From: Actinomycetospora lemnae
GTDB lineage: Bacteria > Actinomycetota > Actinomycetes > Mycobacteriales > Pseudonocardiaceae
Length of the DNA stretch: 64,000 nucleotides
Assembly: GCF_028737315.1 (NCBI RefSeq)
Contig: NZ_JAQZAO010000003.1
Coordinates: 62,001-126,000 of the forward strand
Direction of reading: 5' to 3'
The notes under the pieces were generated by a model, which was not told the origin of the DNA, ran no database searches, and saw only the letters and a list, made by a program, of their open reading frames with translations. Below are positions 1-64,000 of this stretch, piece after piece. The position numbers were made by a program, and so were the translations under genes. The stretch's first letter is position 1. Each line of letters opens with the position of its first letter.

Positions 1-1644
1 GGCCACCGCCTGCGCCGCCTGCTGCCCCCGCTGTGGTTCTTCGGGCTGCTCGCGGTGCCGGTGATGCTCTGGCACGGGTGGCCCGCGCAGGACGCCGACG
101 GCACGGTGACCTCGCCGCTGGTGTGGTCGGACCTCCTGTACTGGCTCTTCCCGCTCATCGACCCGCCCGGCAGCGACTGGGGCGCCGACGCCGTCATCGG
201 CCTCTGGTACATCCGCGCCTACCTCTGGTTCGTGCTGCTCACGCCCCTGATGCTGTGGGCCTTCCGCCGCCGCCCGCTCGTGGCGCTCGCCGTGCCCCTG
301 GTCGTGGTGGGTCTCGACGCCCTGGCCGGCTCACCGCTGGGGGAGTGGGGTGCCGCCGGCCCGGCGGTCGTCGACGGCGCCACCTTCGCCGCGTGCTGGA
401 TGCTCGGCTTCGCCCACCGCGAGGGCACCCTGCGGCGCCTCGCGCCGTGGATCTCCTCGTGCGCCGCGGTGGTGCTCGTCGCCGGCGGCCTGGTCTGGGC
501 GTTCACCCACCCCGCGGGCGACGACGGCGTCGACCTCAACGACATCCCGTTCGCCCAGGCGCTGGTCTCCTTCGGCGCGGTGCTGCTCGTGCTGCGGATG
601 AACCCGCAGGTCGCCTGGCTCGAGCGGGTCCCGGTGCTCGGGCGGCTGGTCACGGTGGTCAACGCCCGCGCGATCACGATCTACCTCTGGCACAACGTGG
701 CGATCGCCGTCGCGCCGCAGATCGGCGACCTGTTCGGCTGGGACTCCGAGGGCCAGCACTTCGCCATCGCGGTGTGGCTGATCGTCGTGGCGGTGCTCGC
801 GTTCGGCTGGGTCGAGGACCTGGCCGCGGGCCGCACGCTCTCGGTCCTGCCCGACGGGCGCGGCAACGCCCGTCCCGCCCAGCGCGCCGTCGTCGGTCCC
901 CGGCCGCCGGTGATCCCCACCGACGTCGAGAGCGGCGAGACCTCGGCGCTCTCCCAGGGCTCGCTGCGGGCCTTCCTCGGCCGGGTCGTCGGCGCCGCGC
1001 CGCCCGCCCCGCCGTCGGGTCCGGCCGACCGCGTCGTCGCCCGGCCCCGCCCTCGTCCGGCGCCGACGCACCGTGGCCCGGTCCCGTCGCCGCCGGCGGG
1101 GACACCGACGGCCGGGGCAGGACCGGGCACCGGTCGCTACACGCCCGTCCCGGCCGGGGCCGGTGCCGTTCCGGGTCCCGTCGCCGGACCGGTGGCGCGC
1201 CCACCGGCCCGGTCGACGGCGGGGACCGCACGTCCCGGGCGTCCCGGGCCGGCGCCGACCGGGGCGCCGCTGCCGGCGCCGCCGCCCCCGCTGCCCGCGC
1301 CGCCGCCCCGGGTGCCCTCGCCGACGCCCACGCCGGGCCGGGCCACCACGAGTCGTCCCGGGCCCCGCCCGACCCCGGCGCCGGGACGGCCGCCGTCCGG
1401 GCCCGCGTCGCCCCCGGACGGGCTCACCGCGCTCGTGCCGTCCGCGAGGGACGAGCCGGTGCTGTCGTTCGCCGAGGCCCGCCCGGGCCGCGTCGCCCGG
1501 TGTCCGACCCGCCCCGACGGACCGGCCGGCACCACTGGTCCGACGACGACGCGGACCGCTGACCGGCTTTCTTGTACACAAGAATCGACTCCGCTCGGTA
1601 GTTCGTCGCCATTGGGCCTTGTTCGCCCGCGACGTCTTCCCTAG
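1..1644 (+). CDS. Membrane acyltransferase (acyltransferase-3-like), 3' part
   Basis: Open in frame 1 from the first base to a TAG at 1642-1644, so the true start lies before the window. The visible N-terminal 280 residues form a series of hydrophobic helices ending in a conserved-looking helix (ITIYLWHNVAIAV) as in integral-membrane acyltransferase-3 proteins that O-acylate sugars or cell-wall polymers; substrate unknown. From about visible residue 283 the protein becomes a 250-residue tail rich in Pro, Ala, Gly and Arg, probably disordered and cytoplasmic. The last codons overlap the promoter and second operator of the downstream GntR gene, so the end of the tail may be recently extended. 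Family call moderate; the catalytic His region is outside the window. Confidence 0.7.
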   Translation, partial: GHRLRRLLPPLWFFGLLAVPVMLWHGWPAQDADGTVTSPLVWSDLLYWLFPLIDPPGSDWGADAVIGLWYIRAYLWFVLLTPLMLWAFRRRPLVALAVPLVVVGLDALAGSPLGEWGAAGPAVVDGATFAACWMLGFAHREGTLRRLAPWISSCAAVVLVAGGLVWAFTHPAGDDGVDLNDIPFAQALVSFGAVLLVLRMNPQVAWLERVPVLGRLVTVVNARAITIYLWHNVAIAVAPQIGDLFGWDSEGQHFAIAVWLIVVAVLAFGWVEDLAAGRTLSVLPDGRGNARPAQRAVVGPRPPVIPTDVESGETSALSQGSLRAFLGRVVGAAPPAPPSGPADRVVARPRPRPAPTHRGPVPSPPAGTPTAGAGPGTGRYTPVPAGAGAVPGPVAGPVARPPARSTAGTARPGRPGPAPTGAPLPAPPPPLPAPPPRVPSPTPTPGRATTSRPGPRPTPAPGRPPSGPASPPDGLTALVPSARDEPVLSFAEARPGRVARCPTRPDGPAGTTGPTTTRTADRLSCTQESTPLGSSSPLGLVRPRRLP

Positions 1645-1656
1645 CTTGTACACAGA
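1571..1656. promoter_or_regulatory. Two-copy operator for an FCD-type GntR regulator
   Basis: CTTGT-AC-ACAAG (1571-1582) is a perfect 5-bp-arm dyad with a 2-bp centre. A second copy starts at 1645 with the first ten bases identical (CTTGTACACA). The copies lie 74 bp apart start to start, about seven helical turns. The second copy covers the probable -10 and start of transcription of the GntR gene. Some FCD-group regulators bind TTGTNNACAA-like dyads, so negative autoregulation is the simplest reading (inference). Confidence 0.6.
1619..1647 (+). promoter_or_regulatory. Promoter of the GntR gene
   Basis: TTGTTC (1619-1624) and TAGCTT (1642-1647) are spaced 17 bp apart, about 27 bp before the GTG start. 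The -10 overlaps the second CTTGTACACA copy, which would allow repression by steric hindrance. Confidence 0.5.
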
Positions 1657-1673
1657 GCAAGGGGAGATGATCG

Positions 1674-2321
1674 GTGTCACAGTCGGCCACCCGCGTGCAC
1701 GCGGAGCTGCGCGGCGAGATCCTCGGCGGTCGCTGCGCACCGGGTTCCCGCCTGCGCGAGGAGGAGGTCGCCGAGCGCTTCGGCGTCAGCCGGACGCCGG
1801 TGCGGGAGGCGCTGCGCCGGCTCGAGGCCGACGGGCTCGTCGTCGTCACCCCGCGGCGGGGCGCGGAGGTCGTGCGCTGGCGTGATGACGACATCGCCGA
1901 GCTCGTGGAGCTGCGGGCGCTCCTCGAGGGACACGCGGCGCGGCGCGCGGCGATCGGTGGCGACGTCGACCTCGTCGCGCTGGGCGATCTGTGCGCACGC
2001 ATGGAGGCGCTCGCCGAGGCCCCCGACGGGCGCGCCGCCGACGAGATCACCCGCCTCAACATGGAGCTGCACCGCGCGGTACACCGCGCCGCCGGCCGGC
2101 TCCTGCCCGACCTGCTCGTCCGCCTCATCGACGTGCCGGTGGTGCGCCGGACGTTCCACACCTACTCGGAGGCCGAGCTGCGTCGCAGCTTCGGTCAGCA
2201 CCGCGAGCTCGTCGAGGCCCTCGCCGCCGGCGACGGCGACTGGGCGGCCGCGGTCATGCAGGCCCACATCCGGGCCGCGGGCGCCACGTTGCGCTCCTCG
2301 CGCGACCCCGACGGTCGCTGA
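1674..2321 (+). CDS. GntR-family transcriptional regulator, FCD (FadR-like) group
   Basis: 215 residues. An N-terminal winged helix (about residues 5-70) carries the GntR signature AERFGVSRTPVREALRRLEADG followed by the wing (VVTPRRGAEV). The C-terminal all-helical FCD ligand domain (80-210) has the expected metal-binding acidic/His pattern (NMELHRAVH and FGQHRELVEA). The GTG start follows AAGGGGAG at 7 bp spacing. FCD regulators sense small carboxylates such as lactate, malonate or sugar acids. The next two genes encode a DUF3311 protein and a carboxylate-type sodium symporter, so it probably controls that uptake pair and itself through the upstream operators. Ligand not predictable from sequence. 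Confidence 0.9.
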   Translation: MSQSATRVHAELRGEILGGRCAPGSRLREEEVAERFGVSRTPVREALRRLEADGLVVVTPRRGAEVVRWRDDDIAELVELRALLEGHAARRAAIGGDVDLVALGDLCARMEALAEAPDGRAADEITRLNMELHRAVHRAAGRLLPDLLVRLIDVPVVRRTFHTYSEAELRRSFGQHRELVEALAAGDGDWAAAVMQAHIRAAGATLRSSRDPDGR

Positions 2322-2368
2322 CCCACCGCGCGTTCCACCGCGCTACCGCCCACGACGACGGGAGCACC

Positions 2369-2683
2369 ATGGACCGACGACGACCCGATCAGACCGCGAC
2401 GCCGCCCGCGGAGGGCCCACCTCTGCGCGAACCCGTCCGATTCCCGTGGCTCTGGGTCGCCATGGGCGTCGTCGTGCTCGCGGGGGTGCCCCTCTACCTG
2501 CCGGCCGGGACCATCGAGCCGCTCGTGGGCGGCATCCCGTTCTGGCTGCTCATCAGCGTCGCCGCCACCCTCGCCTTCAGCGCGCTGACGTGCTGGGCGT
2601 GCCTGCGTGCCTGGAACCTTGCCGAGCCGGCCGAGGAGGCCGCGGCGGCGGCCCGTGAGCAGGACGCGGAGGTGCGCCCGTGA
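2369..2683 (+). CDS. DUF3311 small membrane protein, symporter partner
   Basis: 104 residues with two predicted membrane helices (about residues 28-48 and 58-80), a charged N-terminus and an Ala/Glu-rich C-terminus. Small DUF3311 proteins are typically encoded directly before sodium:solute symporters of the monocarboxylate (MctP) type. Here the stop TGA overlaps the symporter GTG by 4 bp, so the two are translationally coupled. The ATG at 2369 was chosen because it begins the recognisable family region; reading upstream in this frame would overlap the GntR gene. Exact role of the family is unknown; an accessory subunit of the transporter is likely. Confidence 0.8.
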   Translation: MDRRRPDQTATPPAEGPPLREPVRFPWLWVAMGVVVLAGVPLYLPAGTIEPLVGGIPFWLLISVAATLAFSALTCWACLRAWNLAEPAEEAAAAAREQDAEVRP

Positions 2684-4197
2684 ACGGCCTGAGCTTCTCC
2701 GGCACGAGCGGGGTCCTCGTGCTCGGCGCCTACGCCGTGGTCATGCTGGCCATCGGGTGGTGGGCCGGGCGCGGCACGACGTCGACGTCCGCCCGCAGCT
2801 ACTACCTCTCGGGCGGCGGCCTCGGCTTCGTCGCCCTGTTCTTCACGCTCTACGCGACGCAGTACAGCGGCAACTCGATCGTCGGTTACGCCCCCGAGGC
2901 GTACCGGTCGGGCTTCAGCTGGTGGCAGTCGGTCCCGTTCATGATCGCCGTCATCGCGGCGTACCTGCTGTTCGCGCCGCGCCTGTACGTCGTGGCGAAG
3001 CGGGAAGGGTTCATCACACCGACCGACTGGGTCCGGCACCGCTTCGGGTCGGGGAAGCTGACGATCCTCGTCGCGGTCCTCATGCTGTGGGGACTCGCCA
3101 ACTACCTGCTCGAGCAGCTCGTGGCCATGGGCCAGGGCATCGCCGGGCTGACCGGGACGACGATCCCCTACGAGGTCGGCGTCATCGCGTTCGTGCTCGT
3201 CATGCTCGTCTACTCCTGGTCGGGCGGGATGCGTGCCGTCGCGCTCACCGACGTCATGCAGGGCATCGCGCTGCTCGTCGGGATCGGCGTGCTGCTCTTC
3301 GGTGCGCTCTACCTCGTCGGCGGCGACCTCGGTGGTGTCACCGCGGCCCTGGCCCAGACCGACCCGGAGAAGGTCGCGGTACCGGAGACGGCGACGTCGG
3401 TGGAATGGCTGTCGATGATCGTGATGATCGGCCTCGGCGCCGCGGTCTACCCGCACGCGATCCAGCGCATCTACGCCGCCCGCAGTGAGCGCACGCTCAA
3501 GCGCTCGCTGGCCGTGATGGCGTGGATGCCGTTGCTGACGACGGCGGTCGTGTTCGTGGTCGGGATCGTCGGGACCCAGCTCTTCCCCGGACTCTCCGAG
3601 GACGACTCCGAGCAGCTGGTCGGCATGATCGCCAACCAGGTCGCCGGCATCAACGTCGTCTTCTACCTCATGATGATCCTGCTGTTCGGCGGGGTCGTCG
3701 CGGCCATCGTCTCCACCGCCGACTCGGCGCTGCTGGCGTTCTCGTCGGTCGTCTCCCGGGACATCTACGGGCGCCACATCGCGCCGGACGCGTCGGAGAA
3801 GCGGCAGGTGCTCGTCGGGAAGGTCGCGGGCGTCGTCGCCGTCGCGATCCTCCTCGTCCTCGCGTGGAACCCGCCCGGGACGCTGTACGAGATCTTCGTG
3901 CTGAAGTTCGAACTGATCGTGCAGCTCGCGCCGGTGTTCATGCTCGGGCTCTACTGGCGGCGGATGGCCGCCGGCCCGGCGTTCTGGGGGATGCTCGCCG
4001 GGGCGCTCCTCTCCGGCGGGCTGACCGTCGCGGGTGTCGACGACTTCGGCGGCGTGCCCGGCGGGCTCGTCGGCCTCGCGGTCAACGTCCTCATCTGCGT
4101 GGTCGGGTCGCTGATGGTGGGGCGTCCCGACGACGGCCCCGACGAGGACCCGCTGGCGGCGGAGCCGGCGAGGGCGGGCGCGGCCTCGTCGGCCTGA
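2680..4197 (+). CDS. Sodium:solute symporter (SSS family), monocarboxylate type
   Basis: 505 residues with about 13 membrane helices. SSS features include the N-terminal SYYLSGGGLGF segment, an early YATQYSGNSIVG helix and the sodium-site helix around residues 345-360 (STADSALLAFSSVVSRDIYG). Length and pairing with DUF3311 match actinobacterial carboxylate symporters related to MctP. It would import a small organic acid with Na+ across the cytoplasmic membrane. GTG start overlaps the previous stop. Likely in one operon with the GntR regulator 5' of it. The exact substrate is not evident; acetate, pyruvate and lactate are the usual ones in the family. Confidence 0.88.
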   Translation: MNGLSFSGTSGVLVLGAYAVVMLAIGWWAGRGTTSTSARSYYLSGGGLGFVALFFTLYATQYSGNSIVGYAPEAYRSGFSWWQSVPFMIAVIAAYLLFAPRLYVVAKREGFITPTDWVRHRFGSGKLTILVAVLMLWGLANYLLEQLVAMGQGIAGLTGTTIPYEVGVIAFVLVMLVYSWSGGMRAVALTDVMQGIALLVGIGVLLFGALYLVGGDLGGVTAALAQTDPEKVAVPETATSVEWLSMIVMIGLGAAVYPHAIQRIYAARSERTLKRSLAVMAWMPLLTTAVVFVVGIVGTQLFPGLSEDDSEQLVGMIANQVAGINVVFYLMMILLFGGVVAAIVSTADSALLAFSSVVSRDIYGRHIAPDASEKRQVLVGKVAGVVAVAILLVLAWNPPGTLYEIFVLKFELIVQLAPVFMLGLYWRRMAAGPAFWGMLAGALLSGGLTVAGVDDFGGVPGGLVGLAVNVLICVVGSLMVGRPDDGPDEDPLAAEPARAGAASSA

Positions 4198-4300
4198 CCC
4201 GGGCTTCCCCGCCGGGTGCCCGTGCTCAACTCACCCGGACCCGACGTGCTCGCCGTCCCGGTGGGCAACGGACCTGCTCCCAGCTCCGATCAGGCGCGCC

Positions 4301-4331
4301 TTGACCTCGACCGTCGTCGAGTTCCTAGCGT
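4301..4331 (+). promoter_or_regulatory. MerR-type promoter (19-bp spacer with central dyad)
   Basis: TTGACC (4301-4306) and TAGCGT (4326-4331) are separated by 19 bp. The spacer carries the perfect dyad CTCGAC-CGTC-GTCGAG (4306-4321). A long 19-bp spacer with a centred dyad is the hallmark of MerR/SoxR-family controlled promoters. The same geometry recurs before the SDR gene at 43244. Confidence 0.6.
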
Positions 4332-4364
4332 CCCGGTCGGTCCACGGCGGAAGGAGCAGAGACC

Positions 4365-4637
4365 GTGATCGTCACCGTCGCCCGGGTCACCGACCCCGAT
4401 CGGTTCCTGGAGATCTTCGAGACCGTCGGCGTGGAGAAGCGGCGACAGCACGGCTGCCGCGCCGCCCGTGCCTACGTCGATCCCGACGACCCGCACCGGA
4501 TGTGGTCCGTCTTCGACTGGGACCAGGAGGACTACGACGGGTTCCTCGCGGACCCGGCGATCCCGGCCATCGCCCGCGAGCTCGGACTCCAGGGCCCACC
4601 CGTCCACGTCGTCCCGGCGCGTCAGCTCGAGGCCTGA
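4365..4637 (+). CDS. Small ABM-like (dimeric alpha/beta barrel) protein
   Basis: 90 residues, GTG start after AAGGAG. The sequence begins with a beta strand (MIVTVARVTDPDRFLEIFE), continues with an HGCRAARAYVDPDDPHRMWSVFDW core and ends with a PAIPAIARELG helix. This is the layout of the antibiotic-biosynthesis-monooxygenase-like ferredoxin-fold proteins, which act as dimers on small aromatics or as stress proteins. No catalytic residue can be named. Monocistronic, behind a promoter of MerR geometry, which suggests induction by a redox or electrophile signal. A hairpin CCGGCC-TTC-GGCCGG at 4769-4783 may end the transcript. Confidence 0.65.
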   Translation: MIVTVARVTDPDRFLEIFETVGVEKRRQHGCRAARAYVDPDDPHRMWSVFDWDQEDYDGFLADPAIPAIARELGLQGPPVHVVPARQLEA

Positions 4638-4695
4638 CGGGCGACCTGCTCGGAAAGCCAGCGGACCGCCTCCGACACAGCGTGTATCGAGCCGT

Positions 4696-4712
4696 CTTCT
4701 GACGGTCAGAAG
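4696..4712. promoter_or_regulatory. 17-bp palindrome upstream of DUF4386 gene (candidate operator)
   Basis: CTTCTGAC-G-GTCAGAAG is a perfect 8-bp-arm inverted repeat with a single central base. It lies about 155 bp before the DUF4386 start and 60 bp after the preceding gene. Length and symmetry are those of a dimeric repressor operator; no cognate regulator gene is adjacent. Confidence 0.4.
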
Positions 4713-4768
4713 CCTGAGCGGTGGGCAACCGCGCAGACACCCTCCGCACGTCTCAGTGTGGCTTCTCG

Positions 4769-4783
4769 CCGGCCTTCGGCCGG
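4769..4783 (+). terminator. GC-rich hairpin, possible terminator
   Basis: CCGGCC-TTC-GGCCGG forms a 6-bp perfect stem with a 3-nt loop, 130 bp after the small ABM-like gene. No T-tract follows, which is usual in this GC range. Confidence 0.35.
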
Positions 4784-4866
4784 ACGGTGGCTAGGCACGC
4801 CGTCCACTGAGCGGGACCTTGACGTCCCGTGCGCGAACACGGAGTGCTGCACCGGGAAGGGCGATC

Positions 4867-5595
4867 ATGACCACAACCGTTCCTCGGGATACGACCGAAC
4901 AGCCGCCGAGAAATGCGCGCAAGGTCGCCAGTCTGACGGGCTGGTTGATGGTGATCACCTTTGCCACGTCGATACCGGCGTACTTCGTCTTCTACGCCCC
5001 TCTGAGGGAGGCTCCTGAGTCCATCTCGGGGTCCGGGTTCGATCCCACGGCAAGTGTTGCGTCGGGCGCTCTGCTCGAGCTCATCCTGATCGTGGCCAAC
5101 GTCGGCACAGCTGTCGTGCCTTACGTGATCTTCAGGCGATACAGCGAAGGCCTCGCGCTGAGCTACGTTGCTGCCCGCCTGGTCGAGGCCATCTTCATCG
5201 CCATCGGCATCGTCAGCGCACTGACGTTCATCTTCATGCGACAGGAAGGCGCTGCAGTTGCGGACCCAGGCCTGGGACTGGTCTTCGCGGCGATCTATGA
5301 TCGCGCCTTCTTGATGGGCCCAGGAATCTTCGCGGGCGTCGCGAACGGCATGATCCTCGGCTTCCTCATGTTCCGGTCAGGACTGGTTCCGAAGGGACTG
5401 GCAGTGGTGGGACTGATCGGGGGCCCGCTGCTCGTCCTGTCGAGTGTGGCCGTCATGTTCGACGTGATCGACCGCGGCGGTACCGTGCAGGGCCTGGCGA
5501 CCATCCCCGAGTTCATCTGGGAGCTGTCGTTCGGCGTGTACCTCATCGTCAGAGGTTTCAAGACCGTACCGACGCCGGTCGCGGACAGCCGCTGA
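4867..5595 (+). CDS. DUF4386 family membrane protein
   Basis: 242 residues with six to seven membrane helices, beginning at ARKVASLTGWLMVITFATSIPAYFVFY (about 18-44) and ending with the helix before the short polar C-terminus. The internal arrangement (ELILIVANVGTAVVPYVIF, then RLVEAIFIAIGIVSALT) fits the DUF4386 family of unknown function. ATG start after GGGAAGGG. Base composition is clearly lower in G+C (near 60% in the lines inspected) than its neighbours, and codons ending in A/T are more frequent, a sign of later acquisition. A palindrome at 4696-4712 may be its operator. No function can be assigned. Confidence 0.75.
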   Translation: MTTTVPRDTTEQPPRNARKVASLTGWLMVITFATSIPAYFVFYAPLREAPESISGSGFDPTASVASGALLELILIVANVGTAVVPYVIFRRYSEGLALSYVAARLVEAIFIAIGIVSALTFIFMRQEGAAVADPGLGLVFAAIYDRAFLMGPGIFAGVANGMILGFLMFRSGLVPKGLAVVGLIGGPLLVLSSVAVMFDVIDRGGTVQGLATIPEFIWELSFGVYLIVRGFKTVPTPVADSR

Positions 5596-5627
5596 CCGAA
5601 CGACTGACCTGTGACGACGCCGCCGGT

Positions 5628-6548
5628 TCAGTAGTACCAGGGGAACGGGCTCCAGTCGGGTGCGCGCTTCTGCAGGAAGGCGTCCTTGCCCTCGGTGGCC
5701 TCGTCGGTCATGTACGCGAGGCGGGTCGTCTCGCCGGCGAAGAGCTGCTGGCCGACGAGGCCGTCGTCGGGGAGGTTGAACGCGTACTTGAGCATCCGCT
5801 GCGCCTGCGGTGACTTGCCGAGGATCTCGCGCGCCCACTGGATCGCCGTCGTCTCGAGCTCGGCGTGCGGGACGGCCTCGTTCACCGCGCCCATCGCGTG
5901 CATCTGCTCGGCGGTGTAGGTCCGGCCCAGGAAGAAGATCTCGCGGGCGAACTTCTGGCCGACCGCGCGGGCCAGGTACGCCGACCCGAAGGCCGCGTCG
6001 AAGCTCCCGACGTCGGCGTCGGTCTGCTTGAACCGCGCGTGCTCGGCGCTCGCCAGCGTCAGGTCGGCCACGGCGTGCAGCGAGTGCCCGCCGCCCGCCG
6101 CCCAGCCGTTGACGACCGCGATGACGACCTTCGGCATGAACCGGATGAGCCGCTGGCACTCGAGGATGTGCAGTCGCCCGGCGCGGCCCTTCTCGTCCGC
6201 GGACACCTCGGTCTCGGACTCCGCGTACTGGTAGCCCGTGCGCCCGCGGATGCGCTGGTCACCGCCGGAGCAGAAGGCGTGCCCGCCGTCCTTCGTCGAC
6301 GGCCCGTTGCCCGTCAGCAGCACGACGCCGACGTCGGCGCTGGTGCGGGCGTGCTCGAGGGCGGACGCCAGCTCGTCGACGGTGTGGGGGCGGAAGGCGT
6401 TGCGGACCTCCGGCCGGTCGAACGCGATCCGCACGCAGCCCAGCTCGACGTGGCGGTGGTAGGTGATGTCGGTGAAGTCGCTGACGTCGGGGCCCGGCAC
6501 CTCCCGCCACGCGGTCGGGTCGAAGAGCGGGGCGTCGGTGTCGACCAT
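5628..6548 (-). CDS. menB: 1,4-dihydroxy-2-naphthoyl-CoA synthase
   Basis: 306 residues, crotonase fold. MenB converts o-succinylbenzoyl-CoA to DHNA-CoA by intramolecular Claisen (Dieckmann-type) ring closure in menaquinone synthesis. Diagnostic segments are RPEVRNAFRPHTVDEL, the oxyanion-hole region HAFCSGGDQRIRG, GWAAGGGHSLH and the active-site segment TDADVGSFDAAFGSAYLAR; the protein ends SPFPWYY, as MenB enzymes do. Length agrees with the actinobacterial enzymes. The ATG at 6548 is preceded by a TAGGCT -10-like element at a distance that would give a nearly leaderless mRNA. menE and menC lie 7 kb away, so the pathway is split here. Confidence 0.96.
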   Translation of the reverse strand: MVDTDAPLFDPTAWREVPGPDVSDFTDITYHRHVELGCVRIAFDRPEVRNAFRPHTVDELASALEHARTSADVGVVLLTGNGPSTKDGGHAFCSGGDQRIRGRTGYQYAESETEVSADEKGRAGRLHILECQRLIRFMPKVVIAVVNGWAAGGGHSLHAVADLTLASAEHARFKQTDADVGSFDAAFGSAYLARAVGQKFAREIFFLGRTYTAEQMHAMGAVNEAVPHAELETTAIQWAREILGKSPQAQRMLKYAFNLPDDGLVGQQLFAGETTRLAYMTDEATEGKDAFLQKRAPDWSPFPWYY

Positions 6549-6645
6549 GGGCCGGGAGCCTAGGAGGTGCGCCCGAGGCGGGCCCGGTGGTTGCTGAGGC
6601 GGTCTCAGCGTCCAGCGCCGTCACTGTCGGGGGTGCGGTCTACGT

Positions 6646-6661
6646 TCGAACACATGAGCGA
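6646..6661. promoter_or_regulatory. Weak LexA/SOS-box-like site over the HNH gene start
   Basis: TCGAAC-ACAT-GAGCGA matches the actinobacterial SOS box TCGAAC-N4-GTTCGA perfectly in the left half and at four of six positions in the right half. It overlaps the ATG at 6654. 13E12-family genes in mycobacteria are known LexA targets. Confidence 0.35.
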
Positions 6662-7994
6662 AGACGTGGTCGGGCCGGCGGAGCGCGAGGCGCTCGACCG
6701 CGCTCGGCGACGTCTGGTCGCGTCCCGGTGCGAGTACTACCGGCGGCTCGAGGACATCGCCGAGCTCGACCGGCTCGGCGTCGCCCTGCAGACCGGCGAC
6801 CGTGTCGTCGACCGGCTCGTGGGTGATCTGGGGCTGGTCGACCGGGCCGAGGCGAAGCGGTGGGTCGACGAGGCCGAGGACCTCGTGCCCCGTCGGTCGC
6901 TGCAGGGCGAGCTGCTGCCGCCGCGCTATCCGTGCACGGCGGTCGCGCTGGCCGAGGGGCGGACCGGCCCGGAGCAGGTGGCGGTCATCCGGCGGACGAT
7001 GGCGCGGCTGGGGCGGCTGGAGGCCATCTCGGTCGTCGACCTCGCCGAGTGCGAGCGAATCCTGGCCGAGGCGGCGACGGGGCTGCCGCCGCGGATGCTG
7101 CGCACGGTCGCCGAGCGGCTGATCGCGGAGTTCGACCCCGACGGGGTCGCTCCGCCGGACGACGCCGACCGGTTCGACGAGCTCCGCCTGGTGCGCCGCA
7201 GGGACGGGTCGTTGGCCATCAAGGGCCGCATCCAGGACCCGCTCGACGCCGAGACGATCGTCGAGGTGTTCGACGTGCTGTCCACCCCGGCCGGTGCCCA
7301 CGACGACCGTGACCTGCCGCGACGCCACGCCGACGCCCTCAAGGACCTCGCGCAGAACGCCCTCGGCGCCACCGGCCTGGCCGCCGACGCCCGTCCCGAG
7401 GGTGAGGGTCCCTCAGAGGCCGCCGGCGCCGACGCCGACGAGGTCGACCCGACGCAGCAGGCACCGATCCCCGAGCCGCGCGGTCCCCGATCGTCCCGGG
7501 AGCCGGCCGGAGCCGGTCGGGCGCTCCTGACGATCACCATCGACCACCGCTGGCTCGGCGCGGCGATCGGGCACGGCACGCTGGACTCCGGCGTCGCGGT
7601 CGACGTCGACACCGTGCGTCGGTGGGCGTGCGACGCCGGGATCGTCCCCATGGTCCTCGGCAGCCGCTCCGAGCCCCTCGACGTCGGGCGGCTGTCGTAC
7701 ACCGTCCCCGAGGCCATCCGCCGGGCGCTCGTCGTCCGCGACGGAGGCTGTGCGTTCCCCGGCTGCACCCGACGCCCACGGCGCTGCCACGCCCACCACG
7801 TCGACCACTGGCAGGACGGCGGCAAGACGGCGCTGGACAACCTGACCCTGCTCTGCCGGTTCCACCACCAGCTCGTCCACCACGGGCACTGGACCGTGGC
7901 GATCGTCGACGGACTGCCCTGGTTCACGCCGCCGAGCTGGATCGACCCGGAACGACAACCCCGGCTCGGAGGACGAGCACGCGTCGCTGCCTGA
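6654..7994 (+). CDS. HNH endonuclease, DUF222 (13E12 repeat family)
   Basis: 446 residues. The N-terminal DUF222 region (about 1-290) is helical and acidic (ALDRARRRLVASRCEYYRRLEDIAEL). A C-terminal HNH zinc/nuclease module (about 360-420) has CAFPGC, then HAHHVDHWQDGG, N in LDNLTLLC and the final CRFHHQLVHH. All metal and catalytic positions look intact. These genes occur in many copies in actinobacterial genomes and resemble stand-alone mobile nucleases; the function is not established. The ATG start follows TACGTTCGAACAC, part of a degenerate SOS box. The 350 residues before the HNH core are typical for the family. Confidence 0.9.
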   Translation: MSEDVVGPAEREALDRARRRLVASRCEYYRRLEDIAELDRLGVALQTGDRVVDRLVGDLGLVDRAEAKRWVDEAEDLVPRRSLQGELLPPRYPCTAVALAEGRTGPEQVAVIRRTMARLGRLEAISVVDLAECERILAEAATGLPPRMLRTVAERLIAEFDPDGVAPPDDADRFDELRLVRRRDGSLAIKGRIQDPLDAETIVEVFDVLSTPAGAHDDRDLPRRHADALKDLAQNALGATGLAADARPEGEGPSEAAGADADEVDPTQQAPIPEPRGPRSSREPAGAGRALLTITIDHRWLGAAIGHGTLDSGVAVDVDTVRRWACDAGIVPMVLGSRSEPLDVGRLSYTVPEAIRRALVVRDGGCAFPGCTRRPRRCHAHHVDHWQDGGKTALDNLTLLCRFHHQLVHHGHWTVAIVDGLPWFTPPSWIDPERQPRLGGRARVAA

Positions 7995-8056
7995 CCCGAG
8001 CCCGGTGGGCCTACGGAGACCCGCGGGTGCGGGCGTTGTTCACCACTGTCGAAACA

Positions 8057-8086
8057 TTGACACTCGTGTCGACCAGGCCCTACCTT
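8057..8086 (+). promoter_or_regulatory. Sigma-70-type promoter of the aromatic-acid operon
   Basis: Consensus TTGACA (8057-8062) and TACCTT (8081-8086) with an 18-bp spacer. Two TGTCGA copies (8047-8052 and 8067-8072) flank the -35, the second lying in the spacer. Transcription would start around 8093, inside the following perfect hairpin. Confidence 0.6.
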
Positions 8087-8087
8087 T

Positions 8088-8119
8088 GGTGACGCCCGCC
8101 ACCCTCTGCGGGCGTCACC
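8088..8119 (+). promoter_or_regulatory. 12-bp perfect inverted repeat in the transporter leader
   Basis: GGTGACGCCCGC (8088-8099) and GCGGGCGTCACC (8108-8119) pair perfectly around an 8-nt loop, directly at the predicted transcription start and 16 bp before the GTG of the transporter gene. It may be an operator for the TetR protein of the cluster or an RNA hairpin controlling the leader. Confidence 0.5.
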
Positions 8120-8135
8120 ACGAAGGGAGACGACG

Positions 8136-9482
8136 GTGTCGTCCTCGGAATCACCAGCTCCGGCATCCACGGCCCCGGCCGCCGCTCCGGCCCCGCGGAT
8201 CTCGCCGCGCAGCGCCGCGGCCGCCGTCGCGATCTGCTTCGGCGCGATCGTCTTCGACGGCTACGACCTGATCGTCTACGGCTCGGCGGTGCCGGCGCTG
8301 CTGGCACACCCCGAGTGGGACATGACGCCGGCGCAGGTCGGCGCCATCGGGAGCTACGCCCTGCTCGGCATGTTCCTGGGCGCGATCACCGCGGGCACGC
8401 TCACCGACCGCTTCGGGCGTCGCCGGCTCTTCATCGTCGCCCTCACGTGGTTCTCGCTGATGATGCTGCTGGCCGCGCTCGCCCCGACGCCGTTCGCGCT
8501 GGGCGTCTTCCGGTTCCTCGGCGGGCTGGGCTTCGGCGGCATCCCGCCGACGGCCATCGCCCTCGTCATGGAGGTCGCGCCGGCCGCCCGCCGGCACATG
8601 ATCAACGGCCTGATGCTGTGCGGCTTCCCGCTCGGCGGTGTGCTCGCGGCGCTGCTCGCGCTGTTCCTGCTCGAGCCCGCCGGCTTCCGGGTGCTGTTCG
8701 CGGTGGGTGCGCTGCCGCTGGTCACGCTCGTCCCGCTCGCTCTCTGGCTGCTCCCCGAGTCGCCCGGCTTCGTCGCCCGAGCCGGACGCGCGGCCCGCGG
8801 ACAGGTCCGCGCCCTGTTCCGCGGCCGGGCCGCCGTGGCGACGCTGCTGTTCGTGGTCGCCAACTTCTGCGGCTTCCTGCTGGTCTTCGGCCTCAACACC
8901 TGGCTGCCGCAGCTCATGCGCGGCGCCGGCTACGCGCTGGGCTCGGCGCTGGCGTTCCTGCTGGTCCTCAACCTCGGCGCGATCGTCGGCGGGCTCGTCG
9001 GCTCATCCCTCGCCGATCGCTTCGGCAGCCGCTGGATCGCCACCACGCTGTTCGTGCTCGCGACGGCGTCGCTGCTGCTCATCGCGGTGCCGCTGCCGAC
9101 GGTCGTGCTGTACGCGCTGGTGTTCGTCGCCGGCGCGGCGACCACCGGCAACCAGATCGTCGTCTACGGCTACGTCGCCGCCCACCACCCGCTCGCAAGC
9201 CGAGCCACCGCGCTCGGGGTCAGCAGCGGCGTCGGCCGCCTCGGCGCCGTGACGGGCCCGGTCCTCGGCGGGGCGCTGCTCTCCGCCGGCGTCGGGCTCG
9301 GCGGCAACGTCGCGATCTTCGCGCTGGTGGCGGTCCTCGGTGCGCTCGCCTGCGCCCTGGTGCCCCGCGCGACCAGCACCGACGAACCCGCCGACGACCC
9401 CGCCGACGACCCCGCCCGCACCGCCCACGACACCGGCAGCCCGGGAGCGGCCCCGGCCCCGCCCGCCCGGGTCCAGGCCTGA
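8136..9482 (+). CDS. MFS aromatic-acid:H+ symporter (AAHS family)
   Basis: 448 residues with 12 membrane helices. The AAHS signature in helix 1 (FDGYDLIVYGSAVP) carries the Asp found in PcaK and BenK. The loop 2-3 motif is GTLTDRFGRRRLF, and the loop 8-9 repeat is SLADRFGSRW. It would import a benzoate-like acid with a proton. GTG start after AAGGGAG. The C-terminal tail is an Asp/Pro-rich hydrophilic stretch. First gene of an operon whose next members activate and hydroxylate an aromatic acid, so the likely cargo is salicylate, anthranilate or hydroxybenzoate (inference from context). Confidence 0.88.
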   Translation: MSSSESPAPASTAPAAAPAPRISPRSAAAAVAICFGAIVFDGYDLIVYGSAVPALLAHPEWDMTPAQVGAIGSYALLGMFLGAITAGTLTDRFGRRRLFIVALTWFSLMMLLAALAPTPFALGVFRFLGGLGFGGIPPTAIALVMEVAPAARRHMINGLMLCGFPLGGVLAALLALFLLEPAGFRVLFAVGALPLVTLVPLALWLLPESPGFVARAGRAARGQVRALFRGRAAVATLLFVVANFCGFLLVFGLNTWLPQLMRGAGYALGSALAFLLVLNLGAIVGGLVGSSLADRFGSRWIATTLFVLATASLLLIAVPLPTVVLYALVFVAGAATTGNQIVVYGYVAAHHPLASRATALGVSSGVGRLGAVTGPVLGGALLSAGVGLGGNVAIFALVAVLGALACALVPRATSTDEPADDPADDPARTAHDTGSPGAAPAPPARVQA

Positions 9483-9512
9483 CACCCGCGTCGACGGAGA
9501 GGAGGAGACACC

Positions 9513-11246
9513 ATGTCGGTCGAGGCCGCCCCGACAGCACCGACGACCCCGCCGGCCCGGACAGCCTTCACACAACCGCCCGCCTTGGCGTCACCGGCGT
9601 TCCGGCCCGAGCTCGCCGAGCGCTACCGGCGCGAGGGCCACTGGGGCGCCGAGCCCCTCGGCGAGGTCCTGCGCGCGGCGATGCGCCGCCGCCCCGAGCA
9701 CCCCGCGCTCGTCACGCCCGGGTCCCGCTGGACGTACCGCGACCTCGACGCGGCGAGCGACGCCGTCGCGGCCGGGCTGCTCACGCGCACCGCGCTCCGC
9801 CCGGGCGACCGGGTCGTGTTCCAGCTCGGGAACGTCGCCGAGACCGTCGTCGCGTACTACGGCGTGGTCAAGGCCGGCATCGTGCCCGTGTGCACGCTGC
9901 CCCAGCACGGCGTGCGCGAGATCGGGCTGCTCGCCGAGCACACCGGCGCGCGCGGCCACCTCGTGCAGGCCGACGTCCCCCGCCGTGACCTCGTCGCCGA
10001 GGGGCAGCGCCTGCAGGAGACCGTCGACGGGCTGGACACGCTGGTCGTCGTCCGCGGCGCCGCGCCGGCGGGTGCCGTGGCGTTCGACGAGCTGCTGGCC
10101 ACGGGCGCCGGGGAGGCCACGACGCTCCCGCGACCCGACCCCGACGACGTCGTCGCGTTCCAGCTCTCCGGCGGGACGACGGGCCTGCCCAAGGTCGCCC
10201 CGCGACGTCACCACGAGTACGCCTACAACTCCCTGGCCTGGGCCCGGGCCCTCGAGCTCGACGAGGACTCGGTGGTGATGCACCCGCTGCCGGTCATGCA
10301 CAACGCCGGGATCGCCGCGGCGCTGCAGCCCGCGCACCTCACGGGCGGGACCTTCGTGCTCGCGCCCGGCGCGGACGCCGAGACGGTGCTGGAGCTGGTC
10401 GAGCGCGAGCGCGTCACGGTCGTGCCCGTGGTGCCGCCCGCCGTCGCGATCCGCCTGCTCGACCACCCGCGGGCCCGCGACGCCGACCTCGGCAGCATCC
10501 GGCGTTTCGCCCTCGGCGGTCAGCGCCCGTCGGTCGAGCTGCTCGACCGCCTCGAGGCGGAGCTGGGCATCCCGACCCAGCAGATGTTCGGCATGGCCGA
10601 GGGGATGTTCCTGTACACGCCGCCGGAGAGCCCGCTGTGGGTGCGCCGGCACACCGTCGGCACGCCGATCTCGCCCGCCGACGAGGTGCGCGTGCTCGAC
10701 GTCGGCACCGACGACGAGGTCGCCGACGGCGAGCTGGGCGAGATGGCCTGCCGCGGGCCGTACACGATCCCCGGCTACCACCGGGCCGAGGCGCACAACA
10801 GGAACGCCTTCACCGCCGACGGCTTCTACCGCACCGGTGACCTCGTCACGCGCCACGTCGTCGACGGCGTCCCGTACTACGCGATCGACGGGCGGATCAA
10901 GGACGTCATCAACCGCGGGGCCGAGAAGATCCACGCGGAGGAGGTCGAGGAGCTGCTCGTGCGGCACCCGGCCGTCCACGGCGCCGCGCTCGTCGCCATG
11001 CCCGACGCCGTGCTCGGCGAGCGCATCTGCGCCTACGTCGTGCCGGCCGGCCCAGCGGGCACAGCGGCGCCGACCCTCGACGAGCTCACCGCGTTCCTGC
11101 TGGACCAGGGGCTCGCGCGGTTCAAGCTCCCGGAGCGGGTGGAGGCCGTCGCGGCGTTCCCGCTGACGTCGGTCGGCAAGGTCTCGAAGAAGGACCTGCG
11201 CGCGGACATCGCCGCCAAGCTCGAGCACGAGGGGAGCCCGTCGTGA
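9513..11246 (+). CDS. Aryl acid:AMP/CoA ligase (EntE/DhbE-like, SdgA/B-like)
   Basis: 577 residues, adenylate-forming superfamily. The ATP loop SGGTTGLPK (about 218-226) is followed by RRHHEYAYNSLAW, typical of dihydroxybenzoate/salicylate-AMP ligases rather than fatty-acid enzymes. Also visible are the YRTGDL motif and the C-terminal catalytic Lys region VGKVSKKDLR. It would adenylate a hydroxy- or aminobenzoate and pass it to CoA. The stop overlaps the next gene by 4 bp, so it is coupled to the salicylyl-CoA-hydroxylase-like flavoprotein. That pairing resembles the sdg genes that degrade salicylate via salicylyl-CoA and gentisate in Streptomyces. Substrate is inferred. Confidence 0.8.
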   Translation: MSVEAAPTAPTTPPARTAFTQPPALASPAFRPELAERYRREGHWGAEPLGEVLRAAMRRRPEHPALVTPGSRWTYRDLDAASDAVAAGLLTRTALRPGDRVVFQLGNVAETVVAYYGVVKAGIVPVCTLPQHGVREIGLLAEHTGARGHLVQADVPRRDLVAEGQRLQETVDGLDTLVVVRGAAPAGAVAFDELLATGAGEATTLPRPDPDDVVAFQLSGGTTGLPKVAPRRHHEYAYNSLAWARALELDEDSVVMHPLPVMHNAGIAAALQPAHLTGGTFVLAPGADAETVLELVERERVTVVPVVPPAVAIRLLDHPRARDADLGSIRRFALGGQRPSVELLDRLEAELGIPTQQMFGMAEGMFLYTPPESPLWVRRHTVGTPISPADEVRVLDVGTDDEVADGELGEMACRGPYTIPGYHRAEAHNRNAFTADGFYRTGDLVTRHVVDGVPYYAIDGRIKDVINRGAEKIHAEEVEELLVRHPAVHGAALVAMPDAVLGERICAYVVPAGPAGTAAPTLDELTAFLLDQGLARFKLPERVEAVAAFPLTSVGKVSKKDLRADIAAKLEHEGSPS

Positions 11247-12811
11247 GGGTGGACAGCGTCGCGGTGCTCGGCGGGGGACCGGCGGGCCTCTACGCCGCGC
11301 GCCTGCTCAAGCTCGCGCACCCCGCAGCGCGGGTCGTGGTGCACGAGCAGTCGACGCCGGCGACGACCTTCGGGTTCGGCGTCGCGATCGCCGCGCGGAC
11401 CCAGCGCAACCTCGAGGCCGCGGACCCGGCGACGCTCGCGGACATGCTCGCCGCCGGGCGCCCGCACGACATGCGGATGCTGGTGGGCGACCGGGAGGCG
11501 CGGGTGCACAACGGCGCGCTGATCGGCATCGCGCGCCCGGAGCTGCTGGCGATCCTCACCCGGCACGCGCAGGCGGCGGGCGTCGAGATCGAGCACGGGC
11601 GCCGCGTCGCGCTCGAGGAGCTGGACGCGGACCTCGTGGTGGTCGCCGACGGCGTCAACAGCCGCACGCGCACCGCGCTGGCCGACGCGCTCGGCGCGCA
11701 CGTCGACGTCGCCGGCGGGCTCTACCTCTGGGCGGGTGTCGGCGTCGCCCTCGACACGGCGATCTTCGCGCCCGCCACCACCGCGCACGGCACGTTCGTC
11801 ACGCACGCCTACCCCTACGCCGAGGGCCGCAGCACCTTCCTCGTCGAGACCGACGAGGCGACGTGGCGGGCGGCCGGGTTCGACGTCTCGACCGAGGAGA
11901 CGCCGCCCGACGCGTCGGACACCGCGTCGCTGGCGTACCTGTCGGACGCCTTCGCCGACCGGCTCGGCGGGCACCGCCTCATCGGCAACCGCACCCGCTG
12001 GCTGCGCTTCCGCACCGTGCACTGCGACCGGTGGACCCACGGCAACGTCGTGCTGCTCGGGGACGCCGCGCACACCGCGCACTACTCGGTCGGCTCGGGC
12101 ACCAAGCTCGCGATGGAGGACGCGATCGCGCTGGTCCGCGCGGTGCACGCCGCCGACGACCTGCCGGCCGCCCTGCGCACCTACGAGGCGGAGCGCCGGC
12201 CCCAGGTGGAGCGCCTCCAGGAGCTCGCGCGTCGCAGCCGGCTGTGGTGGGACTCGTTCCCGCAGCGCACGCACCTGCCGGTCGACCAGCTGATGGTCGC
12301 CTACATGACCCGCACGGGGAACGTCGACCTCACGCGCTTCGCGGGCACCAACCCGGACGTCGTGCGCCGCGGGCTCGCGGCCTACGCCGGCACCGCGGTC
12401 GACGCCCTGCACGACGACATCCTCGCGTGGGTGCTCGACCGGCCGCTCGAGCACGGCGGTCGACGCTGGGCCGGGCGGCTGCTCGACGCCGCCGAGCGGG
12501 AGCGGCTCTCGGCACCCCCCGGGGACGTCGTCGGCGACCTGGCCCGCGTCGAGGTCGACCTCGAGGACCCGTGGAGCGCCGAGGGCGACGTCCTGGTCAA
12601 GCGGCTGCACGACCTCGCCCAGCGCGGGTGGCGCGGGTTCTGGCTGACCGGGCCGGCGGCGCGCGGCGCCGTGCTGACCCGCCTCGACGTCGGCGAGCGG
12701 CTGCGCGAGGAGACCGGCGCGCTGGTCGTCGTCGAGGGGCCGCCCGACACCCTCGGCGACCTCGCCGCCGGCCTCGTGGCGGGGCGCACCGACCTCGTCT
12801 GCGCGGGGTAG
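11243..12811 (+). CDS. FAD monooxygenase, salicylyl-CoA 5-hydroxylase / anthraniloyl-CoA monooxygenase type
   Basis: 522 residues. N-terminal FAD fingerprint VLGGGPAGLYAARLLK (about 8-23), the VVADGVNSRTR segment near 135 and the second FAD motif GDAAHTAHYSVGSGTKLAMEDA near 272 place it in the aromatic hydroxylase family. The sequence resembles the hydroxylase part of 2-aminobenzoyl-CoA monooxygenase/reductase and SdgC. It lacks the C-terminal old-yellow-enzyme-like reductase domain of the about 780-residue bifunctional forms. The last 120 residues form a separate small region (GLVAGRTDLVCAG end). It would hydroxylate the aryl-CoA made by the preceding ligase. No ring-cleaving dioxygenase follows, so the product must be processed by genes elsewhere. 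Confidence 0.78.
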   Translation: MRVDSVAVLGGGPAGLYAARLLKLAHPAARVVVHEQSTPATTFGFGVAIAARTQRNLEAADPATLADMLAAGRPHDMRMLVGDREARVHNGALIGIARPELLAILTRHAQAAGVEIEHGRRVALEELDADLVVVADGVNSRTRTALADALGAHVDVAGGLYLWAGVGVALDTAIFAPATTAHGTFVTHAYPYAEGRSTFLVETDEATWRAAGFDVSTEETPPDASDTASLAYLSDAFADRLGGHRLIGNRTRWLRFRTVHCDRWTHGNVVLLGDAAHTAHYSVGSGTKLAMEDAIALVRAVHAADDLPAALRTYEAERRPQVERLQELARRSRLWWDSFPQRTHLPVDQLMVAYMTRTGNVDLTRFAGTNPDVVRRGLAAYAGTAVDALHDDILAWVLDRPLEHGGRRWAGRLLDAAERERLSAPPGDVVGDLARVEVDLEDPWSAEGDVLVKRLHDLAQRGWRGFWLTGPAARGAVLTRLDVGERLREETGALVVVEGPPDTLGDLAAGLVAGRTDLVCAG

Positions 12812-12865
12812 GGCGCCGACGGGCACGATGGGGCGGTCCAGGGTCGCGCGGCGCCGGGGGTGGGG

Positions 12866-13591
12866 ATGGCACGGCAACAGAGCCGCCGACGGCTGGTGGC
12901 CGACGAGCTGCTGGAGCACGCGGGCCGGCTGTTCGCGACCAAGGGCTACGCGAACACGTCGTTCCAGGACATCGCCGACGCCATGGGCGTGAGCCGGCCC
13001 GCGCTCTACCACTACGTCAGCAACAAGGAGGAGATCCTCGCCGCGCTCGTCCGCGACGTCCTCGAGCGCGTCGTGGAGATCCTCGAGGAGTCCGCGGCGC
13101 GCGAGGACCTCGACGCCGGCGAGCGCGTCGAGCTCGCGCTGCGCCGCATCGTGGTGAACAACGCCCACCACACGTCGCGCTTCCGGCTGCTCGACCGCAG
13201 CGAGCCCGACCTGCCCGAGGAGATCGCCGAGGTGCACCGCGCGGCCCGGCGCCGCGTGCTGCACCTGCTCACCGGGATGATCGAGACGGCCGTGGCGGCG
13301 GGGCACTTCCGGCCCCTGCCCGCGCGGACCGTCGCGCTCGCGATGCTGGGCACCGCGAACTGGGTCGCCTGGTGGTACCGCCCGGACCACGACGGCGACG
13401 CCGACGCGGTCGCCGACGTGCTCGTGGACGTCGCGCTCTCCGGGGTCCGCCGGCACGAGGGCCGGCAGGTCGAGGGCGGCCCGTGGGCGGCGCTGGCGCT
13501 GCTGCGCGAGGACATCAGCCACCTCGAGACGGCGATGACGAGCGCGCTGCGCAGCCGCGACGGCGACGACGAGGGTGGGGACGGGGCCTGA
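12866..13591 (+). CDS. TetR-family transcriptional regulator
   Basis: 241 residues. The HTH is at about 22-55 (GYANTSFQDIADAMGVSRPALYHYVSNKEEIL), with a TetR_C-like helical ligand domain following. ATG at 12866 is preferred over GTG at 12860 because GGGGG lies 5 nt upstream. It follows the flavoprotein gene by 54 bp on the same strand and is likely the ligand-responsive repressor of the aromatic-acid operon, acting at the inverted repeats near 8047-8119 (inference). The C-terminus is acidic and Gly-rich. Confidence 0.88.
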   Translation: MARQQSRRRLVADELLEHAGRLFATKGYANTSFQDIADAMGVSRPALYHYVSNKEEILAALVRDVLERVVEILEESAAREDLDAGERVELALRRIVVNNAHHTSRFRLLDRSEPDLPEEIAEVHRAARRRVLHLLTGMIETAVAAGHFRPLPARTVALAMLGTANWVAWWYRPDHDGDADAVADVLVDVALSGVRRHEGRQVEGGPWAALALLREDISHLETAMTSALRSRDGDDEGGDGA

Positions 13592-13610
13592 GGCGCGCCA
13601 TACTCCGGCC

Positions 13611-13961
13611 GTGGCGTACGACACCGAGCTCGCCGAGCGGCTGCGCGCCCTGCTGGCGGCGCACGACGACCTCACCGAGAAGCGGATGTTCGGCGGCCAG
13701 GCGTTCCTGCTGGGCGGGCACATGACCGTGTGCGCGAGCAGCCGGGGCGTGCTCATGGTGCGGGTCGACCCGGCACGCGCCGACGTGCTGCTCGAGCGCC
13801 CGGGGGCCGGCCCCATGGAGATGCGGGGGCGTGAGCTGCGGGGCTGGCTCGACGTCGAGGGCGAGCTCGACGACGCCGCGCTGCAGGGCTGGGTCGGCGA
13901 GGGCGTCGCCTACGTGCGGTCGCTACCGCGCAAGGAGCCGCCCAAGGAGTCGTCCAGGTAG
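13611..13961 (+). CDS. TfoX/Sxy N-terminal domain protein
   Basis: 116 residues matching the TfoX N-terminal domain: AERLRALLAAHDDLTEKRMFGGQAFLLGGHMTVC, then a LMVRVDP strand and a GREL-RGWLDVE segment. Stand-alone actinobacterial members are small proteins of unknown function. The competence role of Sxy does not transfer. GTG at 13611 was chosen as the start of the recognisable domain. Its last 52 bp overlap the 3' end of menE on the other strand, an unusually long convergent overlap. Confidence 0.8.
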   Translation: MAYDTELAERLRALLAAHDDLTEKRMFGGQAFLLGGHMTVCASSRGVLMVRVDPARADVLLERPGAGPMEMRGRELRGWLDVEGELDDAALQGWVGEGVAYVRSLPRKEPPKESSR

Positions 13962-15073
13962 GTCCGCAGCGCCGCCCGGTCGGGCTTGCCGATCCCGCGC
14001 AGCGGCAGGGCGTCGAGCACGGTCACCGCGCGCGGCGCCGCCCGCCCGAGACCCGGGGCCACCGCGGCCCGCAGCGCCTCGCCGTCGAGCCCGTCGCCGA
14101 CGACGGCGGCCACCACGCGCGCGCCCCACTCCGGGTCGGGCACCCCGACGACGCACGCCTCGCGCACCCCGTCCTGGGCGAGCAGGGCGCGCTCGACGGT
14201 GGCGGGCGCGACGTTCTCGCCGCCGGTGACGATGACGTCGTCGGCGCGTCCGAGGACCGCGAGGCGACCGTCGGGGGACCAGGCGCCGAGGTCGTTGGTG
14301 CGGAAGCCGTCTCCCGTGAACGCCGCGCGGTCGGCCTCGGACACCGCCCCCCGATAGCCCGCCGCGACCGTCGCCCCGCCGAGCACGATGCGCCCGTCGG
14401 GCTCGAGGTCCACGGTGACACCGTCGAGCGGGCGGCCGTCGTAGACACAGCCGCCGCAGGTCTCGCTCATGCCGTACGTGGTGACGAGCGGGACCCCCGC
14501 GGCCCGCGCCCGCTCGAACAGCGCGACGTCCGCGGCGGCGCCGCCCAGCAGCACGGCGGTGAACGACCGCAGCGCGTCGAGGACGTCGCCGCCCGCGTCG
14601 AGCAGGCGCACGAGCTGGGTGGGCACGAGGGAGGTGTAGGCGGCGCCGGCCTCTCCGGTCAGCGCGGCGAAGGCGTCGGGGCGGAAGCCCTCGCGCAGGT
14701 CCATCGCCGCCGCAGGCCGGCCGGCGTGCGCGGAGCGCAGCAGCACCTGCAGGCCCGCGACGTGGTGGGCGGGCAGCGCGAGCAGCCAGCGCCCGGGCGG
14801 GCCGATCCGCCGGGACGTCGCGTCGGCCGAGGCGCGCAGGGCGCTCGCCGGGAGCAGCACGGCCTTGGCGTCGCCGGTGGAGCCCGTGGTCGTCACGATC
14901 GCCGCGACGTCGTCGTCGACGGGGGCGAGGAGATCGGACGCGGGGGGCGGCTCGCCCGGCCCGGTCGGCAGCACCGCGGGGCCCTCGCCGTCGAGCGCGG
15001 CGGCCGCGAGCTCGGCGAGGCGGGCGGCGGCCTGCGGGCTCCCGTCGGTCGGGACCGGCTCCACGGCGCGCAC
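13910..15073 (-). CDS. menE: o-Succinylbenzoate-CoA ligase
   Basis: 387 residues, short adenylate-forming enzyme. Motifs: TTGSTGDAKAVLLP (ATP loop, near 75), ALPAHHVAG, TTYGMSETCGG, LGRADDVIVTGGENV and the C-terminal catalytic Lys in LRGIGKPDRAAL. MenE makes o-succinylbenzoyl-CoA, the substrate of MenB. Actinobacterial MenE proteins are short, as here. The GTG at 15073 is only 18 bp from the divergent menC ATG, and a TACCCT -10 ends seven bases before it, so the mRNA is probably leaderless. The gene ends within the TfoX-like gene on the opposite strand. Confidence 0.95.
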   Translation of the reverse strand: MRAVEPVPTDGSPQAAARLAELAAAALDGEGPAVLPTGPGEPPPASDLLAPVDDDVAAIVTTTGSTGDAKAVLLPASALRASADATSRRIGPPGRWLLALPAHHVAGLQVLLRSAHAGRPAAAMDLREGFRPDAFAALTGEAGAAYTSLVPTQLVRLLDAGGDVLDALRSFTAVLLGGAAADVALFERARAAGVPLVTTYGMSETCGGCVYDGRPLDGVTVDLEPDGRIVLGGATVAAGYRGAVSEADRAAFTGDGFRTNDLGAWSPDGRLAVLGRADDVIVTGGENVAPATVERALLAQDGVREACVVGVPDPEWGARVVAAVVGDGLDGEALRAAVAPGLGRAAPRAVTVLDALPLRGIGKPDRAALRTYLDDSLGGSLRGSDRT

Positions 15074-15078
15074 CGATC

Positions 15079-15085
15079 TAGGGTA
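15079..15085. promoter_or_regulatory. Symmetric -10 (TANNNTA) shared by divergent menE and menC
   Basis: TAGGGTA reads as TAGGGT for menC and TACCCT for menE. Counting -7 from the end of each hexamer puts +1 at 15091 for menC (ATG 15092) and at 15073 for menE (the G of GTG). The entire intergenic region is 18 bp, so each -35 lies inside the other gene. Confidence 0.6.
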
Positions 15086-15091
15086 GGCGCG

Positions 15092-16045
15092 ATGAGCGGC
15101 GTCTCCGTGGTCGCGCTGCCGATGCGCACCCGGTTCCGGGGGATCACGACGCGCGAGCTGGCGCTGGTCGAGGGCCCGGCGGGGTGGGGCGAGTTCTGCC
15201 CGTTCGTCGAGTACGACGACGCCGAGGCGCTCGCCTGGTGGCGCTGCGCGCGCGAGGCCGCGCACGACGGCTGGCCCGCGCCGGTGCGGGAGCGGGTCGA
15301 GGTCAACACCACCGTGCCGGCGGTCGGTCCGGAGGACGCGCACCGGATGGTGCGCGCCTCCGGCGCCCGCACGGCCAAGGTCAAGGTGGCCGAGAAGGGG
15401 CAGGACGCGGGCCAGGACCTCGCCCGCGTCGAGGCCGTCCGCGACGCGCTGGGCCCGGACGGGCGGGTGCGGGTGGACGCGAACGGCGGCTGGGACGTCG
15501 ACGGCGCCGTCGCCGCGATCACCGCGCTGGCGCGGGCCGCGGGCGGGCTGGAGTACGTGGAGCAGCCGTGCGCGTCGGTCGACGAGCTGGCCGCGGTGCG
15601 CCGGCGGGTCGACGTGCCGGTGGCCGCCGACGAGTCGATCCGCCGGGCCGAGGACCCGCTGCGCGTCGCCCGCGCCGGGGCCGCCGACGTGGCGGTGCTC
15701 AAGGTGGCACCGCTCGGCGGGGTGCGCGCGGCGCTGCGGGTGGCCGAGGAGATCGGGCTGCCGTGCGTCGTGTCGTCGGCGGTGGAGAGCTCGGTGGGCC
15801 TCGCGGCCGGGCTCGCGCTCGCCGGCGCGCTGCCGGAGCTGCCGTACGCGTGCGGGCTGGGCACCGCCGACCTGCTCGCGGGCGACGTCGTCACCACGCC
15901 GCTGCACCCCGCCGCCGGGGTCCTCGACGTCCCGCGCCGCCCGCCGGAGCCCGACCCGGCCCTGCTCGCGCGCTACGCCGCGGACCCCGACACCCGCGAC
16001 CGGTGGACCGCGCGCCTCGCCCGGGTACAGGCACGCGAGAGCTGA
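15092..16045 (+). CDS. menC: o-Succinylbenzoate synthase
   Basis: 317 residues, enolase superfamily. MenC dehydrates SHCHC to o-succinylbenzoate. Catalytic elements are visible: the KxK pair (AKVKVAEKG), metal ligands in RVDANGGWD, EQPC and AADESIR, and the last Lys in VLKVAPLGG. The FCPFVEYDD segment near the N-terminus is typical of actinobacterial MenC. It supplies the substrate of MenE, encoded divergently next to it. ATG chosen as the first codon of the conserved N-terminus; it sits at the predicted transcription start. Confidence 0.95.
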   Translation: MSGVSVVALPMRTRFRGITTRELALVEGPAGWGEFCPFVEYDDAEALAWWRCAREAAHDGWPAPVRERVEVNTTVPAVGPEDAHRMVRASGARTAKVKVAEKGQDAGQDLARVEAVRDALGPDGRVRVDANGGWDVDGAVAAITALARAAGGLEYVEQPCASVDELAAVRRRVDVPVAADESIRRAEDPLRVARAGAADVAVLKVAPLGGVRAALRVAEEIGLPCVVSSAVESSVGLAAGLALAGALPELPYACGLGTADLLAGDVVTTPLHPAAGVLDVPRRPPEPDPALLARYAADPDTRDRWTARLARVQARES

Positions 16046-16105
16046 GGACAGTGACGTCCGGCCACCCCCCCGCAGCAGTCCCGCAGCAGTGAGGAGCACG
16101 CGGAG

Positions 16106-16558
16106 ATGACGGACAAGGACGACCGCCTCGAGGCCGGCCGCGACATCGTGCGCGCGAAGGAGGCCCGCGGCGTCAGCTGGGCCGAGCTCGCGAAGGCACT
16201 GGACCGGTCGCTGGTGTGGACGACGTCGGCGCTGCTCGGGCAGCAGCCGCTGGACGCCGAGCAGGCGCGCACGATCGGCGACCTGCTCGACCTCGACGAC
16301 GAGACCGTCGACGCGCTGACCCTGCCGCCGGTGCGCGGCGACCTCGCCCACGACCCGACCGAGCCGGTGACCTACCGCCTGCAGGAAGCCCTGCAGGTCT
16401 ACGGCACGAGCATCCACGAGCTCATCCGCGAGGAGTTCGGCGACGGCATCATGAGCGCCATCGACTTCACCCTCGACCTCGAGCGCGTCGAGGACCCCAA
16501 GGGCGACCGGGTGAAGCTGACGTTCAACGGCAAGTTCCTGCCGTACAAGGTCTGGTAG
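16106..16558 (+). CDS. cynS: Cyanate hydratase (cyanase)
   Basis: 150 residues (E. coli enzyme 156). Cyanase turns cyanate plus bicarbonate into ammonia and CO2. The helical N-terminal domain (RAKEARGVSWAELAKALDRS) and the catalytic C-terminal domain are both present. R91, E94 and S117 correspond to the catalytic Arg96, Glu99 and Ser122 of the decameric E. coli enzyme (context YRLQEALQVYGTSIHELI and GDGIMSAIDF). No CynT carbonic anhydrase or CynR is adjacent. An 11-bp direct repeat (CCGCAGCAGT twice, 16070-16090) lies just before the ATG. With NarK, siroheme genes and Nit1C nearby it fits a nitrogen-scavenging block. Confidence 0.96.
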   Translation: MTDKDDRLEAGRDIVRAKEARGVSWAELAKALDRSLVWTTSALLGQQPLDAEQARTIGDLLDLDDETVDALTLPPVRGDLAHDPTEPVTYRLQEALQVYGTSIHELIREEFGDGIMSAIDFTLDLERVEDPKGDRVKLTFNGKFLPYKVW

Positions 16559-16632
16559 GGACCGAGCTGGACCCTGACGTGGGCCGACACGCCGGGTCGG
16601 GCTGAAGGGGTCGCTCCCCGCGCGCGAGTAGC

Positions 16633-17559
16633 GTGCGCAGCGTGACCGCCGCGCCCACGCACAAGACGGCGCCCTCGCCCGAGGCCGAGGACGCCGATGC
16701 GGGCGCGAGCGCCGGGACGGCGGGGTCGGACCCGCGCCTGGAGCACGGCCCGCCCGAGCACGTCCGCACCGCGTTCGGGGTGCGGGACGCGGTGCCGCGG
16801 CCGCGCCCCGACCTGCCCGGACCCGCGTGGCGCTGCGACTCGCTGGTGCTGCGCCCGGTCGCCGACACCGTGCTCGCGGCGTGGTCGGCGGGCGCGATCG
16901 AGGAGCTCGCGGCCGTCGGCGTCGACGGGCTGCGCCTGGCCCGGCCGGTGCGCGCCAGCGACGGCCGCCGCGTGGTGGCCGGCTGGGCCGCGAGCCACGA
17001 CGTCGCGGGACGCGTCGAGCCGCGCCACGACGACGTCGTCGCCGCGTCCCTGCGCCTGCACCGGGCGACGGCGCGCCTGGATCGCCCGCGCCTGGTCGAC
17101 GACCGCGACGACCTGCTCGCCCGCGCCGACCGGGCCGCGTTCGGCGAGCGCACGGTCGCGCTCGACCCCGAGACCGGCGGGACGCTGTTCGGCGAGCTCG
17201 CGCGCCGCCGGCGCCCGCTCGAGCGCCCGTCCCAGCTCGTGCACGGCGACCTGTTCGGCACCGTGCTCTTCGACCCCTCCGACCCCGGCGCGCCGCCCGC
17301 GGTGCTCGACCTCGTGCCGTTCTGGCGCCCGGTGGAGTGGGCGGCGGCGGTCGTCGTCATCGACGCGCTGGCCTGGGGCGGCGCCGACCCCGGGATCCTG
17401 ACGCGCTGGGCGCACCTCGTGCAGTGGCCCCAGATGCTGCTCCACGCGCTGCTGTTCCGCCTCGCCGTGCACGCGCAGCACCCGTCGTGCACCCGCGAGT
17501 CGCTGCAGGGCCTCGAGCACGCGGCGCGCCTCGTCGGCAGCCTGCTGCCGCCGTCCTGA
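16633..17559 (+). CDS. Actinobacterial APH-like protein (TIGR02569 type)
   Basis: 308 residues, GTG start; a second GTG at 16642 is also possible. The sequence has features of a degenerate aminoglycoside-phosphotransferase-like fold: PSQLVHGDLFGTVLF (HGD, catalytic-loop like), then VLDLVPFWRPVEWAAAVVVIDALAW in place of the usual D-W metal motif. This is the actinobacteria-specific family called TIGR02569, function unknown. In mycobacteria I recall it near the alkyltransferase-like/adnAB genes. Here those genes begin 11 kb further on, which suggests an insertion. Confidence 0.75.
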   Translation: MRSVTAAPTHKTAPSPEAEDADAGASAGTAGSDPRLEHGPPEHVRTAFGVRDAVPRPRPDLPGPAWRCDSLVLRPVADTVLAAWSAGAIEELAAVGVDGLRLARPVRASDGRRVVAGWAASHDVAGRVEPRHDDVVAASLRLHRATARLDRPRLVDDRDDLLARADRAAFGERTVALDPETGGTLFGELARRRRPLERPSQLVHGDLFGTVLFDPSDPGAPPAVLDLVPFWRPVEWAAAVVVIDALAWGGADPGILTRWAHLVQWPQMLLHALLFRLAVHAQHPSCTRESLQGLEHAARLVGSLLPPS

Positions 17560-17616
17560 GCGGACCTCCCGGCGTGACGCGGCCCGCACGGCGCGGTTGC
17601 GCCGCGGCAACACAGG

Positions 17617-17632
17617 GTCACACCGCCGTCAC
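17617..17632. promoter_or_regulatory. GlnR-like site before narK
   Basis: GTCAC-N6-GTCAC (17617-17621, 17628-17632) has the 11-bp phasing of GlnR half-sites (gTnAC-N6-GaAAC), although the second half reads GTCAC rather than GAAAC. A TAACGT -10-like element follows at 17643-17648. Confidence 0.4.
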
Positions 17633-17701
17633 ACCGGCTTCCTAACGTCCGCCTCTCCACCACCGACCGGCTGCCCTGCGGCCGGGTGAGGAGGCGAGAC
17701 G

Positions 17702-19069
17702 ATGGCGCCAGCCCTGCTGCGCGGACGCTGGATCGACGACTGGCGCCCCGAGGACGAGACGTTCTGGCAGCGCACGGGCAAGCGGATCGCGAACCGGAAC
17801 CTGTGGTTCTCGGTCTTCTCCGAGCACATCGGGTTCTCGATCTGGACCCTGTTCTCCGTCCTCGTGCTCTTCATGGGGCCCGACTACGGCATCGACGCCG
17901 CCGGCAAGTTCCTGCTGGTCTCGGTGGCGACGTTCGTGGGGGCGGCGCTGCGGCTGCCCTACAGCCTCGCCGTCGCGGTGGTCGGTGGGCGGAACTGGAC
18001 GGTGATCAGCGCCGCGCTCCTGCTCGTGCCGACGATCCTGCTGGCCGTGTTCATGGAGCCCGGCACCTCGTACACCACGTTGGTCGTGATCTCGGCGCTC
18101 GTCGGGCTCGGCGGGGGCAACTTCGCCTCGTCGATGACCAACATCAACGCGTTCTTCCCGGACCGGGCCAAGGGCGCGGCGCTCGGCATCAACGCCGGCG
18201 GCGGGAACCTGGGTGTGGCCGTCATCCAGCTCGTCGGCCTGCTGATCATCGCGACCGCGGGGCCCGACGCGCCGCGCCTCCTGCTCGCGGTCTACATCCC
18301 CCTGATCGTGCTGTCGCTCGCGGGCGCCGCGCTGTTCATGGACAACATCTCGTCGGTGCGCAACGACGGCGGCGCCCTGAAGGAGGCCGCCCGCGACGCC
18401 CAGACGTGGGTGATGGCGTTCCTCTACATCGGGACGTTCGGGTCCTTCATCGGCTACAGCTTCGCCTTCGGCCTGGTCCTACAGAACCAGTTCGGCCGCA
18501 CCCCGCTCCAGGCCGCGGCGGTGACGTTCATCGGGCCGCTGCTCGGGTCGCTGATCCGACCCGTCGGCGGCTGGCTCTCCGACCGCGTCGGCGGCGTGAG
18601 GGTGACCTTCTGGAACTTCGCGGCGATGGCGGTGTCCACCGTGATCTGCATCGCCGCGTCGGGCATCGACTCGCTGGCCCTGTTCACCGTCGGGTTCGTG
18701 CTGCTGTTCATCACGTCGGGCATCGGCAACGGCTCGACGTACAAGATGATCCCGTCGATCTTCCGTACCAAGGCGCTCGCCGCGACCGAGGAGCGCGGGT
18801 GGGACCAGGAGACCGCGCTGCTGTGGGCGCGGCGCATCTCCGGGGCCGCGATCGGGATCACCGCCGCCGTCGGCGCGTTCGGCGGCCTGCTCATCAACCT
18901 CGCCTTCCGGTCGTCGTTCCAGTCCACGCAGTCGGGCGCGCCGGCGTTCTGGGCGTTCCTGGTCTTCTACGCGGCCTGCATGGTGGTGACGTTCGCCGTC
19001 TACATGCGCAGCGCCACGGCGGCGACCGACCCGACGACGGGTACGCGGGTCTCGTACGCGGAGGTCTGA
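17702..19069 (+). CDS. narK: Nitrate/nitrite transporter (NarK/NarU, MFS)
   Basis: 455 residues with 12 membrane helices. The nitrate signature is in helix 5 (GINAGGGNLGVAVIQLVG), preceded by GGGNFASSMTNINAFFPDRAKGAALG. The second signature lies in helix 11 (ISGAAIGITAAVGAFGGLLINLAF). It imports nitrate, probably for assimilation, since the following genes make siroheme for nitrite reductase. ATG start with a GAGGAGGCGAG ribosome-binding region. A GlnR-like direct repeat precedes the promoter. Confidence 0.93.
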   Translation: MAPALLRGRWIDDWRPEDETFWQRTGKRIANRNLWFSVFSEHIGFSIWTLFSVLVLFMGPDYGIDAAGKFLLVSVATFVGAALRLPYSLAVAVVGGRNWTVISAALLLVPTILLAVFMEPGTSYTTLVVISALVGLGGGNFASSMTNINAFFPDRAKGAALGINAGGGNLGVAVIQLVGLLIIATAGPDAPRLLLAVYIPLIVLSLAGAALFMDNISSVRNDGGALKEAARDAQTWVMAFLYIGTFGSFIGYSFAFGLVLQNQFGRTPLQAAAVTFIGPLLGSLIRPVGGWLSDRVGGVRVTFWNFAAMAVSTVICIAASGIDSLALFTVGFVLLFITSGIGNGSTYKMIPSIFRTKALAATEERGWDQETALLWARRISGAAIGITAAVGAFGGLLINLAFRSSFQSTQSGAPAFWAFLVFYAACMVVTFAVYMRSATAATDPTTGTRVSYAEV

Positions 19070-19121
19070 TCCCTGTCCGCCGGTGTGCCGCGGCGCCGCG
19101 ACCTATCCTGGAGGCGTGATC

Positions 19122-19961
19122 GTGAGCGGGCCACTGAGCGGGTGGCGGGTCGGCGTGACGGCCGACCGCCGCGCCGACGACCAGCTCGACCTGCTGCGCC
19201 GCAAGGGCGCGCAGGTCGTGCACGGCCCGACGATGCGGATCGTGCCGCTGGAGGACGACACGCAGCTCGCCGAGACCACGCGGGCGCTGCTCGCCGACCC
19301 GCCGGTGATCGTCGTCGCCACCACCGGGCAGGGGTTCCGGGGGTGGCTGTCGGTCGCGGAGGGCTGGGGGCTGGGCGAGGAGCTGCACCGGGTGCTCTCG
19401 TCGGCGACGCTGCTGGCGCGCGGCCCGAAGGCGCGCGGGGCGATCCGCGGCGCCGGGCTGCGGGAGGCGTGGTCGGCGGACGCGACCGAGTCGTCGCCGG
19501 AGGTGCTCGAGCACCTGCTCGCGACCGGGGTCGCCGGGACGCGGATCGTGGTGCAGCGCCACGGCGACCCGATGACCCACTTCCTCGCCGCGCTGCGGTC
19601 GGCCGGTGCCGCGGTCACGACGGTCGACGTCTACCGGTGGGAGCCGCCGCCGGACCTGCCCGCGGTCGACGCGCTGATCGACGCGATCGTGGCGCGCGAG
19701 GTCGACACCGTGACGTTCACCAGCGCGCCGGCGGTCGAGGGCCTCGTGCACCGGGCCGACGCGCGGGGGATGCGCGCCGAGGTGGTCGACGCGCTGCGCG
19801 CCGGCGCCGACGGCGGCGGGGTGCTGGCCTGCTGCGTGGGCCCGGTCACCGCCGCGCCGCTGGAGCGCCTGGGGGTCATCGGCATCGCCCCGGAGCGCTT
19901 CCGCCTGGGCGCGATGGTGAAACGGCTCGAGGAGCACGCGCGCGCCGTGGCGGGCGTGTGA
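19122..19961 (+). CDS. Uroporphyrinogen-III synthase (HemD domain)
   Basis: 279 residues with the two-lobed HemD pattern (GWRVGVTADRRADDQLDLLRRKGAQVVHGPTMRIVPL; TSAPAVEGLVHRADARGM; CCVGPVTAAPLERLG). It would cyclise hydroxymethylbilane to uroporphyrinogen III for siroheme. In actinobacterial nitrate gene clusters this domain is often fused to a C-terminal winged helix; here the protein ends after the HemD domain. GTG at 19122 has GGAGG at 7 nt, better than the GTG at 19116. The stop overlaps the next gene by 4 bp. Confidence 0.85.
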   Translation: MSGPLSGWRVGVTADRRADDQLDLLRRKGAQVVHGPTMRIVPLEDDTQLAETTRALLADPPVIVVATTGQGFRGWLSVAEGWGLGEELHRVLSSATLLARGPKARGAIRGAGLREAWSADATESSPEVLEHLLATGVAGTRIVVQRHGDPMTHFLAALRSAGAAVTTVDVYRWEPPPDLPAVDALIDAIVAREVDTVTFTSAPAVEGLVHRADARGMRAEVVDALRAGADGGGVLACCVGPVTAAPLERLGVIGIAPERFRLGAMVKRLEEHARAVAGV

Positions 19962-20635
19962 GCGCTCCCGCCCTGCTCCTGCTCGCCCACGGCACGCAGG
20001 ACGCCGCCGGCCGCGCGACGTGGGAGCGGCTGACCGCCGCGGTGGCGCAGGCCGTGCCGGAGGTCGAGGTGCGGCTGGCGTACGCCGACGTGGTGAGCCC
20101 GACGATGGCCGAGGCGCTCGCCGAGCTCCCCGGCCCGGTGGTGGTCGTGCCGGCGTTCCTGGCCGCCGGGTTCCACGTGCGCGTCGACGTGCCCGAGCAG
20201 CTCGCGGCGACCGGACGCCCCGACGTCGTCGTGGCCGAGGCGTTCGGGCCCGATCCGGAGCTGGTGGGCGTGCTGCTCGACCGGCTCGCCGAGGCCGGCG
20301 CGCAGCCGGGGGACACGGTGGTGCTCGCGGCGGCCGGGTCGAACGACCCGCGCGCCCGGGCGGACCTCGACACCGCGGCGGCGCTGCTCACGGCCCGGGT
20401 CGGCCACGAGGTGCCGGTCGGCTACATCGCCGGCGGCGAGCCCCGGGTGGCGTCGGTGGTGGCGTCGGCGGGGTCGCGGGGGCCGCGGGTGGTGGTGGCG
20501 ACGTGGCTGCTCGCCCCCGGCGCGTTCCACCGGTGGCTCGCCGACGCGGGCGCGGCGGTCGTCGCCGAGCCGCTGGGCGAGCACCCGGACGTCGTCGACG
20601 TCGTCGTCCGGCGCTACCGCGCGGCGGCGGCGTGA
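19958..20635 (+). CDS. Sirohydrochlorin chelatase (CbiX/SirB type)
   Basis: 225 residues, two halves of the class II chelatase fold. LLLLAHGTQDAAG near the N-terminus holds the first catalytic His, and LAAGFHVRVDVPEQL holds the second. These enzymes insert Fe2+ (siroheme) or Co2+ (cobalamin) into sirohydrochlorin; beside NarK and HemD the siroheme role is likelier. It is coupled by GTGA overlaps to the genes on both sides, so narK-hemD-cbiX and the next small gene form one unit. Confidence 0.88.
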   Translation: MSAPALLLLAHGTQDAAGRATWERLTAAVAQAVPEVEVRLAYADVVSPTMAEALAELPGPVVVVPAFLAAGFHVRVDVPEQLAATGRPDVVVAEAFGPDPELVGVLLDRLAEAGAQPGDTVVLAAAGSNDPRARADLDTAAALLTARVGHEVPVGYIAGGEPRVASVVASAGSRGPRVVVATWLLAPGAFHRWLADAGAAVVAEPLGEHPDVVDVVVRRYRAAAA

Positions 20636-21006
20636 CCGCCCGGGGCCGGACGCCGGTCGGGGGCGTCGTGCGCCTCTTCGCGTCCGACGGGCGCTGGATC
20701 GCCTGGTACCGGCCGGGGCTGCCGTACCTGTGGAACACCGGCGACCGGTGGATCGGCTGGTTCCCGTGGCCGGGCGAGCCGACGCCGGAGCCGCGCGACG
20801 ACGTCCTCGATCCGTCCGACGCCTACCTGGGCACGGTCGTCGGCGACCGCCTCCTCGCGCGGACGGTCCGCCGGCCCCGACCGATCCCGTCGAGGGTCCC
20901 CGAGCCGCGACGACCGGTCGGCCCGCCGGATGTGGACCGGGCGCAGGCCGTTCCTCCTCCGATCGGGTTCACGGACGTGCCGCTCGACCGGCTGCTCAAC
21001 GACTGA
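20632..21006 (+). CDS. Hypothetical protein, Trp-rich N-terminus
   Basis: 124 residues; not recognised. It starts at a GTG overlapping the chelatase stop, so it is probably translated with it. The N-terminal half is rich in aromatic residues in a repeat-like arrangement (DGRWIAWYRPGLPYLW, then GDRWIGWFPW), suggesting a small beta-rich domain. A GTVVGDRLLARTV strand and a Pro/Arg-rich C-terminus follow. No signal peptide or membrane segment. Position suggests an accessory role near nitrate/siroheme metabolism, unproven. Confidence 0.6.
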   Translation: MTARGRTPVGGVVRLFASDGRWIAWYRPGLPYLWNTGDRWIGWFPWPGEPTPEPRDDVLDPSDAYLGTVVGDRLLARTVRRPRPIPSRVPEPRRPVGPPDVDRAQAVPPPIGFTDVPLDRLLND

Positions 21007-21049
21007 GCGCCACCCCGAGGTTTACTCGGCGTCACGATGGGGTGATGCT

Positions 21050-21310
21050 GTGACCATGCTCGCCCGGGTCATCGGCACGATCGTCATCATCCTGGTGCTG
21101 TTCGCGATCATCTCCAACCCCCAGGACGCGGCCTCGAACACGCGCCAGGGCGTCTCGACCCTGGGCGAAGCCGGCGAGTCGATCACCGTGTTCCTGTCGA
21201 GCGTGGTGAACAACCTGGCGGTCGCGACCACCGGCTACTCCTCGGGCACGACGTACTACCCCGCCGGCGGCATCGAGACGGGCGACGGCTCCACCCCGAC
21301 CCTCCGCTGA
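21050..21310 (+). CDS. Small single-pass membrane protein, hypothetical
   Basis: 86 residues. One membrane helix (about 5-20, VIGTIVIILVLFAII), then an Asn/Gln/Ser-containing region with a second weakly hydrophobic stretch (SITVFLSSVVNNLAV) and a Tyr/Gly/Ser-rich tail. GTG at 21050 with GGGGTG at 6 nt; ATG at 21056 is an alternative. Weak hairpins lie before (CCGAG-N5-CTCGG, 21015-21029) and after it. Coding looks genuine from start, composition and length, but no family is recognised. Confidence 0.55.
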   Translation: MTMLARVIGTIVIILVLFAIISNPQDAASNTRQGVSTLGEAGESITVFLSSVVNNLAVATTGYSSGTTYYPAGGIETGDGSTPTLR

Positions 21311-21342
21311 CCCCCCGCCTCCGACCCCACCCCCCCGAGCGA

Positions 21343-21354
21343 GCCCTCGAGGGC
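21343..21354. terminator. GC-rich palindrome after the small membrane protein
   Basis: GCCCTCGAGGGC is a perfect 12-bp palindrome 33 bp after the stop at 21310; a possible transcript end between the nitrate unit and repeat copy A. Confidence 0.3.
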
Positions 21355-21362
21355 GGCTGGAC

Positions 21363-21431
21363 ACGGGGTGTGTCTCAGCGTGGCGTCCACGCTGGCGTCC
21401 AACGCCAGGAAATCCCCCAGCTCGATCCCGG
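21363..21431 (+). repeat. Palindromic repeat family, copy A (forward)
   Basis: Starts ACGGGGTGTG. It holds two adjoining hairpins, GCGTGG-CGT-CCACGC (21378-21392) and CTGGCGT-CCA-ACGCCAG (21392-21408), and ends CCCCCAGCTCGATC. Nearly identical to copy B in inverted orientation on the other side of the AbiEi-like gene. Confidence 0.8.
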
Positions 21432-21433
21432 CA

Positions 21434-22411
21434 TCAGCTCGCGCGCGGGATGTCGTCCTCGTAGGTCGCCCGCGGTGCCGGGAGGGCCGCGGCGACCGCC
21501 AGCCCGTCCCGGAGGTCACGCAGGACGCCCACCTCGTCGTCGCGTCGCTGCGACGGGCGGGTGCTGACGACGTGGAGCCCGACGGCGCGCAGGGCCCGCT
21601 GACGCCGGGCGGTCGCGTCGACCTGGTCGGGGGTGGCGAAGTGGTGCTCGACGGAGTCGATCTCCCAGGCGAGGCCGACGTCCTCGACGAGGGCGTCGAC
21701 GACGCCGACCGTGCGGCCGGACAGGTCGCGGACGCGGACGTTGAACCGCGCCGCCGGCAGCTCCGGCTGCGCGAGCCACCAGGCCCGCGCGTCGAACTCC
21801 GCCGCCGATCGGGCACCTCCCGCGACGGCGCGCAGGACCGTCCGCGGGGCGGAACTGCCCTTCCGGCACCCCGCGTCGAGCTCCTCGAGGAGTTCCTCGG
21901 GCGTGACGAGCCATCGCTGGACGGCCTCAGCGAGGAGGCCGGCGATGGCCGTCGGGTCGGTCATGAGGCGGGCCTCGTCGAGCAGGGCCCGGGTGAGCGG
22001 CGCGACGGGGAGACCGGCGCGCTCGACGGGCCGGGGCAGTCGCGACGTCCGCTCCACGTGGAAGGTGCGCCAGCTGCGGACCTGGCGCGCGTGGGAGATG
22101 AGCAGGTGGACCTTGTCGGGCGCCGGACCGTGCCGCAGACCGTGGAGGCGGAGCCCCGCGCGGCCCGTGATCATCGCGTCCGGGCCGCCGTGCAGCAGGC
22201 CGGCGATGAGCAGCTGGCGCCAGGTGGGTGTCCCGTTGTGCAGCGCGATGATGCCCGGGCCGAGGCGCTGCCACGGACCGCGGTCGCGACACCGGCGATA
22301 CGCGGTGGTCTCGGGGACGCCGAGGAGCACCAGTTCCCGGACGGCGATCACCCCCTCGTTGCTCGCCGCCCACAGCACCTCGGGGGTCACCGCCCACTCG
22401 CCTCTGCGCAT
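21434..22411 (-). CDS. AbiEi-like HTH plus DUF559/Vsr-like nuclease-fold protein
   Basis: 325 residues. The N-terminal region (about 5-95) is a winged-helix/AbiEi-antitoxin-like domain (NEGVIAVRELVLLGVPETTAYRR, then WQRLGPGIIAL and GRAGLRLHGL). The C-terminal 100 residues have the DUF559 pattern of Vsr-type nucleases: GVVDALVEDVGLAWEIDSVEHH, then RRQRALRAVGLHVV. D, E and HH positions are kept. Such proteins are frequent, usually orphan, in actinobacteria; type IV antitoxin or defence roles are guesses. ATG at 22411 chosen as the start of the HTH. It is bracketed by two inverted copies of an intergenic repeat, like a cassette. Confidence 0.7.
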   Translation of the reverse strand: MRRGEWAVTPEVLWAASNEGVIAVRELVLLGVPETTAYRRCRDRGPWQRLGPGIIALHNGTPTWRQLLIAGLLHGGPDAMITGRAGLRLHGLRHGPAPDKVHLLISHARQVRSWRTFHVERTSRLPRPVERAGLPVAPLTRALLDEARLMTDPTAIAGLLAEAVQRWLVTPEELLEELDAGCRKGSSAPRTVLRAVAGGARSAAEFDARAWWLAQPELPAARFNVRVRDLSGRTVGVVDALVEDVGLAWEIDSVEHHFATPDQVDATARRQRALRAVGLHVVSTRPSQRRDDEVGVLRDLRDGLAVAAALPAPRATYEDDIPRAS

Positions 22412-22487
22412 GCGACGACGGTGGGGGAGGACCGCGCGGGAGCGTGAGCCGCGCCGCCGCGCCTGTGGACAGACGCCGGGGGTGGGG

Positions 22488-22560
22488 ACGAGCGATCGAG
22501 CTGGCGTGTTTCCTGGCGTTGGACGCCAGCGTGGACGCCAGGCTGACAACACCCCGTGCG
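22488..22560 (-). repeat. Palindromic repeat family, copy B (reverse)
   Basis: Reverse complement matches copy A over about 65 bp. Hairpins are at 22513-22529 (CTGGCGT-TGG-ACGCCAG) and 22529-22543, with the ACCCCGT edge at 22551-22557. It lies between the AbiEi-like gene and the Nit1C operon. Confidence 0.8.
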
Positions 22561-22586
22561 TCAGACGCCTCCAGCACGCGGGCCGG

Positions 22587-22654
22587 GTCACGGCGGTGAA
22601 ACACGCGGGGGAGGACGACCCGCCCTCGTAGTCACGAGGAAACACTTCGGAAAT
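22587..22654 (+). promoter_or_regulatory. GlnR boxes upstream of the Nit1C operon
   Basis: GTCAC-GGCGGT-GAAAC (22587-22602) is an exact match to the GlnR half-site pair gTnAC-N6-GaAAC. A second element GAAAC-ACTTCG-GAAAT (22639-22654) keeps the 11-bp phase. They lie about 145-210 bp before the first Nit1C gene, the usual range for GlnR activation sites. This would place the operon under nitrogen-limitation control. Confidence 0.65.
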
Positions 22655-22705
22655 CGGCCGTTGGTGTGCTGGGTCGCAGCGAGGAACGGTCCCGACGCTC
22701 CTCCC

Positions 22706-22727
22706 GCGGGGTCGGCGAGGACCCCGC
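22706..22727 (+). promoter_or_regulatory. 8-bp perfect hairpin in the Nit1C leader
   Basis: GCGGGGTC-N6-GACCCCGC, followed by a pyrimidine-rich stretch, 70 bp before the first ATG. It could be an attenuator or an mRNA-stabilising stem; no reading frame clearly precedes it. Confidence 0.4.
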
Positions 22728-22796
22728 TCCCTCCCCTCATCCTCCCCGGCGTCGCACGCCCGCGCGCCGTCCCACCGTGTCTGCCCGAGGAGAACC

Positions 22797-23315
22797 ATGA
22801 CCAGCACCGAGCTCTCCGACGTCGAGAAGAAGAGCCTCGAGGAGATCCCGCACCCGTCGCTGCCCGAGGGCTCGAGCATCTACGGCGGCACCAAGGTCTT
22901 CCCCGACCTCCAGGCCGAGAACGGCGAGACCTACTTCACCCTCGTGCACGGCATCGCGCACGAGTCGTCGGTCAGCTTCGTCGCCGTCCTCCAGGCGACC
23001 CGCGCGCTGCGCAAGGGCTTCGAGTCGGCCATGTACTTCTACGGCCCCGGCTCGCTGAACTGCCTGGCCACGCGCGGGTTCCCCACCACGGGCACCTCGG
23101 CGTTCCCCGGCGAGCACAACATCAACGACCAGCTCAAGACGTTCATGAGCGAGGGCGGCAAGGTCTACTGCTGCCGCTTCGGGCTGTCGCTGCACGGCGC
23201 CCGCGAGGAGGACCTCATCGAGGGCGTCATCCCGACGCACCCGCTCGACGTCCAGGACGCGCTCATCCACTACGCCCGCAAGGGCGCGATCATCAACTCG
23301 ACCTACCAGCTCTGA
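22797..23315 (+). CDS. MSMEG_0572/Sll0783-family nitrogen-starvation protein
   Basis: 172 residues, ATG after GAGGAGA. The conserved sequence (PEGSSIYGGTKVFPDLQAENGET; FYGPGSLNCLATRGFP; KVYCCRFGLSLHG; EDLIEGVIPTHPLDVQDALI) identifies the family present in every Nit1C-type cluster. Synechocystis Sll0783 is needed for polyhydroxybutyrate accumulation on nitrogen starvation. The biochemical activity is unknown; the fold resembles DsrE-like small proteins, and two adjacent Cys (YCCRF) are conserved-looking. First gene of the operon, downstream of GlnR-like boxes. Confidence 0.9.
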   Translation: MTSTELSDVEKKSLEEIPHPSLPEGSSIYGGTKVFPDLQAENGETYFTLVHGIAHESSVSFVAVLQATRALRKGFESAMYFYGPGSLNCLATRGFPTTGTSAFPGEHNINDQLKTFMSEGGKVYCCRFGLSLHGAREEDLIEGVIPTHPLDVQDALIHYARKGAIINSTYQL

Positions 23316-23389
23316 CGCGCCGCGGCCGGTGCGGGACGACCCGCACCGGCCCCGTGCCATCCCGCGTCGAGAGCACAGGAGGTCCGCCC

Positions 23390-24550
23390 ATGTCGTCCGA
23401 TCCCGGGCTGCCAACCGATCCCCTCGTGGCCGCCCGCTCCGCACTGGCCGTCCGCGGCGTCGCGCTCGACCTCCCCGACACCACCAGCACCACCAGCACC
23501 ACCACCACCACCGACCTCGGCGCCTCGATCCCCCTGCGCCGCCCCGGTGGCGCCGGCCCGTCCGCCGACGGCCACGTCCTCGTCGACGGCCTCAGGACCA
23601 CGATCCCGATCAACCCCGCGAGCCCCTACCGCCTGCACGACGGGCGGCTGGTGCGCACCGGGCCCGACGGCGGCGTCACCGACCTCGGCGTCGACGTCGC
23701 CACCGTCGCCCGCCCCGCCTTCTACGACCTCACCACCGCCGACGGCGTCCCCTACGAGAAGATCGCGCGCCTGCACGGGAACGACGTGCTGGCGACGACG
23801 GTCGTGCAGACCTGCGTGCGCTACGGGGAGCAGGACCGCTGCCGGTTCTGCGCCATCGAGCAGTCGCTGCGCACCGGCGCGACCACCGCGGTGAAGACGC
23901 CCGACCAGCTCGCCGAGGTCGCCGAGGCCGCGGTCCGCCTCGACGGCGTGCAGCAGATGGTGCTGACGACGGGCACGTCGAACGGCCGCGACCGCGGCGC
24001 CCGCCACCTGGCCCGCTGCGTGCGGGCGATCAAGGCCGCGGTGCCGGACCTGCCGATCCAGGTCCAGTGCGAGCCGCCCGCGCCGTCCGACCTCGCCGCG
24101 CTGCAGGAGCTCCAGGAGGCCGGCGCCGACGCGATCGGCATCCACGTCGAGTCCCTCGACGACGCCGTGCGCGCCCGCTGGATGCCCGGCAAGGCCACCG
24201 TCCCCCTGAGCCAGTACCGGCTCGCCTGGGACGAGAGCGTGCGCCTGTTCGGCCCGAACGCCGTGTCGACCTACCTCATCGTCGGGCTCGGCGAGGACCC
24301 CGACGAGCTCGTCGCCGGCGCCGCCGAGCTCGTCGACCGCGGCGTCTACCCCTTCGTCGTCCCCTACCGCCCGATCCCCGGCACGCTCGCCTTCGCCGAC
24401 GGCGACCCCGCACCCGACCCGGAGCTGCTCGCCGAGGTCACCGCGCGCGTCGCCAAGGTCCTGCAGGCCGCCGGCATGCGCGGCGCCGACCAGGCCGCCG
24501 GCTGCGCGGCGTGCGGCGCGTGCTCGGCGCTGTCCGCGGCGGGGGGCTGA
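23390..24550 (+). CDS. MSMEG_0568-family radical SAM protein (Nit1C)
   Basis: 386 residues, ATG after AGGAGG. The cluster motif is atypical: C142-x8-C151-x2-C154 (TCVRYGEQDRCRFCAIEQ) instead of Cx3Cx2C. SAM-barrel elements follow (QMVLTTGTSNGRDRG; IQVQCEPP; ADAIGIHVESLDD; STYLIVGLGEDPDEL). The C-terminus has a second Cys group, CAACGAC, a possible auxiliary cluster. A Thr/Ser run sits at 31-41. The family is an obligatory part of Nit1C clusters and its reaction is unknown. Five bases separate it from the next gene. Confidence 0.9.
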   Translation: MSSDPGLPTDPLVAARSALAVRGVALDLPDTTSTTSTTTTTDLGASIPLRRPGGAGPSADGHVLVDGLRTTIPINPASPYRLHDGRLVRTGPDGGVTDLGVDVATVARPAFYDLTTADGVPYEKIARLHGNDVLATTVVQTCVRYGEQDRCRFCAIEQSLRTGATTAVKTPDQLAEVAEAAVRLDGVQQMVLTTGTSNGRDRGARHLARCVRAIKAAVPDLPIQVQCEPPAPSDLAALQELQEAGADAIGIHVESLDDAVRARWMPGKATVPLSQYRLAWDESVRLFGPNAVSTYLIVGLGEDPDELVAGAAELVDRGVYPFVVPYRPIPGTLAFADGDPAPDPELLAEVTARVAKVLQAAGMRGADQAAGCAACGACSALSAAGG

Positions 24551-24555
24551 GCACG

Positions 24556-26079
24556 ATGTCGCTCCTGGACGACCTGGGCGCCGCCGACGAGATCCTCGGG
24601 GGCCGCTCCCGCCGGCCCGCCCGTGACGTCACGATCACCGAGGCGCCCGCGACCGACGCCCGCCACCCCGACGTCGTCGCCCACCGGGCCCTGCGGCGCG
24701 CGGTGTTCGTCGACGAGCAGGGCCTGTTCCGCGACGACATCGCCGGCGACCTCGACGAGCACGACCACGACCCGCGCGCCGTCGTCCTCGTCGCCCGCGA
24801 CGGCGCCGGCGAGGTGCTGGGCGGCGTGCGTCTCGCACCCGTCGACCCGGACACCGCCCGCCCCGACCTCGGCTGGTGGACGGGCAGCCGCCTCGTCGTC
24901 GCCCCGACGGCCCGGCGCCGCGCCGGGATCCGCGTCGGGGCCGCCCTGGTCCGCGCCGCCTGCGCCCGCGCCGAGGCGGCGGGCGTGCTGCGGTTCGAGG
25001 CCGACGTGCAGGCCGCCAACGAGACCCTCTTCCGCCGGCTGGGCTGGCAGCGGGTCCGCGCGACGACGGTCGCCGGCCGGCCGCACGTGCGCATGCGCCG
25101 GCCCGTCGGGCGCTTCGCCGCCCTCGTCGCGGCGACGAAGGCCCCGCTCGGCGAGCTCGTCGCGGGCCTGGCCGGGAGCGGTGCGCACGTCGGCGACGAC
25201 GGGGCCCCCGTGCCGGGCAGCGACGTCGTCGCGGCCTGCGACGCGATCCTGCCCGCGATGGTCGAGCGCGACCCGGAGTGGGCGGGCTGGTGCGGGGTGC
25301 TGGTCAACGTCAACGACCTCGCCGCCATGGGTGCCGAGCCCATCGCGCTGCTCGACGCCGTCGGCGCGCGCGACGCCTCGTTCGCCCACCGCGTGCTGAC
25401 CGGCCTGCGCGCCGCCGCCGAGGCCTACGGGGTACCGGTGATCGGCGGGCACACGCAGCTCGAGGTGCCCGCTTCGTTGGCGGTCACCGCGCTGGGCCGG
25501 ACGACGACGCCCGTCGCGGCCTCCGGCGGCCGGCCCGGCATGGCCGTGCGCCTGACCGCCGACCTGCACGGCACCTGGCGTCCCGGCTACACCGGCCGGC
25601 AGTGGGACTCGACGTCGACGCGCGCTCCCGCCGACCTGCGGGCCATGGTCGGCGCGATCGGCCCGCGCGCGGCGCACCGGCCGGCGGCGGCCAAGGACGT
25701 GTCGATGGCCGGGGTCGTCGGCACGCTCGGGATGCTCGCCGAGGCGTCGGGGACCGGCGCCGTGCTCGACGTCGCCGCCGTGCCCCGCCCGGCCGGCGCG
25801 ACCCCCGCCGACTGGCTGACCTGCTTCCCCGGCTTCGCGCTGCTCACCGCCGACGAGCCCGGGGCGCCCGCGCCGTCGGCCGGGCCGGCGACGAGCGCCG
25901 TGTGCGGGGAGCTCACCGACACGGTGACCGGGACCGCCGGGGTCGCCCTGCGCTGGCCCGACGGCGAGACCACCGAGGCCGTCGCCGGCGGCGTCACCGG
26001 ACTCGGGGCCGCGCCCCGCGGCGGCGCCGGCGCACCAGGACCGGACCGGGCCCGGACCACCGAAGGGACCACCCCATGA
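24556..26079 (+). CDS. GNAT-AIR synthase-like fusion (MSMEG_0567/Sll0786-Sll0787 type)
   Basis: 507 residues with two domains. The first (about 25-195) is a GNAT acetyltransferase (RALRRAVFVDEQGLF; GGVRLAPVD; LVVAPTARRRAGIRVGAALVRAAC; NETLFRRLGWQ). The second (about 200-480) resembles the AIR synthase/PurM ATP-binding family (PGSDVVAACDAILPAMV; VLVNVNDLAAMGAEP; VPVIGGHTQLEV; AAAKDVSMAGVVGTLGMLAEASG). Cyanobacteria encode the halves separately (sll0786, sll0787); actinobacteria often fuse them. Role in Nit1C unknown. The stop overlaps the next ATG (ATGA). Confidence 0.88.
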   Translation: MSLLDDLGAADEILGGRSRRPARDVTITEAPATDARHPDVVAHRALRRAVFVDEQGLFRDDIAGDLDEHDHDPRAVVLVARDGAGEVLGGVRLAPVDPDTARPDLGWWTGSRLVVAPTARRRAGIRVGAALVRAACARAEAAGVLRFEADVQAANETLFRRLGWQRVRATTVAGRPHVRMRRPVGRFAALVAATKAPLGELVAGLAGSGAHVGDDGAPVPGSDVVAACDAILPAMVERDPEWAGWCGVLVNVNDLAAMGAEPIALLDAVGARDASFAHRVLTGLRAAAEAYGVPVIGGHTQLEVPASLAVTALGRTTTPVAASGGRPGMAVRLTADLHGTWRPGYTGRQWDSTSTRAPADLRAMVGAIGPRAAHRPAAAKDVSMAGVVGTLGMLAEASGTGAVLDVAAVPRPAGATPADWLTCFPGFALLTADEPGAPAPSAGPATSAVCGELTDTVTGTAGVALRWPDGETTEAVAGGVTGLGAAPRGGAGAPGPDRARTTEGTTP

Positions 26080-26960
26080 CCGTCAGGACGTTCGCGGCCG
26101 CCGCCGCGGGCTTCGGCCGCGACCTCGACGAGGACTTCGCGCGGATCGAGGAGCTGCTCGGTCAGGCCCGCGCGGCCGGCGCCGACCTGCTGGCCCTGCC
26201 CGAGGCGGCGCTGGGCGGGTACCTGTCGTCGCTGCACGACTCGGGCGGGGCGGGGGAACCGGTGGACGTGCCGCCGCAGCTCGACGTCGACGGCCCCGAG
26301 GTGCGGCGGTTGATCGCGCTGGCCGGCGACACGGTCGTCACCGCGGGCTTCTGCGAGCGGGGCGACGCGGCGTCGGGCGGGCGTCCGTACAACAGCGCGG
26401 TGGCGGTGACCGGCGACGGCGTGCTCGGGCACCACCGCAAGGTCCACCAGCCGCTCAACGAGCACAGCTCGTACGCCGCGGGCGACCGGTTCACCGCGTT
26501 CGACACGCCGGTCGGCCGGCTCGGCATGATGATCTGCTACGACAAGGCGTTCCCCGAGGCCGCGCGGGCGCTGGCCGTCGACGGGGCCCGGGTCGTGGTG
26601 TGCCTGTCGGCGTGGCCGGCGTCGCGCACCGACCAGGCGCCGGTGCTCGCCGACGACCGCTGGACCCGCCGCTTCGACCTCTTCGACCGTGCGCGGGCGC
26701 TCGAGAACCAGATCGTCTGGGTGTCGGCGAACCAGGCCGGCACGTTCGGGGACATGCGGCTCGTGGCGAGCGCGAAGATCGTCGACCCGGGCGGGGAGGT
26801 CCTCGACACCACGGGGACCGAGGCGGGGCTGGCCGTCGCGTCGGTGGACGTCGACGACGCGGTGGACGCCGCGCGCCGGTTCATGGGCCACCTGCGCGAC
26901 CGGCGGCCGGCGTCGTACGACGCGCCACCGCTCGCGCCCGTCGCGGCCCGGGCCGGCTAG
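26076..26960 (+). CDS. Carbon-nitrogen hydrolase (nitrilase superfamily), intact triad
   Basis: 294 residues. The catalytic triad is complete: E43 (LPEAALGGYL), K122 (HRKVHQP) and C154 (MMICYDKAFPEAARAL); the second Glu in QPLNEHSSY is also kept. Nit1C nitrilases hydrolyse nitriles and are linked to cyanide assimilation. This one is shorter than the about 330-residue Nit1 enzyme, so nitrilase versus amidase activity is open. ATGA-coupled to the GNAT/AIR gene and followed 11 bp later by a paralogue with a broken triad. Confidence 0.85.
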   Translation: MTVRTFAAAAAGFGRDLDEDFARIEELLGQARAAGADLLALPEAALGGYLSSLHDSGGAGEPVDVPPQLDVDGPEVRRLIALAGDTVVTAGFCERGDAASGGRPYNSAVAVTGDGVLGHHRKVHQPLNEHSSYAAGDRFTAFDTPVGRLGMMICYDKAFPEAARALAVDGARVVVCLSAWPASRTDQAPVLADDRWTRRFDLFDRARALENQIVWVSANQAGTFGDMRLVASAKIVDPGGEVLDTTGTEAGLAVASVDVDDAVDAARRFMGHLRDRRPASYDAPPLAPVAARAG

Positions 26961-26971
26961 GAGGTCGACGG

Positions 26972-27805
26972 GTGGTCCGCCTCGCCGCCGCCGCGGCCCA
27001 CTTCACCCGGGACGTCGGGTTCGACCTCGACCGGATCAAGATGATCATCTCGCACGCGCGGGACGCCGGGGTGGCGCTGCTCGCGCTGCCCGACGGGGCG
27101 CTCGGGGGGTACCTCACCGACCTGCGCCACCCCGACGTCGACTGCCTGCCGCCGCTGCTCGAGCCGAACGGCGACGAGGTGCGGTCGGTGATCGACATCG
27201 CCGGCGAGATGATCGTCTGTCTCGGCTACAGCGAGCTGGGTCCCGACGACGGCGACGGCCCGGTGCGCTACGACGCGGCAGTCTGCCTGTCCGGGGACGG
27301 GATCCTCGGGCGGCACCGCAAGGTGCACCTCCCCGCGGGCATCGCGCCGCTGTTCCGCGCCGGCGACGGCTTCTCCGCGTTCGACACCCCGCTCGGGCGG
27401 ATGGGCCTGCTCATCGACCACGACAAGACGTTCCCGGAGGCCGCGCGGGCGCTGGCGGTGGACGGCGCGGAGGTCATCGCGTGCCTGTCGGCCTGGCCGA
27501 CGTCGCTGACCAACCGGGCGCCGCGCATGGCGCAGGACCGCCAGGCGCGCCTGTTCGACCTCTACGACCAGGCGCGGGCCGCGGAGAACCAGGTCGTGTG
27601 GCTCTCGTCGAACCAGAGCGGGCGGCACGGGGCGCTGCACTTCCTGGGCCGGGCGAAGGTCGTCGGCCCGGGCGGGGAGATCCTCGCGCGGACCTGGTCG
27701 AAGGGTGGGCTGGCCGTCGCCGAGGTGGACCTGCCGGGCGCGGTCGGCGCGGCCCGGGCCGTGCTGCACCACCTCGCCGAGCGCCGGCCGGAGACCTACG
27801 GCTGA
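26972..27805 (+). CDS. Nitrilase-fold paralogue lacking the catalytic Cys and Glu
   Basis: 277 residues, GTG after AGGAGG at 7 nt. Clearly homologous to the preceding protein over the full length (LGRHRKVHLP; PEAARALAVDGAEVIACLSAWP). At the catalytic sites, Glu is replaced by D41 (LPDGALGGYL) and Cys by D149 (LLIDHDKTFPE), while K117 remains. Such a protein should not act as a nitrilase; it may be a regulatory or structural partner of the intact paralogue, since nitrilases form helical oligomers. The reading frame, start and coupling to the next gene are intact, so it is not a decaying pseudogene. Confidence 0.85.
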   Translation: MVRLAAAAAHFTRDVGFDLDRIKMIISHARDAGVALLALPDGALGGYLTDLRHPDVDCLPPLLEPNGDEVRSVIDIAGEMIVCLGYSELGPDDGDGPVRYDAAVCLSGDGILGRHRKVHLPAGIAPLFRAGDGFSAFDTPLGRMGLLIDHDKTFPEAARALAVDGAEVIACLSAWPTSLTNRAPRMAQDRQARLFDLYDQARAAENQVVWLSSNQSGRHGALHFLGRAKVVGPGGEILARTWSKGGLAVAEVDLPGAVGAARAVLHHLAERRPETYG

Positions 27806-28893
27806 TGAAGATCGCGCTGTTGACGTACTCGACGAAGCCGCGCGGCGGGGTCGTGCACACGCTCGCGCTGGCCGAGGCGTTCGCGCGGGCGGGGCACGAC
27901 GTGACGGTGTGGGCGCTCGCGCGGGGTGGGGACACGGGGTTCTTCCGGGCGGTCGCCCCCGAGGTGACCGTGCGTCTCGTGCCGGTGCCCGAGATCGAGG
28001 GCGAGTCGGTGGGGGAGCGGATCCTGCGGTCGATCGCGCTGCTCGGGGACGCCTTCGAGGGTGCGTCCGACGTGGTGCACGCCCAGGACTGTCTGACGGC
28101 GAACGCGGTCGGTCGCGCGCGGGGCTACGCCGGGTTGTGGCGGACCGTGCACCACCTCGACCGGTTCACGACGCCCGAGCTCGCCGCCTGCCACGAGCGG
28201 GCGATCGTGGAGCCGGCGGCGCTGGTGTGCGTGTCGGCGGCGGTGGCGGCCGAGGTGCGCGACGGGTGGGGGCGGTCGCCGGCGGTGATCGGGAACGGGG
28301 TGGACGCGGCGCGCTTCTCCGCGGCCGCCGCCTCCGGCGCGGGGGAGCCGTGGCGGGCGCGGTACGGGCGCTACGTGCTGGCCGTCGGCGGCATCGAGCC
28401 GCGGAAGGGGACGCTGGAGCTGGTCGAGGCGATGGCGCTCCTGCCCGGTGTCCCGTTGCTCGTCGCGGGCGGGGACACGCTGTTCGACTACCGGGGGTAT
28501 CGGGACGAGGTGTTCGCGCGGGCCGCGGCGCTGGGGGTGTCACCCGTGGTGCTGGGGCCGGTCGAGGACGCCGAGCTGCCGGGGCTCGTGGCGGGCGCGG
28601 CGGTGTTCGCGTTCCCGTCGACGAAGGAGGGCTTCGGGCTCGCGGCGATGGAGGCGCTCGCGGCGGGCGTGCCGCTCGTGACGCGGGACCTGCCGGTGCT
28701 GCGCGAGGTGTTCGCGGGCGCGGCGCGCTTCGCCGACGGGCCGGAGGGCTTCGCGCGCGAGATCGGGCGGGTGCTCGACGGTGGGGACCCCGAGCTCGAC
28801 CCGGCCCACGCGACCGTCGGCCGGGCGCTGGCGGCGGCGCACACCTGGGACGCCGCGGCCGCCGCCCACCTGGACCTCTACCGGCGCGGCTGA
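27805..28893 (+). CDS. MSMEG_0565-family glycosyltransferase (GT4-like, Nit1C)
   Basis: 362 residues, GT-B fold. N-terminal MKIALLTYSTKPRGGVVHTLALAEAFARAGHDV; a donor-binding region VLAVGGIEPRKGTLELVEAM and the GT4 motif FAFPSTKEGFGLAAMEALAAGVPLVT with the E(x7)E pair. Its start ATG overlaps the preceding TGA by one base. It is the member of Nit1C clusters that hints at a glycosylated product; donor and acceptor are unknown. Last gene of the operon; a palindromic repeat follows 19 bp later and may act as terminator. Confidence 0.88.
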   Translation: MKIALLTYSTKPRGGVVHTLALAEAFARAGHDVTVWALARGGDTGFFRAVAPEVTVRLVPVPEIEGESVGERILRSIALLGDAFEGASDVVHAQDCLTANAVGRARGYAGLWRTVHHLDRFTTPELAACHERAIVEPAALVCVSAAVAAEVRDGWGRSPAVIGNGVDAARFSAAAASGAGEPWRARYGRYVLAVGGIEPRKGTLELVEAMALLPGVPLLVAGGDTLFDYRGYRDEVFARAAALGVSPVVLGPVEDAELPGLVAGAAVFAFPSTKEGFGLAAMEALAAGVPLVTRDLPVLREVFAGAARFADGPEGFAREIGRVLDGGDPELDPAHATVGRALAAAHTWDAAAAAHLDLYRRG

Positions 28894-28911
28894 CCCGTCC
28901 CCGGGCGGCTG

Positions 28912-28975
28912 AGGTGTCTCAGCCTGGTGTCTCAGCCTGGCGTCCATGCTGTCGCTCAACGACGGGAAAGCCACC
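28912..28975 (+). repeat. Palindromic repeat family, copy C (forward, degenerate)
   Basis: GGTGTCTCAGCCTGG is duplicated in tandem (28912 and 28927), followed by CGTCCATGCTGTCGCTCAACGAC, a decayed version of the two-hairpin core. It overlaps the 3' end of the alkyltransferase-like gene, whose stop lies at 28956-28958. Confidence 0.65.
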
Positions 28976-29261
28976 CGCTCGCGAGGCGGTGGTGGGCGAG
29001 CACGACGCGCCCGTCGCGGATCTCGACCCCCTCGGCGCGCAGGCGGGCGTGCTGCTCGTCGAGGATGTGCGGCGCGCTGGAGCCGTCGGCGCGCAGCACG
29101 CGGTGCCAGGGCAGGTCCGCGCCGTCCTCGCTCAGCACCTTGCCCACCACGCGCGCCGAGCGCTCGCCGGCCTCGGCGGCGACGTCGCCGTACGTCGCCA
29201 CCCACCCCTCCGGGATCGCCAGCACCGCCGCGCGGATCCGCTCGTGCCGGGCCTCGTCCAC
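28956..29261 (-). CDS. Alkyltransferase-like protein (MGMT family, PWHR)
   Basis: 101 residues: the DNA-binding half of O6-alkylguanine transferases (EGWVATYGDVAAEAG; SARVVGKVLSEDG). The active-site PCHR is PWHR here (ADLPWHRVLRADG), so no alkyl transfer is possible. Such ATL proteins bind O6-alkylguanine lesions and hand them to nucleotide excision repair. The gene lies next to adnAB as I recall for the mycobacterial homologue Rv3204. It is bracketed by inverted copies C and D of the intergenic repeat, and its last codons are within copy C. Confidence 0.9.
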   Translation of the reverse strand: MDEARHERIRAAVLAIPEGWVATYGDVAAEAGERSARVVGKVLSEDGADLPWHRVLRADGSSAPHILDEQHARLRAEGVEIRDGRVVLAHHRLASGWLSRR

Positions 29262-29324
29262 GAGCTGAGTCCAGCACAGCCGCGTTCCTCGACGGCAGCG
29301 GGGCGCTCATGATCGTGGGGCCTT

Positions 29325-29373
29325 CGCTGGCGTTGAACGCCAGCCTGGACGCCAGGCTGGCACACCCCGTGCG
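29325..29373 (-). repeat. Palindromic repeat family, copy D (reverse)
   Basis: Contains CTGGCGT-TGA-ACGCCAG (29327-29343) and GCCTGG-ACG-CCAGGC (29343-29357) and ends in CACACCCCGTGCG. Inverted relative to copy C; lies between the ATL gene and adnA. Confidence 0.8.
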
Positions 29374-29430
29374 CCCGCGCGCCCACCCGCATCCGCGGCG
29401 GTGTCGGGGGGCCGTGGTGGAGTGGTGCCC

Positions 29431-32400
29431 GTGAGCCTCCCGACGAGCGGCGACCGCGCTCCCGAGCTCCGCCGCGCCGCGGCGTGGGTGCCGGGCGAGC
29501 TGGTGCTCGACGACGCCGGGCGCCGCGTCCTCGAGCACGACGCCGGCTTCCTGCGGGTGCTCGGCGGGCCCGGCACGGGCAAGACCACCCTGCTCGCCGA
29601 GCGGGTCGCCCGCCTGCTCCACGCGCAGCCCGACGCGCGCCCGCTGGTGCTCGTCGGCGATCGGCGCGCCGCGGCCGCCCTCCGCGAGCGCATCGCCGCG
29701 CGGCGACGCGCCCTCGACGACACCGACCGGCCCGCCCGCGCGGTCGCCGAGCCGCTCGTGCGCAGCGTGCACTCCTACGCCTTCGCGGTCCTGCGCCGCC
29801 ACGCCGAGCGCCGGGGCGAGGCCCCGCCACGCCTGCTGCCCGGCGCGCAGCAGGACGCCATGGTCCGCGAGCTGCTCGCCGGCGAGGTCGCGGGCGCCGG
29901 GGTGCCGTCGGGGTGGCCGCTGCGCATGCGCCCCGCGCTCGAGGCGCCCGCGTTCGCCGGCGAGGTGCGCGATCTGCTGCTCCGCGCCGCCGAGCGCGGC
30001 GCCGGGCCCCGCGAGCTCGCCGACCTCGGCAAGCGCCACGGCGTGCCCGCCTGGATCGCCGCGGGGCGCTTCTACCGCACGTACGAGGAGGTCACGCTCC
30101 TGCGCGCGGCGGCCGGCTCCGCCAACCCGCTGGCCAGCGCGCCCCCGCTCGACGCCGCCGAGCTGGTCGCGGCCGTGCTCGACGCCTTCGTCACCGACCC
30201 CGAGCTCCTCGAGGCCGAGCGGGCCGCGGTGCGCCACCTCGTGGTCGACGACGTCCAGGACATGGACCCCCAGCAGGTCGAGCTCGCCCGCACCCTCGGC
30301 GCCGCCGCCGACGACTGGGTGCTCGCCGGCGACCCCGACTCCTCGGTGCTCGGCTTCCGCGGCGCCGACCCGGCGCTGCTGCGCGACGCCGACCCCGGCG
30401 GGCTCGCCACCGTCGTCCTGCACCCGGACCACCGCAGCCGGCCCGCCCTGCGCGCCGCCGTCGCCCGCGTCGTCGCCGCGCTGCCGGGCACGGGCCCGGG
30501 ACGGACGCGGACGGCACCGACCCCGAGCGAGGCGTACGACGACGGGGGAGACGACGACGGCCTCGTCACCGTCGACGTCTACGCCACCACCGGGCGCCAG
30601 GCCGCCGCGGTGGCCGACCGGCTGCGCCGCGCCCACCTCACCGACGGCGTCCCCTGGTCCCGCATGGCCGTGCTCGTGCGCAGCGTCGCCGGCTCGCTCC
30701 CGCCCCTGCGCCGGGCCCTGCTCGCCGCGGGCGTCCCACTCGCCGTCCCCGCCGACGACACCCCGCTGGCCGCGCTGCCGGCCGTCGCCCCGCTGCTCAC
30801 GGTCCTGCGCTGCGCCGCCGACCCCCAGCGCCTCGACGCCGACACCGCCCTCGCGCTGCTCTCCTCGCCCCTCGGCGGCGCCGACCCGCTCGCCGTGCGC
30901 CGGCTGCGCCGCGGGCTGCTGCGCCGCCACGAGGCCGGCGGCGGCGCGGCGGACACGCCCAGCGACGCGCTGCTCGTCGACGCCCTGCTCGACCACATCG
31001 CGCAGGAGAAGAACCCCCTCGCGCTGCTCAGCCCGTCGGAGGCCGCGCCGCTCGCCCGCGTCGGCGAGCTGCTCGCGGCCGCGGCCGGCGCCATCGACGC
31101 GGGCGCCTCGGTGCCCGACGTCCTCTGGGCCGTGTGGGACCGCAGCGGGCTGCAACGGCGCTGGGTCGCCGCCAGCGAGCGCGGCGGCGTCACCGGCGCG
31201 CAGGCCGACCGCGACCTCGACGCCGTCGTCGCCCTCGTCGAGCGCGCCGCCCGCTACGTCGAGGACCTGCCCGGCGGCACCGTCGCCGGCTTCGTCGCCC
31301 AGGCCGACGACCAGCGCATCCGCGCCGACACCCTCGCCCCGCGCGCCCCCGACGGCGAGGCGGTCGCCCTGCTCACCGCCCACGCGGCGCGCGGGCGGGA
31401 GTGGGACGTGGTGATCATCCCCGACGTGCAGGAGGGCACCTGGCCCGACCTGCGCCGGCGTGGCACGTTGCTCGGGGTCGAGCGGCTCGTCGACGTCCTC
31501 GCCGGCATCCCCGACGACCCCGCCGTCGCGGGCCAGGCGCCGCTCCTCGCCGAGGAGCGCCGGCTGTTCGCGGTCGCGCTCTCGCGGGCCCGGCGCGCGG
31601 TGCACGTCAGCGCGGTCGAGGCCGAGGACGTCACGCCCTCGCGCTTCCTCGACGACGTCGACGGCGGCGTCACCACCGACGACCCCGCCGAGGCGACGAG
31701 GCCGCGCAGCCGCCCCGGGCGCGCGCTGGTCCTGGCCGAGCTGGTCGGCGAGCTGCGCCGCGTCGTCACCGACCCGGACGCCGAGCCCGGGCGCCGCGAG
31801 CGAGCCGCCGACGGGCTCGCGCGCCTCGCCGACGCCGGCGTGCCCGGCGCCGACCCCGACGACTGGTACGGCCTGCTCACCCCGTCCACCGACGCGCCGC
31901 TGCGCCCGCCCGGGCCGATCGCGATCAGCCCGAGCGCGGTGGAGACGATCCTGACCTGCCCGCTGCGCTGGGCGCTGCAGACCCACGGCGGCGACGACAC
32001 CGACTCGCTCGCCTCGGTCACCGGCTCGCTCGTGCACGCCCTCGTCCAGCGCGCCGCCGAGGGCGCCGACGCCCGCGAGCTCGACGAGGCGCTCGACGTC
32101 GCGTGGGCGTCGGTCGACGCGGGCGCGCCGTGGTTCTCCCGCCGCGAGCTCGCGAACACCCGCCGCATGCTGGCGAGCTTCCTGAGCTGGCGCGACCAGA
32201 CGCGCGCGCAGCTCACCGAGGCCGCGGTGGAGCGCGAGCTCGAGGTCGCGGTCACCGACGGGGTGCGGGTGCGCGGACGGGTCGACCGCCTCGAGATCGA
32301 CACCCGCGGCCGCCCGGTGATCATCGACGTGAAGACGGGCAAGACGCCGATCTCGAAGGCGGACGCTCAGGCCCACCCCCAGCTCGCGGTCTACCAGCTC

Positions 32401-32694
32401 GCCACCGCGCTCGGCGCCTTCGCCGAGACCCTCGCCGGCCCCGACCGCACGGCCGCGCGCTCCACCCCGGGCGGGGCGCGCCTGGTCTACCTCTCGCGCG
32501 CCGGGACCGCCGCCAAGGAGCGCGCGCAGGAACCGCTCGACGACGAGGGCCTCGCGCAGTGGCGCGAGCACGTCGGTGCCGCGGCGCGCGCCACCGAGGG
32601 GCCGGTGTTCGTGGGGCGCGAGAACGACGCCTGCCCGCGGTGCCCGGTGCGCACCGCCTGCCCGGTCCACGTCTCGGGGAGGCAGGTCCCGTGA
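29431..32694 (+). CDS. adnA: AdnA-like helicase-nuclease subunit
   Basis: 1087 residues. N-terminal UvrD-like motor: Walker A LGGPGTGKTT (about 45-53) and motif II VVDDVQDMDPQQ (270) rather than DExQ. A late motor motif LTAHAARGREWDVVIIPD precedes the C-terminal RecB-like nuclease with IIDVKTGK (964). Four Cys flank the nuclease (one at LTCPLRW near 841, three in ACPRCPVRTACP near 1067), a probable 4Fe-4S cluster as in AddB-type nucleases. AdnAB resects double-strand breaks in mycobacteria. GTG at 29431 has GGAG at 8 nt. The stop overlaps adnB by 4 bp. Confidence 0.9.
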   Translation: MSLPTSGDRAPELRRAAAWVPGELVLDDAGRRVLEHDAGFLRVLGGPGTGKTTLLAERVARLLHAQPDARPLVLVGDRRAAAALRERIAARRRALDDTDRPARAVAEPLVRSVHSYAFAVLRRHAERRGEAPPRLLPGAQQDAMVRELLAGEVAGAGVPSGWPLRMRPALEAPAFAGEVRDLLLRAAERGAGPRELADLGKRHGVPAWIAAGRFYRTYEEVTLLRAAAGSANPLASAPPLDAAELVAAVLDAFVTDPELLEAERAAVRHLVVDDVQDMDPQQVELARTLGAAADDWVLAGDPDSSVLGFRGADPALLRDADPGGLATVVLHPDHRSRPALRAAVARVVAALPGTGPGRTRTAPTPSEAYDDGGDDDGLVTVDVYATTGRQAAAVADRLRRAHLTDGVPWSRMAVLVRSVAGSLPPLRRALLAAGVPLAVPADDTPLAALPAVAPLLTVLRCAADPQRLDADTALALLSSPLGGADPLAVRRLRRGLLRRHEAGGGAADTPSDALLVDALLDHIAQEKNPLALLSPSEAAPLARVGELLAAAAGAIDAGASVPDVLWAVWDRSGLQRRWVAASERGGVTGAQADRDLDAVVALVERAARYVEDLPGGTVAGFVAQADDQRIRADTLAPRAPDGEAVALLTAHAARGREWDVVIIPDVQEGTWPDLRRRGTLLGVERLVDVLAGIPDDPAVAGQAPLLAEERRLFAVALSRARRAVHVSAVEAEDVTPSRFLDDVDGGVTTDDPAEATRPRSRPGRALVLAELVGELRRVVTDPDAEPGRRERAADGLARLADAGVPGADPDDWYGLLTPSTDAPLRPPGPIAISPSAVETILTCPLRWALQTHGGDDTDSLASVTGSLVHALVQRAAEGADARELDEALDVAWASVDAGAPWFSRRELANTRRMLASFLSWRDQTRAQLTEAAVERELEVAVTDGVRVRGRVDRLEIDTRGRPVIIDVKTGKTPISKADAQAHPQLAVYQLATALGAFAETLAGPDRTAARSTPGGARLVYLSRAGTAAKERAQEPLDDEGLAQWREHVGAAARATEGPVFVGRENDACPRCPVRTACPVHVSGRQVP

Positions 32695-35600
32695 CCGCGC
32701 TCGCGCCGCCGGGCACCGAGCTCATCGACCCCGTCGAGCTCGCCGAGCGCCTCGGCCTGCGCCGGCCCACCGAGGAGCAGGCGGCCGTGATCGGGGCGCC
32801 GCTCGAGCCCGCGCTGGTCACCGCCGGCGCCGGCTCCGGCAAGACCGAGACGATGGCCGCGCGCGTCGTCTGGCTCGTCGCCAACGGCCTCGTGCGCCCC
32901 GAGCAGGTGCTGGGCCTGACGTTCACGCGCAAGGCGGCCGGGCAGCTCGCCGACCGGGTGCGCCGTCGCCTGCGTGTGCTCGGGGCGTCGAACCTCCTCG
33001 ACGAGCTCGATCCATCCGGCGACCGGCGCCTCGCCGCCCGCGCCGGCGAGCCGACGATCTCGACCTACCACGCCTACGCGGGGCGCCTGCTCACCGAGCA
33101 CGGCCTGCGCCTGCCCGTCGACCCCGGCGCGCGCCTGCTCTCGCCGACCGCGTCGTGGCAGCTCGCGCACCGGATCGTCGCCACCTGGGCCGCCGACCTC
33201 GACACCGACCGCGTGCCCGCCACCGTCACCGCGCTCGTGCAGGCGCTGGCCGGCGAGCTCGGCGAGCACCTCGCCGACCCGGCGGCGCTGCGGGGGCACG
33301 CCGAGCGCTTCGCCCGCGCCGTCGAGGACGCCCCGCCGGCGAAGGGGCAGCGTCCCGCGCTGCCCCAGGCCCTCGCGAACCGCGTCGCCACCCAGCGGTT
33401 CCGTGCGGCCCTGCTGCCCCTGGTCGAGGAGCTGGCCGCGCGCAAGCGCGCCGAGCGCTGCCTCGACTTCGCCGACCAGATGGCCGCCGCGGCGCGCCTC
33501 GCCGAGGGCCACGACGAGGTCGGGGCGGCCGAGCGCGACGCGTTCCGGGCCGTGCTGCTCGACGAGTACCAGGACACCGGTCACGCCCAGCGCATCATGC
33601 TGCGCTCGCTCTTCGCCGGCGACAATGGTGACGGCGGTGACGGCGGTGACGGCGGCACGACGGTCACCGCCGTCGGCGACCCCTTCCAGTCGATCTACGG
33701 TTGGCGGGGCGCGAGCGCGGCGAACCTGCCCCGCTTCGTCACCGACTTCCCACGCGTCGGCCCCGACGGCGAGCACCTCGCCGCGACGCGCCACGGCCTG
33801 CTGACGAGCTTCCGCAACCCGCCCGAGGTCCTCGCGCTGGCCAACGAGGTCGCCGAGCCCCTGCGGGCCTCCGGGGTCCCGGTCGACGAGCTGCGGCCCC
33901 GGCCCGGCGCGCCGGCCGGCGACGTCCGGGTCGCGCTGCACGCCGACGTCGAGGCGGAGCGGGCGTGGGTCGCCGACGCGGTCGCCGACCGGTGGCGCGC
34001 GGCCGCCGACGCCGGCACGGAGCCGCCGACCACGGCGGTGCTCGTGCGCCGGCGCGCCGACATGAGCGCGCTCGCCGCCGCGCTGCGGGCCCGCGACCTG
34101 CCCGTCGAGGTCGTGGGTCTCGGCGGGCTGCTCGACGAGCCCGAGGTGCGCGACGTCGTGTCGGCGCTGCGCCTGGTGGTCGACCCGCTCGCGGGCGGGG
34201 CCGCGGTCCGGCTGCTGACCGGCGCGCGCTGGCGCATCGGCGGCGCCGACCTCGCCGCGCTGTGGCGCCGGGCGCGCGAGCTGGCGGCGCCCGCAGCGAA
34301 CACGGCCCACCCCGCCACCGTCAGCGACGCGGTCCCCGACCCCGTCGCCGCCGCCCTGCCCGGCGAGCACGCCGAGCGTGCCGGGCTGGTCGACGCGCTC
34401 GACGACCCGGGCCCGCCCGCGCGCTACTCGGCCGCCGGGTACGAGCGGCTCACGCACCTCGCGAACGAGCTGCGCCTGCTGCGCCGCCGCGTCACCGCCC
34501 CGCTGGTCGACCTCGTCGCCGACGTCGAGCGTGTGCTGCTGCTCGACGTCGAGACCGCGACGCGCCCCGGGCCCACCGGCCGGGCGCACCTCGACGCGTT
34601 CGCCGAGGTCGTCGCCGACTTCACCGCCGGCGCCACCGCGTCCGGGGGCACCGCGACCGTCTCGGCGCTGCTCGCCTACCTGGATGCCGCCGAGGACGCC
34701 GAGGACGGCCTGGCCCCGGGCGAGGTCGACGTCGCGGACCCGGCGACGGGCGGGACGCGGGTGCAGGTGCTCACGGTGCACGCGGCCAAGGGGCTCGAGT
34801 GGGAGCTGGTGGCGCTGCCGCACGTCGTCGACAAGGTGTTCCCGGCGGCGAAGCGGTCGGGGTCGTGGCTGACGTCGGTGGCGTCGCTGCCGGTCGACCT
34901 GCGCGGCGACCGCCCCGACCTGCCCGCGCTCGACCTCGACGACGCCGCCGACCGCAAGGAGGTCACCGAGCGCCTCGACGCCCACGAGCGCGCCTTCGAC
35001 GACCGGCGCCTCGTCGAGGAGCGCCGCCTGTTCTACGTGGCGCTCACCCGCGCCGAGCACGCCCTGCTCGTGTCCGGGCACTGGTGGGGCGAGACGGGCG
35101 ACAGCCCCCGCGGGCCGTCGGAGCTGCTCAGCGAGGTGGGCGAGCTCGTGGCCGCCGGGCGGGGCGGTGTCGTCGACACCTGGGCCGAGCCGCCCGAGGA
35201 GGGCGAGCCGAACCCGATGGCGGCGGCGGTGCACGAGGCGGCGTGGCCGGTCGACCCGCTCGGGTCCCGGCGCGCGGCGGTCGACGAGGGCGCGGCGCTG
35301 GTCCGGGCGGCCCGGGCCCGGCGGGCCGCGGCGCCCCAGGACGTCAGCACGGACGCCGCCGACGCCGCCCCCGCCGACGCCGACCACGCCGACGCCGCCG
35401 CCGACGACGCCGTCCACGCCGACGCCGCCGCCACCCCCGACCCCGAGGGCTGGGCCGCGGACATCGAGGTCCTGCTCGCCGAGCGGGCGGCGGCGCGCGA
35501 CCGCCACGCGCGGGTGCTGCTGCCCCCACAGCTCTCGGTGAGCCAGCTCGTCGACCTCGCCGCCGACCCCGGCGCGCTGGCCCGCCGCCTGCGCCGCCCC

Positions 35601-36251
35601 GTCCCGCGCCCACCCGACCCGCGGGCGCGGCGGGGCACGGAGTTCCACGCGTGGCTGGAGCGCTGGTTCTCGGCCACCGAGCTGCTGGAGTTCGACGAGC
35701 TGCCCGGCGCCGCCGACGAGGACGCCGACGCGGCGGCCGACCCGGCCGGCGCCGCGGACGCCGCGGAGCTGCGCGAACGGTTCACCGCGAGCCGGTGGGC
35801 GAACCGCACGCCGGTGGCGGTGGAGGTGCCGTTCGAGACCGAGGTGGCCGGCACGCTGGTCCGCGGCCGCATCGACGCGGTGTTCGCCGACGCCGACGGG
35901 GGCGCCACGGTCGTCGACTGGAAGACCGGCGGGCTCCCGCGCGAGGACGCGCTGCCGGCGCTCGCGGTCCAGCTCGCGGCGTACCGGCTGGCGTGGTCGT
36001 CGCTGTCGGGCATCCCGGTCGAGCGGGTCCGGGCGGCCCTGCACTACGTCCGCCACGACGAGACCGTCAGCCCCGCCGACCTGCTCGACGCCGCCGGCCT
36101 GCGCGCCCTCGTCGCCGCGGTGCCCGAGGAGGAACGCGCGCCCGAGGGCGACCCGGAGCCCCCGCCCGCCGCGGCCTCGCCGTACGACCCCCACGCCGAC
36201 CCCGACCGCGACGACGGTCCGCCCCCGGACGTCGACATCGACCCCCGCTGA
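32691..36251 (+). CDS. adnB: AdnB-like helicase-nuclease subunit
   Basis: 1186 residues. Complete UvrD/RecB motor: Q-motif region RPTEEQAAVI, Walker A TAGAGSGKTET (about 45), LTFTRKAA, LLDEYQDTGHAQ (289), [28 protein letters not shown] and VALTRAEHALLVSG. The C-terminal RecB-type nuclease has the VVDWKTGG motif (about 1074). This is the likely lead motor of the AdnAB complex. Two low-complexity insertions occur: a GDG repeat from a 9-bp tandem repeat (33627-33653) between motor motifs, and an Ala/Asp run near 885-920. A terminator hairpin follows at 36269. Confidence 0.92.
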   Translation: MTALAPPGTELIDPVELAERLGLRRPTEEQAAVIGAPLEPALVTAGAGSGKTETMAARVVWLVANGLVRPEQVLGLTFTRKAAGQLADRVRRRLRVLGASNLLDELDPSGDRRLAARAGEPTISTYHAYAGRLLTEHGLRLPVDPGARLLSPTASWQLAHRIVATWAADLDTDRVPATVTALVQALAGELGEHLADPAALRGHAERFARAVEDAPPAKGQRPALPQALANRVATQRFRAALLPLVEELAARKRAERCLDFADQMAAAARLAEGHDEVGAAERDAFRAVLLDEYQDTGHAQRIMLRSLFAGDNGDGGDGGDGGTTVTAVGDPFQSIYGWRGASAANLPRFVTDFPRVGPDGEHLAATRHGLLTSFRNPPEVLALANEVAEPLRASGVPVDELRPRPGAPAGDVRVALHADVEAERAWVADAVADRWRAAADAGTEPPTTAVLVRRRADMSALAAALRARDLPVEVVGLGGLLDEPEVRDVVSALRLVVDPLAGGAAVRLLTGARWRIGGADLAALWRRARELAAPAANTAHPATVSDAVPDPVAAALPGEHAERAGLVDALDDPGPPARYSAAGYERLTHLANELRLLRRRVTAPLVDLVADVERVLLLDVETATRPGPTGRAHLDAFAEVVADFTAGATASGGTATVSALLAYLDAAEDAEDGLAPGEVDVADPATGGTRVQVLTVHAAKGLEWELVALPHVVDKVFPAAKRSGSWLTSVASLPVDLRGDRPDLPALDLDDAADRKEVTERLDAHERAFDDRRLVEERRLFYVALTRAEHALLVSGHWWGETGDSPRGPSELLSEVGELVAAGRGGVVDTWAEPPEEGEPNPMAAAVHEAAWPVDPLGSRRAAVDEGAALVRAARARRAAAPQDVSTDAADAAPADADHADAAADDAVHADAAATPDPEGWAADIEVLLAERAAARDRHARVLLPPQLSVSQLVDLAADPGALARRLRRPVPRPPDPRARRGTEFHAWLERWFSATELLEFDELPGAADEDADAAADPAGAADAAELRERFTASRWANRTPVAVEVPFETEVAGTLVRGRIDAVFADADGGATVVDWKTGGLPREDALPALAVQLAAYRLAWSSLSGIPVERVRAALHYVRHDETVSPADLLDAAGLRALVAAVPEEERAPEGDPEPPPAAASPYDPHADPDRDDGPPPDVDIDPR

Positions 36252-36268
36252 GCGCCCCGCGCGCCCGA

Positions 36269-36296
36269 CGCCCGATGAGCACGCGGCGATCGGGCG
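36269..36296 (+). terminator. Terminator hairpin after adnB
   Basis: CGCCCGAT and ATCGGGCG form an 8-bp perfect stem around a 12-nt loop, 17 bp after the adnB stop and 13 bp before the pirin start. Confidence 0.5.
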
Positions 36297-36309
36297 CACA
36301 ATCGAGGAC

Positions 36310-37317
36310 GTGAGCAACACGGAGGTCGCGCCCCCGGAGTTCGCGAGCGCACCGGGCGGGACGGACGCTCCCGTCGAGGTCCTGACGCCCCGCGCGGTGC
36401 CGCTCGGCGGTCCCCGGGCGATGACGGTGCGCCGCACGCTGCCGCAGCGGGCGCGCACGCTGATCGGCGCCTGGTGCTTCGTCGACCACTACGGCCCGGA
36501 CGACACCGCGGCGTCCGGCGGCATGGACGTCCCGCCGCACCCGCACACCGGGCTCGCGACGGTGAGCTGGCTGTTCACCGGCGAGGTCGAGCACCGCGAC
36601 AGCCTCGGCACGCACGCCCTCGTGCGCCCCGGCGAGCTCAACCTCATGACCGGCGGGCACGGCATCGCGCACTCCGAGGTCAGCACCCCCGACACCACCG
36701 TGCTGCACGGGGTCCAGCTGTGGGTCGCCCTCCCGGACCACGCGCGCGACGTGCCCCGCGCCTTCGCCCACCACGTGCCCGAGCCGGTGACACTCGACGG
36801 CGCGACCGACACCCCTGCCACCGCGCGCGTCTTCCTCGGGAGCCTCGCCGGGTCGGCGTCCCCGGTCGCCACCGCCACCCCGCTGCTCGGCGCCGAGATC
36901 CTCCTCGCGCCCGGCGCGCGCCTCACGCTGCCCGTCGACGCCACGTTCGAGCACGGCGTGCTCGTCGACCGGGGACGCGTGACGCTGCAGGGACAGCCCC
37001 TCGAGCGCGGTGAGCTCGGCGTCCTCCCGCCCGGCCGGACCACGGTGGAGGTCGGCGCGGACGAGGACGCCCGCGTCGTCCTCCTCGGCGGTCCGCCCTT
37101 CGGCGAGGAGATCGTCATGTGGTGGAACTTCGTCGGCCGCAGCCACGAGGAGATCGTCGCGTTCCGCGCCGCGTGGGAGGCCGGCGACGAGCGCTTCGGC
37201 GAGGTCGAGGGCTACGTGGGCCGCGACGGCCGCCGGGGAGCGGCCGCCCGCCTGCCCGCGCCCGCGCTGCCGCACGCCACCATCCGGCCGCGCGGCAACC
37301 CGACCCACGAGCGCTGA
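36310..37317 (+). CDS. Pirin family protein
   Basis: 335 residues, bicupin. The N-terminal cupin has the metal ligands of pirins: CFVDHYGP, then PPHPHTGLATVSWLFTGEVEHRDSLG (two His) and MTGGHGIAHSEVS (His, Glu). The C-terminal domain ends with LLGGPPFGEEIVMWWNFVGRSHEEI, typical of the family. Pirins bind Fe and some oxidise quercetin; actinobacterial roles are mostly unknown. GTG start at 36310. Monocistronic. Confidence 0.92.
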   Translation: MSNTEVAPPEFASAPGGTDAPVEVLTPRAVPLGGPRAMTVRRTLPQRARTLIGAWCFVDHYGPDDTAASGGMDVPPHPHTGLATVSWLFTGEVEHRDSLGTHALVRPGELNLMTGGHGIAHSEVSTPDTTVLHGVQLWVALPDHARDVPRAFAHHVPEPVTLDGATDTPATARVFLGSLAGSASPVATATPLLGAEILLAPGARLTLPVDATFEHGVLVDRGRVTLQGQPLERGELGVLPPGRTTVEVGADEDARVVLLGGPPFGEEIVMWWNFVGRSHEEIVAFRAAWEAGDERFGEVEGYVGRDGRRGAAARLPAPALPHATIRPRGNPTHER

Positions 37318-37411
37318 GGGACACGAGCACCCCACAGCGCGACCACGGTCCGTCAGCACCGGGCCGGAGCCGATCTGACGGAGTGTCACGATCCGGCGAC
37401 CCAAATCGGGC

Positions 37412-37493
37412 TTGTAGCACGCTCCGTGACTCTCTAGCGTCGTCGCCAGCCGCAGCATCACGCTGACGGACCAGTCGACGACCACGGAGCGTG
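37412..37493 (+). promoter_or_regulatory. Promoter with two CACG-N3-CGTG operators
   Basis: A TTGTAG (37412-37417) / TAGCGT (37435-37440) promoter with 17-bp spacing. CACGCTCCGTG (37418-37428) fills the spacer next to the -35. Its exact reverse complement CACGGAGCGTG (37483-37493) covers the Shine-Dalgarno GGAG, 3 bp before the ATG. Each copy is also a CACG-N3-CGTG dyad. Confidence 0.5.
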
Positions 37494-37495
37494 CG

Positions 37496-38881
37496 ATGAC
37501 CGAGCTGGGTGCCCCGACCGCCGCAGTCGACCAGGACGACGCACTGGCCGAGCTGCGACGGACCGTCGCCGGCCCGGTGCTCGGTCCCGAGGACGTCGAG
37601 GTGGTCGCCGAGCTCGCGGCCTACAACCTCGGTCCCGAGCACGCCCCGGTCGCCGTCGTCGGGGCGACGGGTCCCGAGGACGTCGCGGCCGCCGTCCGGT
37701 GGGCCGCCGCCCGCGGGATCCGGGTCGGCGTGTTCGCCACCGGGCACAGCGACGTGGCGCAGCGGGGCACGCTCGTCGTCACCACGCGGCGCATGGACCG
37801 CGTCGACGTCGACCCGGTCACCCGGCGGGCGATCGTCGGCGCCGGGGTGAAGTGGGCGCGCCTCGTCGAGGCCGCGGCGCCGCACGGGCTCGCGGGCCTC
37901 AACGGGTCGACCACCGACGTCGGCGTCGCGGGCTACGTCGTCGGCGGCGGCGTCGGGCCGTTCGCCCGGAAGTACGGCTACGCGAGCGACCGGGTGCGCC
38001 GCGTGCAGCTCGTCACCGGGGACGGGGCGATCCGCGAGGTCACCGCCGCGTCCGACCCCGAGCTGTTCGACGTGGTGCTGGGCGGCAAGGACGCCGCGGG
38101 CATCGTGACCGAGGTCGAGATGGAGCTCGTCGAGCTGTCGCAGCTCTACGGCGGCGGCCTGATCTACGAGGCCGCCGACATCCCGGCCGTGCTGCACGCC
38201 TGGCGCGCCTGGGCGCCGACGCTGCCCGAGGAGACGACGACGTCGGTGGCGATCCTGCGGGCGCCCGACATCGAGTCGGTCCCGCCGCCTCTGCGGGGCC
38301 GGACCGTCGCCCACCTGCGCGTCGCCCACCTCGGCAGCGCGGAGGAGGGCCGCGAGCTCGTGGCGCCGATGCGCGCGGTCGCGACACCGATGATGGACAT
38401 GCTCGACGTGATGCCCTACGCGGCGATCGACGGGATCCACCTGGACCCGGTCGACCCCATGCCCGCGTGGGCCGACGGGCGCTTCCTCGCCGACCTCGAC
38501 GAGGCCGGCGTCGACGCCGTGCTCGCGCTGGCCGGCCCCGACCAGCAGCTCCCGCTCTTCCTCGTCGAGCTGCGCCACATCGCCGGCGCGGTCCAGCGCG
38601 GCAGCCGGGGGGTCGTCGCCCGCGACGCGCGGTTCCTGGCGGGCGTCGTCGGACCGTTCCCGCCGGAGCTGCGCGCGGTGGTGCCGGCGGTCGCGGCGCA
38701 GCTGCTCGACGGGCTGGCGGCCTCGGCGGCGTCGCAGACGAGCCTCAACTGGATCAACCCCGCCGTCGCCGCGGCGCGCCCGGAGCTCGTGTGGACGCCG
38801 GCGACCCGCGCGCGCATCGACGCCGTGCGCCGCCGCGTCGACCCGGCCGGGGTCTTCGGGGGCGCGGGGCTGGGGCTGTAG
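37496..38881 (+). CDS. FAD-linked oxidase (PCMH/BBE-like oxidoreductase)
   Basis: 461 residues. The FAD-binding PCMH domain is in the N-terminal half: VAVVGATGPEDVAAAVRWAA, GVFATGHSDVAQRG (the His near residue 83 is at the covalent flavin position of this family), GLAGLNGSTTDVGVAGYVVGGGVGPFARKYG. The C-terminal half lacks an obvious berberine-bridge motif but ends LNWINPAV. It probably oxidises an alcohol, sugar or quinol with O2; substrate unknown. Expression may be controlled at two CACG-N3-CGTG sites, one of them over the ribosome-binding site. Confidence 0.82.
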   Translation: MTELGAPTAAVDQDDALAELRRTVAGPVLGPEDVEVVAELAAYNLGPEHAPVAVVGATGPEDVAAAVRWAAARGIRVGVFATGHSDVAQRGTLVVTTRRMDRVDVDPVTRRAIVGAGVKWARLVEAAAPHGLAGLNGSTTDVGVAGYVVGGGVGPFARKYGYASDRVRRVQLVTGDGAIREVTAASDPELFDVVLGGKDAAGIVTEVEMELVELSQLYGGGLIYEAADIPAVLHAWRAWAPTLPEETTTSVAILRAPDIESVPPPLRGRTVAHLRVAHLGSAEEGRELVAPMRAVATPMMDMLDVMPYAAIDGIHLDPVDPMPAWADGRFLADLDEAGVDAVLALAGPDQQLPLFLVELRHIAGAVQRGSRGVVARDARFLAGVVGPFPPELRAVVPAVAAQLLDGLAASAASQTSLNWINPAVAAARPELVWTPATRARIDAVRRRVDPAGVFGGAGLGL

Positions 38882-38938
38882 GCCACTCCGGTCGGGGATC
38901 GGAGCCGGGGGGTCGGGGAGGGGCCCGCGGGGCCGGCG

Positions 38939-39319
38939 TCAGCCGGCCCCGCGGTGCACCCGCAGCGCGTGGGCGATCATCGGCGCCTGCAGTGGCAGGC
39001 GGCCGTACGCCACGGCGCGCCAGGGCCAGGAGCGGCGCCGCCAGTCCCACGCCATCTGCACGTTCGCCGGGAACACCGCGACGAACAGCGCCGCGGCCGC
39101 GAGCGCGCCGAGGCGTCGCGTGCGCGGCACCGCCACCGCGGCCCCGACGGCGAGCTCGGCGACACCGCTGGCGTAGGTCCAGAGGCGGGGCGAGCCGGGC
39201 AGCCACGGCGGCACGAGCGTGTCGAACGGACGGGGCGCGACGCCGTGCAGCACGCCCATCGTCAGCAGGCCGCCGGCGAGCACGGCCGCCGGTGCGGGGG
39301 GCGCCGGAGAGCGGGTCAT
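38939..39319 (-). CDS. DoxX-like four-helix membrane protein
   Basis: 126 residues with four membrane helices. Characteristic features are the GVLHGVAPRPFDTLVPPWLPG loop, the Gly/Glu helix YASGVAELAVGAAVAVPRTRRLG and the C-terminal FVAVFPANVQMAWDW helix followed by RLPLQAPMI. This is the DoxX/SURF4-like group of unknown function. ATG at 39319 (CAGGGTG upstream) is preferred to GTG at 39328. It lies 27 bp after the GGT gene on the same strand and is probably cotranscribed. Confidence 0.8.
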   Translation of the reverse strand: MTRSPAPPAPAAVLAGGLLTMGVLHGVAPRPFDTLVPPWLPGSPRLWTYASGVAELAVGAAVAVPRTRRLGALAAAALFVAVFPANVQMAWDWRRRSWPWRAVAYGRLPLQAPMIAHALRVHRGAG

Positions 39320-39346
39320 GATCAGCACCCTGGCAGAGCGCCGCCG

Positions 39347-41164
39347 TCACCGCCCGACCGCGTAGCCCTGCATCCCGCGCGGGTTGGCCGCGCCCCAGCG
39401 CAGCCCGCGCGCCCGGTCGATCCCGACCGCCGAGAGCCGGCCGAGCGTCCAGGGCCCGCTGCGGGTCACGCGGTGCCCGCGCCGCTCGAGCCCGGCGACG
39501 ACGGCGTCGGGCAGCCTGTCCTCGACCACCGCGCCCCCCGGCACGCGGCCCCGCGGCCAGAACGAGCTGGGTGACGACGTCGTGTGCAGCGCGGGCGCGT
39601 CGATCGCCTGCTGCGGGTCGTACCCGCCGACGAGCGTGCGCAGCAGGTAGAGCAGCTGCCACTGGTCCTGCTGGTCGCCGCCGGGCGAGCCGAAGGCGGT
39701 GACGGGGCCGTCGTCGTCGAGCACGAGCGTCGGGGTCAGCGTGGTGCGCGGGCGTCGCCCGGGCGTGAGCGTCGCGGGCAGCCCCTCCTGCAGCCACGTC
39801 ATCTGCAGGCGCGTCCCGAGCGCGAAGCCGAGCTCGGGGATCGTCGGCGACGACTGCAGCCAGCCACCCGACGGGGTCGCCGAGACGATGTTGCCCCAGC
39901 GGTCGACGACGTCGAGGTGGCAGGTGTCGCCCTTCGTCTCGCCGGCGAGGGTGACGGTGGGCTCGCCGACGGTGCCGTCGGTGGTGCCGCCGATCCCGGC
40001 GCCGGCCAGGGCGAGGTCGGCGAGCACCGGGTCGCGCCCGCCCGGGCGCCCGGGCCGCAGGTCCGGCGAGGCCTCGTCGGTGATCAGGGCGCGGCGGGCG
40101 GCGACGTAGTCGGGGGCGAGGAGGTCGGCGAGCAGGTCGGCGGGGTCGAGGTCCGCCGACTCGCCGAACCAGGCGTCCCGGTCGGCCTGGGAGAGCTTGA
40201 TCGTCTCGAGGGCGAGGTGCGCGCCGGTCTCCGTGCCCGGGTCGAGGTCGGCGTCGTCGAACCCGTCGAGCACCGCCAGCGCCGCGAGCAGCGCCGGGCC
40301 CTGACCCCACGCCGGCGACTTGGCGACCCGCCACCCGCGGAACTCGCCGACGGCGGCGTCGACGACCCGCGCCCGGTAGCCCGCGGTGTCGGCGACGGTG
40401 AGCACGCCCGCGTGGTCGGTGCCCGAGGAGTGCCGGTGGGGCGTGCGGGCCGCGGCGACGGCCGCCTCGGCGACGAAGCCCTCGGCCCACACGGTGCGCA
40501 CGGCGTCGATGCGGGCGGCCCGGTCGCGGCCCTGCGCGGCGGCGGCGAGCCGCTCGAGGGTGTCCGCCCAGGCCGGGTTGCGGACCACCTCGCCCGGCCG
40601 GGGCGGCCGCCCGCCGGGCAGCCAGAGCGCCGCCGACGTGGGCCAGTGCTCGCGGAACAGGTCGGCCACCGTCGCGACCGTCGACGCCAGCCGCGGCACC
40701 GCCGGCACCCCGTCGCGGGCGTAGTCGATCGCCGGCGCGAGGACGTCGCCGACCTCCCAGGTCCCGTGGTCGCGCAGCAGCAGGAGCCACGCCTCGACCG
40801 CGCCGGGGATCGCGGCCGCCAGCGCGCCCGAGCCCGGGACGCGCTCGAGGCCCTGGTCGCGGTACGCCGCGGCGGACGCCCCGGCCGGCGCCGGGCCCTG
40901 CCCGTCGAGCACCCGGGGCGTCGGGTCGTCGGCGGTGGCGAACACCGCGACGAGGTCGCCGCCCGGCCCGTTGAGGTGCGGCTCGGTGACGTGCAGGACG
41001 AACGCCGCGGCGACCGCACCGTCGAACGCCGTGCCGCCACGCTCGAGGACGCCCATCGCGGTCGCGGCGGCGGCCCAGTGCGTCGCCGCCGCCATCCCGA
41101 CCGTGCCCTCGAGCACGGGGCGCGTCGTGAACTCCGGTGGGGGTGTCCATCCCGCGGGGATCAT
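39347..41164 (-). CDS. Gamma-glutamyltransferase family protein
   Basis: 605 residues, Ntn-hydrolase. N-terminal subunit markers are MAAATHWAAAATAMGVLERGGTAFDGAVAAAFVLHVTEPHLNGPGGDLVAVF. The predicted nucleophile is about T414 in KGDTCHLDVVDRWGNIVSATPSGG, the start of the small subunit after autocleavage; AFGSPGGDQQDQWQLL follows. The usual TTH at the cleavage site is TCH here, as in a side branch of the family, so glutathione versus acylase or other amide substrates is open. No signal peptide was seen, so it may be cytoplasmic. ATG at 41164 chosen as the first start before the conserved region. Confidence 0.88.
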   Translation of the reverse strand: MIPAGWTPPPEFTTRPVLEGTVGMAAATHWAAAATAMGVLERGGTAFDGAVAAAFVLHVTEPHLNGPGGDLVAVFATADDPTPRVLDGQGPAPAGASAAAYRDQGLERVPGSGALAAAIPGAVEAWLLLLRDHGTWEVGDVLAPAIDYARDGVPAVPRLASTVATVADLFREHWPTSAALWLPGGRPPRPGEVVRNPAWADTLERLAAAAQGRDRAARIDAVRTVWAEGFVAEAAVAAARTPHRHSSGTDHAGVLTVADTAGYRARVVDAAVGEFRGWRVAKSPAWGQGPALLAALAVLDGFDDADLDPGTETGAHLALETIKLSQADRDAWFGESADLDPADLLADLLAPDYVAARRALITDEASPDLRPGRPGGRDPVLADLALAGAGIGGTTDGTVGEPTVTLAGETKGDTCHLDVVDRWGNIVSATPSGGWLQSSPTIPELGFALGTRLQMTWLQEGLPATLTPGRRPRTTLTPTLVLDDDGPVTAFGSPGGDQQDQWQLLYLLRTLVGGYDPQQAIDAPALHTTSSPSSFWPRGRVPGGAVVEDRLPDAVVAGLERRGHRVTRSGPWTLGRLSAVGIDRARGLRWGAANPRGMQGYAVGR

Positions 41165-41287
41165 CGGGCCAGCGAAGCCGATCGCCGCGGCGGACGAAAG
41201 TACGAATGAGCAAGTAGGAGGTATTGACGTAGGACGGTCACCTCCACCAGGCTGGCCACACCGCCCCGCCGCCCCTGGAGGACCGAG

Positions 41288-41701
41288 ATGACCGCCGCGA
41301 CCGCCCCGACCCCGTCGACCGCGTCGGGCCCCACGCGCTCCCGCGGGGCGACCATCGCGCTGTGGACGCTGCAGGTGCTGCTCGCGCTCATGTTCATCAT
41401 CGGCTCGGGTGCGCCGAAGCTGGTCGGCGAGGCCTACGCCGTGCAGATCTTCACCGACCTCGGCGCGGGCCAGTGGCTGCGGTACGTCGTCGGCGTGCTC
41501 GAGATCGCGGGCGGCATCGGCCTGCTCGTGCCCCGGCTCGCGGGCCTCGCCGCGGCGTGCCTGGTGGCGCTCATGGTCGGCGCGACGGGCGCGCAGCTGT
41601 TCTTCCTCTCCGAGGGCTTCTGGTACACGCCGGTCATCCTCGGCGTGCTGCTCGGCGTCGTGGCCTGGGTGCGCCGCGCGGAGATCCTGCCGCGTCGCTG
41701 A
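41288..41701 (+). CDS. DoxX family membrane protein
   Basis: 137 residues, four membrane helices after a 23-residue polar N-terminus. Typical DoxX features: LMFIIGSGAPKLVGEAYAVQIFTDLGAGQWLRYVVGVLEIAGGIGLLVPRLAG. Function unknown; DoxX proteins associate with redox systems in some bacteria. ATG after GGAGGACCGAG. Divergent from GGT, sharing a 123-bp promoter region with relatively A/T-rich DNA at 41198-41235. Confidence 0.85.
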   Translation: MTAATAPTPSTASGPTRSRGATIALWTLQVLLALMFIIGSGAPKLVGEAYAVQIFTDLGAGQWLRYVVGVLEIAGGIGLLVPRLAGLAAACLVALMVGATGAQLFFLSEGFWYTPVILGVLLGVVAWVRRAEILPRR

Positions 41702-41782
41702 CTCCCGAGGACTTCCCGCCCGGTCGCCGGAAGACGGTGGCCGGGCGGTGTCGTACGCGGTCCGCGAACTAGCGTGGCGCGC

Positions 41783-43186
41783 ATGACCAGCACCGAAGCG
41801 GACGCCGTCGCCGCCCGCGCCGAGGCGTTCGTCGCGGACCTCCAGGAGTGGCTGCGCATCCCGTCGATCTCGGCCGACCCCGGACACCACGGCGACGTGG
41901 CGCGCTCCGCGGCGTGGCTCGCGGAGCGGCTGCGCGCGGAGGGCTGGCCGCAGGTCGAGGTCTGGGACGACACCGACGCCCTGCCCGCGGTGTTCGCCTC
42001 CTGGCCCGCCGCCGATCCGGCTGACCCCACGGTCCCGACCGTGCTGGTCTACGGGCACCACGACGTGCAGCCCGCCGACCTCGCCGACGGCTGGTCCCAT
42101 CCGCCGTTCGAGCCCGAGGTCGTGGGGGAGGAGCTGCGCGGGCGCGGCGCCTCGGACGACAAGGGCCACCTCGCGATGGTCCGGCTCGGGGTCGCCGCGC
42201 ACCTCGCCGCGACCGGCGCCGACGGCCCGGCGGTGCACCTCAAGCTCCTGGCCGAGGGCGAGGAGGAGTCCGGCTCGGCGCACCTCGACGCGCTGCTCGC
42301 CGCGCACCGCGACGCGCTGGCCTGCGACGCGATCGTCGTCACCGACACCGGCATGGTCGGCCGGGACGCGCCGACGGTCTGCACGGGCATGCGCGGGATG
42401 GTCGACACCGAGATCGTCTTCCGCGGCGCCTCGGTCGACCTGCACTCCGGGCAGTTCGGCGGCGCCGTGCCCAACCCCGTCACCGAGCTCGCCCGCCTGG
42501 TCGCCGCGCTGCACGACGACGACGGCCGCGTGCAGGTGCCCGGGTTCTACGACGACGTCCGCCCGCCGACCGACGCCGAGCGCTCCGCGTGGGCCGCGCT
42601 GCCCTTCGACGAGCCCGCGTGGCTCGCGACCTCGGCGGCGGGCGCCCAGGCCACCGCGGGCGAGGCGGGCTGGAGCACCTACGAGCGGCTCTGGGCGCGC
42701 CCGACCGCCGAGGTCAACGGCCTGCACGGCGGCTACGACGGCCCCGGCCACAAGACGATCGTGCCGCACTCGGCGATCGCCAAGCTGACGTTCCGGCTCG
42801 TCGCCGACCAGGACCCGGCGCGTGTCCTCGACGGCATCCGCGCCTTCGTCGAGGCGCACACCCCGCCCGGCATCACCGCCGAGGTCATCGCCGGCGGCCC
42901 GGGCGTCCCGCCGCTGATCTGCGACGTCGACTCCACGCTCGTGACGACCATCCGCGAGGCGATGGGCGCGGCGCTCGGGGCCGAGGTGCTGCCGGCGCGC
43001 GAGGGCGGCAGCGGGCCGGAGGCCCTGCTCGCCACCGAGCTCGACGCCCCGCTGGCGTTCCTCGGCGTCATGCTGCCCTCGGACCGCATCCACGCCCCCG
43101 ACGAGCGCGCCGTCGTGCCCCTGCTGCTCGCCGGCGCCGAGGCGACCGCGCACCTGTGGCGGATGCTGGGCGACCGGGGCGTGTGA
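41783..43186 (+). CDS. M20 family dipeptidase
   Basis: 467 residues. Zinc ligands: H in VLVYGHHDVQPAD, bridging D in GRGASDDKGHLAM, catalytic Glu in LLAEGEEESGSAHL, D in VVTDTGMVG and the late His region (PSDRIHAPDE). The lid domain starts RGMVDTEIVFRGASVDLHSGQFGG. Close to cytosolic non-specific dipeptidases/carnosinases (beta-Ala-Xaa-type). Together with the GGT gene it could break down gamma-glutamyl and Cys-Gly peptides. ATG at 41783; an in-frame GTG lies 9 bp upstream. Confidence 0.92.
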   Translation: MTSTEADAVAARAEAFVADLQEWLRIPSISADPGHHGDVARSAAWLAERLRAEGWPQVEVWDDTDALPAVFASWPAADPADPTVPTVLVYGHHDVQPADLADGWSHPPFEPEVVGEELRGRGASDDKGHLAMVRLGVAAHLAATGADGPAVHLKLLAEGEEESGSAHLDALLAAHRDALACDAIVVTDTGMVGRDAPTVCTGMRGMVDTEIVFRGASVDLHSGQFGGAVPNPVTELARLVAALHDDDGRVQVPGFYDDVRPPTDAERSAWAALPFDEPAWLATSAAGAQATAGEAGWSTYERLWARPTAEVNGLHGGYDGPGHKTIVPHSAIAKLTFRLVADQDPARVLDGIRAFVEAHTPPGITAEVIAGGPGVPPLICDVDSTLVTTIREAMGAALGAEVLPAREGGSGPEALLATELDAPLAFLGVMLPSDRIHAPDERAVVPLLLAGAEATAHLWRMLGDRGV

Positions 43187-43205
43187 TCGTCGCGCTCCGA
43201 GGAGT

Positions 43206-43236
43206 TTGCGTTCGAGCGCACTCGAAGGCCTAGCGT
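43206..43236 (+). promoter_or_regulatory. MerR-type promoter, leaderless
   Basis: TTGCGT (43206-43211) and TAGCGT (43231-43236) with a 19-bp spacer containing TTCGAG-CGCA-CTCGAA (43211-43226). The dyad centre is 12.5 bp from the -35 start, identical to the site at 4301-4331. +1 falls at 43243-43244, the first base of the gene. Confidence 0.65.
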
Positions 43237-43243
43237 CGGGTGC

Positions 43244-44212
43244 GTGATCGAACAGCAGCACCCCATCGGCTCCGGCTTCGGCAAGGACACCACCGCCGCC
43301 GAGGTCCTCGCGGGCCTCGACCTGTCCGGGCGGCTGGCCGTCGTCACCGGCGGCTACTCGGGGCTCGGGCTCGAGGCGACGCGCGCCCTGACCGCGGCCG
43401 GCGCGCACGTCGTCGTCCCGGCCCGGCGTCCCGACGTCGCGAAGGAGGCCCTCGACGGTCTGGAGGGCGTGGAGACCGACGCCCTCGACCTCGGAGACCA
43501 GGACAGTGTCGCCGCCTTCGCCGACCGCCTCCTCGCGTCGGGCCGCGCCATCGACATGGTGATCAACAACGCCGGGATCATGGCGACGCCGGAGACGCGC
43601 GTCGGCCCGGGCTGGGAGGCCCAGTTCGGGACCAACCACCTCGGGCACTTCGCGCTCGTCAACCGCCTGTGGCCGGCGATCGCGCGCGGGCGGGACCCGC
43701 GGGTGGTCTCGGTGTCGTCCCGTGGGCACCACCGCTCGCCGGTCCGCTTCGACGACCTCGACTGGCGCACCGAGCCGTACGACAAGTGGCAGGCGTACGG
43801 GCAGGCGAAGACCGCGAACGTCCTGTTCGCCCTGCACCTCGACCGGCTCGCCGCCCCGCAGGGCGTCCGGGCGTTCTCGCTGCACCCCGGCGGGATCCTG
43901 ACCCCGCTGCAGCGCCACCTCCCGCGCGAGGAGATGGTCGCCCTCGGCTGGGTCGACGAGGACGGCAACCCGACCCCGGAGGCCGCCGCCGGCTTCAAGA
44001 CGCCCGGGGCCGGCGCCGCCACCGAGGTGTGGGCCGCGACGTCGCCGCAGCTCGCGGGCCTCGGCGGGCTCTACCTCGAGGACTGCGAGGTCGCCACGGT
44101 GGCGCAGGAGGCGGGCGCCCACGGCGTGCGGCCGTATGCCCTGGACCCCGACGCCGCGGCCCGCCTGTGGGCCGTCTCGGCCGAGCGGACCGGCGTGGAC
44201 GCCTTCGCCTGA
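43244..44212 (+). CDS. Short-chain dehydrogenase/reductase
   Basis: 322 residues, Rossmann fold. Cofactor motif VVTGGYSGLGLEATRAL (near 33-49) with RR in VPARRPD, suggesting NADP(H). NNAGIM at about 107-112, SVSSRGH for the catalytic Ser and YGQAKTANVLF for Tyr/Lys. Resembles retinol-dehydrogenase-like/oxidoreductase SDRs. Substrate unknown. The transcript appears leaderless from a promoter with MerR geometry, so a redox or electrophile signal may induce it. A tandem repeat begins at its stop codon. Confidence 0.9.
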   Translation: MIEQQHPIGSGFGKDTTAAEVLAGLDLSGRLAVVTGGYSGLGLEATRALTAAGAHVVVPARRPDVAKEALDGLEGVETDALDLGDQDSVAAFADRLLASGRAIDMVINNAGIMATPETRVGPGWEAQFGTNHLGHFALVNRLWPAIARGRDPRVVSVSSRGHHRSPVRFDDLDWRTEPYDKWQAYGQAKTANVLFALHLDRLAAPQGVRAFSLHPGGILTPLQRHLPREEMVALGWVDEDGNPTPEAAAGFKTPGAGAATEVWAATSPQLAGLGGLYLEDCEVATVAQEAGAHGVRPYALDPDAAARLWAVSAERTGVDAFA

Positions 44213-44260
44213 CGGAGCCCGGCGGAGCCCGACGGAGCCCGACGGAGCCCGACGCAGCTC
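44211..44260 (+). repeat. Five tandem copies of a 10-bp unit
   Basis: GACGGAGCCC, GGCGGAGCCC, GACGGAGCCC, GACGGAGCCC, GACGCAGCTC, beginning inside the SDR stop codon. The rest of the non-coding stretch to 44507 shows no convincing gene or RNA. Confidence 0.85.
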
Positions 44261-44507
44261 GACGAGCCTGACGCGTCCGGAGCGTCAGCCGATCGTGTCA
44301 CGCGGCCCCGGCGCGGCGGCCCGTCGACCGAAGATCACCCGCACGGCGGCCTCAAGGTCGGCGGTCCGTCGCTCTCCGGTGGGACGGGGCCGCGCCGACG
44401 GCCGCGGGCACGGGTCGGCCGTGCCCGGATCGCCGTAGCAGACGCCGGATCGCGTGTGTGGTGGATACCTCGAACGTGGGTGCGTCGCAGGTGTTTGAAT
44501 CCCGCCC

Positions 44508-45350
44508 GTGTCGTTCACGGGGACCGCGGCGAGGTCGGATCTGGATCGTTCCCACCTGGTGCGGGGCGGTCGATCAGCAGGTCGACCGACGCGTCGCACC
44601 CGGCGCGGTCCGGTGCTCGGCGTGCTCCTCGCCCTCGCGGTCGGCGCGGGCGTGGCGCTCTGGCTGATCCTCGCGGCGTTCCCCGTCGGGGCGCACGGCG
44701 ACGGTGCGGACGCGGGGACCGACGCGGCGCCGGCGGCCGTCGAGACCGTCGGCCCCGCGACCGTCGTCGCCACCGCCCCGTGCCTGGGCGAGGACCCGCG
44801 GGACACGATCGCCGTCGAGGGCCCGGCCGGGCGCCGTCTCATGCCGCTCGACGGCTGCGGCACCCCGATGGGCTCGCACCTCACCGTGCGGATGGCCTTC
44901 GTCGGCAGCGAGCCCGCCGACGCGCCGGCCCGGGTGCTGGGCACGGGCTCGTCCGCCGCCCTCGTCGACCCCGAGCCCGCCGAGTCCCCGCTCACCGACC
45001 GCCTCGCGATCCTGCTCACCGGCGTCGCCGGGCTGGGGATGGCCGGGCTGCTCGTCGCGGTGGTCCGCGAGCGCTCCCGCCGGGCGGCGACCGCCCCGGC
45101 GCGCCGTCCCGCCCGCCGCGTCACCACCACCGCGAGCGGCCCGGCGACGCCGCGGCCGGCGGCCCGCCGCACCGCGCACCGGCCGGCTGCGCGCCCCGGT
45201 CGGTCGGCCCGGGCGGGGCGGCCCGCCGCCCTCGACGTCGGACGCCGGCAGCCCTCCACGCGCACCACGACCCGGGGGTCCGGACGGCCCCGCACCCGCG
45301 GTGCGGCGGCCGGGCCGCGCCGTCCGGCCTCCGGACCGCACCGCGATTAG
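44508..45350 (+). CDS. Hypothetical two-helix membrane protein with basic tail
   Basis: 280 residues; not recognised. Basic N-terminus, membrane helix at about 36-58 (GPVLGVLLALAVGAGVALWLILAAF) and an extracytoplasmic region of about 100 residues with two Cys (VATAPCLGE and LDGCGTP) that could form a disulfide. A second helix follows near 165-185 (LAILLTGVAGLGMAGLLVAVV), then a cytoplasmic Arg/Ala/Pro-rich tail of 95 residues. GTG start. It sits directly before the M16 peptidase pair, 11 bp apart, and may be cotranscribed. Confidence 0.6.
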   Translation: MSFTGTAARSDLDRSHLVRGGRSAGRPTRRTRRGPVLGVLLALAVGAGVALWLILAAFPVGAHGDGADAGTDAAPAAVETVGPATVVATAPCLGEDPRDTIAVEGPAGRRLMPLDGCGTPMGSHLTVRMAFVGSEPADAPARVLGTGSSAALVDPEPAESPLTDRLAILLTGVAGLGMAGLLVAVVRERSRRAATAPARRPARRVTTTASGPATPRPAARRTAHRPAARPGRSARAGRPAALDVGRRQPSTRTTTRGSGRPRTRGAAAGPRRPASGPHRD

Positions 45351-45361
45351 GCTCTGATCGT

Positions 45362-46672
45362 GTGACCTCCAGCGTGACCGCCCCCCAGGGAACCAGCGAG
45401 GTGCTGGCGCGCCGCGTGCTCGACAACGGGCTCCGCGTGCTGCTGGTGCCCGACCCTGCCGCCCCCGTCGTCGGCGTCGCCGTCCACGTCGACGTCGGGT
45501 TCCGCTCCGAGCCGGAGGGCCGGACGGGGTTCGCGCACCTCTTCGAGCACCTCATGTTCCAGGGCTCGGAGAGCCTGGAGAAGCTCGCGCACTTCCGCCA
45601 CGTGCAGTCGTCGGGCGGGGTCTTCAACGGCTCGACCCACCAGGACTACACGAACTACTTCGAGGTCCTGCCGTCCGCGGCCCTCGAGCGCGCGCTGTTC
45701 CTCGAGGCCGACCGGCTGCGCGCGCCCCGCCTGACGCAGGAGAACCTGCGCAACCAGGTGGACGTGGTCAAGGAGGAGATCCGGCTCAACGTCCTCAACC
45801 GCCCGTACGGCGGCTTCCCCTGGATCCTGCTGCCGCCGGTGCTCTACGACACGTACCCGAACGCCCACAACGGCTACGGGGACTTCACCGACCTCGAGCA
45901 GGCGGACCTGGACGACGCGGCCGCGTTCTTCGACGCCTACTACGCGCCGGGCAACGCCGTGCTCACCGTCGTCGGCGACATCGACGTCGAGGACGCCGCG
46001 ACGCTCGTCGAGAAGCACTTCGGGGACATCCCGGCCCGCCCGGTGCCGGCGCGCCCGAGCTTCGCCGAGCCGCCGCCCGACCGGGAGCGCCGCGACGCGG
46101 TCATCGACGCGCACGCCCCGCTGCCCGCGCTCGCGCTCGGCTACCGCCTGCCCGACCCGGCCACCGACCTCGACGGCTACCTCGCCCACGCGGTGCTGGC
46201 GAGCCTGCTCACCGACGGGGAGGCCGCGCGGCTGACCCAGCGCCTCGTCTACGGCGACCAGCTCGTCACCGACGTCTCGGCCTCCGCCGGGCTCATGGGC
46301 GCCCCGCTCGACGCCCGCGACCCCGACACCTTCACGATCACCGCCGTGCACCCCGCGACGATCCACACCGACCGCGTCGTCGCCGCCGTCGACGACGAGC
46401 TCGCCCGGCTCGCCGCGCGGGGCCCCGACGCCGAGGAGCTGCGCCGGGTCACCGCGCGCTGGGCCTCGTCACTGCACCGGGAGCACGACCGGCTGATGAG
46501 CCGCATGCTCGCCCTCGGGGCGGCCGAGCTGGTGCAGGGCCGCGCCGAGCTCGCCGACGAGCTGCCCGGGCGCCTCGCCGCCGTCGAGCCCGCTGCGGTC
46601 GCCGCGGCCGCCGGCGCGCTGCGTCCCGACGCCCGCGCGATCCTCACGGTGACGCCCGAAGGTGGGGCATGA
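45362..46672 (+). CDS. M16 family metallopeptidase, catalytic chain
   Basis: 436 residues. The inverted zinc motif HLFEH is at about residue 60 (GFAHLFEHLMFQGSE), with the downstream Glu in the KEEIRLNV region. The rest follows the two-domain M16 half (YAPGNAVLTVVGDIDVEDAATLVEKHFGDIP). It would work with the next gene product as a heterodimer, one chain giving zinc and catalysis. GTG at 45362; GTG at 45374 possible. The stop overlaps the next ATG (ATGA). No signal peptide. Confidence 0.9.
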   Translation: MTSSVTAPQGTSEVLARRVLDNGLRVLLVPDPAAPVVGVAVHVDVGFRSEPEGRTGFAHLFEHLMFQGSESLEKLAHFRHVQSSGGVFNGSTHQDYTNYFEVLPSAALERALFLEADRLRAPRLTQENLRNQVDVVKEEIRLNVLNRPYGGFPWILLPPVLYDTYPNAHNGYGDFTDLEQADLDDAAAFFDAYYAPGNAVLTVVGDIDVEDAATLVEKHFGDIPARPVPARPSFAEPPPDRERRDAVIDAHAPLPALALGYRLPDPATDLDGYLAHAVLASLLTDGEAARLTQRLVYGDQLVTDVSASAGLMGAPLDARDPDTFTITAVHPATIHTDRVVAAVDDELARLAARGPDAEELRRVTARWASSLHREHDRLMSRMLALGAAELVQGRAELADELPGRLAAVEPAAVAAAAGALRPDARAILTVTPEGGA

Positions 46673-48060
46673 GCGCGCCGACCCGCCGCAGCGCCGAGGA
46701 GATCGGCAGCACGCCCACCGGGCCCCGCGCGCTCCCGCCGCTGGGCCCGCAGCGCGCGGTGCCCGCCCCCGACGAGGTCGACACCGTCCTCGCGTCCGGG
46801 CTGCGGGTCATCGCGGTGCGCCGGGCCGAGGTGCCGATGGTCGAGATGCGCCTGCGGGTGCCGTTCGCCGACACGGCCGGGTCCGCCGGCGCGGCGGGCT
46901 CCGACCACGCCGCGGTCGCCGAGCTGCTCGCCACGACGATCCTGTCCGGCACGCGGCGCCGCAGCCGCGTCGGCATCGACGACGACCTGGCCGGGGTCGG
47001 CGGCGAGATCGGCTTCTCGGTCGACCCCGAGCGCCTCTCGGTGTCCGGGCACGCCCTGGCCGAGGGCCTCGACACCCTGCTCGACGTGCTCGCCGACCTG
47101 CTCCTCGACGCGACCCACCCCGAGGACGAGCTGGCCCGCGAGCGCGAGCGCCTCGTCGAGCGGATCGAGATGGCGTCCGCGCAGCCGTCGGTGATCGCGC
47201 GGCGGGCGCTGCAGGAGCGGCGCTACGGCACCCACCCGGTCACGCGGGAGATGCCGCGGCCCGAGGAGGTCTCCGCCGTCTCGCCCGACGCGGTGCGCGC
47301 GCTGCAGGCCGCGGCGCTGCGCCCGGGCGGCTCGGTGCTCGTCCTCGTCGGCGACCTCGACCCGGCCGACGCCGTGGCCCGCGTCGAGACCGCCCTCGCG
47401 GGCTGGTCGAGCGGGGACGCGAGCGCCCTCGGGCCGCTGCCTGCGCTGACGGCGCAGGACCTCCTGCTGGTCGACCGGCCCGGGGCGGTGCAGTCGCAGC
47501 TGCGGCTCTCGGCGCCCGCGGTGGGCCGCAGCGACCCGCGCTACGCGGCACTGCAGCTCGCGAACCTCACGCTGGGGGGCTACTTCTCGTCGCGGCTGGT
47601 GGAGAACCTGCGCGAGGACAAGGGCTACACCTACCACGCGTCGTCGTCGCTCGAGCTCGACCCGCACGGCGCGGTCCTGCTCGTCGAGACCGACGTCGCG
47701 TCCGAGGTCACCGCCGCGGCCCTGCTCGAGGCGCGCTACGAGCTGGGGCGCCTCGCGGTGGTGCCGCCGAGTGCGGAGGAGGTCGAGTCGGCGCGGCGCT
47801 ACCTCGTCGGCTCGCTGCTGATCTCGATGACGACGCAGGCCGGCTACGCCTCGACGCTCGCCGGCCTCGCCGCGTACGGGCTGTCCTCGGCGTGGCTGCG
47901 CGAGCACCCGGGGCGCGTCGAGGCGGTGACGGTCGAGGAGGTCGCCGCGGCCGCCACGACGTTCTTCGCGCCCACCGGGTTCACCGGCGTCGTCGTCGCG
48001 GACGCCGCGGGCACGGCGGACGCGCTGCGGGCGCTGGGCGGCGTGGAGATCCGCTCGTGA
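46669..48060 (+). CDS. M16 family peptidase, non-catalytic (R/Y) chain
   Basis: 463 residues, M16 fold without HxxEH: the corresponding position reads AAVAELLATTIL. The conserved substrate-binding segment of the second chain is present (SSRLVENLREDKGYTYHASSSLE; the Y after KG and the R positions). LVLVGDLDPADAV matches the family core. This is the usual partner in split M16 peptidases. Coupled by 4-bp overlaps to the genes on both sides, forming an operon with nudC. Confidence 0.9.
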   Translation: MSAPTRRSAEEIGSTPTGPRALPPLGPQRAVPAPDEVDTVLASGLRVIAVRRAEVPMVEMRLRVPFADTAGSAGAAGSDHAAVAELLATTILSGTRRRSRVGIDDDLAGVGGEIGFSVDPERLSVSGHALAEGLDTLLDVLADLLLDATHPEDELARERERLVERIEMASAQPSVIARRALQERRYGTHPVTREMPRPEEVSAVSPDAVRALQAAALRPGGSVLVLVGDLDPADAVARVETALAGWSSGDASALGPLPALTAQDLLLVDRPGAVQSQLRLSAPAVGRSDPRYAALQLANLTLGGYFSSRLVENLREDKGYTYHASSSLELDPHGAVLLVETDVASEVTAAALLEARYELGRLAVVPPSAEEVESARRYLVGSLLISMTTQAGYASTLAGLAAYGLSSAWLREHPGRVEAVTVEEVAAAATTFFAPTGFTGVVVADAAGTADALRALGGVEIRS

Positions 48061-49145
48061 CGGGGACCGCGGGACCCGACCTGCGCGCGGCCTTCCACCT
48101 CGACGCCGACCCGTCGCTGTCGCGCTCCACGGTCGACCGGCGCGAGCAGCTGCGCGTCGACCCGGAGCACGTCAAGAGGCTCTGGCCGGACGCCCAGGTG
48201 GTCCTCGTCGACCCGCACGGCCGCACGCCGGTCGAGCGGGGCGACGACGGCACGCTGACGCTCGCGTTCGCCCCGACGACCGGCGTGGGGGACGACATCC
48301 CCGAGGGCGCGGTGCTCCTCGGCGAGGAGGGCGGCACCGCGTACTGGGCGGTGCGCGTACCCGACCCGGCCGAGGCGGAGTCGAACGACGCCGGCTCGGG
48401 GTTCATGACCGCCGAGCAGTGGGAGCGCGCCGGCGGCGGGCCGGACCACGAGAACTGGACCGACCTGCGCAGCTCCGGCGCCGACCTCGACGCCCGCAGC
48501 GCCGGGCTCTTGACCACGGCGGTGGCGCTGCTCAACTGGCACGACCGCTCGCGGTTCTGCGCGCGCGACGGCTCGGAGATGGACGCGATCAAGTCGGGCT
48601 GGGCGCAGCTCTGCCGCGCCCACGGGCACGAGGAGTACCCGCGCACCGACCCGTCGATGATCTGCCTGGTGCACGACGGGGCCGACCGCGTGCTGCTGGC
48701 GCGCCAGCCGATCTGGCCGGCGGGGCGCTACTCGGTGCTGGCGGGGTTCGTCGAGGCCGGCGAGTCGCTCGAGGCGTGCGTGGCCCGCGAGTGCGCGGAG
48801 GAGGTGGGCGTCGAGGTCCACACGATCTCGTACCTGGGGTCCCAGCCGTGGCCGTTCCCGCGCTCGCTCATGATCGGCTTCACGGCCGTCGCCGACCCGG
48901 AGCAGACGCTCCGCCTGCAGGAGGGCGAGATCGAGGGCGCCCGCTGGGTCACCCGCGCCGAGCTGCAGCGGGCGCTGGACGCGGGGGCGTGGTCGCACCG
49001 CGACGGCGGGGTGGGTGGGCGATCGCGCAGCGCCGGCGGCGTCGGCGGCACGGCCTTCGAGGCCGGCAGCGGCCGCGAGCTCATCCTGCCCGGCGGCGTG
49101 TCCATCGCCCGAGCCATGCTCGAGGCGTGGGCCGCCGCCGGGTGA
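48057..49145 (+). CDS. nudC: NAD(+) diphosphatase / NAD-RNA decapping Nudix protein
   Basis: 362 residues. The Nudix box is complete (GFVEAGESLEACVARECAEEVGVEV), followed by the NudC signature SQPWPFPRSLMIGF. The zinc-ribbon region is reduced: FCARDG and LCRAHGHEEYPR give only two Cys with D/H partners, as in some actinobacterial homologues. It hydrolyses NAD(H) to NMN(H) and AMP and can remove NAD caps from RNA. GTG start overlapping the M16 stop. In mycobacteria nudC (Rv3199c) is also next to mycoredoxin. Confidence 0.93.
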   Translation: MTGTAGPDLRAAFHLDADPSLSRSTVDRREQLRVDPEHVKRLWPDAQVVLVDPHGRTPVERGDDGTLTLAFAPTTGVGDDIPEGAVLLGEEGGTAYWAVRVPDPAEAESNDAGSGFMTAEQWERAGGGPDHENWTDLRSSGADLDARSAGLLTTAVALLNWHDRSRFCARDGSEMDAIKSGWAQLCRAHGHEEYPRTDPSMICLVHDGADRVLLARQPIWPAGRYSVLAGFVEAGESLEACVARECAEEVGVEVHTISYLGSQPWPFPRSLMIGFTAVADPEQTLRLQEGEIEGARWVTRAELQRALDAGAWSHRDGGVGGRSRSAGGVGGTAFEAGSGRELILPGGVSIARAMLEAWAAAG

Positions 49146-49157
49146 GGCGTGTCGTCA

Positions 49158-49174
49158 GCGAACGTGCTGTTCGC
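49158..49174. terminator. Hairpin between convergent nudC and mycoredoxin genes
   Basis: GCGAAC-GTGCT-GTTCGC, 6-bp perfect stem, in the 64-bp gap. A related TTCTAGG motif occurs twice around it (49178 and 49208). Probably a bidirectional terminator. Confidence 0.4.
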
Positions 49175-49209
49175 AGCTTCTAGGCGCGCGAAGTCCCCGT
49201 TCGTGGGTT

Positions 49210-49464
49210 CTAGGACGCGGCCTCGACGCGCGCCAGGGTCGTCTTGACCTCGGCGAAGCTCGGGTTGGTCGCCGCGCTGCCGTCGGGGTAGACGACCGTG
49301 GGCACCGTGCGGTTGCCGCCGTTGATCTTCGTGACGATCTCGGCGGCGTCGGGCTCGCGCTCGATGTCGACCTCGGCGTACCCGATGCCCTCGCGGTCGA
49401 GCTGCATCTTCAGCCGCCGGCAGAAGCCGCACCAGCTGGTCGTGTACATCGTCATCTGTGCCAC
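49210..49464 (-). CDS. Mycoredoxin/glutaredoxin-like protein
   Basis: 84 residues, thioredoxin fold. The active site is TTSWCGFCRRLK; mycoredoxin-1 has CGYC. NRTVPTVVYPDGS gives the cis-Pro loop (TVPT), and the C-terminal helix is NPSFAEVKTTLARV. It would reduce mycothiol mixed disulfides with mycothiol as electron donor. GTG start; ATG codons 9 and 15 bp downstream are alternatives. Neighbourhood with nudC and uvrD2 matches that of the mycobacterial mrx1. Confidence 0.9.
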   Translation of the reverse strand: MAQMTMYTTSWCGFCRRLKMQLDREGIGYAEVDIEREPDAAEIVTKINGGNRTVPTVVYPDGSAATNPSFAEVKTTLARVEAAS

Positions 49465-49489
49465 GGCCCGTACAACGCGCGGCGGCGGC

Positions 49490-52400
49490 TCACGCTTCCA
49501 CGTGGCCGAACCGGTGACGGGTCACACTGACCGCCTGCTCGCGCAGCACGGTCAGCATCTCCCGCCGCCCGTCGGCCACCACGGGGGCCTCGACCAGCGA
49601 CGACCCGGCCTCGGCGGCCGCCCGCCGGAGCTCGTCCGACGGCGTGCCGACGACACGGAGACGCTCGCCGGGCCGGGGCGGCCCGTCGAGCTCGTGCACC
49701 GGCACGCCCGCGCAGGCCGCGGCGAGGCGCACGCGCAGCACGTCGCGGGGGCGCGCGTCGGGCCCGACGACCAGCCGCAGCGCGGGCAGCGGCCGGTACC
49801 GGAAGATGTTCGCCTCCACGCGCAGCCCGGTCGGGTCGTGCTCGACGGAGAACTCGTCGCGCCACGCCGCGGCGTCCGACCCGGCGGCGGCGCGCAGCCA
49901 GGTCAGGTCGTCGGGGCCGAAGTCCGGGGCGGCGGTGGCGAGCAGCTCGGCCGCGGCGGCCTCGAGCGGCGCCGACGGCAGCGCGTCGAGGGGGCCGTCG
50001 TGCCACGTCCCGAACTGCGCGACGTAGTTCGGCCCGCCCGGCTTCGCCCCGGGCCCCACGACCGAGCCCTTCCAGCCCCCGAACGACTGCCGCTGCACGA
50101 TCGCGCCGGTGATGTGGCGGTTGACGTAGGCGTTGCCGACCTCGACGCGCTCCGTCCAGTGCTCGATCTCGTCCGGGTCGAGGGCGTGCAGGCCCCCGGT
50201 CAGGCCGTAGCCGGTGGCGTTCTGCAGCGCGATCGCCTCGTCGAGGTCCGCCGCGTGCAGGAGCCCCAGCACCGGGCCGAAGCACTCCGTGAGGTGGAAC
50301 CACGACCCGGGCGCCACGGGCTCCTTCACGCCGGGCGTCCAGAGCGTCGGGCCGAGCTGCCGCGGCTCGACGAGCCAGCGCTCACCCGCATCGAGGCGGG
50401 TCAACGCCCGCTCGAGCTTCGCGTCCGGCGGCCCGATGAGGGGGCCCATCGTCGTCGAGGGGTCGCTGCCGTGGCCCACGCGCAGGGTGCGGACGGCGTC
50501 GACGAGCTGGCGGTGGAACCGCGCCCCGGCCGCCGTGCGCGACGATCGCATCGACCCGACGAGGATCGCCAGCGACGCCGCCGAGCACTTCTGCCCGGCG
50601 TGCCCGAAGGCCGAGCGCACGAGGTCGGCGACGGCGAGGTCCGGGTCGGCACTGGGCGTGATGACCAGGGCGTTCTTGCCGCTCGTCTCGGCGACCAGCC
50701 GCAGGTCGGGGCGCCACGACCGGAACAGCGCCGCGGTCTCCGACGCCCCGGTGAGCACGACGTGATCGACCGCGGGGTGCGTGACGAGGCGCCGCCCGGC
50801 CGTGTCGTCCGTGGAGCCCTCCGCGGTGTGGACGAGCTGCAGCGCGTCGGCGGGGATGCCGCCCCGGTGCAGGGCCGCGACACCCACCTCCGCGCAGGCG
50901 CGCACCTGCGGCGCCGGCTTGATCACCACCGACGCCCCGGCCGCCAGCGCCGCGACGCAGCCGCCCAGGGGGATGGCGATCGGGAAGTTCCAGGGTGGGG
51001 TCACGACGACGACCCGGTCCGGGGTGAAGGGCGCGCCGTCCCGACGGGTCGAGCTCCGCTGCGCTGCGTCTCCCGTCAGGTCCTCGGCCCGGTCCGCGTA
51101 GTACGCCGCGAAGTCGATCGCCTCGGAGATCTCGGGGTCGGCCTCGGCGATGGTCTTGCCCGCCTCACCGACCATGACCGTCAGCAGCTCGCCCCGGGCC
51201 GCGGCGAGCGCCCGCGCGGCGTCCCGCAGCACGGCGGCGCGCTCGGGGCCCGGCCGCGCGCCCCAGCTCGACGCTGCGGCGCGCTCGACGACCGTGTCGA
51301 CCGCGGCCGGGTCGGTGATCTCCGGCTCGCGCGCGGGCGGGGCGGGGGTCGTGATCGCCCTGCGCGCCCACGCGCGGTTGGCGGGCAGCGAGGGGTCGGT
51401 GTCGGGCTCGTTGCGGAACCGGCGGGACACGGAGCGATCAGGGGAGCACGCCGACAGGGGAGCTGGACCATCGGATGCCGGGAGGTGCGGGCGCTCGGTG
51501 CTGCGGTCCTGCGTGCGCCGCGGGCTCGCCGACACCGCGTCGCGGTCGCGCACCGAGGCGCGGAACCGGTCGACGTACGAGGTCACCCCGGCGTCGGAGA
51601 ACAGCGCGTACAGGTAGTTCTCCGGCGAGGCGTTCTCCTCGAGCCGGCGCACGAGGTAGGAGACGGCGGCGTCGAAGTCGCCCGCGTGCACCACGGGCGT
51701 GTAGAGCACGAGCTGTTCCGACACGTCGCGCGCGACCACCCGCGCCTGCGCCGGCGCCATGCCCTGCAGCATCTCGACGTCGATCTGCCGCTCCGCGCCG
51801 CGCGCGGCCGCGAGCTCGACGGCCAGGGCCAGGTGGTGCAGGTGGTGGCTCGCGACGCCGAGGCGCAGCGCGTCGACGAGGTCGCCGCCGATCGCGCGGT
51901 CGAGCAGCCGGACGTAGTTGGCGTCGACCTCGGCCTTGGTCGTGTACGGCGCCTGCGGCCAGTCGTGCAGCTCGGCGTCGACCTGCTCCATCGCGAGGTT
52001 CGCGCCCTTGACCAGCCGCACCTTGATCGGCGCGCCGCCCGCGGCCACGCGGCGGCGGGCGAACCCGGCGAGCTCGGTGAGCGCGCCGAGCGCGTCGGGG
52101 AGGTAGGCCTGGAGCACGATGCCGGCCGGCACGCCCTCGAGCCCCGGCCGCGAGAGCAGCGCGGTGAACACGGCGACGGTCAGGTCGAGGTCCTTGTACT
52201 CCTCCATGTCGAGGTTGACGAAGGACCCGGTGTCCCGGGCGAGCTCGAAGAGCGGCACCAGGCGCTCGACGAGCCGGTCGCGGCTGCCCTCGAGGTCCCA
52301 CGGCACGAGCTGGCTCGCCACCGACGACGCCTTGACCGACACGTAGTCGACGTCGTCGCGGCGCAGCAGCTCCATCGTGCGCTCGAGGCGCCGGTCGGCC

Positions 52401-52912
52401 TCGTCCTCGCCGAGCACGGCCTCGCCGAGCAGGTTGAGGTTGAGCCGGAAGCCCTCCTCGCGCGCCTGCGCCAGCCGCCGGGTCAGCCCCCGCCCGCCGG
52501 CCCGGCCGTCGAGGGAGACGATGAGATGCCCGACGAGCGCCCGCAGCCGCCGCCGCGCCAGCGGCACCACGACCCGCGGCGCGCGTGGTGCCGCCAGCGC
52601 CCCGGCCCGCAGCAGCGCCCGGTCGCGGCCCTCCATGAACGCCGGCAGCGGCGCCCGCGGCCCCGCCAGCCGGGCGAGCTCCCGCGCGGCGACCTCGTCG
52701 TCCTCGGGGCGGGCGACGCGGTCGACGAAGCGCAGCGTGAAGTCGACGCCCGCCGGGTCGTGCATGAGCGCGGCGAGCTGCGCCGACGGTCCCGACTGCT
52801 CGGCCGCCGACCCGGCCCGCGCCCACTGGTCGGCACGGACGACGGCTCGCTCGACGAGGTCGTCGGGAATCCCGCCGGCCTCGAGGGTGGGGCGCACGAG
52901 CTGCTCGGTCAT
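49490..52912 (-). CDS. putA: Bifunctional proline dehydrogenase / P5C dehydrogenase
   Basis: 1140 residues. ProDH barrel in about 70-470 (VSVKASSVASQLVPWD; FVNLDMEEYKDLDLT; VLQAYLPDALG; IKVRLVKGANLAMEQ). Aldehyde dehydrogenase in about 490-1010 with VVVTPPWNFPIAIPLGG, catalytic Glu near 739 (VAETSGKNALV) and Cys near 776 (GHAGQKCSAAS). It oxidises proline to glutamate. There is no N-terminal ribbon-helix-helix domain, so it is not a PutA repressor. Many actinobacteria encode the two activities as separate genes; the fusion is notable. An Arg/Ser/Pro-rich linker around 455-495 joins the domains. Confidence 0.93.
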   Translation of the reverse strand: MTEQLVRPTLEAGGIPDDLVERAVVRADQWARAGSAAEQSGPSAQLAALMHDPAGVDFTLRFVDRVARPEDDEVAARELARLAGPRAPLPAFMEGRDRALLRAGALAAPRAPRVVVPLARRRLRALVGHLIVSLDGRAGGRGLTRRLAQAREEGFRLNLNLLGEAVLGEDEADRRLERTMELLRRDDVDYVSVKASSVASQLVPWDLEGSRDRLVERLVPLFELARDTGSFVNLDMEEYKDLDLTVAVFTALLSRPGLEGVPAGIVLQAYLPDALGALTELAGFARRRVAAGGAPIKVRLVKGANLAMEQVDAELHDWPQAPYTTKAEVDANYVRLLDRAIGGDLVDALRLGVASHHLHHLALAVELAAARGAERQIDVEMLQGMAPAQARVVARDVSEQLVLYTPVVHAGDFDAAVSYLVRRLEENASPENYLYALFSDAGVTSYVDRFRASVRDRDAVSASPRRTQDRSTERPHLPASDGPAPLSACSPDRSVSRRFRNEPDTDPSLPANRAWARRAITTPAPPAREPEITDPAAVDTVVERAAASSWGARPGPERAAVLRDAARALAAARGELLTVMVGEAGKTIAEADPEISEAIDFAAYYADRAEDLTGDAAQRSSTRRDGAPFTPDRVVVVTPPWNFPIAIPLGGCVAALAAGASVVIKPAPQVRACAEVGVAALHRGGIPADALQLVHTAEGSTDDTAGRRLVTHPAVDHVVLTGASETAALFRSWRPDLRLVAETSGKNALVITPSADPDLAVADLVRSAFGHAGQKCSAASLAILVGSMRSSRTAAGARFHRQLVDAVRTLRVGHGSDPSTTMGPLIGPPDAKLERALTRLDAGERWLVEPRQLGPTLWTPGVKEPVAPGSWFHLTECFGPVLGLLHAADLDEAIALQNATGYGLTGGLHALDPDEIEHWTERVEVGNAYVNRHITGAIVQRQSFGGWKGSVVGPGAKPGGPNYVAQFGTWHDGPLDALPSAPLEAAAAELLATAAPDFGPDDLTWLRAAAGSDAAAWRDEFSVEHDPTGLRVEANIFRYRPLPALRLVVGPDARPRDVLRVRLAAACAGVPVHELDGPPRPGERLRVVGTPSDELRRAAAEAGSSLVEAPVVADGRREMLTVLREQAVSVTRHRFGHVEA

Positions 52913-52965
52913 GCCTCCATCGTGGCCCTCGGGAGCCCGGGCGTCGCGTGCGGCGACCGTCGACC

Positions 52966-53814
52966 TCAGACCCGCGTGCGCAGGGCCCACACCGCCAGCG
53001 GCCCGAACACCGCGGCGAACGCGACGCCCCACAGCAGCGTCGCGATCGCGTTGGCCGCCACCGGACCGCCGACGAGCAGCCCGCGCAGCGCGTCGGCCAT
53101 CCGCGTCACGGGGTTGATCGCCACCCACGCCTGCAACCAGCCCGGCATCGTCTGGGTCGGCGCGAAGGCGTTGCTCGCGAAGGTGAGCGGGAAGAGCACG
53201 GTGAAGCCGTAGATCTGCACCTTCTCCGGGTCGCGCGCCAGCACCCCGAGCAGCACCGACGTCCACGAGAACGCCAGCGTGAACGCCACGAGCAGCCCGA
53301 ACGCGGCGAGCACGGCGACCGGGCTCGTCGTGATCCGGAAGCCGAGCACCACCCCGACCACGAGCAGCACCACCAGCGACCACAGCTGGCGCACCACGTC
53401 GCCGACGATGCGCCCCGACAGCGGCGCGGACCGGGCGATCGGCAGGCTGCGGAAGCGGTCGAACGTGCCCTTCTGCAGGTCGGTCGCCAGCCCGGTGGCC
53501 GTGTAGATCGTCAGGAACAGCGCGTTCTGCGCGATGAGCCCGCCGAGCGCGAACTGCAGGTAGGCGTCGGCGGAGCCGTAGATCGCGCCGCCGAACACGA
53601 ACGTGAACAGCAGCACGAACATGATCGGCTGGATCGACAGGTCGAGCAGCTCGGACGGGTTGTGCTTGATCTGCACGAGGCTGCGCCACGCCATGGTCAG
53701 CGACTGGCTCGCCCACTGCGCGGGCGTCACCCGGCGCGGCGCCGCCGGTGCGCCGAGGTCGGTGTCGGCGGGTCGGGCCGGGTCCGTGCGGTCGGCCGTG
53801 CGGTCGAGGGTCAC
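52966..53814 (-). CDS. ABC-2 type transporter permease (DrrB-like)
   Basis: 282 residues with six membrane helices after a 40-residue polar N-terminus. DrrB-type segments: SLTMAWRSLVQIKHNPSELLDLSIQPIMFVLLF, then GTFDRFRSLPIARSAPL (the conserved EAA-like cytoplasmic loop) and FPLTFASNAFAP. Exports a hydrophobic compound together with the ATPase encoded just upstream. GTG start overlapping that gene's stop by 4 bp. Confidence 0.9.
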   Translation of the reverse strand: MTLDRTADRTDPARPADTDLGAPAAPRRVTPAQWASQSLTMAWRSLVQIKHNPSELLDLSIQPIMFVLLFTFVFGGAIYGSADAYLQFALGGLIAQNALFLTIYTATGLATDLQKGTFDRFRSLPIARSAPLSGRIVGDVVRQLWSLVVLLVVGVVLGFRITTSPVAVLAAFGLLVAFTLAFSWTSVLLGVLARDPEKVQIYGFTVLFPLTFASNAFAPTQTMPGWLQAWVAINPVTRMADALRGLLVGGPVAANAIATLLWGVAFAAVFGPLAVWALRTRV

Positions 53815-54782
53815 GCCGTCTCCCGGGTGTCGAGGGCTTCGTCGGTGGGCTCGACCGCGCGGTGGCCCGTGAGCGCCAGGAACACCTCGTCGAGGGTCGC
53901 CCGGCGCAGGGTGAGCTCGGCGAGGCGCACGCCGACGTCGTCGAGGCGGCGCACGACCGCGGGCATGAGCGCCTCGTCGGGCGCGGCGACGGCGACCGTG
54001 CCGTGCTCGACGGTCGGCGTCGCCCCGGCCAGCTCGCCCGCGACGCGCTCCACCACCGCGAGCTGCTCGGCGCGCGCCGGGCGCATCTGCAGCACCGCGG
54101 CCCCGGCGCGCGCCTTGAGGTCGTCGGGCGTGCCCGTCGCCACGACCGTGCCGCGGTCGATGACGACGATGTCGTCGGCGAGCTGGTCGGCCTCGTCGAG
54201 GTACTGCGTGGTCAGCAGCACCGTCACGCCCTCGCCGACGAGCGAGCGGACCATGTCCCAGAGCTCGTTGCGGCTCGCCGGGTCGAGCCCCGTGGTCGGC
54301 TCGTCGAGGAAGAGGATGCGCGGGCGCCCGACCAGCGACGCGGCGAGGTCGAGCCGGCGGCGCATGCCGCCCGAGTAGGTGCGCGCCGCGCGCCCGCCGG
54401 CCTCGGTGAGCCCGAACTGCTCGAGCAGCTCGGCGGCCCGCCGCCGCGACGCGGCCCGCGGGAGCCCGAGCAGGCGGGCGATGAGCACGAGGTTCTCCGT
54501 GCCGGTCAGCGCCTCGTCGACCCCGGCGTACTGCCCGGTGAGCCCGATGAGCGAGCGCACCCGGTGGGGCTCGGCGACGACGTCGTACCCGCCGACCAGG
54601 GCCCGCCCCTCGTCGGGCGCCAGCAGCGTCGCGAGCACGCGCGTCGCCGTGGTCTTGCCCGCGCCGTTGGGGCCGAGCACACCGAGGACCGTGCCCTCGG
54701 CGGCCGACAGGCTCGCGCCCGCGAGCGCGGTGGTGGCGCCGAAGCGCTTGACGAGACCCTCGGCCTCGATGGCTGGTGGCAC
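53811..54782 (-). CDS. ABC transporter ATPase (DrrA-like)
   Basis: 323 residues. Walker A GPNGAGKTTATRVLATLL, Q-loop LTGQYAGVDEALTG, signature RTYSGGMRRRLDLAASLVG, Walker B ILFLDEPTTGLDP and the H-loop region TTQYLDEADQLAD; Gln replaces the switch His, as is typical of the daunorubicin-resistance group. C-terminal DrrA domain ends with LTLRRATLDEVFLALTG. GTG start with GGAGGA just upstream. Likely a drug or lipid exporter; substrate unknown. Divergent from uvrD2. Confidence 0.92.
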   Translation of the reverse strand: MPPAIEAEGLVKRFGATTALAGASLSAAEGTVLGVLGPNGAGKTTATRVLATLLAPDEGRALVGGYDVVAEPHRVRSLIGLTGQYAGVDEALTGTENLVLIARLLGLPRAASRRRAAELLEQFGLTEAGGRAARTYSGGMRRRLDLAASLVGRPRILFLDEPTTGLDPASRNELWDMVRSLVGEGVTVLLTTQYLDEADQLADDIVVIDRGTVVATGTPDDLKARAGAAVLQMRPARAEQLAVVERVAGELAGATPTVEHGTVAVAAPDEALMPAVVRRLDDVGVRLAELTLRRATLDEVFLALTGHRAVEPTDEALDTRETA

Positions 54783-54875
54783 TCCTCCACCGTGGCAGAG
54801 GGGTCCGACAGTCGTCGTGGAGATTTCGGAGGAGTCCCGCCCCTCGCTGTCGGTCCGGGTTGAGACCATGGGGTC

Positions 54876-56990
54876 GTGGGTGGCGGCGACGGGAGCAGGG
54901 CGACGACGGGGCTCGACCCCGAGCAGCGCGCGGCGGTCCTCGCGCCCCGGGGCCCGGTCTGCGTGCTCGCGGGCGCGGGCACGGGCAAGACCCGCACGAT
55001 CACCCGCCGCATCGCCCACCTCGTCTCCGCCGGGCACGTCCGGTCGGGCCAGGTCCTGGCCGTCACGTTCACCGCGCGGGCGGCGGGCGAGATGCGCACG
55101 CGCCTGCGCGACCTCGGCGTCGGCGGGTCCGGTCAGCCGCCGGTCCAGGCGCGCACGTTCCACGCCGCGGCGCTGCGCCAGCTGCGCTACTTCTGGCCGC
55201 GCGTCGTCGGGGGCGCGCCGTGGGAGGTGCTCGAGGGCAAGCTGCGCCTCGTCGGCCAGGCCGCCCAGCGCGCCGGGGCGCCGACCACGCGCGAGTCCCT
55301 GCGCGACCTCGCCGGCGAGATCGAGTGGGCCAAGGCCTCGCTGGTCCCCGCGTCCGACTACGCCGCCGCGGCGGGCAAGGCCGCCCGCGACGTCCCGGCG
55401 CCGGTGGAGCAGGTCACGGCGGTGTACGAGACCTACGAGGCGCTGAAGAACCGCGCCGAGGTCCTCGACTTCGACGACCTCCTGCTGCACACCGCGGCCG
55501 CGCTCGAGGAGCACCCCGAGGTCGCCCACGAGTTCCACGAGCGCTACCGCTGCTTCGTCGTCGACGAGTTCCAGGACGTCACGCCGGCCCAGCACCGCCT
55601 GCTGCGGGCCTGGCTGGGCGGCCGCGACGACCTCACCGTCGTCGGCGACGCCAACCAGACGATCTACTCGTTCGCCGGCGCCAGCCCGTCGTACCTGCTC
55701 GACTTCCCGCGCGTCTTCCCCGAGGCCACGGTCGTGCGCCTCGTGCGCGACTACCGCTCCACCCCGCAGGTCGTGTCGGCGGCGAACACGGTGATCGGCG
55801 CCGCCCGTGGGCGCGCGGCAGGGTCGCGGCTGCGCCTCGAGGGCCAGCGCCCGCCCGGCCCCGCCCCGGACTTCGCCGAGCACGACGACGAACCCGCCGA
55901 GGCCGCGGCCGTCGCGAGCGCGATCCGCGAGCTGATCGACGAGGGCGTGGCGCCGGCGGAGATCGCGGTGCTCTACCGGGTCAACGCGCAGTCGGAGGTC
56001 TACGAGACGGCGCTGGGCGACGCCGGCATCGCCTACCAGGTCCGCGGCGGCGAGCGCTTCTTCCAGCGCACCGAGGTCCGCACGGCCGTCGCCGCGCTGC
56101 GCACCGCCGCGACGCGCGCGCCCGAGGACGCGCGGGGTGCCGGCATGGTCACGCTCGTGCGCGCGGTGCTCGGCGAGCAGGGGCTCACCGAGGAGCCCCC
56201 CGCCGGCGCGGCCGGGCAGGGGGCGGCGCGCCAGCGGTGGGAGTCGCTGCGCGCGCTCGCCGAGCTCGCCGAGGAGCTCGTCGCGGCCGTCCCCGACGCC
56301 GACCTCGCCGCGTTCCTCGCCGAGCTCACCACCCGCGCGCAGGCCCAGCACCCGCCGACCGTGCAGGGCGTCACGCTCTCGTCCCTGCACGCCGCCAAGG
56401 GCCTCGAGTGGGACGCGGTGTTCCTCGTCGGGCTCACCGACGGCACGCTGCCGATCCAGCACGCCGACGGGGACGACGACGCGGTCGAGGAGGAGCGCCG
56501 GCTGTTCTACGTGGGCGTGACGCGGGCGCGCGTGCACCTGCGCCTGTCGTGGGCGCTCTCGCGCAACGCCGGCGGGCGGCGCTCGCGGCGGCGCAGCCGC
56601 TTCCTCTACGGCCTCGTGCCCGAGGAGCACCCGGCCGCCCGCGTACCCACCGGGCGCGGCGAGAACGGGGGGTCGCGGGGCAAGCCGACGTGCCGGCTGT
56701 GCGGCAAGCCGCTCGGCGACCCGGGGTCGGCCAAGCTCGGCCGCTGCAGCACCCACCCCTCCGACGTCGACGAGTCGCTGCTCGAGGCCCTCAAGGCCTG
56801 GCGCTCGGCGGAGGCGAAACAGCGGTCGGTGCCGGCCTACGTCGTGTTCACCGACGCGACGCTCATCGCGCTGGCCGAGCAGCGCCCGCACGACCCGTCG
56901 GGTCTCGTCGCCATCCCCGGCATCGGGTCCTCGAAGCTCGAGCGCTACGGCGCGGACGTGCTGACCCTGGTGCGCGAGCACGCGTCGTAG
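54876..56990 (+). CDS. uvrD2: DNA helicase UvrD2
   Basis: 704 residues, SF1A helicase: Walker [12 protein letters not shown] (about 31-41), [12 protein letters not shown] (229), [40 protein letters not shown] and [15 protein letters not shown]. The C-terminus carries the UvrD2 zinc module, here C-x2-C-x14-C-x2-H near 606-627, and an HRDC domain ([28 protein letters not shown]). UvrD2 is essential in mycobacteria. GTG start. It is followed by whiB7 as in Rv3198c/Rv3197A. Confidence 0.94.
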
Positions 56991-57027
56991 GCCGGTCGTC
57001 GCTCGCCGGTGACCGGACGGGAGATCG

Positions 57028-57081
57028 CCGGAGAATCTTCCGGAAAATGCGTTGCCCCGGTTCGCGGGGCACCCCTACGGT
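57028..57081 (+). promoter_or_regulatory. WhiB7-type autoregulated promoter
   Basis: AAAA (57044-57047) lies just upstream of the -35 TTGCCC (57052-57057), the A/T box found at WhiB7-activated promoters. The -10 is TACGGT (57076-57081) with an 18-bp spacer. A dyad CCGGA-N6-TCCGG (57028-57043) abuts the A/T box. Predicted +1 near 57088, giving a leader of about 395 nt. Confidence 0.6.
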
Positions 57082-57148
57082 CGATCACACACCGGCGCAC
57101 GAGGCTGCCGGTCGGGCACACGCCACGTGGAGACCAGGAAGGGGGCTC

Positions 57149-57355
57149 GTGACGATGGACATCGTGACTCTCGCGGGCACCGGTCGCCACGTCGCGAGCT
57201 GGCGCTCGAGCACGGACGCGAGGCCGTTGGTCGGCATCGCCGCCGTGTGCGAGCAGCCGGGGATGCCGCAGGAGCTGCGCCCCCGCCGCCAGAACGATCT
57301 CCGCTTCCCGACCGCCCCGCAGCGATCGTCCGCGCCCTCGCGGTGGAGTCCCTGA
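57149..57355 (+). CDS. whiB7 leader uORF (68 residues)
   Basis: GTG at 57149 follows a strong AGGAAGGGGG at 5 nt; ATG at 57155 is in frame. The stop TGA (57353-57355) is 24 nt before a strong hairpin. Product starts MTMDIVTLAGTGRHVASW and ends APSRWSP, with no recognisable domain. Leader reading frames whose translation controls termination are known for whiB7/wblC in other actinobacteria. Slow translation under ribosome-targeting drugs would favour readthrough (inference by analogy). Confidence 0.55.
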   Translation: MTMDIVTLAGTGRHVASWRSSTDARPLVGIAAVCEQPGMPQELRPRRQNDLRFPTAPQRSSAPSRWSP

Positions 57356-57378
57356 TCTAGGACACCACCGGACACCAC

Positions 57379-57413
57379 GAGGCCGCGGACCCGCACCAGG
57401 GACCCGCGGCCTC
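57379..57413 (+). terminator. Attenuator hairpin in the whiB7 leader
   Basis: GAGGCCGCGG (57379-57388) and CCGCGGCCTC (57404-57413) form a perfect 10-bp stem. Inner CCC (57390-57392) and GGG (57399-57401) extend it. GCCGCGGA (57382-57389) can instead pair with TCCGCGGC (57439-57446), a mutually exclusive antiterminator candidate. Confidence 0.6.
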
Positions 57414-57482
57414 CGTCGTCTCACGCCACGACGGATCCTCCGCGGCTCCCGGCCCCCGCCGACCGCCCACCGGAGGTAGACC

Positions 57483-57848
57483 GTGTCCCCCGCCGGACTC
57501 GCCGTCCCGACCGCCCCCGAGACCGGACCCGAGACCCTCGACGTCGACCTGTTCGACGCCCTGACCACCGTCGACCTCCCCTGCCGGCTCGCCGACGAGG
57601 ACCTGTGGTTCTCCGACCTCCCGGCCGACCTCGAACGGGCCAAGCTGCTCTGCGGCGACTGCCCCGTGCGGCGGGCCTGCCTCGCCGGCGCGCTCGAGCG
57701 GCGGGAGTACTGCGGCGTGTGGGGCGGCGAGATCTTCGACCGGGGTGCCGTCATCGCCCGGAAGAAGCCGCGGGGCCGGCCGTCCAAGGCCGACCTCGCC
57801 CGCGACGCGGAGCTCGCCGCGGCCCGGGCCGCCGCCGGCGTCGCCTGA
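57483..57848 (+). CDS. whiB7: WhiB7 redox-sensing transcriptional activator
   Basis: 121 residues. Four cluster-binding Cys C34, C57, C60 and C66 (LPCRL; LLCGDCPVRRAC), the GVWGG turn at 78-82 and a C-terminal AT-hook KKPRGRPSK (94-102), the combination diagnostic for WhiB7. It binds a 4Fe-4S cluster and the primary sigma factor to turn on intrinsic antibiotic-resistance genes and its own promoter. GTG start after GGAGGT. The 490-bp upstream region holds promoter, uORF and attenuator. Confidence 0.95.
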   Translation: MSPAGLAVPTAPETGPETLDVDLFDALTTVDLPCRLADEDLWFSDLPADLERAKLLCGDCPVRRACLAGALERREYCGVWGGEIFDRGAVIARKKPRGRPSKADLARDAELAAARAAAGVA

Positions 57849-57854
57849 CCCCCC

Positions 57855-57940
57855 GAGACCCACCCGGTCTCCCGGACCCCACGAGGGGGAGAGGGGGGCC
57901 CGGTGCGCCCTGGTCGACACCGGCGTGCGCACCGGGCCCC
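57855..57940. terminator. Two hairpins between convergent whiB7 and kinase genes
   Basis: GAGACC-N5-GGTCTC (57855-57871) and a 14-bp perfect stem GGGGCCCGGTGCGC (57895-57908) / GCGCACCGGGCCCC (57927-57940) with an 18-nt loop. Placement in a convergent gap suggests bidirectional termination. Confidence 0.6.
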
Positions 57941-57967
57941 GGAGGAGGGCCGGCCGGCTCCGCGGGC

Positions 57968-59281
57968 TCAGCGCGCGAAGCCCGGCTGCCACTCCTCGAA
58001 GACGCCGCGCAGCGGGATCTCCGCGTCGAGCTGGCACAGCACCGCCACCGACGCGAGCGTCACGCGGTGCACGAGCAGGTACTGCGGGGGCAGGTTCAGC
58101 CCGCGCCCGGTGGTGAACTCCGGCCGCCGCAGGTCGCCGAGCCGGTCGGCCTGCCCCCGCAGCCATGCACGCGTGAAGTGGAACTTCTCGGTGCGCAGCG
58201 GGTCGGTGAGCGGCCCGAGGTACGCGATCGCCTCGTCGGGGCTCATGTCGACGCCGGGCAGGACGAAGTTCAGCGCGCGCAGCAGCTCGAGCAGCTCGTC
58301 GGCCCGGTCCTCGACCGCCAGGCGCAGCATCTCGCCGAGCTCGCGCGGCAGGCCGTCGGGCAGGCGCGCGACGGCCCCGAAGTCGATCACGCAGAGCCGG
58401 CCGTCGGGCAGGAGCTGGAAGTTGCCCGGGTGCGGGTCGGCGTGCAGCAGCCCCACGCGCGCGGGCGAGGAGAAGTGGAAGCGCGAGAGCAGCAGGCCGA
58501 CGCGGTCGCGCTCCTTGGGCTCGCCCGTGCGGATGATCGCCGACAGGGGCGTCCCGCTGATCCACTCCGAGACCATCGCCTTCGGCGCCGACGCCACCAC
58601 CCGCGGCACGACGACGTGCTCGTCGCCGTCGTAGGCCGCGGCGAACGCGCGCTGCGCGTCGGCCTCGTCGCGGTAGTCGAGCTCCTCGGCCATCCGGTCG
58701 CGGAGCTCCGCCAGCAGCGGCTTGATCTCCATGCCCGGCACGAGCGGCTGCACCATGCGGCTGAAGCGCTGCAGCTGGCGCAGGTCGGCCATGACGGCCT
58801 CCTGCGCGCCCGGGTACTGGACCTTGACCGCCACGTCGCGGCCGTCGTGCCACACCGCGCGGTGCACCTGGCCGATGCTCGCCGCGGCGGCCGGGGTGTC
58901 GTCGAACTCGCGGAAGCGCTCGCGCCACCCGCGCCCGAACTGCTCGGCGAGCACGCGGTGGGTGCGGGCGGTCGGCATCGGCGGCGCCGCGGTCTGCAGC
59001 CGGGTCAGCGCCTCGCGGTAGGGCTCGGCGAGCTCGTCGGGCACCGCGGCCTCGAACACCGACAGGGCCTGGCCGAACTTCATGGCCCCGCCCTTGAGCT
59101 CGCCGAGCACGGCGAAGAGCTGCTCGGCACCGCGCCGCGCGACGTCGGCGGAGATCTGACCCTGGTCGCCCCCGGCGAGGCGCCGACCCCAGCCGGCGGC
59201 GGTGCGGGAGGCGAAGCCCAACGGCAGCGAGGCCAGCCGCGCCGACCGCTGGACCGACCGGCGGGGGATGTCATCGGTCAC
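57968..59281 (-). CDS. ABC1/ADCK (UbiB-like) atypical kinase
   Basis: 437 residues. The KxGQ motif of the family is in [20 protein letters not shown]. Also visible are the Ala-rich loop [13 protein letters not shown], the VKVQYPG Lys, the catalytic-loop equivalent [14 protein letters not shown] and metal-binding DFGAVARLP. The family handles isoprenoid quinone-type lipids; in a menaquinone-using actinobacterium the role is unknown. It corresponds to mycobacterial Rv3197 by neighbourhood (next to whiB7). ATG at 59281. Confidence 0.93.
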
Positions 59282-59324
59282 GAGGACGATTCTCCCCCTC
59301 GCCGGGAGTGACGGCGCGATCAGG

Positions 59325-60419
59325 TCACGCCGCCCCGGTCGTCACGGGCCCGCCCGGTTCCGTGACCAGGACCGTCGCCCCGGACGTGATGTCGCGCCCA
59401 CCGGTCCCGGCCCGCCGGGGACGCAGCGCGTCGCAGCCGCACCCGGGGTGCCGGCGCACGGGACGGGCGTCGCGGGCGCCGTCCGGCCCGAGCGCGAGGA
59501 CCACGCCGCGCGTGACGGCGGGGCCGCCGTCGAGGACCGCGAGGACCTCGGTGACGGCCACCGCCGCCGTGGCCGCCGCGAGCGCGACGGGCACCACGGC
59601 CCGGTGCGCCGCGAGCTCGGCGGCCACCCGCGGCCAGGCGGCGTCGTCGTCGGTGCGGGCGAGGTCGTCGCAGCGCAGGCACGGTGTCGCGCCGGGCAGC
59701 ACGAGCGGGCCCACCCACCCCGTGCCGTCCTCGGCGGCCACGGGCAGGTGCGCGCGCCCGTCGAGGACCAGCCGGTGCGCGGCCAGCGCGTCGGGCCGCG
59801 CGCCCTCGGCGAGCACGACGAGGTCGGCCCGCGCCGCGAGCCACCGCCGCGCGGGGGGCGTGCCCGGCGGCGGGGGAGCGAGCGCGGACCGGGCGACCGC
59901 GTCCTGCGCGGCCGCCTGCGCCGGGCGGCCGACGTCGGCGGCGAGCAGGCCGGTGCCGAGGTCGTCCCGTGTGACGACGCCCCCGGCCTCGACGAGCACC
60001 CGCCCGACGCCGGCCGCGGCGAGCAGCGACGCGATCGCCACCCCGACCCGCCCGGCGCCGCGGACGACGACGCGGCGGTCGGTCGGCGCCGCGGCGGGCG
60101 CGGCGAGCAGGCCCGCGGCGTGCAGGCGGTCGAGCAGGGCCTGCGCGGCCGCGGGGGAGGAGCCGGCGGCCACGGCCTCGGCGAGCACGCGCGCGACCGG
60201 GCGGGTGCCGTCGAGGGTCGCGACCATGCGCGCGAGCGGCGGGGTGAGGCCGTCGACGACGAGGACGTCGGGCGCGCCGGCGCCGAACTGCAGGACGCCG
60301 GCCGACCGGTGCAGCGCGGGACGGCGCAGGCGGGGCCGGTCGGGGAGGGGCCGGTCGGGGAGGGGCCGGTCGGGGAGGGGCGGGATCGGGGTGAGGGACG
60401 TGACGGGAGCTGGGAGCAC
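59325..60419 (-). CDS. ThiF/MoeB-like (E1 superfamily) protein
   Basis: 364 residues. N-terminal leader-like region, then a Rossmann segment VVVRGAGRVGVAIASLLAAAGVGRVLV (near 118-144). Zinc ligands are paired: C-x2-C (TPCLRCDDLAR) and C-x-C (HPGCGCDALRP). No obvious catalytic Cys of ubiquitin-like activation is visible. Similar proteins next to ABC1 kinases in actinobacteria (Rv3196 type) have unknown function. GTG at 60419 with GCAGG upstream. The N-terminus contains three PLPDR units encoded by a 15-bp tandem repeat at 60339-60383. Confidence 0.72.
   Translation of the reverse strand: MLPAPVTSLTPIPPLPDRPLPDRPLPDRPRLRRPALHRSAGVLQFGAGAPDVLVVDGLTPPLARMVATLDGTRPVARVLAEAVAAGSSPAAAQALLDRLHAAGLLAAPAAAPTDRRVVVRGAGRVGVAIASLLAAAGVGRVLVEAGGVVTRDDLGTGLLAADVGRPAQAAAQDAVARSALAPPPPGTPPARRWLAARADLVVLAEGARPDALAAHRLVLDGRAHLPVAAEDGTGWVGPLVLPGATPCLRCDDLARTDDDAAWPRVAAELAAHRAVVPVALAAATAAVAVTEVLAVLDGGPAVTRGVVLALGPDGARDARPVRRHPGCGCDALRPRRAGTGGRDITSGATVLVTEPGGPVTTGAA
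60339..60383. repeat. 15-bp tandem repeat (coding, PLPDR)
   Basis: CGGGGAGGGGCCGGT repeats about three times within the N-terminal codons of the ThiF-like gene, giving PLPDRPLPDRPLPDRP. Confidence 0.8.
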
Positions 60420-60473
60420 ACCTGCTTCGACGCACCGGCGACCCGTCCGGATCCGACTCCTACCCTCGGTGAC

Positions 60474-61064
60474 GTGGCGGACACGCAGCCGGAGGTGGAG
60501 GTGCGCCGCAGCGCGCGACGGCGGCGCACGGTGGCGTGGCGGCGGGAGGGCGAGAAGGTCGTCGTGCAGATCCCGGCGTCGATGTCGCGGGCCGAGGAAC
60601 GGCGCTGGGTCGACGAGGCGCTGCGCCGGCTCGAGCGGGCCGACACCCGCCGCCGTCCCGGGCGCCGGGCGGGCGACGCGGACCTCGCCGCGCGCGCCGA
60701 CCGCCTCGCCCGCGCCCACCTCGACCCCATCGCCCCCGACGGCGCCTGGCCCCGCCCGGCGTCGGTGCGCTGGACGAGGCCCATGCGCACGCGCTGGGCG
60801 TCGTGCACGCCGACCGAGGGCACGATCCGGATGTCCGAGCGGCTGCGCGACGTGCCGGGCTGGGTGCTCGACCACGTCCTCGTGCACGAGCTCGTGCACC
60901 TGCGCGAGCCGCACCACGGCCCGGCCTTCCGCGCCGCCGAGGCCGCCTACCCGCGCAGCGAGCGGGCGATCGGCTACCTCGAGGGCCTCGCCGCGGGCGC
61001 CGGGCTGCCGATCACCGACACCGACGGCGACCCCGACGACCCCGAGGAGCCCGACGAGGACTAG
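60474..61064 (+). CDS. YgjP-like zinc metallopeptidase (DUF45/SprT-like)
   Basis: 196 residues. VRRSARRRRTVAWRREGEKVVVQIP N-terminal strand region. R-x-x-SWGSC-like segment appears as RTRWASCTPTEGTIRMS, then the zinc motif HELVHLREPHHGPAF (HExxH plus the third His). C-terminus acidic. Family substrates unknown. GTG at 60474 is one base from the predicted +1 of a TACCCT -10 (60461-60466), so the mRNA is probably leaderless. Its TAG stop lies in the palindrome CTAG, which also provides the stop of the convergent next gene. Confidence 0.88.
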   Translation: MADTQPEVEVRRSARRRRTVAWRREGEKVVVQIPASMSRAEERRWVDEALRRLERADTRRRPGRRAGDADLAARADRLARAHLDPIAPDGAWPRPASVRWTRPMRTRWASCTPTEGTIRMSERLRDVPGWVLDHVLVHELVHLREPHHGPAFRAAEAAYPRSERAIGYLEGLAAGAGLPITDTDGDPDDPEEPDED

Positions 61065-62566
61065 CTGCTCTTGCCCTCGTCGTCCGGCTCCTCCCCGGAC
61101 CGGCCCGACTCGCCGGACCGGTCGCGCGCCTCCTGCTCGGCCTTCATCTCGGCCTCGAGGCGGGCGAGCGGGTCGTCGAGGTCGGTGAAGCTCTCGCCCG
61201 TCCCCGCCTCGCTCGCCGAGCCTCCGGAACCCGAGCCTCCGGAACCCGAGCCCTCGGCACCCTCGACGCCCTTGCGGCGCCCGACGAACGCGGACGGGTC
61301 GTCGAGGTCGTCGGCGGTCGGCATGAGGTCGGGGTGGGCCCACACGGCGTCGCGGCCCTCGATGCCGCGCTCGTCGGTGAGGCGGCGCCACAGGGCGGCG
61401 GCGTCGCGCAGGCGGCGCGGACGCAGCTCGAGCCCGACGAGCGTGGCGAACGTCTGCTCGGCCGGCCCGCCGGAGGCCCGCCGGCGGCGCAGCGTCTCGC
61501 CGAGGGCGACGGCGCCGGGCAGGCGGTCGCCCACCGCGTCGGCGACGACGACGTCGACCCAGCCCTCGACCAGCGCGAGCAGCGTCTCGAGGCGGCGCAG
61601 CGCCGCCTTCTGCGACTCGGTGGTCTGCGGCTCGAACATCCCCGAGCTCATGAGCTCCTGCAGCGACGCCGGGTTGGTGGGGTCGACCTCGCGGGCGAGC
61701 TCCTCCATCCGCGAGGTGTCGATGTGGATGCCGCGCGCGAACTCCTCGACGGTGGCGAGCAGCCGCTGGCGCAGCCACGGGACGTGCCCGAACAGGCGCT
61801 GGTGGGCTGCCTCGCGCGCGGCGAGGAAGACGAGCACCTCGCCGGCCGGGCGGTCGAGCCCCTCGGTGAAGGTCGCGATGGCGGCGGGCAGCAGCGCCGC
61901 GGTGCCCTCCGGTCCGAGCGGCAGGCCGACGTCGCTGGAGGTCAGCACCTCCTTGGCGAGCTGCGCGAGGCCCGCGCCGAGCTGCGAGCCGAAGGCCATG
62001 CCGCCGACCTGCGAGATCATGCCGAGCATCGGCCCGGCCATCTGGCGGGCCTCCTCGGGCAGGCCCTCGACCCAGGCGCCCGCGACGCGCTGCGCCACCG
62101 GGTCGCACAGCCGCTGCCAGGTCGGCATCGTCGTGTCGATCCACTGGGCCGGCGACCACACGGCGACCTGCGAGGCGCCCGAGGGCAGCGTCGTGGCGTC
62201 CTCGAGCCACAGCTCGGCGAGGCGCACGGACTCCTCCGCGGCGCGCTGCTGCTCGGCCGTCGGGGCCACCCCGCCCTCCGCACCGAGCTGCTGGTGCGCC
62301 ATCTGCGTCGCCAGCTTGTAGTTCACCGGGCCCTCGGCGCCCGGGCCGGACGACTGGCTGAGCATCTGTCCCAGCTGGGTGAGCATCTGCCCGAGCTGGC
62401 CCATGTCGAACCCGCCGGGCCCGCCGGCGCCGCCCGGCAGACCGCCCATGTTCATGCCGGGCAGGCCGAATCCGAAGCCCGCGCCGCCCGCACCGCCCCC
62501 GGGACCGGAACGGCGGGACTCGTCGTCGGGATCGGAGGGCCCGAAGCCGAAGGGCAGGTCACTCAT
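61061..62566 (-). CDS. DUF2342 zinc-dependent metalloprotease-like protein
   Basis: 501 residues. Gly/Met-rich N-terminus (GFGLPGMNMGGLPG), then a long helical domain with the family core AAREAAHQRLFGHVPWLRQRLLATVEEFARGI (E/H motif near 275). C-terminus is Ser/Gly- and Glu-rich. Actinobacteria-specific family annotated as a putative hydrolase/metalloprotease; activity not demonstrated to my knowledge. Corresponds to Rv3195 by position. The stop codon shares the CTAG at 61061-61064 with the YgjP-like gene. Confidence 0.88.
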   Translation of the reverse strand: MSDLPFGFGPSDPDDESRRSGPGGGAGGAGFGFGLPGMNMGGLPGGAGGPGGFDMGQLGQMLTQLGQMLSQSSGPGAEGPVNYKLATQMAHQQLGAEGGVAPTAEQQRAAEESVRLAELWLEDATTLPSGASQVAVWSPAQWIDTTMPTWQRLCDPVAQRVAGAWVEGLPEEARQMAGPMLGMISQVGGMAFGSQLGAGLAQLAKEVLTSSDVGLPLGPEGTAALLPAAIATFTEGLDRPAGEVLVFLAAREAAHQRLFGHVPWLRQRLLATVEEFARGIHIDTSRMEELAREVDPTNPASLQELMSSGMFEPQTTESQKAALRRLETLLALVEGWVDVVVADAVGDRLPGAVALGETLRRRRASGGPAEQTFATLVGLELRPRRLRDAAALWRRLTDERGIEGRDAVWAHPDLMPTADDLDDPSAFVGRRKGVEGAEGSGSGGSGSGGSASEAGTGESFTDLDDPLARLEAEMKAEQEARDRSGESGRSGEEPDDEGKSS

Positions 62567-62705
62567 GGTGTCGACGGTACGCGGGTACGACGTGCCGCGG
62601 GGGTGTGCGCGCACGCCCACGGCGAACACCCAGGAGACTCCCAGGAACCGGCGAGGAGCGTCCCCGCCCGGCCCACCCCGCCCCCGGTCACTACCCTGTG
62701 TCGCC

Positions 62706-63749
62706 GTGACCCGGTTGCGCGCGACCCTCGCGCTCGGACTCGTCCTGGCCGGGGTGCTGGGGCTGCTGGGCGCGACGGTCCGGGTGCCGTTCGTGGCGCT
62801 GGGCGACGGTCCCACGTTCGACGTCCTCGGCAGCGGGCAGGACGGCCGCACGGTCGTCGACGTGACCGGTCCGGTGCCCGTCTACCCCACGTCCGGGCAG
62901 TTGCGGATGACCACCGTGGCGGTGACGACGCAGGTCACGCTGTTCGGCGCCATGGCGATGTGGGCGTCGGGCGAGGAGCAGGTCCTGCCGCGCGAGTCGG
63001 TCTACCCGCCGGGGCGCTCCAGCGAGCAGGTCGACCAGGAGAACACCCGCCAGTTCGCGCAGTCCGAGACCGACGCCGAGGCCGCGGCGCTGCGCCACCT
63101 CGGCTACCCGACGGCCGTGCAGGTCGGCTCGGTGCTCGACCGGTCGCCCTCGGCGGGGCTGCTCTCGCCCGGCGACCGGATCGTCGCCGTCGACGGGCGC
63201 CCGGTGACGACGCCGCAGGAGGTCGTCGACGCGCTCGCGCCGACCCGTCCGGGCCAGCCGGTCACCGTCACGGTGCAGCGCGGCCCGCTGGGCAACCCGG
63301 GCCCGCCCACCGACGTCACCGTCGTCGCGGCCGCCCGCCCCGACGGCGACCCGCGCGGCTTCCTCGGCGTCACCCCGACCAACATCGTCGACTCCCCGGT
63401 GGACGTCCGCATCAGCCTCGGCGACATCGGCGGCCCGTCGGCCGGGCTGGTGTTCGCGTCGGCGATCGTCGACAAGCTGACCCCCGGCGACCTCACCGGC
63501 GGCCACGTCGTCGCCGGCACCGGCACGATCGACGCCACCGGCCGCGTCGGGGACATCGGCGGCATCCGCTTCAAGATGGACGCCGCGCGCCACGACGGCG
63601 CCGAGGTCTTCCTCGTCCCGGCGGGCAACTGTGCCGAGGCGGTCGCCGAGGCACCCGAAGGGCTGACGCTCGCGCGGGTGGGGACGCTCGCCGAGGGGAT
63701 CGCCGCCCTGGAGGCCGTGCGCGAGGGACGCCCGCCCGCTCCCTGCTGA
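62706..63749 (+). CDS. PDZ-Lon-type membrane protease (YlbL family)
   Basis: 347 residues. An N-terminal membrane anchor (about 4-24) is followed by an extracytoplasmic region (VRVPFVALGDGPTFDVLG) and a PDZ domain at about 130-200 (VGSVLDRSPSAGLLSPGDRIVAVDGRPV). The Lon-like protease domain has Ser in DIGGPSAGLVFASAI and Lys in IRFKMDAARHDGAE, the Ser-Lys dyad. Probably a surface quality-control protease. GTG start close to a TACCCT -10 (62692-62697), so nearly leaderless. Corresponds to Rv3194c by position. Confidence 0.92.
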   Translation: MTRLRATLALGLVLAGVLGLLGATVRVPFVALGDGPTFDVLGSGQDGRTVVDVTGPVPVYPTSGQLRMTTVAVTTQVTLFGAMAMWASGEEQVLPRESVYPPGRSSEQVDQENTRQFAQSETDAEAAALRHLGYPTAVQVGSVLDRSPSAGLLSPGDRIVAVDGRPVTTPQEVVDALAPTRPGQPVTVTVQRGPLGNPGPPTDVTVVAAARPDGDPRGFLGVTPTNIVDSPVDVRISLGDIGGPSAGLVFASAIVDKLTPGDLTGGHVVAGTGTIDATGRVGDIGGIRFKMDAARHDGAEVFLVPAGNCAEAVAEAPEGLTLARVGTLAEGIAALEAVREGRPPAPC

Positions 63750-63944
63750 CGCGGCGACGTCCCAGGTGACGTCCCCGGTGGGGCCGCGCCCGAGGGGCGG
63801 GATCCGCTCCCTCCGTCCCCGAGCAGGGCGCGAGGGATCCGGACATGCCGGGCCACGGCAACCCCACACCGTGTTCGTAGAGTGGCGGGCGCACGCCCGG
63901 GTTCGCCCGCGCGGAAGAACCACGTCTGGCAGGAGTGTGACCCC

Positions 63945-64000
63945 GTGGCCAACCGGCCCCCGACCGCGACGCCCCAGCTGTCGCGACGGACGAAGACGCT
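63945..64000 (+). CDS. UPF0182 family membrane protein, 5' end only
   Basis: GTG at 63945 after AGGAG (63931-63935); translation begins VANRPPTATPQLSRRTKT and runs off the window. The Pro/Thr start followed by LSRR is how UPF0182 proteins begin, and in mycobacteria a UPF0182 gene (Rv3193c) follows the PDZ-Lon protease. The 195-bp gap before it holds no visible gene. Call rests mainly on position. Confidence 0.5.
   Translation, partial: MANRPPTATPQLSRRTKT

Follow-up and report, generated by a model that had tools for sequence, protein, structure and literature searches.

The window, the whole 64,000-nucleotide stretch of Actinomycetospora lemnae DNA that was analysed, contains an operon with genes in the order MSMEG_0572, radical SAM MSMEG_0568, GNAT/AIRS MSMEG_0567, an intact carbon-nitrogen hydrolase, a paralogue of the latter termed D-type, and the glycosyltransferase MSMEG_0565 (Table 1). 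As the 0572, 0568, 0567 and 0565 families stand together with carbon-nitrogen hydrolases in one operon, the locus belongs to the MSMEG_0565-0572 (gpr) clusters. A homologue (60%) of the 0569 flavoprotein lies away from the window cluster (L189, G000:C11:322857-324068), with no other cluster gene in the 4.2 kb around it. A GlnR-like box, GTCACGGCGGTGAAAC, at 22587-22602, 5' of the gene at 22797, matches GTNACN6GNAAC exactly; with one mismatch allowed, the window holds 20 matches versus 23.4 expected by chance, and the box was set aside.

Table 1. Genes and sites of the cluster in the window
Feature	Position	Strand	Basis
MSMEG_0572/Sll0783 family nitrogen starvation response protein	22797..23315	+	TIGR04044, 251.2 bits vs cut-off 109.85
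MSMEG_0568 family radical SAM protein	23390..24550	+	TIGR04043, 496.4 bits vs cut-off 303.7
MSMEG_0567 family GNAT + AIR-synthase-like protein	24556..26079	+	TIGR04050 and TIGR04045 above cut-off
Intact carbon-nitrogen hydrolase paralogue (E43, K122, E129, C154)	26076..26960	+	Pfam, alignment
AGGAGG ribosome-binding site	26959..26964	+	Read by eye; 7 bases 5' of the GTG start
D-type pseudo-nitrilase, gene at the MSMEG_0566 position	26972..27805	+	GTG start, 277 aa, open frame
D41 codon GAC, site of the catalytic base Glu	27092..27094	+	Alignment to E43 of the intact copy
K117 codon AAG, catalytic Lys retained	27320..27322	+	Alignment to K122 of the intact copy
I124 codon ATC, second catalytic Glu site	27341..27343	+	Alignment to E129 of the intact copy
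D149 codon GAC, nucleophile Cys site	27416..27418	+	Alignment to C154 of the intact copy
MSMEG_0565 family GT4 glycosyltransferase	27805..28893	+	TIGR04047, 425.8 bits vs cut-off 259.85; 1-base overlap with the D-type gene

The D-type product matches the CN_hydrolase profile (PF00795, 3.1e-28; 99.2 bits, cut-off 23.2) and is 52% identical to the product of the upstream intact gene over 281 columns. Its AlphaFold2 model has a mean pLDDT of 96.2 and a pTM of 0.93, and that of the intact copy 92.8 and 0.90. Structural similarity search using Foldseek with the D-type model returned amidases, carbamoylases and nitrilases, with TMq values of 0.78-0.85 among the 50 matches listed. By fold and homology (Pfam, AlphaFold2 and Foldseek), the protein is thus a member of the nitrilase superfamily.

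The catalytic tetrad of this superfamily comprises a base Glu, a Lys, a second Glu and a nucleophile Cys. A preliminary description of this DNA had placed Asp residues (D41 and D149) at the Glu and Cys sites and K117 at the retained Lys, and alignment to E43, C154 and K122 of the intact copy confirmed all three. It had overlooked, however, that the second catalytic Glu is also lost (I124), so that three of the four tetrad residues are changed in the window protein and only the Lys is left. The resulting tetrad, D-K-I-D, departs from the Glu-Lys-Glu-Cys of a catalytic member. In addition, His instead of Tyr directly follows D149, and K117 would form an ion pair with D149 in the pocket. The frame, ribosome-binding site and one-base coupling to the next gene are intact as described, with an open frame of 277 residues, the AGGAGG motif and the stop codon TGA (27803-27805) overlapping the ATG of the next gene at 27805. 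The third-position GC of the gene is 0.98, and those of its neighbours are 0.98 and 0.97.

Catalytic sites, origin and selection of the D-type branch

Homologues were found in 17 of 18 genomes of the genus (the one miss being a 59% complete genome), in 59 of 249 genomes of the family sample, in 50 of 394 of the class sample and in 9 of 396 of the phylum sample. D-type proteins as read account for 58 of the family matches, the remaining genome (G209) giving an intact-type copy only, and for 33 and 5 of the class and phylum matches, respectively. A local mutation, which the preliminary description had named as the condition under which its reading would fail, should leave Cys and Glu in the orthologues; neither residue was retained in any of the 17 orthologues of the genus or the 42 from the rest of the family sample. 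Asp occupies both sites in all 17 D-type orthologues read within the genus and in most D-type proteins further away.

Among 178 distinct close relatives from profile and protein searches, the Cys site is Asp in 92 and Cys in 86, with no third letter. All 86 intact relatives are Glu-Lys-Glu-Cys, with three distant intact proteins kept apart from this count; the intact copy of L091, cut by a contig end, reads -EEC. In the 92 D-type proteins, the Lys site is Lys in 91 and Gln in one, and the base site is Asp in 84, Gly in seven and Gln in one, never Glu. The second Glu is retained in 71 and replaced by Val or Ile in 21, a loss seen in the genus of the window and some close genera. A genome-wide scan with the peptide pattern LID[YH]DKTF and one other, from which 80 of 429 relatives were taken, added 74 distinct D-type proteins among the matches listed, all with Lys and the second Glu and with Asp (72) or Tyr (2) at the base site; as the pattern is biased towards Asp, these are counted apart from the 92. 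Plasmids contributed three further D-type proteins, all D-K-E-D, and one protein of the phylum sample (L233) reads D-K-D-D. With the pattern-scan matches listed and the plasmids included, the Cys site of 332 distinct close relatives is Asp in 169 and Cys in 163, with no other residue, and the 169 D-type proteins keep the Lys in 168 and the second Glu in 148. As far as these sequences go, Asp at the nucleophile site of D-type is fixed and the Lys nearly so, and a base site of Asp, Gly, Gln or Tyr but never Glu indicates that base catalysis is not under constraint.

D-type is defined by the letter at the Cys site, a column that the supporting tree masks. Representatives below 82% identity (43 D-type, 41 intact) part on a single branch with a support of 100/100 when all four catalytic columns are masked. 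This tree, built without L172, L173, L188 and the own-genome outgroups, replaced a first one in which distant own-genome outgroups formed long branches and D-type support was only 59. A wider tree that takes in other classes of Actinomycetota gives D-type an intact sister clade (L234, L235, L236 and L244; 98/87), but placing all intact proteins on one side is not rejected by the AU test (p 0.093). From these alignments, the clade is likely the sister of D-type, and if so, the ancestor of D-type was an intact enzyme distinct from the one now beside it. Members of this possible sister clade lie directly 5' of a gene for asparagine synthase in two of four genomes from these other classes (L245 6698-9143, L248 226-2673; both above the TIGR01536 cut-off).

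Across 20 genomes, pairwise dN/dS has a median of 0.27 in D-type against 0.23 in the intact paralogue (189 pairs used, one of the 190 dropped), and relaxed selection, the other outcome that the preliminary description had set against itself, is not seen. The D-type value exceeds the intact one in 124 of the 189 pairs; when the window gene is one of the pair (19 pairs), D-type has the lower value against the eight nearest genomes (8/8) and the higher one against the other 11. Column entropy in D-type averages 0.55 bits in the pocket motifs versus 1.03 in the rest, and 0.63 versus 1.17 in the intact group, the pocket-motif columns being our choice around the four sites plus the SAWP stretch. Sites conserved differently between the two groups (at least 90% in each) are 41, 149, 153 (T for A), 191 (Q for W), 194 (L for R), 204, 225, 265 and 270. 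Judged by the alignments and trees, the D-type clade no longer has its Cys nucleophile and Glu base, a loss most simply placed on a single ancient branch, and D-type is a real, old and selected pseudo-nitrilase branch, not a local mutation. With catalytic residues lost, the fold retained and the gene under selection, it has the hallmarks of a pseudoenzyme.

Genomic linkage of D-type

The 0565 glycosyltransferase is the next gene in 139 of the 144 D-type genes with room to tell, a count made without L004 (an ordinary nitrilase) and without one D-type gene lacking downstream room. The spacing ranges from a 4-base overlap to a 5-base gap in 96 of the 139, with the glycosyltransferase start taken from the match. 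The five exceptions comprise three genomes with the glycosyltransferase elsewhere (G218, G580 and G645), one in which its interior is deleted (G011) and one with none at E 1e-30 (G278). Directly upstream of D-type, 145 hits gave 0569 in 67, the intact nitrilase in 39, 0567 in 27, 0570 in 7 and none in 5.

Ninety long loci (12 kb or longer and with four or more cluster genes; near-copies kept, related loci not thinned) keep certain blocks whole: 0568-0567 in 88 of 89, intact-0570-0569 in 64 of 64 and 60 of 60, and D-type-0565 in 82 of 82. The order of the blocks is reshuffled, and the D-type-0565 adjacency persists through several operon orders. The intact gene adjoins D-type in two of the 80 long loci holding both; in the family of the window, the two are usually adjacent. 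Short family loci are outside the long-locus count and inside the upstream and downstream neighbour counts, and some other loci are in neither. The usual order in Mycolicibacterium and Mycobacterium, 0572-intact-0570-0569-0568-0567-D-type-0565, puts D-type at the number 0566 and the intact copy at 0571, so D-type equates to MSMEG_0566 by gene order only.

Evolutionary distances were compared over 42 loci, thinned from 76 holding seven genes, as partial correlations controlled for the other genes with 1000 permutations. D-type correlates with the radical SAM protein at 0.36 and with the glycosyltransferase at 0.27 (permutations as high: 0/1000 each), followed by 0572 at 0.17 (58/1000), 0567 at 0.14 (21/1000) and 0569 at 0.11 (31/1000). 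No link of D-type to the intact nitrilase beyond the cluster background was found over these 42 loci (partial r -0.02, 654/1000 as high); the intact nitrilase correlates with 0569 at 0.79 (0/1000). The constant neighbour of D-type is the glycosyltransferase MSMEG_0565, and its pairing with the adjoining intact nitrilase is lineage-specific. The preliminary description is borne out in that selection acts on a copy without catalytic residues, but a pairing with the gene at 26076 is not supported as the main story (intact copy directly upstream in 39 of 145 hits, adjacent in 2 of 80 long loci, partial r -0.02). At the level of gene linkage, the glycosyltransferase is strongly suggested as the partner of D-type.

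Two genomes depart from the common arrangement. In G011, an 84% complete draft of the same genus, the segments aligned to 22827-26937 and 27879-28825 of the window are absent and D-type remains, with its Lys changed to Gln, the sole such change among the 169 D-type proteins, pattern-scan matches listed included. Among the genomes in which D-type was found, G278 alone lacks the intact paralogue (E 1e-40), glycosyltransferase (E 1e-30) and radical SAM at the limits used; its orphan D-type (L166 7342-9334) has no other cluster gene in 16 kb, and an aldose 1-epimerase frame (PF01263, 2.9e-79) starts one base after the D-type stop. A single case each, they hint at a tie of D-type to the cluster and to sugar chemistry. 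On another contig, G011 (L011/L253, L254) carries a second, divergent cluster with 0572, 0568, 0567 (GNAT part) and glycosyltransferase homologues of 39-48% identity. In a contig filed as an Acidobacteriaceae MAG (L112), D-type is 72% identical to the Rhodococcus query and surrounded by 0569, 0568, 0567 and the glycosyltransferase, which may be misbinning or transfer.

The same glycosyltransferase family is present in seven of the nine D-less clusters read, the other two having a weak match at a contig end (L249) and none (L251). As the glycosyltransferases of D-less clusters fall in three places of the glycosyltransferase tree, D-type was probably lost at least twice, and the glycosyltransferase can do without it. 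In three D-less clusters of family f20, the intact nitrilase and the glycosyltransferase flank a FAD-oxidoreductase-like frame of 517-571 residues, in the place that 0570, 0569 and D-type take in other clusters (L161 8769-10322, L163 6148-7863 and L165 8495-10108; the profile matches of the L161 frame are below cut-off).

Candidate roles of the D-type protein

Hydrolysis by nitrilases is thiol-based and needs the nucleophile Cys. The loss of tetrad residues, read with this established mechanism, rules out thiol-based hydrolysis of nitriles or amides, and D-type is likely non-hydrolytic. The conserved, Cys-free pocket would suit ligand binding as well as an Asp-based chemistry; the partner and mechanism set out here are what we infer.

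As the best explanation, we tentatively favour that the selected pseudo-nitrilase is a dedicated partner of the downstream GT4 glycosyltransferase MSMEG_0565, acting like EryCII for EryCIII. The pocket of D-type, with a Lys-Asp pair replacing the reactive Cys, would hold the nitrogen-bearing compound from the radical-SAM and GNAT/AIRS proteins; alternatively, D-type might only stabilise and activate the glycosyltransferase, although a pure scaffold would not need a pocket this conserved. We have less confidence in a fuller version: in an actinomycete gpr/Nit1C-like nitrogen-starvation cluster, an ancient nitrilase-fold pseudoenzyme clade with Cys fixed as Asp would have become a partner, obligate or modulating, of the GT4 glycosyltransferase, and its former active site would bind an acceptor that bears nitrogen. 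Besides the D-less clusters with the same glycosyltransferase family and the three of 144 cases with the glycosyltransferase elsewhere in the genome, two further points weigh against a glycosyltransferase partner. The distance link to the radical SAM protein (0.36) is higher than that to the glycosyltransferase (0.27), and those to 0569 (0.11) and 0567 (0.14) are also above most permutations. Moreover, the fixed order may reflect only expression or co-transfer, and the loci are phylogenetically non-independent.

The conserved pocket can also be read as the seat of a new chemistry. Carrying its charge from the outset, D149 would act as nucleophile or acid/base on a substrate that bears sugar or nitrogen, with K117 and, in most of the proteins, the second Glu retained. 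We regard this as doubtful. An already charged D149 would make the Glu base dispensable, and the base site does vary, as expected without a thiol to deprotonate. The absence of drift from Asp at the nucleophile site, the nearly fixed Lys, the conserved pocket motifs and the second Glu retained in 71 of 92 D-type proteins are in line with it, and USP53/54, annotated as pseudoenzymes, proved active according to the available part of PMC12037411. The second Glu is nevertheless lost in 21 of 92, in the genus of the window and some close genera, and W196 and R199, conserved in the intact group, are replaced in D-type. Nor do we know of a nitrilase-fold enzyme with Asp as nucleophile. A dead D-type subunit that joins and tunes the oligomer of the intact paralogue appears rather unlikely, although a dead paralogue regulating a live enzyme is known from the AdoMetDC prozyme (available part of PMC5201418). 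The two proteins are 52% identical, their genes are usually adjacent in the family of the window, and D-type genomes nearly always have an intact-level copy (class sample, 32 of 33; family sample, 57 of 58), which lies elsewhere in all five tested genomes whose D-type locus had none, a sixth such locus (L117) being outside the test. Such co-occurrence fits a heteromer or simply a common pathway. Conversely, 16 class-sample genomes show only one match, at the intact level, and lack D-type, with all seven of those loci read being Glu-Lys-Glu-Cys, and the two genes are on different contigs in three genomes. Their adjacency in 2 of 80 long loci, the missing distance link (partial r -0.02) and a D-type that may be nearer to a separate intact clade than to this partner (98/87, but AU p 0.093) also argue against a heteromer.

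It is improbable that D-type is merely co-transcribed with the glycosyltransferase and has a separate role, for instance as a sensor of a cluster metabolite that modulates another step such as the radical-SAM enzyme. The conserved but Cys-free pocket and the strongest distance link of D-type, that to MSMEG_0568 (0.36), would suit a sensor; the survival of the D-type-glycosyltransferase adjacency through operon reshuffling would not, and 0568 is absent from the genes directly upstream of D-type, with no 0568/D-type adjacency listed in the long loci. Scarcely credible is a decaying duplicate without function. The genus of the window retains just one of the four catalytic residues, and 124 of 189 pairs, including 11 of the 19 with the window gene, have a higher dN/dS in D-type than in the intact gene, as decay would predict; this is outweighed by the open frame in the copies read, the single split on an old branch, the fixed Asp, the nearly fixed Lys and a low dN/dS, which in the nearest genomes (8/8) is below that of the intact gene.

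These readings bear on current annotation. Relatives of D-type are labelled hydrolases: a Rhodococcus plasmid has its D-type gene annotated as a carbon-nitrogen hydrolase, and MSMEG_0566, the D-type counterpart by gene order, goes by aliphatic amidase in the available text of PMC6039565, PMC4617892 and PMC4222082. Such labels give the gpr cluster a hydrolytic nitrogen-scavenging step at odds with the D-type residues. Should the glycosyltransferase link be true, the product of the gpr cluster is probably glycosylated and a clear protein pair becomes testable. The nitrilase superfamily would also gain a pseudoenzyme branch with a fixed Cys-to-Asp change, for which candidates for the closest intact relatives are available. 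A literature search for pseudoenzymes of the nitrilase superfamily or carbon-nitrogen hydrolases found none among the matches listed, mostly from outside subscription journals, so novelty is not proven.

Comparison with known systems

D-type resembles the nitrilase superfamily PF00795 (e.g. the Pyrococcus amidase 6ypa and the nitrilase 3ivz) in fold, motif order, catalytic Lys and conserved pocket motifs. It differs by the change of Cys to Asp and of the base Glu to Asp, Gly, Gln or Tyr, plus the loss of the second Glu in the genus of the window.

The window cluster shares its families with the MSMEG_0565-0572 gpr cluster of M. smegmatis, which the available part of PMC6039565 describes as GlnR-dependent and linked to biofilm peroxide resistance. 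MSMEG_0566 is called there a putative aliphatic amidase and possible contributor to nitrogen assimilation, whereas D-type has lost the Cys nucleophile and the base Glu. In the accessible tables, MSMEG_0571 and MSMEG_0566 stand at 4.06 and 2.96 among genes changed under nitrogen limitation (PMC4617892), and MSMEG_0566 at 8.94 in the section comparing the wild type with a glnR mutant (PMC4222082); the same excerpt reports GlnR binding upstream of MSMEG_0572. The Nit1C/Nit6803 clusters, involved in cyanide assimilation in Pseudomonas (available part of PMC11049912), have the radical SAM, GNAT, AIRS and 0572 families in common with the window cluster, a likeness drawn from plasmid annotations and profiles. 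Their nitrilase is of the Nit6803 family by annotation, whereas the intact copy of the window is far below the TIGR04048 cut-off (22.9 vs 502.6 bits) and the same profile listed no match to D-type, which places D-type outside Nit6803. A second, dead nitrilase copy in Nit1C clusters is not mentioned in the available part of PMC11049912.

A functional parallel is offered by auxiliaries of the EryCII/DesVIII type. EryCII, a heme-less P450 homologue without the heme Cys, stabilises and activates EryCIII (available part of PMC3391682). Such auxiliaries are inactive homologues of an enzyme that have lost a key Cys and work with a glycosyltransferase; D-type has likewise lost its Cys, is probably inactive and shares the gene linkage to a glycosyltransferase. 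The glycosyltransferase of the EryCII system is of another family than MSMEG_0565. The auxiliaries have a P450 fold compared to the nitrilase fold of D-type; a complex has been demonstrated for EryCII, whereas for D-type it would follow from the linkage, and the old pocket of EryCII is described as mobile, while that of D-type is conserved (available part of PMC3391682 for EryCII). As D-type does not have the P450 fold, its likeness to EryCII is one of analogy and not of membership, and D-type would be the nitrilase counterpart of the P450-derived helpers.
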